A stretch of 26,101 bases of DNA. Origin: a virus. Numbering within the stretch: position 1 is the stretch's first letter; each line of letters starts with the position of its first letter. The position numbers were made by a program, and so were the translations under genes. The notes below the pieces were generated by a model. That model searched no databases. It was given only the letters and a program-made list of their open reading frames with translations, and was not told the origin of the DNA. Of this stretch, positions 1 to 26,101 are shown piece after piece. Where the stretch lies: positions 1-26,101 of the IMG/VR virus record IMGVR_UViG_3300032313_000733, one strand, 5' to 3'.

Positions 1-286
1 ACTTTCCTTCTAGTTCGTCAGGGATTCCATTCCCATCCTTGTCTTCGCCATTGCGTCCTGTTGAAATCATCAGTCCAGCAAGTGTTCCAGTGATAAATGT
101 TGCTACCGAGGATAGAACGCCAAAGAACATCTTGTCATTCTCTGCCTGAGCGCCAATTGGCTGCGTCACAAATACGAGTGCCCAGAGCACTCCGATGGTC
201 GTAATCATTAATACGAAACCAAGCATGCAACCAATTACGAACTTTAGTCGAGCGTCTAGTTCTGCTGATGTGAGTCGCTTTTTCAT
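1..286 (-). CDS. Two-helix membrane protein with EF-hand-like loop (partial, cut by window start)
   Basis: The reading frame opens with ATG at 286 and stays open to the window edge, giving 95 visible residues and no stop, so the C-terminus is missing. Two hydrophobic segments are visible (about residues 15-41 and 54-73), with a short loop between them. After the second helix comes a polar stretch, DKDGNGIPDELE, with acidic or Asn residues at loop positions 1, 3, 5, 9 and 12. That is the spacing of an EF-hand or thrombospondin-type-3 calcium loop. The start codon overlaps the stop of the lipoprotein gene as ATGA, so the two are probably translated together. I do not recognise the family. A cell-envelope role next to the lipoprotein and holin-like genes is plausible but inferred. 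Confidence 0.7.
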   Translation of the reverse strand, partial: MKKRLTSAELDARLKFVIGCMLGFVLMITTIGVLWALVFVTQPIGAQAENDKMFFGVLSSVATFITGTLAGLMISTGRNGEDKDGNGIPDELEGK

Positions 287-516
287 GGCGCGAGTGTCTC
301 CTCTACTGGAATTTCTTCTACTGTTGTTGCGCTTGGGTCGAACCCAAGAAGGTATTCTGTGCAGTTTCCATCTACTTTGCATAACGGCGGATTACACTCC
401 TCTTTTTCCCAATTTTCTGGGTCTTGACATGAATACCTATAGTTGCCTTGATAGCCACAGGCAGATACGGTCAAAAACAAAAAGACCGTTAGGAATACTT
501 TGCTGACCTTTTTCAT
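283..516 (-). CDS. Small cysteine-rich lipoprotein
   Basis: The 77-residue product starts with a Lys-containing n-region (MKKVSK) and a hydrophobic stretch. It then has a lipobox, TVSAC, so lipid attachment at Cys20 is predicted, leaving a mature peptide of about 58 residues. Four further cysteines (30, 41, 46, 52) sit around YSCQDPENW and NPPLC and could form two disulfides outside the membrane. From memory, phage genomes from aquatic environments carry similar small proteins with a YRYxCQDPxNW pattern, but I know of no function. The start overlaps the stop of the upstream holin-like gene (TAATG) and its stop overlaps the next start (ATGA). Superinfection exclusion or a spanin-like lysis role are possibilities only. 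Confidence 0.8.
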   Translation of the reverse strand: MKKVSKVFLTVFLFLTVSACGYQGNYRYSCQDPENWEKEECNPPLCKVDGNCTEYLLGFDPSATTVEEIPVEETLAP

Positions 517-830
517 TACTTGTGCGCGTTGTAAGCGCTTGCCGTTGCGCTTCCCATGCTGGAATCAGTAAATGCTTTTGAAAACTCTTCCTTGCGCGCG
601 CTTCCATCAACCTTGTTAAATACGCTGTTGATTTCTTCAACGCTGAGTTTTCCATCGTCCAAGAATGCGCGGGACAGTCCTTCAACTACAGTCGCGACTC
701 CAGCGATTCCAGCCATGAAGATTGCTTTCCATAGCGGGACTCCAGCAATTGTTCCAGCGCCGACAACGCCCAAACCAGATGCGGCGAATGTTGCGAGAAT
801 ACGCAAAACTATATTTTTAATCTGTTCCAT
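516..830 (-). CDS. Holin-like membrane protein
   Basis: The 104-residue protein has a short amphipathic N-terminus, then two Gly/Ala-rich hydrophobic segments (about 8-30 and 34-52) separated by a short turn containing a Pro. A soluble C-terminal half follows, with a segment resembling half an EF hand (DDGKLSVEEI) and a mainly helical tail. Size and topology fit small phage holins of the r1t-like kind, but no lytic enzyme adjoins it here. Its neighbours are a nuclease and a lipoprotein, and the M15 endolysin is about 21 kb away. The start is well supported by a strong ribosome binding site, AAAGGAGC, and overlaps the nuclease stop as TAATG. It may be a holin, an antiholin or another membrane protein. 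Confidence 0.6.
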   Translation of the reverse strand: MEQIKNIVLRILATFAASGLGVVGAGTIAGVPLWKAIFMAGIAGVATVVEGLSRAFLDDGKLSVEEINSVFNKVDGSARKEEFSKAFTDSSMGSATASAYNAHK

Positions 831-1237
831 TATTGCTCCTTTTTAAATTCAGTCCAGGTTTTATCGCCAGCGCCAAAATACTCACGCGCTAATCCAGAAT
901 TTATGATGTCCGAATTAAGACACACGGTTTTTGGGTCATCGATTTTGTCAGATGAGTAGATTTTTGCCAGAACTCGACCGTACTTGTCATTTTTGTCTGG
1001 GATTGTGTTTACAAAAACCCAGGGATTTGCCTTAAGCCAGTCTTTGGTGAACTGTTTTGCTTTTAGGCCAAGCACTTTTTCTTCTTTGTTGGTGGTTCGT
1101 GACTCTGGGGTATTGACCCCAAACAAGCGAACGCGAATCTTTTTGTGGGTGTCAAACCCAAGGTCAACCATTAGGTCGATGGTGTCTCCATCAACGGCGG
1201 AAATGGCGGATGCTCCGTACCAAAAGCGCTCGCTCAT
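830..1237 (-). CDS. Staphylococcal-nuclease-like (thermonuclease) protein
   Basis: The 135-residue product is a single SNase-fold (OB-fold) domain without a signal peptide, so it should act in the cytoplasm. SNases cut DNA and RNA with calcium. The family signatures are visible: VDGDTIDL (13-22 region), RVRLFGVNTPES (35-46) and KYGRVLA (85-91). Aligned to staphylococcal nuclease, the catalytic residues Arg35, Glu43 and Arg87 correspond to Arg37, Glu45 and Arg88, all present. The calcium ligand Asp40 is replaced by Asn42, which is common in this family. The gene sits between a 58-residue basic peptide (ATGA overlap) and a holin-like gene (TAATG overlap). Host DNA breakdown or nucleotide recycling during infection is a reasonable role, but inferred. 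Confidence 0.9.
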   Translation of the reverse strand: MSERFWYGASAISAVDGDTIDLMVDLGFDTHKKIRVRLFGVNTPESRTTNKEEKVLGLKAKQFTKDWLKANPWVFVNTIPDKNDKYGRVLAKIYSSDKIDDPKTVCLNSDIINSGLAREYFGAGDKTWTEFKKEQ

Positions 1238-1410
1238 TTTTTAGCCGCACCCTTTTTGTCTTTATGGGTGCGCAGAGGATGACCGAGTGGAAGATATTGA
1301 CGTCGCTTGCCAGCCTTTGTGCCAGCAACTGTTTCAACCTCTCCAGTAATTGGATTTTTGCGGGTGCGACCTTCGCCAGCGCCTGCTTTGCCTTTTTTCT
1401 GTTTTCCCAT
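1234..1410 (-). CDS. Small basic hypothetical protein (58 aa)
   Basis: ATG at 1410 opens a 58-residue frame that ends at TGA (1236-1234) and overlaps the nuclease start as ATGA. The peptide is very basic: it starts MGKQKKGKAG, has RTRKNP and KAGKRRQY, and ends in a Lys-rich tail. The pattern NPITGEVE resembles short linker-like phage peptides, but I do not recognise a family. It has no hydrophobic segment, so nucleic-acid or acidic-protein binding is a guess. No Shine-Dalgarno sequence is visible. Instead TATTAT lies seven bases upstream of the ATG, the arrangement of a leaderless actinobacterial start. The tight overlap with the nuclease gene supports this as a real gene. Confidence 0.65.
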   Translation of the reverse strand: MGKQKKGKAGAGEGRTRKNPITGEVETVAGTKAGKRRQYLPLGHPLRTHKDKKGAAKK

Positions 1411-1451
1411 GCAGCGAATAATAATCGCTATATGGATAGAAAGGTTTTAGG

Positions 1452-1874
1452 CTAAAACGGCAATGTATCTTGGGGGAATTCGCTTTCCAAGACTGCCGTT
1501 CCTCCAGATTCGACGACATTAAATCCGTCTGAGCGCTCAAGGACCATGTGTGCGTAGTTGTGAAGTCCCCAATTTTCAACAAGATTACGGATAACAAGTT
1601 CGGTCGAAAGAGTGGAACAGGTGTAAAGGTCAAATTGAACGAATGATGGGCTTGTCTCATCCCACACATGCATGGCGATATGCGAGGTTTCGATTAAGCA
1701 CCCAACAGTCATTCCACGGTTGCCTTCTTTTTCTACATATGCAGCAATCGGTCCAGCGGCAACCTTCATGCCAATTTCTTCGACTAATTTTTGAATCCAG
1801 ATAAGAGCAGCGCTTTTATCCATTGGTGGATTGGTCATGTAGCCATTCAGGAGAAGGTGATTATGTAGTGGCAT
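1452..1874 (-). CDS. speD: S-adenosylmethionine decarboxylase-like pyruvoyl enzyme (SpeD family)
   Basis: The 140-residue product resembles prokaryotic class 1 AdoMet decarboxylases. These proenzymes self-cleave to make a pyruvoyl cofactor and decarboxylate AdoMet for spermidine synthesis. The core IETSHIAMHVW (61-71) carries the predicted cleavage Ser64 and the processing His69. FDLYTC (81-86) carries the conserved catalytic Cys86. The residue before the Ser is Thr rather than the usual Glu, a variant I recall from marine and phage homologues. Some SpeD homologues, including phage ones, have been reported to act on arginine or ornithine instead of AdoMet, so the substrate is open. No other polyamine gene is in the window. 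It follows whiB with a single base between; Met13 is an alternative start. Confidence 0.85.
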   Translation of the reverse strand: MPLHNHLLLNGYMTNPPMDKSAALIWIQKLVEEIGMKVAAGPIAAYVEKEGNRGMTVGCLIETSHIAMHVWDETSPSFVQFDLYTCSTLSTELVIRNLVENWGLHNYAHMVLERSDGFNVVESGGTAVLESEFPQDTLPF

Positions 1875-1875
1875 T

Positions 1876-2271
1876 TTAGTATCCGTTCTTTATTAGCCAA
1901 TGCTTATCTTCGTTTGTGAAAGTTCTATCATAGGACATATTCGCCTTAGAATTTCCCAGGGACTTTCTCTGTTGCAGAATTCCCTTCCGCTTCCTTATGA
2001 AGTCTCTCTGGCGCTCCGTGAATGAGCCCCATATACCGAATGCCTCCCACTCAAGAGCGTAGTTTAAGCACGCGAGACGAACTGGGCAATCTCGGCACAT
2101 GCTAATTGCTTTTAGGTTATTCGCTTGCTCTGCCTTATTCGCACCAAATCCTGGGAACCACCAACTTGTATCTTCTCCTTCGCAAGTTCCGCCACCTGGA
2201 GGAAATGGAGCCGAGGCCCTATTAACGAACATAATAGAACGCTGTATTCTGCTACAAGTATCAGTGGTCAT
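1876..2271 (-). CDS. whiB: WhiB-like iron-sulfur transcription regulator
   Basis: The 131-residue protein has the four-cysteine signature of WhiB-like factors: Cys30, then CRDCPVRLAC giving Cys59, Cys62 and Cys68. These would hold a 4Fe-4S cluster. They are followed by the turn GIWGSFTERQR (79-89) and a basic segment (FIRKRKG) for DNA contact. WhiB proteins bind the primary sigma factor and redirect transcription in actinobacteria. Known phage versions (for example TM4 WhiBTM4) can repress a host whiB and affect superinfection. This is the strongest host marker in the window. The start is supported by GGAGA a few bases upstream. A C-terminal extension of about 35 residues (TFTNEDKHWLIKNGY end) is not part of the core fold. 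Confidence 0.95.
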   Translation of the reverse strand: MTTDTCSRIQRSIMFVNRASAPFPPGGGTCEGEDTSWWFPGFGANKAEQANNLKAISMCRDCPVRLACLNYALEWEAFGIWGSFTERQRDFIRKRKGILQQRKSLGNSKANMSYDRTFTNEDKHWLIKNGY

Positions 2272-2281
2272 TTTTCTCCAA

Positions 2282-2554
2282 TTAATTTGATTTGTATGTG
2301 TAGTCGTGACGCTCTTGCAAGAGTTTCACAGAGATGGAGAATATCAGGTTCTCATCAAAAGTAAAAATCCTCTGAGACATGAATATCTGGTGGATATGTG
2401 AATGATTAAAATCAACACACTCTTGAGGGTCAACTGCGTTCTCTTGCAATATCTGGGCGATAACTACTGCTGTCGCGTAAACGCGCTGCCAGTATCTTGG
2501 GTCATCACCCTCTACAGAAAATTTGCGTGAACTCGCTTCTCGTAGAGTTCGCAC
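2282..2554 (-). CDS. Hypothetical protein (about 90 aa, start uncertain)
   Basis: The frame ends at 2282, ten bases before whiB, and is open upstream to a TTG at 2566 or a GTG at 2554. I chose GTG. Either start overlaps the 3' end of the 74-residue gene by 43-55 bases, and no clear Shine-Dalgarno precedes either one. The product has a central hydrophobic helix (VYATAVVIAQIL) but no clear membrane span. It also has a His-rich patch (NHSHIHQIF) and a Lys/Asp/His-rich end. I do not recognise a family. The long overlap is unusual in this window, where neighbours normally overlap by one or four bases, so the start call is weak. Confidence 0.5.
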   Translation of the reverse strand: MRTLREASSRKFSVEGDDPRYWQRVYATAVVIAQILQENAVDPQECVDFNHSHIHQIFMSQRIFTFDENLIFSISVKLLQERHDYTYKSN

Positions 2555-2736
2555 ACCATGTTCCAAGTTTCTGCTGATGGTGCTCCAGCGTTAACTTGTG
2601 AAGCAATACCAAATTGCTTATGCTTATCAAAATTTTTTGCAGAATCTAGAGAGATGTTTGATTCCTCAAGCACATCAACTATTCTCACTGCCTTCAAGAG
2701 TCGATGCTGGTGTTCGTATGGGTTTCGTTCTTGCAT
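2512..2736 (-). CDS. Hypothetical protein (74 aa)
   Basis: ATG at 2736 is preceded by AGAGGGAAAG, a good ribosome binding site, which fixes the start. The 74 residues are soluble and probably helical, with a charged N-terminus (MQERNPYEHQHRLLKAVRIV) and a C-terminal segment ETWNMVCELYEKRVHANF. There is no signal peptide, membrane segment or recognisable motif. It lies between the 63-residue membrane protein and the 90-residue hypothetical protein in the regulatory part of the operon. The residues SAETWNMVCELYEK resemble a piece of a helix-turn-helix or coiled-coil protein, but too weakly for a call. Confidence 0.6.
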   Translation of the reverse strand: MQERNPYEHQHRLLKAVRIVDVLEESNISLDSAKNFDKHKQFGIASQVNAGAPSAETWNMVCELYEKRVHANFL

Positions 2737-2751
2737 CTTTCCCTCTTTAAG

Positions 2752-2943
2752 TTAGATATCTTCTTGTCTATCCTTTGGTCCAAAGAGATTAGCACGACGA
2801 ACCATTACTTCCAAATCGCTCTTCAGTTCGGTCATCCTTGCTTCTTGTATAGAAAAAGCAACCGCCAAGATTAATAGAATTCCAATTGCTCCGAGTGCAA
2901 GAAGCCAGCCGACAACACAAAGAACTACCAAAAAAATTGTCAT
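2752..2943 (-). CDS. Single-span membrane protein (63 aa)
   Basis: The frame is open further upstream, but ATG at 2943 overlaps the stop of the HTH gene as ATGA, the coupling used throughout this operon. The product begins directly with a long hydrophobic segment (about residues 2-31, MTIFLVVLCVVGWLL onward). A charged cytoplasmic-type tail follows, containing ELKSDLEVMVRRAN, which could form a short coiled coil. I do not recognise a family. Small single-span proteins in phage early regions may affect the host envelope or block superinfection, but nothing in the sequence shows that here. Starting at any earlier codon would put this gene deep inside the HTH gene, which is unlikely. Confidence 0.6.
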   Translation of the reverse strand: MTIFLVVLCVVGWLLALGAIGILLILAVAFSIQEARMTELKSDLEVMVRRANLFGPKDRQEDI

Positions 2944-3224
2944 TCCAGGGGCGCTCTCCCACCAGCAATAATTTTTCGTGCCAATGCGACCATTTGCTGA
3001 ATGAGCGGCTTTGACACTGCGAGTTCTTCTGCAATCTGAGAGTAAGAAAGTCCTTCTGCATCTGGTCCGCCGAATTCGCATGACTCCTTAATGGCCAAGG
3101 CTCGTGCTTCGATGATGCTTCGACGTATTTCTGCCACTGCTGGGAGCATCTCGTTATGAAGCGCAGTCGAGCGCTTGACTGGGTCTTCAATCTTTAATAC
3201 TTCTTTTAGTCTTGATTCAATCAT
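2940..3224 (-). CDS. Small helix-turn-helix DNA-binding protein
   Basis: This 94-residue, mostly helical protein has a C-terminal helix-turn-helix resembling sigma-70 region 4 or phage transcription-factor types. GLSYSQIAEELAVSKPLI (58-75) has the Ala-Glu-Glu-Leu first helix, a short turn and a recognition helix (SKPLIQQMVALAR). The N-terminal part (about 1-50) is a charged helical region that may dimerise. A direct regulator of phage transcription is the natural reading; target sites are unknown. Its start overlaps the RusA-like gene stop (ATGA) and its stop overlaps the small membrane protein start (ATGA). Confidence 0.75.
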   Translation of the reverse strand: MIESRLKEVLKIEDPVKRSTALHNEMLPAVAEIRRSIIEARALAIKESCEFGGPDAEGLSYSQIAEELAVSKPLIQQMVALARKIIAGGRAPLE

Positions 3225-3631
3225 CGCTCTTCCAGTTCCGTGATATGCAGTACAACTTTTGACTCTCCAGAAACAATCGGCGCTTCAAATATGAGCCGCC
3301 TAACAATCTCTGGACCATCCTCCCAAAGTATACCAGCGTCAACAAGACCGTCTATACAGGCCTTTGCTACAGGGAAATGTCCGCCAGTGTCTGCCTTTCC
3401 TTTACCGTTCCTTCGATGTGGAATGAATCTTATTTCCACAGCCCGAAGGCGTTTTGGTATCTTTTTTGCTGTTGACACAGTCGCCGACGCTTCTCGCCAT
3501 TCTTTGACCAGTTTTGCGCGCTGATAATGATGCAGACTTCTCTCCTTATTCAGGGTCCACATTGTCTCGCCGTAAATCTCAACGACGAATGTCTCCAACT
3601 TCGGCGGTTCCTTACTTTTCTTTGGAGGCAT
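3221..3631 (-). CDS. RusA-like Holliday junction resolvase
   Basis: The 136-residue product resembles RusA-type resolvases common in actinophages. These cut four-way DNA junctions as metal-dependent dimers. The signature is in the second half: KADTGGHFPVAKACIDGLVD (79-98), then AGILWEDGPEIVRRL. It matches the family layout of an Asp block, a Lys two turns on, an Asp in the D-G-L helix and an acidic pair before a final strand. Candidate metal ligands are Asp81, Asp94 and Glu104/Asp105, with Lys90 as the conserved Lys. The N-terminal HHYQRAKLVKEWREA is also typical of the actinophage subgroup. The usual first Asp-x-Asp-Asn is degenerate. The start lies 20 bases inside the CmoA-like gene, and the stop overlaps the HTH gene start. 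Confidence 0.65.
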   Translation of the reverse strand: MPPKKSKEPPKLETFVVEIYGETMWTLNKERSLHHYQRAKLVKEWREASATVSTAKKIPKRLRAVEIRFIPHRRNGKGKADTGGHFPVAKACIDGLVDAGILWEDGPEIVRRLIFEAPIVSGESKVVLHITELEER

Positions 3632-4325
3632 AAATCCCTACAAAGTTAAGATTTTGCCAGAATGGCTGAACCACCGAGAATCCTGCAGCCTTTAGCATGC
3701 GGATGTTCTCTGAGGCACGCAGTGGAACAAGAACATTCTGTAGAGATGAGCGCTTTGCATCTACCTGCTCTTCCGTGTAGCCGTTATCTTTTTTCATTTT
3801 ATGATAAACGCCGACCAGTTGCTCTTGCCCAGCGGCAGTCTCCCCAAGAACTTTTTCCACAAGTATCAGGCAACCGTTCGGGGTCAGGCAATCATAGATT
3901 TGTTTTAATATTTCTTGACGATGTTCCACGGGAACGAATTGAAGAGTGAGCACCGAAAGAACTGTGTCATACCTTAGACGCTGCATTTCTGCTGTTGCAA
4001 TGTCAGCATGGATAATTGTTACACGCTCATCTGCTGAGAACCTTTTTCTTGCCCTGCTAACCATTGCCGTAGATGAGTCGACTCCGACATAGTTGACATA
4101 CATCGATGACCCTAATTCCTTCATCATCAAAGAAATCATTTCGCCGTGCGAGCAGCCAAGGTCGAGAACATACCCGCCATTTGTAACGATTGGTGAAATC
4201 ATTCGGAAGACCATGTCTCTCATGTTCTCGTAACCTGGTATCGAGCGTGAGAGCATGTCGTCAAAGACGCTTGCCACATCATCGTTGAATACCCATTCTT
4301 GCCCAGGCATTATTTCATCTTTCAT
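3612..4325 (-). CDS. cmoA: CmoA-like SAM-dependent enzyme (carboxy-SAM synthase homologue)
   Basis: The 237-residue protein matches E. coli CmoA (247 residues) along almost its whole length as I recall it. CmoA turns SAM and prephenate into carboxy-SAM for wobble-uridine modification of tRNA. Shared blocks are VFDDMLSRSIPGY (20-32), the SAM motif I LDLGCSHG (54-61), the acidic VGVDSS (80-85), VLTLQFVPVEHR (125-136), LTPNGCLILVEK (147-158) and NGYTEEQVDAKRSSLQNV (181-198). The last block includes the region that holds the carboxylate in CmoA. No CmoB is present. The start overlaps the stop of the ParB-methyltransferase gene as ATGA, so the products are likely made together. An ordinary small-molecule or tRNA methyltransferase is the main alternative. 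Confidence 0.85.
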   Translation of the reverse strand: MKDEIMPGQEWVFNDDVASVFDDMLSRSIPGYENMRDMVFRMISPIVTNGGYVLDLGCSHGEMISLMMKELGSSMYVNYVGVDSSTAMVSRARKRFSADERVTIIHADIATAEMQRLRYDTVLSVLTLQFVPVEHRQEILKQIYDCLTPNGCLILVEKVLGETAAGQEQLVGVYHKMKKDNGYTEEQVDAKRSSLQNVLVPLRASENIRMLKAAGFSVVQPFWQNLNFVGIYASKEK

Positions 4326-5869
4326 AATTCCACTCCTAGTCTTTTTGAAAATGCTTCTTTTGCTTCATCCGCCATCCCTAAACGCAATCCTCCTGGATGT
4401 GGGAGGTCAAACTCAAACTCAATCGCCTCCCGCAATTCTTCAACGCTTATTTTCTTTGGGTTAGAGCCGACAGCCTGCACTAGCCCGTTCTTTGCCGTTA
4501 AAAAAGTATCTACTGTTTTGAATCCATTTTGAACCAATTCTTTGAACTCTGTTTGCGTATGGTACTTCTGCACCTTTGGCTTTGCAGCAATATCAGAAAC
4601 AATAATTCTTGGCTCATAGTCGAGTGGGAATCCACCGCTGGAAGTGTCGTGGCCCTTTTTGACATCTCCGCGTGCGTGGTTGTGCCATCTGTCTGATTCC
4701 GTGCAGATTGCAGCCGTGTGTAGTTTGGTATGTGGGGAGCAAAGTGCCGCAACGAGTTTAATAACGTGGATTCTGTCCTGAAGAAATGGAATGCTGTTAA
4801 AAACACTAGCGATGAATATTGAGTCAAACTCTGTCCCATCGGCAACCCGCTTCAAAAAATTCCTCGTGAGTTGTCTTGCGCCTTCAGTATCGATTGTTTC
4901 ATTATCCTTTGCGAGGAAGAATGGCTCAAAGGCAGTGCAGTCAACGCCAAGACGATTGAGAATGTCTGTTTTGTCGCACAAGCCAGCCCCAAAATCAATT
5001 ACTTTTGTCCCGTAATATGCCTTCCACAATTCAACATGCTTAGGGTCATCAAGATGAAAAGCACCGTTCCTGTTGCCAGAAGGAACGAAGTGCCTTAAGA
5101 AGTCTTCCAGAAATGTTGGGGTCAGTATTTCTACTCTTTGATTCTTGCGTCTGAAGGAGTTGTGACGAAGAAGGTCGGCGTAGCGTTCCTGGATATCAAA
5201 GTCCATGGACAAAAGATTGAGCATTGCTGTAACTGCATCTTGGACTTCTGACGGAACCGTTACGACATCAATGAAATCAATTCCTTCCTGGGCTGCAAAT
5301 GTAAGTCGCGCGCGGCCGTTTAGAACATTGAAATCTGGGGTGCAAATCACAGGCATAGGGGGCAACCCGTGTGACTTTATTTGTCCAGCCATGACAATCG
5401 CGTGCTGCTCCATCCATCTTTCATTTTTGCTTATAAGGCGCAAGACAGACTGGGGCTTCATTTTCATTACTGGATACCACTCTGCTGTATCTACTTCTAT
5501 GTCTGGCAGTAGATTTATTTTATTAATCATTTCTTCCATCGAAAAAAGCGACTCTTTCATGTCCGAGGAAGATTGGTTTTTATAAAGGTCGTTTGTGGCG
5601 CGGTTGTATAGCACGTTTATTCCCATACGGCGCTCTACGGGCATTGGGGGTGTCCTAACCACTGGAACGGCCTTTGCGCCCATCCTGGAGGCTACTAGGT
5701 GCCTTTGGTGGCCACTCAGAATCTCTCCGTTTACATCCGCGTAGATTGGCAGGAGCCAGCCAAATTTACGCAGGGATAACTCAACAAGATTTAGGCGCTC
5801 TTCGTCGGCCTTTCTTGGGTTGTAGGCAGACGGACGGAGGTCCTCAATTGGGGTTAGTACGGGCTTCAT
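4322..5869 (-). CDS. Fusion protein: two ParB-like domains plus methyltransferase fold
   Basis: The 515-residue protein starts with a ParB/Srx-type domain (about 1-75): DLRPSAYNPRK, then GEILSGHQRHLVASRMGA. A second, more divergent one lies at about 155-205 (NVLNGRARLTFAA). From about 288 there is a class I Rossmann methyltransferase fold: motif I KVIDFGAGLCD (289-299), an acidic strand end AFEPF (313-317), and the strand-helix FDSIFIASVFNSIPFLQDR (348-366). Its end is NGFKTVDTFLTAKNGLVQAVG (448-468). The (D/N)PP(Y/F) motif of DNA amino-methyltransferases is absent, so base N-methylation is not supported. Overlaps of ATGA link it to the genes on both sides. The substrate is unknown. ParB-methyltransferase fusions occur in phages, but I do not recall this architecture with a CmoA partner. 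Confidence 0.75.
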   Translation of the reverse strand: MKPVLTPIEDLRPSAYNPRKADEERLNLVELSLRKFGWLLPIYADVNGEILSGHQRHLVASRMGAKAVPVVRTPPMPVERRMGINVLYNRATNDLYKNQSSSDMKESLFSMEEMINKINLLPDIEVDTAEWYPVMKMKPQSVLRLISKNERWMEQHAIVMAGQIKSHGLPPMPVICTPDFNVLNGRARLTFAAQEGIDFIDVVTVPSEVQDAVTAMLNLLSMDFDIQERYADLLRHNSFRRKNQRVEILTPTFLEDFLRHFVPSGNRNGAFHLDDPKHVELWKAYYGTKVIDFGAGLCDKTDILNRLGVDCTAFEPFFLAKDNETIDTEGARQLTRNFLKRVADGTEFDSIFIASVFNSIPFLQDRIHVIKLVAALCSPHTKLHTAAICTESDRWHNHARGDVKKGHDTSSGGFPLDYEPRIIVSDIAAKPKVQKYHTQTEFKELVQNGFKTVDTFLTAKNGLVQAVGSNPKKISVEELREAIEFEFDLPHPGGLRLGMADEAKEAFSKRLGVEL

Positions 5870-7185
5870 TGCTCTGTTCTACGGGCGCTCTTGCGCTTTG
5901 AGCGGCGCTGGCGTGTGCTTACCCATGAGTCACCCTGGATATTTAGCGCCTCCATCATTCCGCCACAGACTTCCTCATACGAGAATCCGTGAGCCTTAAA
6001 CATCTCCTCTTCCCATGCATCGAAGTATGAGCGCTCAAACTTAATCTCCCACTTGCCAATGTTGGCGGTGACATTTCTGGCCTTGTCTTCGTCTGTAGAC
6101 TTTCCTTTTTCTTCCTTGATGCCCCAACCAGCAACATCGCTAATCAAATCATCAACATCGTCGCCGCTATAACCAGTTCCATCGAAAGACGACATTGAGC
6201 GGAGCATCTCTGCAAGTTCAACATGGTCGTAAGTGGCGAGGTCTGCAGTTTTGTTGTCAACCAGTACAATCTTTGCGGCAGCCGCTTCATCTAGGTCTAC
6301 AAAGGTCACGGCTATTTCCTTCCAGCCCAACATTTTTGCGGCCTTCCAGGTGTGGTTGCCGACAATGATGGAGTTATCCAATTTGTTTACAACGATTGGC
6401 CTGAACTGTCCGTTCTCTTTAAGTGATTCAGCAATTACCCCAATATCGCCTTGACGGGCATTCATTGGATATGGGAAAACGCTATTTATATCCACGTTGG
6501 TTGTTTCTGTAATAACCGATTTCATCCCAGCCTTTGCAACCGCTTTTTTCTTTGCCGCTGCTTTGCGTGGGCGTGGAGGAATTGCTTTTGCATCAAGAAG
6601 ATTTAGACGGCGACGCAACTCATGAAGAATTGAGTCGTTGTCCTTGTATGCGCCCTCAAAGTCTTTTGACCAATCTGCGTAAACATCGTCGTCCACAAGA
6701 ACTCGATACGAGCCAACACAGATACGAATTCCGTCTCCAATTTTTCCTGTCCGCTCACCTTCTGGCGCGGTGAATTCTCCCATGCCACTCATTAGGGCTT
6801 GAAGTTGGTCAATATCAACACTGGTGAAGCCAGTTCCTTCCAGGTCTGGGAGGCTTGAAAGAAGTTCTAGAAGTTTTGAGTCGTCGTATGCCGAGGAGTC
6901 TGATGTCCTATTGTCGGCAAGAACAATCTTGCGCGCTTCATGCTCGTCGACATCAACCCAAGACACTGCGATTTGGGTCCAGCCAAGGCTTCTTGCGGCA
7001 CGCCATGTATGATTGCCAGCGAGTATTGAGTTGTCTTTTCGGTTGACCACAATCGGCTTGTATTGCCCGTTTACCTCAAGCGATTTCGCAATAGCGTCAA
7101 CATCTCCACGACGCGGGTTTTGGTGATACCCCTTCAAAATAGAGATATCTACGACTTCTGTGTCTACTTTAATTTGTTCTGACAT
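5866..7185 (-). CDS. Tandem duplicated ParB-domain protein
   Basis: The 439-residue protein contains two copies of a ParB/Srx-like domain, about 10-135 and 229-353. Each has an N-terminal strand-Asn-Arg segment (YHQNPRRGD / PMNARQGD), NGQYKPIVVN / NGQFRPIVVN, the core box ILAGNHTWRAA / IIVGNHTWKAA, and a KIVLxDN(R/K)T helix. After each copy comes a similar segment (SYRVLVDDDVYADW / SYFDAWEEEMF), so the duplication seems to cover a whole ParB-plus-tail unit. A Lys/Ala/Pro linker (200-220) separates the units and the C-terminus is strongly basic (RQRRSKRKSARR). ParB folds bind CTP or act as nucleases or DNA adaptors; here DNA targeting for the coupled methyltransferase gene is inferred. AAAGAGG precedes the start. 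Confidence 0.85.
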   Translation of the reverse strand: MSEQIKVDTEVVDISILKGYHQNPRRGDVDAIAKSLEVNGQYKPIVVNRKDNSILAGNHTWRAARSLGWTQIAVSWVDVDEHEARKIVLADNRTSDSSAYDDSKLLELLSSLPDLEGTGFTSVDIDQLQALMSGMGEFTAPEGERTGKIGDGIRICVGSYRVLVDDDVYADWSKDFEGAYKDNDSILHELRRRLNLLDAKAIPPRPRKAAAKKKAVAKAGMKSVITETTNVDINSVFPYPMNARQGDIGVIAESLKENGQFRPIVVNKLDNSIIVGNHTWKAAKMLGWKEIAVTFVDLDEAAAAKIVLVDNKTADLATYDHVELAEMLRSMSSFDGTGYSGDDVDDLISDVAGWGIKEEKGKSTDEDKARNVTANIGKWEIKFERSYFDAWEEEMFKAHGFSYEEVCGGMMEALNIQGDSWVSTRQRRSKRKSARRTEQ

Positions 7186-7202
7186 GACATCCTCTTTACA
7201 AT

Positions 7203-7219
7203 GGTATAGAGGAAGTATA
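7203..7219 (-). promoter_or_regulatory. Possible weak promoter region upstream of the ParB cassette
   Basis: The 36-base gap before the ParB gene contains two TATA-like hexamers on the minus strand: TATACT (7219-7214) and TATACC (7208-7203). They sit in a direct repeat of CTATAC, eleven bases apart. Neither has a convincing -35 at normal spacing, although actinobacterial promoters often rely on the -10 alone. A start here would give a leader of roughly 10-25 bases carrying the AAAGAGG ribosome binding site. This is weak evidence for a separate promoter for the ParB / ParB-methyltransferase / CmoA genes. Confidence 0.3.
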
Positions 7220-7221
7220 GC

Positions 7222-7569
7222 CTATTCGATAATCTTGCGCTTGTTTAATTCCATAATCTTGCGGATTTCTGCAATGGCTGCAAGATTTTCTTCTCTGCTA
7301 CACGGCTCTTCTGCCGCAGAACGAAGGGCCAATTGGTTCGATTCAATTTGAAGACGGCGAGCGATAGGCTCAATCACCTGCCTAAATTCCGCCCAAGATG
7401 GCCAATATTTTGAGTTCATCTCGATTGCCTTAATCGCTGCTTTTCCTGACTCATACGAATACGCCTCAAGATTTTCTTCCCACCTCAAAACCTCTTCAAC
7501 AATGAGTTTCTTGGATGGAAAAATAATATTAAGTTCAGCGACTATTCGGTCTGCTTCATCTGGCGTCAT
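7222..7569 (-). CDS. Candidate G39P-like helicase loader
   Basis: The 115-residue, all-helical protein has the layout of the phage SPP1 G39P / DUF-type helicase-loader N-domain: a short helix, a Trp in VLRWEENLEAYSYESG, a helix AAIKAIEMNS, and then the KYWPSWAEFRQVIEP motif. The family commonly reads as ...ppsiaEi... at this point. Such proteins deliver the replicative DnaB-type helicase to the origin complex. The C-terminal third is a charged helix ending in NKRKII. It follows the winged-helix replication-type protein by two genes, fitting a replication module. The start overlaps the previous gene by 14 bases and is preceded by GGAATTTGGA. The assignment rests on pattern only. Confidence 0.5.
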   Translation of the reverse strand: MTPDEADRIVAELNIIFPSKKLIVEEVLRWEENLEAYSYESGKAAIKAIEMNSKYWPSWAEFRQVIEPIARRLQIESNQLALRSAAEEPCSREENLAAIAEIRKIMELNKRKIIE

Positions 7570-7789
7570 TCCAAATTCCTTCGATTCTCTGATGCTGCAA
7601 TTCGGTTAATTCCTCAAAGGCAAACGGGTCAAGTTCAGTTGCTCTTATCAGGTTTGCAACCTTGAGATTATCCTGAGCGAGAATGTTAAAATAAGTCTGA
7701 CCGTATCTCCACCCAAATAACCTGAACAATTTCTCATGCTGAATGCTTACGTCCGCAATGAAATCAGCGTACGAGATGTACTTGCTCAT
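7556..7789 (-). CDS. Hypothetical protein (77 aa)
   Basis: The start overlaps the stop of the 74-residue gene as ATGA, which fixes it. The product is soluble and rich in aromatics (SYADFIADV, LFRLFGWRYGQTYFNIL), with an acidic helical C-terminus (FAFEELTELQHQRIEGIW). I do not recognise a family. It is embedded between a conserved actinophage protein and the helicase-loader candidate, so a link to replication is suggested by position only. Confidence 0.65.
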   Translation of the reverse strand: MSKYISYADFIADVSIQHEKLFRLFGWRYGQTYFNILAQDNLKVANLIRATELDPFAFEELTELQHQRIEGIWNDAR

Positions 7790-8010
7790 AGAGAATAGTG
7801 GTCACGCCAATTTGAGGGCGAGTGATTTTCGATAACAGCCTTCGCCTGCTCTTCGCTCTCGTACATTCGCACGACGTGAACGCATGGGTCTTCCTCGTAT
7901 AGCAAAGTTTCTTCTTCGATGCTGAGCGGAAGACCATCGTGTGTGTAGCAAACTGGCGGTCCGCACCAACCCTTCTCAATCCCGTGTTTCATCCATTCAT
8001 TAAAGTCCAT
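7786..8010 (-). CDS. Conserved actinophage hypothetical protein (74 aa)
   Basis: The frame is open to 8175, but the real start is ATG at 8010. It follows the AGGAG ribosome binding site just after the stop of the winged-helix gene, and gives a product of the usual size. The sequence has the pattern WCGPPVCYTHDGLPLS (15-30), then EDPCVHVVRMYESEEQA and NHSPSNWR near the end. I recall this WCGPPVCYTHDGLP...DPCxH...NHSPSxWR arrangement from many actinophage proteins of unknown function. Three cysteines and several His residues suggest metal binding, which is untested. It is a useful marker that the phage belongs to the actinobacterial group. Confidence 0.8.
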   Translation of the reverse strand: MDFNEWMKHGIEKGWCGPPVCYTHDGLPLSIEEETLLYEEDPCVHVVRMYESEEQAKAVIENHSPSNWRDHYSL

Positions 8011-8011
8011 T

Positions 8012-8728
8012 TTATGCTCCTCGTTGTTTTCTTGCTTCTTTGATTGCGTCCCAGCCTGCTGGAACAGCCTTTGTAGATACGTCATCCTGCGACAATGACG
8101 ACCAGTGATTTGCCAGCGCTGGTGGCGTAAGTATAATTCCTTCGTACCGCTTCCTATATCTTTCTGCGCGCACATAAATCTCTTCAGATGTTGCTTGGCT
8201 TTCTTTTAACAACTTGCAACACCCACCATATTTGCTTCGCTCGGACTGGTTAAGGGTGGTTTGCTCAATACCACAAACATCCATTACGGCATTCCAGATT
8301 GGGTCTTCTGGTCGTTCTTTCTTAGCCAATGGACTTGCTTTCTTTTTCGCTGGAAGTTTTTTTTCGGGGGCAGGGGGAACTTCAACCGCTTCTGGCGATG
8401 TCTCAACGACCTGAACTTCTTCGTCATCATCGTCATCTATGGATATATTCATCGGAATATCTGGCCAACTATCCTGAATCAGCACAGTAAATAGACTGCT
8501 CTGGTTGTGGCGAAGTTGCCTTTTTAGTTCGCCCATCTCTATGAGTTTTTTAATAATCCGTTTTACCGTTCGTTTATCAAGACCAGCCTTGTGGGCTATA
8601 TGTCGAATTGATGGGAAGGCATTTGTCCCATCCTCCCAAGCATTATCAGCAATAGCAAGAAGAACTAGTTTGTCGTTTCCAGTTGCTTTTGATTTTTTCC
8701 ATACCCGAGTAGTGCAATATACGCTCAT
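8012..8728 (-). CDS. Winged-helix replication initiation-type protein
   Basis: The 238-residue protein has an N-terminal winged-helix domain of the HTH_36 / replisome-organiser kind (about 1-75). NDKLVLLAIADNAWEDG forms the first helix, PSIRHIAHKAGLDKRTVKRI the helix-turn-helix, and MGELKRQ leads into the wing. A Pro/Lys/Glu-rich linker with an acidic run (DDDDDEE, about 98-104) follows. A C-terminal helical domain (about 140-238) ends in PPALANHWSSL and PAGWDAIKEARKQ, typical of phage replication proteins that contact the helicase or its loader. With the G39P-like gene downstream it is the likely origin-binding protein. The start overlaps the stop of the 180-residue gene (ATGA). Confidence 0.75.
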   Translation of the reverse strand: MSVYCTTRVWKKSKATGNDKLVLLAIADNAWEDGTNAFPSIRHIAHKAGLDKRTVKRIIKKLIEMGELKRQLRHNQSSLFTVLIQDSWPDIPMNISIDDDDDEEVQVVETSPEAVEVPPAPEKKLPAKKKASPLAKKERPEDPIWNAVMDVCGIEQTTLNQSERSKYGGCCKLLKESQATSEEIYVRAERYRKRYEGIILTPPALANHWSSLSQDDVSTKAVPAGWDAIKEARKQRGA

Positions 8729-9267
8729 GCCTTTTTCCTAATGGATACCCTTTCGGTCTTTTCAACTTCACAGAAGTCGTCTGGATTTAGTCCAGGAATC
8801 ATAGCGCGGAGCGCAGTCACACGCCAGTCGCGTATTGCTGCAGCATCTACGATATTCTTAACCACACCATCAATGAGTGGTTTGGCTACCACAAGCAGGT
8901 CGATTACCTCTCCAGTGTTAGGGTCAATAATCCTGCTATTCTCATCAGCAAGAGACATGTTAACAACCGCTTCAAGTAAGGTCTTATGCTCCCAATTCTT
9001 TCTCGTGGAACTAATTTTACGCTCGGCAACATGGGTTCCATAGTCGCGAGACTTTTCACCGTTGATACGCATCCATGCGACAAGAAGTTCGTTTATCGAG
9101 TCTTCGATTTGTCTTGCCTGACGCTTAAGTTCTCCGATATTGACAAGGGCGTTGAAACCTTCGTCTGGATTGAATTCCAAAGTACCATCTTCGAAACCCT
9201 TGATAGTCGCACCTGCAGTCTCGGCAAGCGCATCCATCACTAATTGTATTTGGCTATTAATTTTCAC
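8725..9267 (-). CDS. Conserved actinophage protein of unknown function (180 aa)
   Basis: GTG at 9267, preceded by GGAGAAACA, starts a 180-residue soluble protein and overlaps the HIRAN gene by 11 bases. It has a helical centre (GELKRQARQIEDSINELLVAW), a RKNWEHKTLLEAVV segment (93-106) and a C-terminal motif WRVTALRAMIPGLNPDDFCE (148-167). It then ends in VSIRKK. I recall related actinophage proteins with a WRVTALR...LDPDxFCEVE end, usually beside recombination or replication genes and without a known function. A role as partner of the annealing-like protein two genes upstream is possible from position only. Confidence 0.75.
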   Translation of the reverse strand: MKINSQIQLVMDALAETAGATIKGFEDGTLEFNPDEGFNALVNIGELKRQARQIEDSINELLVAWMRINGEKSRDYGTHVAERKISSTRKNWEHKTLLEAVVNMSLADENSRIIDPNTGEVIDLLVVAKPLIDGVVKNIVDAAAIRDWRVTALRAMIPGLNPDDFCEVEKTERVSIRKKA

Positions 9268-9592
9268 TGTTTCTCCATACTGTTATTTTTAGTCCTGGTT
9301 GGTCAACATTTTCAGTCGATACCAATATTGAATCAACTTCCGCCGACCAAGTAATCCCACTGTCAATCTCTTTTGCTAAAACTGCCGCGATAACTTTTGG
9401 TAACCAACCAATAAACATCTCTTCGGATTTAACCATAATTGCATTGGAATCGTGCGGGTTGTTAACATCACGCTCTAGTTCAAGGCTGACTTTTCCAGTA
9501 GCGACGCTTGCGCTAATAGAAAAGATTGACTGCGGATAGTTTTTACAAAACGACACTCCAACGACTTTTGTCGTGAATATGTTTGGTGTCAT
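9257..9592 (-). CDS. Standalone HIRAN-domain protein
   Basis: Nearly the whole 111-residue protein is a HIRAN domain. TTKVVGVSF (7-15) is followed by LELERDVNNPHDSNAIMV (37-54), then FIGWLPKVIAAVLAKEID (60-77). This is the family pattern of strand G-V-S-F, the N-P-x-D-x-N-A-I-x-V box and (I/V)G-(W/Y)-L-P. In eukaryotic HLTF the HIRAN domain binds 3' ends of single-stranded DNA and drives fork reversal. Bacterial and phage versions often stand alone or are joined to nucleases or helicases. Here it lies two bases after the annealing-like gene and overlaps the next gene. A DNA-end-binding role in replication or repair is the likely reading. Confidence 0.85.
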   Translation of the reverse strand: MTPNIFTTKVVGVSFCKNYPQSIFSISASVATGKVSLELERDVNNPHDSNAIMVKSEEMFIGWLPKVIAAVLAKEIDSGITWSAEVDSILVSTENVDQPGLKITVWRNSEN

Positions 9593-9594
9593 GA

Positions 9595-10482
9595 TTAGTC
9601 TTCTTGCGAAGCGGCCTCAAATAGGTCCATGATGGCGTTGTATTCACGCTCTGGCATGTTCTCTTCCCATTTAGATGGGTCGCCGAATGCAAGCATTACT
9701 TCTTTTTGTGCATGTTCGCTAAGCAATGCAAATGCTGCTTTTAGTGGTGCTGATGGAAGCATGCTGTCTGCATCTGCTTCTTCTCGTGCGCCACGAATAC
9801 CCTGAAGGGCAATCATGAGGTTATTCAGGTCGCCTTTTTCCATAGGCCAAGAACGACCATTCAACTTGTCGTGGTGCTCGCGGAGTGACTCAAGTTCATC
9901 TGGAGATAGGTCGGCACACATCGTCTTGAATGTACGATGCGCATCTTCTAATTCGCCTTCATTTTTCCAGCCTTCGAGAAGCGGCTTTGTTGCCTCTTTC
10001 TGTGGGCTTTCCTTCGACTCAACTGATGGAACCTTGTTCTCGGTTTGCACACCAGCGATAATTGACTTTGTTTCAAGAACTTGATTTGCTACCTGGACTG
10101 CTGGTGCTGTCACAACTTTTACTCCAGTCTTTGCCTCGCGGAACTTCATAAGAATCTTAAGGTCTGTCATGGTGTCGGGGTACCCAGCCTTCTTCATTGC
10201 GCGGCCCATTGCCTTTGAGCAAAGAGCATGCCATGAATCAGTGTCCTTTGTTCCGCGGACATCAGACTCTGCCTTGTAAGCAATAATCGGGCTTTCATCA
10301 CCCTTAAATCTGGCAACGAAGGCGACGCAAATTTTATCTTCGTTTTTTGAAAACGAAGCGGGAATCCCAACATCGGTTGGGGTACTTTCAGAAAACTCAA
10401 TGTATGCATCTGGCCAGTCGGCCTTAAACATTGCCCATCGCACCGAAGTGCTTAGGTAGTCTTCAAAATTAATAGCAGCCAT
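9595..10482 (-). CDS. Putative single-strand annealing / recombination protein
   Basis: The 295-residue protein is the first gene after a strong promoter and is led by AGGAGG. Its N-terminal domain (about 1-115) carries VAFVARFKGDESPIIAYKA and DSWHALCSKAMGRAMKKAGY. That recalls the (A/S)xGRAL-xxxGY box shared by Sak/Erf/Rad52-type phage annealing proteins. From about 115 to 175 there is a low-complexity linker. The C-terminal part (175-295) is helical (LSPDELESLREHHDKLNGR; FGDPSKWEENMPEREYNAIM) and may contact partners. Neighbours (HIRAN, RusA-like, SNase) fit a recombination role. Similarity is limited to the one box, so a different DNA-binding function is possible. Confidence 0.45.
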   Translation of the reverse strand: MAAINFEDYLSTSVRWAMFKADWPDAYIEFSESTPTDVGIPASFSKNEDKICVAFVARFKGDESPIIAYKAESDVRGTKDTDSWHALCSKAMGRAMKKAGYPDTMTDLKILMKFREAKTGVKVVTAPAVQVANQVLETKSIIAGVQTENKVPSVESKESPQKEATKPLLEGWKNEGELEDAHRTFKTMCADLSPDELESLREHHDKLNGRSWPMEKGDLNNLMIALQGIRGAREEADADSMLPSAPLKAAFALLSEHAQKEVMLAFGDPSKWEENMPEREYNAIMDLFEAASQED

Positions 10483-10511
10483 ACGGCCTCCTCTGTTAGT
10501 TAAGTAAGTTG

Positions 10512-10540
10512 ACTATACATCAGCCAAATTTAGATTGCAA
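10512..10540 (-). promoter_or_regulatory. Strong sigma-70-type promoter for the replication/recombination operon
   Basis: On the minus strand TTGCAA (10540-10535) and TATAGT (10517-10512) are separated by exactly 17 bases. Both are close to the TTGACA/TATAAT consensus. The gene start at 10482 lies about 24 bases below the expected transcription start, leaving room for the AGGAGG ribosome binding site. It is placed in the gap between the end of the tail module and the first DNA-metabolism gene, where an early-operon promoter is expected. No terminator is visible in front of it. Confidence 0.75.
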
Positions 10541-10541
10541 C

Positions 10542-10691
10542 CTATTTTGTTTCTAGTTCAACAATCTTTTTATTAAGTTGGTTAATGATAGACCTTTGAA
10601 TAGCCAAATCGCGTGACATTGTGGCAACCTGTACCGACAGGTCATTAATTACTTCGCTGATATCTGGCTGTGGTGTTTGATTTTCGGTCAT
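10542..10691 (-). CDS. Small coiled-coil protein closing the tail module (49 aa)
   Basis: ATG at 10691 overlaps the stop of the tail spike gene as ATGA, and AGGAA lies just upstream. The 49-residue product has a short polar head (MTENQTPQPD) and then one continuous helix, ISEVINDLSVQVATMSRDLA onward. Hydrophobic residues are spaced in heptads to the end (QLNKKIVELETK), so a short coiled coil is likely. Small coiled-coil proteins after tail fibre genes can serve as fibre assembly chaperones or structural parts; nothing decides between these. It ends just before the promoter at 10512-10540. Confidence 0.7.
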   Translation of the reverse strand: MTENQTPQPDISEVINDLSVQVATMSRDLAIQRSIINQLNKKIVELETK

Positions 10692-13600
10692 ATTCCTAGC
10701 CTAGCCTCAATTTCTGCTAGTCGTGCATCAAATTTCTTGAGTGCCAAAACAATAATTGGGACCAAACCAACATAATTTACAGACCTGGTCTTATCTGCGT
10801 CTTCTCCGTCTGGGTCTAATAGCATATGACTTGTCTCAAATTGTGGGAAGACATCTTTAATTTCATCCGCGATTACACCTATGTGCTTCCCGTATAGGTG
10901 CATATCGGAGGGGTCTATCGGACTGATTTTGTCAAATTGCCATATCTTTACATCATTAAGCAACTTTTCTACCCAATAATCTTCTGGTTCCGCTATGTTT
11001 GCTTTTAGTCTTCTATCCGAAGATACATAACCGTTGAAGGCATAATATGTATAAATGCCACTGATGGTGTCATAGCCCAGCCCAGTTGGCCCAATTGCTC
11101 CAACTCCAGCATTGTTAACTGCGTAGTATAAAGTTCCGTCTGGGGCACAGTCCCAAATAATATAATTGTAAAACGGTCCAGGTCCAAATGAGTATCCATT
11201 ATTCATTAAGCCGAGAGGACTCATATATTGTCCTTGACCAGAACTATTCAGTGAGGCAATATTGTCTCCAACAACAAAGGAGTAGCCACTATTACCATTT
11301 GCCCTAACACCAGATTTGTTGCCGTTATCCGAGCCAGTGTCACCCAGCAAAGTGTTTCCAAGTCCACCAGCATGAGATAGAGCATTGCTGGCAAAATCAA
11401 TTCCGCCAAAACTTCCGACGGTGAATGAAACAGAATTCGCAAACAGGTCTCCTCCTGCACTTACTCTAAATTTCCCGCTTGCATACGCGGCGGCACCAGC
11501 CCAAAGGTTGCCAGACGAGTCAACATGGAAAGAGGATGCGTCACTTCCGCCAATATCGATTGTTCCACCGACCAGGCTTCCTCCGAATGTTCCAGTAGTA
11601 GCAGTAAGGACTCCAGCGCTGGTTACCCTGAATGGCGCCGATGCAGATGCGGACGCGCCAAGCCACATATTCCCAGACGTGTCTACGTGGAACGATGTTG
11701 CATCTGCCCCGCCGATATCAATAGAAGTAACCGAGAAAGCACCACCATTGAATTCGGCGGTTCCGTCAGCAGAAATTCTCCAACCAGAACTGCCAACAGA
11801 ATATGTGGCTGATTGGACTGCCGAGCCAACCAACTGAAATGGCTCATTTGAGGATGCAAAAGTTTGTGCTGCACTTACCTCTCCAGCGAGTCCATATTCG
11901 TTATAGGGGGTTACGTGGTATGAGTATGTCTGTCCAGGGGCTCCAAGGTTTTCGATAGTTGCTGTATCTTTGGTTCCATCAACATCAACTACCGTGTATT
12001 CAAGTACTTGAGCAACGCCTACTGCATTCGTCGCCGTATAGTCTGGGCCAGAATTTGCATAGTAGATAACACTTGAACTGGTATTTAGAAGAGGAATATT
12101 GAATCCACCAAATCCTTCGTCCGAGGTGATATTTACATACATCCCATTGGTGAGAGCGTGCGGAGATGAAAATGTTGCTGAAACGATGTTTCCTCGTCGC
12201 ACCACCGAGGTCGGAACCTTTGTCGTTCCTTGCCTGTAAACAGCAACTTCGTACTTGCTGACTCGGCCAGAGTTTGGATTATCCCATGTAACAGTTACTC
12301 TGTTGCTCATGCCAGCAGTAGATGCAACGGCAGTTCTTGGTGTCGGTGGTGGAAGACTCACATTTGGTGGAGTTCCAGAAAATGATGCAATGGTTGCGGC
12401 GTTTAGTGCACCAAATCCTGCCTGTGCCTCGAGGTCAGAAGCAATATCTGGAAATACCTCACCAAGAGTTATCTCGATGTTGTGTTCATCTGAAGCGCTT
12501 ACTGTTGCTGATAAGGCTGAGACTATTTGCTCACTGAATACACCAATTGCGCTCTCAACTAAAACTTTGTCGCCAACAGAAAAGTCAATCCATGCAGTTT
12601 GTCCTTGCTGTTCTACAAACTTTATGGTCTGCGAAATTTTACCACCATCGATTTTTCGCATTGCGCTTCCAGTGAAGTTGGCAACTGCTGCAGCATCAGA
12701 AGATGTATTTTCAAAATATGACTCGCGAATTCCAAAGATTGATTTATTTGTTGACTCAAGCCTGTCAATACTTCTGCCATCTGAGCCCCAAACAATTGTT
12801 CTCCTATCGGTGGAACTTGTTTTTGTATCGGAGTTTGTAAGTTCTGGAAGCGTAAAAAGCATCGCAGCAGAACCAGATGTTCTGTCTGTTCCATAGGGAG
12901 TCGAGCGAACAACTCCATTTCGCGTAAATGGTGTCACTGCAAAACTCACAGAACCAGAAGGAGAGAAGTGCCAGGATAGACCAGTCTGGTCGGCAACCTG
13001 TTTGATGACTTCGAGCATCGTCTTTCCTGCTGGAACGCTAAAGTCTCCACCATCTTGAACTACAGAACCTTTGGAATCAAGTTGACCGACGTTGGCATCG
13101 ATTACCGAATCAAGATAAAGCGGCCAAGAGACAGCGAATTCTGGACCACCTCGTCCAGAAGATTGAATTTCTGTACCGAACTCACTTGCTTCAGATGAGT
13201 ATTCGTATCCATTGTCTGCTTCTTTAAACAAAAGCCAAAAAGCACTTAGGGCGGTATATGTGCCAGTAGTCAATGGAGAGAAAACAAGGTTATTTGTTCC
13301 AACTTGATTAGGGTTTGTCATTGAACCATTTGACGAAAGACTGAAAACGCTATAACCGTTTTGAACTCCTTCTTGAACAAATACTGCACTTCCCACATCA
13401 AGGTCGCTAAGTGGGGAGCCATCGCATGTTGTCCAGCGCTGCAACACAAATACGGTTGATGGAGAGCCAGTCTGCAGAACCCAATAAATTCCATTGTGTG
13501 CTTGGTTCGCCTGATTCTTTACAAGTATGGTGTCGCCAATTACTAGGTCTTGAATTCCATCAATTCCAATAGAGTTAATATTTCCGCTTGATGTTGCCTG

Positions 13601-14131
13601 AAGTTGTGCTCCAACTCCAGGGTGTGCGGCTGAATAATTTCCATTTGTGTACGATGCCGTTAATGCTGCGGTTGTTGCGCAACGAACATTCCATGCATAG
13701 CCTGGAAACAATCTGTCAAAAAATGACGCTTTACTGCTAGTTGTGGTTCCAACTCTCGTAGTACCAGATAAACCTTCAGGCAAAACGACGGCCCATTCAA
13801 GAGCAGCGCCGATTCCACGACCAGAGATTGTTACTGTTTCTGAACCTGCAAGCCTGTCTACCTGAACATCTTCAATGAAGAATGAGAACACCAGAGTTGA
13901 GTTTCGCAGAATCTGCAATGCGTATGGCCCAGTTAGCAGTGACCTTCCATTTTCGGCCTCGAACTGGGCAAAGAATGGGTCCTTGAAATCATGAGTAATT
14001 TTTCCAGAACCAACATCGTTTAGTTGGTCTGAGAATTCAATCGAAGTCCATCTTGGTACATAAGAAATCACGGTATTTACATCCATCGCCGAAACGACGC
14101 GAACATCCCAACTGGTGATTGCAACGGGCAT
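10688..14131 (-). CDS. Tail hub/spike protein with inserted modules and S74 chaperone domain
   Basis: The 1147-residue protein follows the distal tail gene with a TAATG overlap. Residues 1-146 and about 290-585 look like a siphovirus tail hub (Tal/gp27-type). Residues 146-290 hold an inserted fibre-type module (GDTILVKNQANQAHNGIYWV; FVQEGVQNGYSVFSL). A fibronectin type III domain (600-760; RVTVTWDNPNSGRVSKYEVA, TYSYHVTPYNEYG) is itself interrupted at about 645-710 by a SPHALTNGMYVNI module. Two similar repeats follow (803-835 and 857-890; SFHVDTSGNMWLGA / SFHVDSSGNLWAGA). The end is a Peptidase_S74 chaperone: SSDRRLKANI places Ser1038 and Lys1043 five residues apart, as in the self-cleaving endosialidase dyad, followed by GKHIGVIADEIKDVFP. 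It probably trimerises, binds the host surface and sheds its last 110 residues. Confidence 0.85.
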   Translation of the reverse strand: MPVAITSWDVRVVSAMDVNTVISYVPRWTSIEFSDQLNDVGSGKITHDFKDPFFAQFEAENGRSLLTGPYALQILRNSTLVFSFFIEDVQVDRLAGSETVTISGRGIGAALEWAVVLPEGLSGTTRVGTTTSSKASFFDRLFPGYAWNVRCATTAALTASYTNGNYSAAHPGVGAQLQATSSGNINSIGIDGIQDLVIGDTILVKNQANQAHNGIYWVLQTGSPSTVFVLQRWTTCDGSPLSDLDVGSAVFVQEGVQNGYSVFSLSSNGSMTNPNQVGTNNLVFSPLTTGTYTALSAFWLLFKEADNGYEYSSEASEFGTEIQSSGRGGPEFAVSWPLYLDSVIDANVGQLDSKGSVVQDGGDFSVPAGKTMLEVIKQVADQTGLSWHFSPSGSVSFAVTPFTRNGVVRSTPYGTDRTSGSAAMLFTLPELTNSDTKTSSTDRRTIVWGSDGRSIDRLESTNKSIFGIRESYFENTSSDAAAVANFTGSAMRKIDGGKISQTIKFVEQQGQTAWIDFSVGDKVLVESAIGVFSEQIVSALSATVSASDEHNIEITLGEVFPDIASDLEAQAGFGALNAATIASFSGTPPNVSLPPPTPRTAVASTAGMSNRVTVTWDNPNSGRVSKYEVAVYRQGTTKVPTSVVRRGNIVSATFSSPHALTNGMYVNITSDEGFGGFNIPLLNTSSSVIYYANSGPDYTATNAVGVAQVLEYTVVDVDGTKDTATIENLGAPGQTYSYHVTPYNEYGLAGEVSAAQTFASSNEPFQLVGSAVQSATYSVGSSGWRISADGTAEFNGGAFSVTSIDIGGADATSFHVDTSGNMWLGASASASAPFRVTSAGVLTATTGTFGGSLVGGTIDIGGSDASSFHVDSSGNLWAGAAAYASGKFRVSAGGDLFANSVSFTVGSFGGIDFASNALSHAGGLGNTLLGDTGSDNGNKSGVRANGNSGYSFVVGDNIASLNSSGQGQYMSPLGLMNNGYSFGPGPFYNYIIWDCAPDGTLYYAVNNAGVGAIGPTGLGYDTISGIYTYYAFNGYVSSDRRLKANIAEPEDYWVEKLLNDVKIWQFDKISPIDPSDMHLYGKHIGVIADEIKDVFPQFETSHMLLDPDGEDADKTRSVNYVGLVPIIVLALKKFDARLAEIEARLGI

Positions 14132-15027
14132 TAGATAAATGCCCTTCTATGAGTTATGGTGCATGTCCCTCTACTGGTCGTTCCAGTCACGCTAAATGTA
14201 AGTGTATTGGTTGTGGGGAATAAAACCATCCAGTCTTGTCTGGTGCCACTCCTGTAAAGCGCAGAGATAACATTTGTTCCAGTTCCAGTTTTCATCGTTA
14301 GATTTTCGGTGTCTATCACAATACTCTGACCACTAGCAATGGTTCCTGTGTAGCCGATTATTGACTGAGAGGAATATGTTGAATTCGTTAACCGTGGGTT
14401 AATCAATGAGTCCCCACCAGTCGGTGCAAATGTAATCGTCATATATGTAACTGGAGCAGTTCCAATAGATGCCGAAGTATTTGTTACTGATGCAACGCTT
14501 GCCGCAGTAGAAATTGTTGCAGATAGCGCGGGGGACAAAACGGATACGTCATACCATCTTGGGTCTGCATATTCAACATCAACGCTAAACTGCGCATAAA
14601 GCAAGTCTTTGTGCTCGTCAATGTCGTAACTACCAGTGATTTCTCCGTAAGCAGTTCTCACCTCAATAAGGGATGAGTTATTCGGGTCGATTCTGTTGTG
14701 GTTTATCAACAACTGAGAACCAGTCTTGTTTAAAATAGACATTACTTCGTCGTAGTTTTCGTTGAACTGTGCTCGTCGCGATGCCTCTGTTGCGGCAGTT
14801 ACTCCAGTGGTCGGATTCGCGTCAGTAATAACAATTGTCCAAGATTCTTTTCGTGCCTCGAATCTCTTTTCTCTCCATGCAGAACCATGGATTGAAGGGA
14901 TATCAATATCCTTGCCTTTTCTTCCAGCATGGCCCTTAGATACATCTGCAATCCAGTACGCGTGCGAAGCAAACTCAACATTGTCTACCGTGTACCACTC
15001 TGAAAATTTTGGCAAAACTAAAGACAT
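14131..15027 (-). CDS. Distal tail (Dit-like) protein
   Basis: The 298-residue protein sits directly between the tape measure and the tail hub, the fixed place of the distal tail protein in siphoviruses. Its N-terminal domain (about 1-150) has the Dit-type features: SHAYWIADVSKGHAGRKGKD, IPSIHGSAWREKRFEARKES and TIVITD. A middle segment DLLYAQFSVDVEYADPRWYD closes the ring domain. A beta-rich, Thr/Ser-rich C-terminal domain follows (about 165-298), ending in TITHRRAF. Such proteins form the hexameric ring joining tube and baseplate. The start follows TAGGATTAG, ten bases after the tape measure stop. Confidence 0.8.
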   Translation of the reverse strand: MSLVLPKFSEWYTVDNVEFASHAYWIADVSKGHAGRKGKDIDIPSIHGSAWREKRFEARKESWTIVITDANPTTGVTAATEASRRAQFNENYDEVMSILNKTGSQLLINHNRIDPNNSSLIEVRTAYGEITGSYDIDEHKDLLYAQFSVDVEYADPRWYDVSVLSPALSATISTAASVASVTNTSASIGTAPVTYMTITFAPTGGDSLINPRLTNSTYSSQSIIGYTGTIASGQSIVIDTENLTMKTGTGTNVISALYRSGTRQDWMVLFPTTNTLTFSVTGTTSRGTCTITHRRAFI

Positions 15028-15036
15028 AATCTAATC

Positions 15037-18000
15037 CTATCCAAACAGTCCAGCAGTTGAGAGCGAGCGCATACGGCGAGAGATTGATTCCGATGCAGTT
15101 TCTGGTACTGGGTTGTTAACCGTGATGTTGAACACCTGTTCTCGTCCGCTTGATGTTGTTTCCGTATTCATGCTTCTGACCGCCGATAGTCTTTCAAGCG
15201 CCGTGGTAACTCCAACTCCGTTGAGGGGAACCACCATTTCTGGTCCAGCCTCGCCAATTGTGGCCAGTGTTGGACGCGTTATCAACCCGCCCATTCCAAG
15301 TTTGACCCTATTATTCTTTAGGTATAGGTCGTAAAGGGCTCTGAAATCAGATTTTGCTTCTTGGAGCGTGTGCTCAGTTCCGAGTCTGTAATTCGGATGA
15401 AGGTCCAAGACTGCATCACGGAATCCTGCGTATAATCCGCCGCCTTCTTTCTGCCCAAAAAAAGGACTGTTCTTGTTTGCTCTTTCCGCTTTTGACGGCC
15501 CACCTCCAGGTGCGGCTGCTCCAGCGCCCGCATCTACTGGCGTATCTATTGGCCTTGCTGGCTCAAAGAATTCTGGAACCGTGCTCAATGCTCCAGCCTC
15601 TTTGGCGGCAGTTGCAAGAGCGCCGAAAATCTTTTCTCCTAGACCTTTAATTGACTTTAGGAAAAGACCGTTGTCATCAGAGAGGGCCACGCCAGCGCGG
15701 TACATGACGCCAGTGGCCTCATCAACCTGATAAGCAAGACCTGGGAAAGCCTGGTCGGCAAACTGCTCAAACACAGATACCGCCTGCTTGCCATTAATCC
15801 TGAAATCTATAGCCGCTTCAGTTAGTTTTTTCTGCGCCTCGACAACGTCATAGATTGATTTAGAGGACTCTAATCCAGCAGTTTTTAGCGCCAAGTTAGC
15901 GTCAATAACACCGTTTTGAGTGCTAATCACATCTTCTGATATTTCCGTAGACGCTGCTTTTGCCTCATTGAGGGCATTTTCTGCATCAATTACTGACCGA
16001 ATATCGGTGCGACGCATTGCGTAATCTCGGGTTATTTTTTCAACTGCCTTTTGCAAATCTTCAATTTGGGCAATTTCGTAATCCGTAACTGCTGCACCGC
16101 CTTGCGCTCCAAACTTCCTTGTAGCGAACTGCGCTTGTCTTTCAGCCTTGGCCACGTTTGATTGCAGTAGCAACTGCTCATTAGCAAGTTTGAGGTTCTC
16201 GCTCAACGCCTTTTGGAAATTCAACTGAGCATCAATGTATTTTCCAATTGTTCCCAGTGCGTTGGATGCGTCACCGATGACCTTTTCAATAAGGTCCATT
16301 ACTGGAGTGGTTATCTTGCCCTTATCTTCAAGGAATTTTTCAGCAAGTCCTCTAGTAATTCCTTTTGCAAAAAATCTTCCGTATTGTTTTCCACCCCTAA
16401 AAGCATCTCCGCGCTTTTGTGCAGGGGTGGCCTCGCTGCTTCCGCCGCCAGTTCCTGTTGATGCTGCTGGGTTAAAATCTTCCAGTGGTTTGTCGTTTGC
16501 TACGACTGGACCTGGTTCCGCTGCTACGCCTCTTGCGCCTTTGGCAATTGCCGCCGCAATAGCAGAGCCACGTTTTTCGGCGGCTATCAACTGCTCTTTT
16601 GAAAGAGTAGATTGGATTTTTATTGAATTGATTGCGTCTCGTATTCTTGCGGAGGATACTGGGTCAACAATCGCGGCCACAATTCCGTCAATTATTGGCT
16701 TGCCTATTTTATCTTTCATTAACTTTGATGGTGATTTGATTTGCCAGTAATCCTTAAATTGTTGAAGGATTGCGTCTCCCATCGCCTTGACTCCAGGCTG
16801 CGCAGCAAGTGCAGCACCAGTTCCATCTTCGACAATTCCAGATGAAATTCCTTCGAGAATTGCAGTTGGTAACTCTGGGGCAATTTCTTGAGCAAGTTTG
16901 GTTAAGTCTGTATTGGCTCCAAAGTATGTACTTATGTAGTCTTCAAGAACTCCAGTGCCAGTAAAATCGAACTTAATCGAGTTTAAGTAGGCATTTCCTT
17001 CCTGGATGTCCACTCCAGTTCTTTCAAAAATTTCCTTGATTGCTCCGTACCCTTGTAGGAGTTTTTCTCTTGCGACGGCTGATACTTCTTCTACAGTTGC
17101 TCCTGGATTTGCAACCTGAAAAGCATTTACATAGTCAAGAACAGATTCCTGAACTCCCTTAATTGCACCCTTTGCTTTGTCTCCGAGTGCACTATTATTG
17201 ATTGAGCCGCCGCTGTCCTTCAGGGCCTCATTTAACCCTCTCAATGAATCTCTGTAGTCAACCGCAGCATCGTCCAGGGTTACTGCGGTTCCTTTTATAG
17301 CCTCTTGACCCTTTTCAAAAGCCTCCATTGCCTTGTTGGCATCTTCATAGTCGCTTACAAGGTCTCGAATTGCTGGGGACAAACCATCAGCAAATTCACT
17401 TCCGAGGTTATAGGCGGACGCCATAACATCTTTTTGTGCCTGAGAGGCATCCACTGATGTGACTTTATATTTATTCAGCGTGTCAGAAAATATCGTAACC
17501 TGCTCTTCTGCGTTCATAATTACATCGGTATCAAATGCCTCATGTAATTCCTGCACTGCCTGCCGAGCATCCTCTGAAGATGTTCCACTCTTTTCAAGAA
17601 GTTTAACGAATCCATCAAGATTTGATGTTTCCTTAAATGCCGTCTGCAGGTCCTTAGAGTCTTTTGTAAAATCTGCGGTATCGGTAATACTCTTTAACAC
17701 CGCCTCTTGATACTCTGCCATAATTGCGTTTTGGCTTAGTATGGATATCCCAGCGACTCCCATTTTGCCGCGAAGGACCTCCATGCTCCTGGAAAACGCA
17801 TAGACATCTCCAGTTGTATCAACTAAAGTTCCTACGGAATCACCAGCAGTGTCCATTACGGACTTAATGTCGTCTAGAGCGCCACCCATGCTGTCGGCGG
17901 TATTGAACCCGCCAAACAATGCGTCTAGTTGCTCTCCAGCGCTTTGTAAAACTGGACCATACTCCTTGCGGATTTCGTCAAGATAGTCCTTGTCAGAACC

Positions 18001-20172
18001 CTGAAATGCAGTTTTGAATATTCCGTCGATGCTTTCAGAGATTCCAGTGCTTACGCCAGAATAATCGTAAGCAAGAATATCCCCAGAATCAATTGAAAGA
18101 AGATTGGATATATATCCAGCCATTAAACCGCGCTCTTTGTCGCTTAGTTTTAATTGGTCAAGGAATCCAGCGCCAAGCGCAGCCTTCTCTGCAACACTCC
18201 TATTGTCTTTGTTTATTTGGTCAATGGCATCTTTAAAATCTTGTGGAATATCTTTTTTAAACTGCTCAAATTTGGAAACGCCTTCATCATCTTTGGATTC
18301 TTTTACCTCCATGGTAAAACCGCTTGTGGCAAGTTTTACCGTTACTCCCATTAACTCATTTAGTTCACCAAGGGATTTTGCCCGCTTATCAATTCCATCT
18401 GAGTCTTCTTTTGCTTTCTTTTTACCGAATATTCCTTTAAAAATGTCAAATAAAATTAATCCAACAGAAATTATTGTTCCAACAATTGGAATCATGCTCA
18501 TTAGTGCACGGCCAAGTATTTTTGCGTTCACTGCAGCGACCAGTTCGCTAAAGGCGAGGCCCTGATTCGCCACAGTTGCGCCGACTGCTGCCTGTGCAGC
18601 GCGCTGTGTTGCAAGCGCTTTTAGGTGTTGATTTGTCGTTGTGTTTGCTATTTGTGTATAAAATGCTTTTTCAGTTATCACTCCCTTTACCGTTGAAACA
18701 TTAAGAGCATTCTGTGTTTTCGTAGTCATGCCAGTTGTCGCGCTAAGAAAACCCATGCTCGCGCCAAGTCCTCTTGTGGTTCCACTGGCAGTTCTAATTC
18801 CGCCAGTTAGACCCTTGATTGTTATCTGCATGTTTGCAAACAAACGAAGCAATGACGCTCCTCTAGTAAATACAAATAAAGCGCTCTTTGCAAATAAAAA
18901 TGCAACAGTGGTTACTGCTAGGAAGTACTTTGTAATCCTTCCAAGCACGGAGCCAAAAGGTCCAAGTTTTCCAGTTAGGCCAATAACTGAGTTGACAACT
19001 TTTACAATGCTTCCACCAAATTCTGCCAAATCCGCAACAACTGGCATGATTTGGTCGCCTAGTTTTACCATGAGTGCCTGTACCTCGGCAAGGGCGGTCT
19101 TCAGTCTTGCATCTGCGGTCTGGGCTGCTGCTTCAAAAGCAAAGGCGGCGTCTCCAGTTGCATTATTTAGTTCGTAGAAGATATCCCTGTTGGCTTCAAG
19201 GTTTGGCCCAAGCAAAGAAAAAACTGCGGTGAGTGCGCGAACATTACCAAAAACTTTAGTTAGTCCTGTTGCTGCAATTTCTGATTCGTTTCCACCGAGT
19301 TGAGTATTGAGATACTCAAGTGAGGCGAGCAGTCCATCTTCCTGAATCCTTTTTCGAATGTCTTCTGCGCTAGTTCCAACAGCGAGCATTTGTTCTGCTG
19401 CTTGCTTCGATGGTTTGAGCAACTGTGATAGAACCTGACGTAGGTAAATAGCAGAAGTTCCAGCGCTTGCACCACCGCGGGTTAGAGCAGCGACACCAGC
19501 AGAAACATCTTCAAAAGATGCGCCGAACGCTGCAGCAACTGGGAGAACTTTTCCAAGTGCAGGAGCAAATTGGTCTGCTTCTGCTTTACCTTCTCGTACG
19601 GTTGCCACGAGAATGTCGTTTGCTTTTGAGGCTGAGTATGTCTCATTTCCATAAGCGTTAAGTATTGATGTTAAAGCGTCAGCAACAACGCCAGTTTCTC
19701 CAAGACCAGCGGTCGCCGACCGTGCAGATTGCTCAAGAACATCTAGTGCCACCGAACCCTTAATACCTGCAGACGTAATGAAGTAGAGAGCATCAGCAAG
19801 TTCCTGTGGCGCTCTTGCCGTCTGTCCACCAAGAGCAAGAACTGATTGCTTGTATATTTCAACCTGAGCAGCAGACTCACCCACGAGTCCACGAATTCTG
19901 GACATCGATACTTCCATTTGGCGAGAAGCATCCATGGCCGACTTGCCCATGTTGATGAAGCCACCGATTACCGAATACTTAATGAGCGAAGCAGTTTGAC
20001 GCATTGCGTCACCCATCATCCTGATTGGGACAGCACTGCCTGCTACAGATTTGCCCATGGCGCCAGAGGCACCAGCAACAGAGCGCATTGCCGACGCGGC
20101 ACTTCCAGCACCAGTTGTTGAAATCTGAATGCGGACGTTTAGTGGCGGCATACCACCAGGAGCGTTTGACAT
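15037..20172 (-). CDS. Tail tape measure protein
   Basis: The 1711-residue protein is the longest gene in the window and follows the chaperone genes, as tape measure genes do. The N-terminal 60-400 resemble the TP901-type tape measure core (MEVSMSRIRGLVGES, APQELADALYFITSAG, ALTSILNAYGNETYSASKAN, ALTRGGASAGTSAIYLRQVL). Hydrophobic stretches at about 415-435 (FLAVTTVAFLFAKSALFVF) and 555-583 (MIPIVGTIISVGLILFDIF) may cross the host membrane during DNA entry. Long helical segments rich in Ala, Lys and Asp fill the rest, and the C-terminus ends with GLITRPTLATIGEAGPEMVV, a common tape measure tail motif. No clear Shine-Dalgarno precedes the ATG. No lytic domain was recognised. Confidence 0.95.
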   Translation of the reverse strand: MSNAPGGMPPLNVRIQISTTGAGSAASAMRSVAGASGAMGKSVAGSAVPIRMMGDAMRQTASLIKYSVIGGFINMGKSAMDASRQMEVSMSRIRGLVGESAAQVEIYKQSVLALGGQTARAPQELADALYFITSAGIKGSVALDVLEQSARSATAGLGETGVVADALTSILNAYGNETYSASKANDILVATVREGKAEADQFAPALGKVLPVAAAFGASFEDVSAGVAALTRGGASAGTSAIYLRQVLSQLLKPSKQAAEQMLAVGTSAEDIRKRIQEDGLLASLEYLNTQLGGNESEIAATGLTKVFGNVRALTAVFSLLGPNLEANRDIFYELNNATGDAAFAFEAAAQTADARLKTALAEVQALMVKLGDQIMPVVADLAEFGGSIVKVVNSVIGLTGKLGPFGSVLGRITKYFLAVTTVAFLFAKSALFVFTRGASLLRLFANMQITIKGLTGGIRTASGTTRGLGASMGFLSATTGMTTKTQNALNVSTVKGVITEKAFYTQIANTTTNQHLKALATQRAAQAAVGATVANQGLAFSELVAAVNAKILGRALMSMIPIVGTIISVGLILFDIFKGIFGKKKAKEDSDGIDKRAKSLGELNELMGVTVKLATSGFTMEVKESKDDEGVSKFEQFKKDIPQDFKDAIDQINKDNRSVAEKAALGAGFLDQLKLSDKERGLMAGYISNLLSIDSGDILAYDYSGVSTGISESIDGIFKTAFQGSDKDYLDEIRKEYGPVLQSAGEQLDALFGGFNTADSMGGALDDIKSVMDTAGDSVGTLVDTTGDVYAFSRSMEVLRGKMGVAGISILSQNAIMAEYQEAVLKSITDTADFTKDSKDLQTAFKETSNLDGFVKLLEKSGTSSEDARQAVQELHEAFDTDVIMNAEEQVTIFSDTLNKYKVTSVDASQAQKDVMASAYNLGSEFADGLSPAIRDLVSDYEDANKAMEAFEKGQEAIKGTAVTLDDAAVDYRDSLRGLNEALKDSGGSINNSALGDKAKGAIKGVQESVLDYVNAFQVANPGATVEEVSAVAREKLLQGYGAIKEIFERTGVDIQEGNAYLNSIKFDFTGTGVLEDYISTYFGANTDLTKLAQEIAPELPTAILEGISSGIVEDGTGAALAAQPGVKAMGDAILQQFKDYWQIKSPSKLMKDKIGKPIIDGIVAAIVDPVSSARIRDAINSIKIQSTLSKEQLIAAEKRGSAIAAAIAKGARGVAAEPGPVVANDKPLEDFNPAASTGTGGGSSEATPAQKRGDAFRGGKQYGRFFAKGITRGLAEKFLEDKGKITTPVMDLIEKVIGDASNALGTIGKYIDAQLNFQKALSENLKLANEQLLLQSNVAKAERQAQFATRKFGAQGGAAVTDYEIAQIEDLQKAVEKITRDYAMRRTDIRSVIDAENALNEAKAASTEISEDVISTQNGVIDANLALKTAGLESSKSIYDVVEAQKKLTEAAIDFRINGKQAVSVFEQFADQAFPGLAYQVDEATGVMYRAGVALSDDNGLFLKSIKGLGEKIFGALATAAKEAGALSTVPEFFEPARPIDTPVDAGAGAAAPGGGPSKAERANKNSPFFGQKEGGGLYAGFRDAVLDLHPNYRLGTEHTLQEAKSDFRALYDLYLKNNRVKLGMGGLITRPTLATIGEAGPEMVVPLNGVGVTTALERLSAVRSMNTETTSSGREQVFNITVNNPVPETASESISRRMRSLSTAGLFG

Positions 20173-20239
20173 AGATTTATTTTTTCACATTAAAACACCG
20201 CACGCAAACGAAAACAGTATAAATGAAAATTACAAACGA
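20173..20239 (-). other. Short gap between chaperone and tape measure genes
   Basis: This 67-base AT-rich stretch separates the end of the frameshifted chaperone from the tape measure ATG. It holds a TATACT on the minus strand (20221-20216), but the -35 position reads GCTAGT, so a promoter is not convincing. There is no good ribosome binding site; the bases before the ATG read AAAAAATAAATCT. Nothing else is seen in it. Confidence 0.3.
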
Positions 20240-20548
20240 CTAGCCAGAAGCAAGACCAAGCGACTTAGCAAAATTCATGATTTCGCTAGTCCCAGCCTTT
20301 TGCTTCATGTAACCCATACCCTCAAAGACGGCGGCTACTTGGGCTGGGCTGAGGTCCCAGAACTCTTCGTACGGACGGCCCGTTTGGGACCAGGTTGTGT
20401 ACCACTGTCTCCAAGGAAGTCCTGTGTCTTTTCCTGCTGTGCGTCCATTGCCTCGTTTAGCAGTCTTTTTTGCTCTTCGGCGAGTTCGGCGCTCTGCTTC
20501 AACATCCGACTCGCCATTATCGGGTCCACGCCGTTGGCAATCGCCCAT
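20240..20548 (-). CDS. Second tail assembly chaperone (made by -1 frameshift)
   Basis: This frame overlaps the first chaperone and is offset by -1. Only its downstream part, from about LPWRQWYTTWSQTGRPYEEF to the end at LGLASG, is expected in protein, as an extension of the first chaperone (the lambda G/GT arrangement). A slip near 20430-20470 would give a fusion of about 215 residues, against 183 for the unshifted protein. The C-terminal part (FWDLSPAQVAAVFEGMGY, then MKQKAGTSEIMNFAKSLGL) is helical and typical of the T portion that contacts the tape measure. The Arg-rich upstream part of the frame (ERRTRRRAKK) may be translated only after the slip. No independent ribosome binding site is seen. 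Confidence 0.7.
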   Translation of the reverse strand: MGDCQRRGPDNGESDVEAERRTRRRAKKTAKRGNGRTAGKDTGLPWRQWYTTWSQTGRPYEEFWDLSPAQVAAVFEGMGYMKQKAGTSEIMNFAKSLGLASG

Positions 20549-20886
20549 GCGGTTCCGATTACGTTTGAATAACCAAGCACCTCACCATCGAGCATTGCCT
20601 CTCCGATATCTGAACTATGTCGCCTCGTTGCAAAAGCAAGTGTTTGCCTAAGCGTATGAACTGGCTGTTTTTCAATCCGCTCTTGCCATTCTTCAAGGCT
20701 GCCCCAATGAACCTCGATGTCTGCAATCACATTGTTATTGAAGCGCACAAAAGAATCCACCACGATTGGCTCGCCAACCTCGTCGTATTCTCGCTCCCAA
20801 ACATCAAGCCCATTTTCTGCTTTTTTTGTCTTGTAGAACTTAACTGGTACGCCTTTATTTTTTAAAACAATTGGTGAATAATCCAT
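20335..20886 (-). CDS. Tail assembly chaperone (G-like)
   Basis: The frame is open to 20922, but that upstream codon lies inside the terminator stem. The ATG at 20886 lies seven bases below a TATAGT -10 box, so I use it (183 residues). The product starts MDYSPIVLKNKGVPVKFY and has a beta-type N-domain (VGEPIVVDSFVRFNNNV). A helical part (EEWQERIEKQPVHTLRQTLA; MLKQSAELAEEQKRLLNEAM) is followed by a low-complexity tail that is replaced after frameshifting. Position between the major tail protein and the tape measure, plus the overlapping -1 frame, make the chaperone call firm. Such proteins bind the tape measure during tail polymerisation and are absent from virions. Confidence 0.85.
   Translation of the reverse strand: MDYSPIVLKNKGVPVKFYKTKKAENGLDVWEREYDEVGEPIVVDSFVRFNNNVIADIEVHWGSLEEWQERIEKQPVHTLRQTLAFATRRHSSDIGEAMLDGEVLGYSNVIGTAWAIANGVDPIMASRMLKQSAELAEEQKRLLNEAMDAQQEKTQDFLGDSGTQPGPKRAVRTKSSGTSAQPK
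20428..20471 (-). other. Candidate -1 frameshift zone
   Basis: Within the chaperone overlap two runs could allow slipping on the minus strand. One is a run of six A residues (20471-20466), read in the zero frame as CAA AAA AGA. The other is GGAAAAG (20434-20428), read as (CA)G GAA AAG. Neither is a perfect X-XXY-YYZ heptamer in the zero frame: the A run is offset from the dnaX-type A-AAA-AAG phase, and GAA to GGA gives one mismatch. The downstream frame is clearly -1, so a slip in this zone or shortly after it is required. The exact site is undecided. Confidence 0.4.
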
Positions 20887-20893
20887 GCGGGTA

Positions 20894-20922
20894 ACTATAC
20901 ACACTATTCGGGTATAAAGCAA
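20894..20922 (-). promoter_or_regulatory. Leaderless-type promoter for the tail chaperone operon
   Basis: TTGCTT (20922-20917) and TATAGT (20899-20894) are spaced by exactly 17 bases on the minus strand, the same layout as the promoter at 10512-10540. Only seven bases separate the -10 from the ATG at 20886. Transcription would therefore start at or next to the start codon, and no Shine-Dalgarno is present. Leaderless messages of this kind are common in actinobacteria. The -35 box overlaps the last bases of the upstream terminator hairpin. Confidence 0.7.
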
Positions 20923-20947
20923 ACGACGGCCCGAAGGCCGTCGTTTG
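20920..20947 (-). terminator. Intrinsic terminator after the major tail protein gene
   Basis: A perfect 12-base inverted repeat (20920-20931 with 20936-20947) flanks a four-base loop. Read in the direction of the genes the loop is C(UUCG)G, an exceptionally stable tetraloop, with a G+C-rich upper stem (GACGGCC). The stem ends in GTTTG followed by CTTTAT, a weak U-rich tract. It begins 27 bases after the major tail protein stop codon and would limit read-through into the chaperone genes. Confidence 0.85.
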
Positions 20948-20974
20948 TCCCAAGGAGGAGTTAAATTAAATTAA

Positions 20975-21532
20975 TTAAGCGCTAAGGCCAGTTGATGCTT
21001 CGCGGAACTGTACGGTTCCAAAGCCAACGCCATCTGCGATTGGAAGAATCGCTTCTGCATCAAATGATGGGGTTCCGAAGTTGTCGGTCGAGCCTGACAT
21101 AATCGTTCCACCAGTTACTTGGCACTTAGCGAGTGCGAATACCAACTCCGAAAGTTCTGATTCAAGGTCATTGACCAAGAATTCAACTTTGAAGTATGGA
21201 AGGCTTCCACCATCAAAGGTGTAAGTTGCGGTTTCGGTTGAACCAGAACCAGCAGCGGCAACGGTGCCACCGAAGATGGTCTTGAGAACTTCAAGACTCA
21301 ACTCTGCATAAGTTGCAGAGAAGTTAAGGCGGTCGATTTTGCCCTTCTTGGCAAGAACCTTTCCGTCACCCTTAAGTTCTACGGTAACAAAGTTTGGCTC
21401 AACAGATACTTCCTGAATACCAGGAACATCAATTGCTGCGCCGTATGTAATGCCACCAGAGACATCGGTGCTAACTGGATACACCTTGCAATCTTGGACA
21501 TCGAATGTAATTGTGGACTGACTTGCGGCCAT
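20975..21532 (-). CDS. Major tail (tube) protein
   Basis: The 185-residue beta-rich protein lies just before the tail assembly chaperones, the standard place for the tube subunit. It begins MAASQSTITFDVQDCKVYPV and has features common to tube proteins: IQEVSVEPNFVTVELKGDGK (a strand-loop that builds the tube), LNFSATYAELSLEVLKTIFG, then ATYTFDGGSLPYFKVEFLVN. A late strand is SFDAEAILPIADG. There is no signal peptide or membrane segment. A strong AAAGGAG ribosome binding site fixes the start. The gene has its own upstream gap with a candidate promoter and its own terminator, as expected for a protein needed in many copies. Confidence 0.85.
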   Translation of the reverse strand: MAASQSTITFDVQDCKVYPVSTDVSGGITYGAAIDVPGIQEVSVEPNFVTVELKGDGKVLAKKGKIDRLNFSATYAELSLEVLKTIFGGTVAAAGSGSTETATYTFDGGSLPYFKVEFLVNDLESELSELVFALAKCQVTGGTIMSGSTDNFGTPSFDAEAILPIADGVGFGTVQFREASTGLSA

Positions 21533-21608
21533 TTCTGGACTCCTTTTTCCTTGTTCTGTGAATAATTGTACTGACTTATGTGTTTAAGTGTGCGAGGGTA
21601 TGAGCGAA

Positions 21609-21619
21609 ATAGTACTATA
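21609..21619 (-). promoter_or_regulatory. Candidate promoter -10 with overlapping palindrome, upstream of the major tail protein
   Basis: TATAGT (21619-21614, minus strand) is the same -10 hexamer seen in the two stronger promoters of the window. It overlaps a perfect 10-base palindrome, ATAGTACTAT (21609-21618). The -35 position has no good match (GTGTCT or AGTGTC, depending on spacing). It lies in the largest gap of the window (21533-21641, 109 bases) and would give a leader of about 75 bases before the major tail gene. The palindrome could be an operator or chance. Confidence 0.4.
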
Positions 21620-21641
21620 TTTTCAGCCCATATTCAGACAC

Positions 21642-22214
21642 TTACGCCTGTGGTGGATTAGCCGCTTCGTAGTCCAGAACAGCCTGTGGCATTGCTTTAC
21701 CTTCGGTAAAACGGATGTGCCATGGTTCTGCGCCTGGGTTTTCTACTACCTCGTGACTGAATCCAAACTTCTGCTCATTTGCAAGCAACCAAGCAAGAAT
21801 TTTGCCGTTTGCATTTGCGATATCAATGGCAATTCCCATCATGTGGCGGGAGCATGTTTTTGCGTCATCATTTGGGGCAGCCAATGGGGCGTTGCCTTTC
21901 TTGAGATACCACTTCACGCCATCCCATGTACGGGTCGACGAACCTGGAATTAATTCCTTCTGGTAGCGAGTAAGGAAGCCTTTTTTCTGGGTCTCGATAC
22001 TTCGGAATGTGTCGCCGCTGCTAGTCGGAGCCAACTTGATTCCTTCTGCTGCTGCGGCTGCTTTCATTGCTTCAAAAGCGCGCGCTGCACAGTGGTGCAT
22101 TTGCCCACCAACAGACAACTTGCGAAGCATCGCAGGAGTAATCTGACTTGGCTTTTTGCCTTCCAAGTGCTCGCAGTATTTAACTGGAACTACTGGCCAA
22201 CTTTCCTTTGCCAT
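21642..22214 (-). CDS. M15-family peptidase endolysin (VanY-like)
   Basis: The 190-residue protein is a D-Ala-D-Ala carboxypeptidase / L-Ala-D-Glu peptidase-type zinc enzyme of family M15. The zinc motif SRHMMGIAIDI (122-132) follows S-x-H-x-x-G-x-A-x-D and gives ligands His124 and Asp131. EPWHIRF (163-169) supplies the catalytic Glu163 and third ligand His166. SGDTFRSIETQ (66-76) matches the S-G-x-R-S-x-x-x-Q substrate segment. There is no signal peptide, so release by a holin is expected, and its start overlaps the holin-like gene stop as TAATG. No separate cell-wall-binding domain is evident: the first 45 residues (KPSQITPAMLRKL) are short. It should cut peptide stems of the host peptidoglycan. 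Confidence 0.9.
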   Translation of the reverse strand: MAKESWPVVPVKYCEHLEGKKPSQITPAMLRKLSVGGQMHHCAARAFEAMKAAAAAEGIKLAPTSSGDTFRSIETQKKGFLTRYQKELIPGSSTRTWDGVKWYLKKGNAPLAAPNDDAKTCSRHMMGIAIDIANANGKILAWLLANEQKFGFSHEVVENPGAEPWHIRFTEGKAMPQAVLDYEAANPPQA

Positions 22215-22420
22215 TATTTCTTAGCCTCTTGCTTTGCTGCGAAGAATGAAGCAACTGTTGGGTCGCCAATTTTTGTTGATGCCATTGCGAGGACTGCTGC
22301 CACTAGCGGCATTGCAAGTGCGGTAAGCATTGGGTCAATGCTGTACTTGTCGCACAAGTAAACAACGACGCCCATTGCGCCACCCTTTGCGATTCCGTCT
22401 GCTGCTGTTGTTGCTTTCAT
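22214..22420 (-). CDS. Holin-like protein next to the endolysin
   Basis: The 68-residue protein has two hydrophobic segments (about 13-25, GGAMGVVVYLCDKY; 31-47, MLTALAMPLVAAVLAMA) joined by a short polar turn. It ends in a charged tail, FFAAKQEAKK. Size, topology and a TAATG overlap with the M15 endolysin gene fit a small holin that opens the inner membrane at lysis. The AAGGAG site upstream supports the start. The hydrophobic segments are shorter and more Gly/Ala-rich than in classical holins, so an antiholin or a structural membrane peptide is possible. Confidence 0.65.
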   Translation of the reverse strand: MKATTAADGIAKGGAMGVVVYLCDKYSIDPMLTALAMPLVAAVLAMASTKIGDPTVASFFAAKQEAKK

Positions 22421-22478
22421 GATTGCTCCTTATGACTCGGTTGCCCAAAGTCTTGTCGAAGCAAGGTGTATACAAAGG

Positions 22479-24632
22479 CTATGGCTTGGTTTTGGCGTAA
22501 AGCCTTTTCATTAGGTCGCCAACAACGCTTGCTTGCTGGACTTCATCGCCTTCAGTGACAGCATCAACAATGACTCGTTTTGCGTCAATCAAGTCGTAGA
22601 TGTCTTCATCGATAGTGTCCACGCCGATTAGATACCACGCCTGAACGCTGTTTTCTTGTCCGATGCGGTGGCATCTATCTTCTGCTTGGTCGTGCTCTCC
22701 AGGAGTCCATCCTTGCTGGACGAAACAGACATCTGAGCCAGCGGTAAGGGTTAGCCCGACTCCACCAGCCTGAAGGTTTAGAACGATTACTCTTGCTTTT
22801 GGGTCTTTTTGGAAAGAGTCAACAGCATGCTGCCTGTCTTCCATTGAGTCCTGACCGCTTACACGGAGATTTCCATACTTGCCAGCAAGGTAATCCACAA
22901 TCGCGACATTGTGCGCGAACACAACAAGTTTTCTATCGCAGGAATCTAAGAATGAATCAATCCATTCGATTACTGCTTCCATCTTCGCGTCAGCGGCAAG
23001 ACGCTTCAGAACAGTAGTTCTCCGCAAGTGCTCCGCTGTATCCGAAGCGCGATATCCATTCTCTGCAAGGAATGAAAGAAGGTCGCCTTCTGCTTTCCTG
23101 TACTCCACATATCCTTTTCCAGATGGCTCAACGTGGACAACATTTCGTGTCTTTGCTGGAAGTTCTTTTAGCACTTCGTCTTTGGTTCTACGGATGTAGC
23201 AGTTCTGGCGCAGTTTCATGTTCAGTTCATTTAGGTTAGAAGCACCTTTGGTGTCCCAGCCAAATCCATTGTGGTACGCATTCGTGTAACGCTTCAGGAA
23301 GGCCCACTTGCCACCGAAGCGACTAAGCATTCCAAGAATCTCTAGTTGACTGACAAGTTCTTCTGGTCTGTTTGTCACTGGAGTTCCAGAAAGAAGTAAT
23401 ACGGTTCCAGACTGCGGAACCTTCTTTGCAATATCGCGAACGGCTTCCGTGCGTTTTGTTTTGCTGGTCTTTACATAGTGCGACTCGTCAAGAACAAGTC
23501 CCATAGGCTTTAGGTGCATGATTGGCTCAACAAACCTACCTACGATGTCGTAGTTCACAATGTTCACATCAACATTTGCAATGTTGCCTTTTCCGCTCAA
23601 AATATTGACGGTTCGGTGAGGAAGCCATTTATTTATTTCACGCTTCCAGTTTTCTTTAAGCGAAGCGGGGCACACAATAATCGCTGGGAATGCGTCCCTG
23701 TATTCAAGTGCGGCTATTGCCTCAACCGTCTTACCCAGCCCCATTTGGTCAGCAATTAGGCAGCGACCAACCGAACCCGCATACGCAACTCCAGCCTTCT
23801 GGTATGGCATTAAAGTTCCATTAAGGGTAGGGATGTTTATGTCTGCATCGGTCGATGTTGATTGGACCAGTAGTTCTGTTGACTTCTTGGTCAGTTCAAG
23901 AATCTTTTCGCGGACAGAATCTTCAACATCAAAATTGTATTTGTCGGCCAGTTCTAGTACTCCAATAGTTATTGGTGCAGTCCAGTGCTTTTTCTTCATA
24001 TCCCAAATTCGCTGAGGCAGTTTCTTTACCTCAGCAATAATCTCTGGGTCATACGGGAATTTAATCACAGCCATGCCACGCTTGCTAATGGTCAGCGACT
24101 TTTCTGTATCTTGGATTACTTCAGGCAATTGGGTTTGTGCTTCCTGCGAGACATTGAATTGGTACTTAGATGCAAATTCTGCAAGTTCCAATTTAGCCGA
24201 TTCTGGCGCAATCCAAACAGATGCAGCAGAATTCCAAACAATTCCAGTAATTTGCTTTAGTTCTGAAGTTATCTGCTCATCGTATTGACAATGAACAATA
24301 AAACTATTCTTAATTTTAGTGATTCGCTTATCCACATTTGAGCCATAAAGGGAACTTAGGTCTTCATGTATGTCTGTGTATGAGCGCCTGGGGGGAGTAA
24401 TCTCGTCATACACAAAACCAAGTTTCCTTAGTTGTTTCGAATACTTGGCCAACATTATCCACGCGGAATAAGCCATGGTCGGCGTCCAGTAGGACTCTGG
24501 GATTAGTGCTAATTGAGTCCCGATACGCGAATCAGATTTGTTAAAACCTATGCCGTCTTCGGTTACTGCGCCATCGCACGCAAGAGCGATTGACCTCAAT
24601 GCTCCCGCTAGTTGCGAATATTCGCTGTCCAC
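22479..24632 (-). CDS. SNF2-family helicase with two HARP-like repeats (SMARCAL1-like)
   Basis: GTG at 24632, two bases after the previous stop, begins a 717-residue SNF2 ATPase. Two N-terminal repeats (about 106-162 and 182-240) share the pattern F(I/P)..Y(D)..I..(L/V)K...W......W.AP (SVWIAPESAKLEL / KHWTAPITIGVLEL). They resemble the HARP annealing domains of SMARCAL1. The ATPase has LMPYQKAGV (274-282), Walker A DQMGLGKT (295-302), DESH (382-385, the SMARCAL1 variant of DEAH) and LLLSGTP (412-418). The second lobe has GVGLTLTAG and QAEDRCHRIGQ. Such enzymes rewind or remodel DNA and usually lack true unwinding activity. It sits oddly between lysis-type genes. Confidence 0.9.
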   Translation of the reverse strand: MDSEYSQLAGALRSIALACDGAVTEDGIGFNKSDSRIGTQLALIPESYWTPTMAYSAWIMLAKYSKQLRKLGFVYDEITPPRRSYTDIHEDLSSLYGSNVDKRITKIKNSFIVHCQYDEQITSELKQITGIVWNSAASVWIAPESAKLELAEFASKYQFNVSQEAQTQLPEVIQDTEKSLTISKRGMAVIKFPYDPEIIAEVKKLPQRIWDMKKKHWTAPITIGVLELADKYNFDVEDSVREKILELTKKSTELLVQSTSTDADINIPTLNGTLMPYQKAGVAYAGSVGRCLIADQMGLGKTVEAIAALEYRDAFPAIIVCPASLKENWKREINKWLPHRTVNILSGKGNIANVDVNIVNYDIVGRFVEPIMHLKPMGLVLDESHYVKTSKTKRTEAVRDIAKKVPQSGTVLLLSGTPVTNRPEELVSQLEILGMLSRFGGKWAFLKRYTNAYHNGFGWDTKGASNLNELNMKLRQNCYIRRTKDEVLKELPAKTRNVVHVEPSGKGYVEYRKAEGDLLSFLAENGYRASDTAEHLRRTTVLKRLAADAKMEAVIEWIDSFLDSCDRKLVVFAHNVAIVDYLAGKYGNLRVSGQDSMEDRQHAVDSFQKDPKARVIVLNLQAGGVGLTLTAGSDVCFVQQGWTPGEHDQAEDRCHRIGQENSVQAWYLIGVDTIDEDIYDLIDAKRVIVDAVTEGDEVQQASVVGDLMKRLYAKTKP

Positions 24633-24634
24633 GC

Positions 24635-25102
24635 CTACTCAAGAACTGAAATAGATGACCAAAGAATAAGGTCATATACTTCTGGTATTGCTTCAGTTTC
24701 TTCAGATTCCTTCTTATGTTGGATGATTGCATAAGTCAATCTCGCGATTTCATCAAGGTATGAAATTGTCTTGTCTTCGGCGAGGAGTGTTTTTACCTGC
24801 GATAGGCGCTCGCTGATACCGTTGCGGTAACGCTGCGACTTTCGATACCATGTGTCAAACTTTTCTTTCTCATCAAGGTAGTCCTTATGGGAAACAACAC
24901 CAAGTTTTACATCTTGAGCCATCATATTAACGCGCTCGCGATGATACATTGCAGATGACTCATAGTCCGAAAGGGCGGTTAGAAGCGACTGACACCAAGC
25001 CAAGCGATTTTCTGGAGATTGCAGCCATTCAATCTCTTCTGTGGATGCATCGCCCTTACATTCGCGCTTGGCAATGTCCATAATATTTTTTCTATCAATC
25101 AT
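24635..25102 (-). CDS. Hypothetical coiled-coil protein (155 aa)
   Basis: The 155-residue, mostly helical, highly charged protein has a helix with TEEIEWLQSPENRLAWCQSL (21-40). A long coiled-coil-like segment follows, through HRERVNMMAQDVKLG and YLDEKEKFDTWYRKSQRYRN to RLSQVKTLLAE. There is no membrane segment or catalytic motif and I do not recognise the family. A ribosome binding site (TGGAGC) precedes ATG at 25102. It is followed after two bases by the SNF2 helicase and is probably co-translated with it. A helicase partner is the simplest guess, from position only. Confidence 0.7.
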   Translation of the reverse strand: MIDRKNIMDIAKRECKGDASTEEIEWLQSPENRLAWCQSLLTALSDYESSAMYHRERVNMMAQDVKLGVVSHKDYLDEKEKFDTWYRKSQRYRNGISERLSQVKTLLAEDKTISYLDEIARLTYAIIQHKKESEETEAIPEVYDLILWSSISVLE

Positions 25103-25143
25103 TAATTTGCTCCAGTTTTATACTTGTTGCCAGGAGTCTAGCG

Positions 25144-25159
25144 GCGTGATATATCACGC
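25144..25159. repeat. Perfect 16-base palindrome at a gene end
   Basis: GCGTGATATATCACGC is a perfect 16-base palindrome that includes the stop codon of the 88-residue membrane gene (25156-25154). It lies in the 51-base gap before the coiled-coil gene. It is too short and lacks a U tract for a terminator, so a regulator operator or a processing hairpin is more likely. Confidence 0.5.
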
Positions 25160-25420
25160 GGGGGCATCGGCTCTAAATTCTCCAACAGCGTGGTCGCGAA
25201 TGTGCTCGTCAATTTTTGCTTCAGTTCTGAGGGCGGTGCTTTCAACTCTATCAATTGAAATGCCAAGACTCTTGGCTACAGTTTCAATTTTGTCAACAAC
25301 GAAATTGTGGTCTGCTTTATTTTCTTCCCAGTTTTGCTTAGAAGCACGGCGACTGTGTTCAAAATATGCAACAATGACTAAACCGAATGTGCTAATCAGT
25401 GCTACATATACTTCGGTCAT
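25154..25420 (-). CDS. Membrane-anchored coiled-coil protein (88 aa), lysis-cassette type
   Basis: The open frame reaches 25498, but ATG at 25420 overlaps the stop of the 57-residue membrane gene as TAATG, so I use it. The protein begins with one membrane helix (about 3-20, EVYVALISTFGLVIVAYF). A basic stop (EHSRRASKQN) and a soluble helical tail of about 60 residues follow (VVDKIETVAKSLGISIDRVE; RTEAKIDEHIRDH). Paired small membrane proteins of this kind occur in actinophage lysis cassettes as second holins or holin regulators. No lysin directly adjoins it here; the endolysin is 3 kb downstream. Confidence 0.65.
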   Translation of the reverse strand: MTEVYVALISTFGLVIVAYFEHSRRASKQNWEENKADHNFVVDKIETVAKSLGISIDRVESTALRTEAKIDEHIRDHAVGEFRADAPA

Positions 25421-25593
25421 TACTCGTCGTCTCCAGACGGGATAACGAAACCAATAATGTGTATAGCCAATGCCGCGACTGACATGTAGATTCCCCATTT
25501 TTGGGTATCTCCGCTAAGAGTAATCAGGACAAGTCCAGTTCCAGCCAGGGTCCAGCCAAGTGAAGAAAGTTCTCCAATGATTTTTTTCAACAT
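25420..25593 (-). CDS. Small two-span membrane protein (57 aa), possible holin
   Basis: ATG at 25593 opens a 57-residue frame with two hydrophobic segments (about 10-27, SSLGWTLAGTGLVLITLSG; 35-52, YMSVAALAIHIIGFVIP) and a short charged end (SGDDE). The N-terminus, MLKKIIGEL, is basic and amphipathic. Its stop overlaps the next start as TAATG, so the two membrane proteins are a coupled pair. Topology and pairing suggest a holin or holin-like function. The ribosome binding site (AAGGAC) is modest. Confidence 0.65.
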   Translation of the reverse strand: MLKKIIGELSSLGWTLAGTGLVLITLSGDTQKWGIYMSVAALAIHIIGFVIPSGDDE

Positions 25594-25660
25594 ATCTTGT
25601 CCTTGCCGACTAGGTACAGTTATTTTATTTAATCATCACTTGTGGTATAGGTAGGGTCGG

Positions 25661-26101
25661 CTACCTTGCGCGGACACTCTGACGCGCACGGCGCCGATTT
25701 TTTGAATTATTCTTCTTATCTGGAGCAGGAACGTCACCGCCTCCACCAGAATTGCCTCCAGAAGGGCCTGTGGGGCCTCCAGAAGGGCCTGTGGGGCCAG
25801 GGGAGGGTGCAGCACCAGCAGCAGCGCCAACTGCCGCCACAGCGGCTCCTGCAGCAACAAGCGTTCTTCTGTCCCCAACATCGATTGACGAGTCAACTGC
25901 AACATAGGTATCGAAGACGCCATCGAAGACATTTATTTCCTCTTCAAATGATTCCTTTACTTCCGTTGGGGCGTCAATGAGGGCTTCTGCTATTGCCTCT
26001 CCTTGTTCTGATGACACATCATCGACCACGACCGCGCTAAAGACTTCTGTTGCTTGCGAAGCATCGATGCTTTCCAGGACCTTTGCGCTAGTTGCCAACT
26101 C
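25661..26101 (-). CDS. C-terminal part of a larger protein with collagen-like tail (partial)
   Basis: The frame is open across the window edge, so only the last 146 residues are seen; the first possible start in the window is a TTG that looks like an ordinary Leu codon. The visible part begins with helical, acidic segments (ASQATEVFSAVVVDDVSSEQ; EALIDAPTEVKESFEEEINV). It then has GVFDTYVAVDSSIDVGDRRT, a hydrophobic Ala/Val/Gly stretch (LVAAGAAVAAVGAAAGAA) and a Gly/Pro collagen-like repeat (GPTGPSG twice). A very basic end follows (NRRRARQSVRAR). Similar helical ends occur on large phage and actinobacterial surface proteins as I recall. A virion surface or adhesion role is likely but not shown. 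Confidence 0.7.
   Translation of the reverse strand, partial: ELATSAKVLESIDASQATEVFSAVVVDDVSSEQGEAIAEALIDAPTEVKESFEEEINVFDGVFDTYVAVDSSIDVGDRRTLVAAGAAVAAVGAAAGAAPSPGPTGPSGGPTGPSGGNSGGGGDVPAPDKKNNSKNRRRARQSVRAR
25757..25798. repeat. Tandem 21-base repeat coding GPTGPSG
   Basis: Two exact copies of a 21-base unit (25757-25777 and 25778-25798) lie head to tail in the collagen-like tail of the partial gene. Each encodes seven residues of the G-P-T-G-P-S-G type. Copy number of such units can change by slippage without breaking the frame. Confidence 0.85.

Follow-up and report, generated by a model that had tools for sequence, protein, structure and literature searches.

A phage cassette that pairs a CmoA homologue with a ParB-fused class I transferase, a candidate carboxy-SAM module for DNA modification

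Results

The three-gene cassette

The window, by which we mean the whole stretch of DNA analysed (26,101 nucleotides, positions 1 to 26,101 of IMG/VR virus record IMGVR_UViG_3300032313_000733), carries three consecutive open reading frames on its minus strand, embedded in a longer co-directional gene run of a tailed phage (Table 1). They encode a tandem ParB protein, a fusion of two ParB domains with a class I transferase domain, here called PM, and a homologue of CmoA. A preliminary description of this DNA had reported a three-gene row with ATGA overlaps, and both junctions are exactly 4 nt long. It had also listed four ParB-like domains, a class I methyltransferase fold and a CmoA homologue as the third gene. 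All of these are present: Pfam and profile comparisons place two ParB-like domains in the tandem ParB protein and two in PM, the AlphaFold2 model and Foldseek identify the class I fold in PM, and the third gene product matches TIGR00740 (E 6e-51) as well as CmoA structures. The weak promoter that the genes were suggested to share is not supported: there is no sigma-70-like site on the minus strand immediately upstream, and shuffled sequences give as many hits.

Table 1 Features of the cassette and of the gene run in the window
Feature	Position	Strand	Basis
Tandem ParB protein, 439 aa	5866..7185	-	ORF list, Pfam, PHROG
PM, ParB-ParB-class I transferase fusion, 515 aa, PHROG 5475	4322..5869	-	ORF, Pfam, PHROG, AlphaFold2 model
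PM first ParB domain, residues 1-112	5534..5869	-	Family-invariant NPR and SGHQR (P-motif-like)
PM second, degenerate ParB domain, residues 118-240	5150..5518	-	Profile-profile match to first domain
PM class I transferase domain with C-terminal extension, residues 236-515	4322..5164	-	Conserved motifs, AlphaFold2, Foldseek
CmoA homologue, 237 aa, predicted carboxy-SAM synthase	3612..4325	-	Homology, kept cofactor residues
ATGA overlap, tandem ParB gene and PM gene	5866..5869	-	Sequence
ATGA overlap, PM gene and CmoA gene	4322..4325	-	Sequence
S-adenosylmethionine decarboxylase homologue	1452..1874	-	Pfam AdoMet_dc, E 3e-11
WhiB-like regulator	1876..2271	-	

The gene run that contains CmoA also includes an S-adenosylmethionine decarboxylase homologue, which gives this phage two enzymes that alter SAM, and a related gene is found in 6 related loci. 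The presence of a WhiB-like gene in the window implies that the host is probably an actinobacterium.

ParB modules

Similarity to the ParB N-terminal domain is present in the cassette by Pfam, PHROG and profile searches, and the ParB parts match PHROG 498. In the tandem ParB protein Pfam recognizes two ParB_N stretches, and the two repeats, at residues ~1-140 and 222-350, share a mutual identity of 48-50%. PM has one ParB_N stretch by Pfam, below the curated cut-off, and the PM family profile matches Noc, Spo0J and ParB structures with E-values of 4e-7 to 2e-4. In a profile-profile comparison PM residues 118-240 match the first ParB domain (E 5e-9, 96%). R56, part of the P-motif-like SGHQR, is present in every one of the 74 sequences. 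At one locus (L020:390-2585) the ParB partner and PM are fused as one 731-aa protein. This fusion suggests that the ParB partner and PM work together.

The CmoA homologue

Yang et al. (Nat Commun, Dec 2025) reported that phage CmoA supplies carboxy-SAM for DNA carboxymethylation, in which CmoX acts first and CmoY second (PMC12783734). The DNA carboxymethyltransferase activity of CmoX, a cytosine-C5 enzyme recognizable by SPPC and Arg350, is proven, and an amine is then added by CmoY (PMC12783734). Assays in that study showed that Synechococcus phage S-B43 CmoA makes carboxy-SAM, roughly ten times as fast as E. coli CmoA does (PMC12783734).

The window protein is homologous to CmoA over its full length, matching the E. 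coli and H. influenzae CmoA structures across residues 10-235 with E-values of 1e-31 to 3e-35. It retains the equivalents of E. coli CmoA Tyr39 (= Y32), Ser66, Asp89, Asp117, Glu164 and Arg199 (= R192), the last of which forms a salt bridge to the cofactor carboxylate in the E. coli enzyme (PMC3663124). The equivalent of Asn132 is lost, as it is in the proven S-B43 CmoA. On TIGR00740 the window CmoA scores 173.5 bits, under the NCBIfam equivalog cut-off of 193.3. The experimentally proven S-B43 CmoA scores 115.6 bits and also fails this cut-off, which is therefore too strict for phage CmoA; the reading of the low score as 'not CmoA' was dropped after this calibration. Since Arg199 and most of the cofactor-contacting residues are kept and the score exceeds that of the proven S-B43 enzyme, the sequence gives good grounds for predicting that the window CmoA makes carboxy-SAM.

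The transferase domain of PM

The AlphaFold2 model of PM contains a class I domain with a pLDDT of 90. Its nearest structures in Foldseek are small-molecule methyltransferases, with low TM-scores (~0.33-0.46 by query), and no specific functional relative emerges from that search. Four motifs, DFGAG, FEP, NSxPFxxDR and PKxQK, are invariant or near-invariant across 74 PM sequences. The invariant residues are D292, G294 and G296, the pair E315-P316, S359-x-P361-F362-x-x-D365-R366 and P431-K432-x-Q434-K435, and N358 is near-invariant. Three invariant basic residues, R366, K432 and K435, are candidate contacts for the carboxylate.

The transferase domain has no profile similarity to CmoX (hhalign probability 0.1%). 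None of the cysteines is strictly conserved across the 74 sequences, which makes catalysis through the cysteine mechanism of CmoX unlikely. PM matches none of the Pfam DNA-methyltransferase families, and the [DNS]PP[YFW] motif after strand 4 is absent from the PM family. The NSxPF motif occupies the loop after strand 4, as NPPY does in DNA methyltransferases that modify amines, though three residues further along, and this likeness in position is suggestive at most. On the basis of motifs and profiles, the reading of PM as a disguised C5, N6 or N4 DNA methyltransferase was rejected. Other matches are weak: the one to CmoB aligns only motif I, the one to CmoA lies around the cofactor motifs, and there is a weak match to PF13489 (Methyltransf_23) and no Pfam match to PF08003.

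Conservation of the neighbourhood

Searches for PM relatives in IMG/VR gave 384 pattern matches, 333 of which were confirmed, and the best 80 of the 333 were taken on. GTDB genomes contributed 72 loci, mostly in a prophage- or phage-contig-like context, and cultured phages were also searched. At 90% identity the relatives form 77 PM groups, 72 of which have at least 1.5 kb of downstream sequence. The preliminary description had proposed a search of other phage genomes for the three-gene neighbourhood, and the neighbourhood recurs: of the 72 non-redundant loci, 70 have CmoA near PM, almost always directly downstream in the same orientation, and 58 loci have a same-family ParB gene upstream of PM. 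In the two PM loci that lack CmoA, what looks like unrelated DNA follows PM, so that both exceptions look like decayed prophages. The exact 4-nt overlap between PM and CmoA is found in ~19 of 70 non-redundant pairs, well above chance. All 14 isolate phages with a full-length PM, namely Gordonia phage Evaa, Aeromonas phage HJ05 and twelve Pseudomonas phages of the SM1 group, have CmoA adjoining it. When used as a query, the window CmoA matches just 84 of 50,697 phage records. Terminase genes adjoin the cassette in many loci.

Additional genes accompany the cassette in part of the family. In 43 of the PM groups there is a small gene of PHROG 32036, most often placed between PM and CmoA (examples are L155:9576-10061, L012:1755-2234 and L033:2633-3115). 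Its product is HAD-like by the motif DLNxTL, with DxN replacing DxD; this assignment is a reading of the motif, and Pfam gives none. Some phages have a TauD-family dioxygenase between PM and CmoA (L009:8207-8983), and in 15 loci a 2OG-Fe(II) oxygenase from a different family is encoded no more than a few kb away. These oxygenases could possibly tailor the modification further.

PM and CmoX as alternative partners of CmoA

A second survey started from CmoA to avoid the bias of starting from PM. Its 47 non-redundant loci, each with 2.5 kb of flanking sequence in both directions, were sampled by similarity and not at random. PM is present in 20 of these loci, a C5 enzyme in 23, both in 0 and neither in 4; the Fisher test for mutual exclusion gives a p value of 1e-9, to be read with the sampling by similarity in mind. 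Almost all of the 23 C5 enzymes have the CmoX arginine. CmoY is found in 13 of the 23 C5 loci compared to 0 of the 20 PM loci, and otherwise just in loci lacking both (Fisher p 3e-5, similarity-sampled). The HAD-like gene is distributed the other way round, in 11 of 20 PM loci compared to 0 of 23 C5 loci (Fisher p 3e-5, again for similarity-sampled loci). Neither a C5 match nor CmoY is found in the 26-kb window fragment. PF00145 is absent from 17 of 18 PM records, including that of a 78.6-kb close relative, and the few C5 enzymes in the loci collected from PM have an ordinary GN motif.

A quick CmoA tree, in which branches are long, indicates that the partner switches a minimum of ~11 times, with at least 4 switches forced by well-supported branches and the exact numbers unsure. 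The CmoA proteins of Evaa, which has PM, and of Streptomyces phage TurkishDelight, which has CmoX, are 52% identical. In TurkishDelight, CmoX is accompanied by a glutamine-amidotransferase ligase and by two ParB genes, both homologous to the tandem ParB gene of the window (31-43% identity). Homologous ParB genes thus stand beside CmoX and beside PM, and it is mainly the transferase slot that differs. Together with the kinship of the two CmoA proteins, this implies that PM and CmoX occupy the same slot.

Some loci depart from both arrangements. Dickeya phage AD1 is one of the 4 loci with neither enzyme, and its C5 enzyme is located farther off. At two loci, L204 and L036, CmoA has neither PM nor a C5 enzyme within ~6-8 kb; the latter, from Alcaligenes phage Afa-NA1, encodes a DNA adenine methylase and nucleotide enzymes close by. 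These two loci may represent a third type of partner. A Staphylococcus SPbeta-like phage has CmoA beside an HhaI-like C5 enzyme (L193:6675-7682) without the CmoX arginine motif (VGGV), possibly a further variant.

Host genomes

Full-length CmoB is present in 3 of 24 prophage-bearing host genomes and absent from 21 of 24, several of the assemblies being incomplete. Bacterial CmoA scores above the cut-off in 3 of 18 hosts, with the same reservation about assemblies. In most hosts, therefore, the phage seems to bring carboxy-SAM to cells that otherwise lack the pathway. A role in tRNA cmo5U34 synthesis was considered and rejected, since CmoB is missing from most hosts and PM does not resemble it.

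Discussion

The cassette is, on balance, probably a phage carboxy-SAM module in which CmoA feeds PM and PM carboxymethylates phage DNA in place of CmoX. PM itself is most likely a second, non-homologous carboxy-SAM-dependent transferase that acts on phage DNA. The preliminary description had put forward, as a novelty, a system in which ParB modules direct a carboxymethyl (or methyl) transfer, fed by CmoA, to DNA, tRNA or another substrate. A carboxymethyl-transfer system is well supported by the conserved neighbourhood and by the mutual exclusion with CmoX; the general idea is already published (PMC12783734), and a tRNA target is unlikely with full-length CmoB in 3 of 24 hosts.

We propose the following sequence of events. 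The CmoA homologue would convert SAM and prephenate to carboxy-SAM, as its homology to tested enzymes suggests. PM would take the place of CmoX and transfer the carboxymethyl group from carboxy-SAM onto phage DNA, at a position that needs no cysteine nucleophile; this could be an exocyclic amine or another base position, and would not be C5 modified by the CmoX mechanism. The ParB modules of PM and the tandem ParB partner, which may direct the transfer, would bind or clamp DNA, possibly in a nucleotide-gated manner, and bring the transferase to it. DNA modified in this way would be protected from host nucleases.

The use of carboxy-SAM by PM is well supported by the genomic context. DNA is the presumed substrate, favoured because of the ParB fusion, the slot that PM has in common with CmoX, the homologous ParB partners in both types of locus and the adjoining terminase genes. 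The PM domain resembles small-molecule methyltransferases more than DNA methyltransferases and has no known DNA-methyltransferase motif, so that the substrate could also be a nucleotide or something else. One such arrangement would have PM act with carboxy-SAM on a free nucleotide before replication, comparable to the T4 dCMP hydroxymethylase, after which a polymerase incorporates the product. We consider this unlikely. The closeness of the domain to small-molecule methyltransferases in Foldseek would fit it, as would the gene with a phosphatase-fold-like, HAD-like product beside PM in 11 of 20 loci and beside none of the 23 C5-type enzymes. On the other hand, two fused ParB domains and a further ParB partner suggest DNA in polymeric form as the target, CmoX, which acts on DNA, likewise has homologous ParB proteins beside it, and the window has no HAD-like gene.

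It is quite improbable that PM is an ordinary SAM-dependent methyltransferase or a regulator and that CmoA is kept for some other purpose, such as draining SAM against SAM-dependent defences. SAM depletion by CmoA was raised as a possibility by Yang et al. (PMC12783734), but the near-universal pairing of PM with CmoA and the exclusion with CmoX tie the two proteins together. More doubtful still is a use of carboxy-SAM by PM on a protein, for example of the virion or the host, or on a small molecule instead of a nucleic acid; the class I domain is of the small-molecule type, whereas the ParB fusion, the slot common with CmoX and the adjoining terminase genes fit DNA better. Least probable of all is that the cassette modifies host or phage tRNA, with a cmo5U34-like or other carboxymethyl modification fed by CmoA: tRNA cmo5U34 synthesis is the original role of CmoA and PHROG 4752 carries the label 'tRNA methyltransferase', but PM is unrelated to CmoB beyond motif I, the absence of full-length CmoB from 21 of 24 hosts implies that the pathway is absent there, the 26,101-base window contains no tRNA gene, and ParB domains are not known to bind tRNA.

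Beyond the C5 type, the Dec 2025 paper reports no DNA transferase that uses carboxy-SAM, and in a preliminary search its authors found no N6 or N4 carboxymethyltransferases associated with CmoA (PMC12783734). The PM family is numerous, with more than 300 IMG/VR matches, and it fills the same slot as CmoX and swaps with it, which predicts an undescribed modified base. We regard as evenly poised the broader claim that PM founds a second class of DNA carboxymethyltransferases, not homologous to the first and possibly controlled through nucleotide binding by ParB, and that hundreds of phages and prophages, from Actinobacteria, Proteobacteria, Verrucomicrobia, Firmicutes and Bacteroidota, contain a carboxymethylated base other than 5-carboxymethylcytosine (e.g., at an exocyclic amine). 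No DNA chemistry of PM-type isolates was found in the titles and abstracts of the literature, and the cultured PM phages are material in which the modified base can be sought. PM could also become a new tool with which a carboxyl handle is attached to DNA.

Kaljevic et al. (PNAS, Dec 2025) described ParB-Methyltransf_23 (PF13489) fusions as enriched among phages and prophages, and reported that a bacterial ParB-SAM-methyltransferase fusion binds ATP (PMC12704722). Their text makes no mention of carboxy-SAM, as not a single word in it starts with 'carboxy' (PMC12704722), and a PM-type fusion linked to CmoA is not described in the literature searched, which excludes most subscription journals and all preprints and in which a single paper brings CmoA, phage and ParB together. 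What appears to be new here is the ParB-fused transferase that differs from CmoX and the link of ParB-Methyltransf_23 fusions to carboxy-SAM, which would give a likely role to phage fusions whose function was previously open.

Comparison with known systems

The closest system is CmoA-CmoX-CmoY of phage S-B43. Both have a phage CmoA of the same family beside a dedicated transferase, and ParB genes are often near CmoA-CmoX-CmoY (PMC12783734). They differ in the transferase, as PM is a ParB-ParB-class I fusion without C5-methyltransferase motifs or the CmoX arginine, and in the accessory gene, as PM loci lack the CmoY ligase and often have the HAD-like gene instead. The fusions of Kaljevic et al. 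(PMC12704722) likewise join a ParB fold to a Methyltransf_23-like domain and are prophage-enriched, and they very probably include the PM family. In the bacterial CmoA-CmoB pathway for tRNA cmo5U34 a carboxy-SAM synthase is also paired with a user of its product, just as the CmoA homologue adjoins the presumed carboxy-SAM user here, but PM is no homologue of CmoB and most PM hosts lack CmoB. Phage ParB-DNA methyltransferase fusions (PHROG 498) share with PM an N-terminal ParB domain followed by a methyltransferase; unlike them, PM has no DPPY-type motif, belongs to another transferase family and is tied to CmoA.
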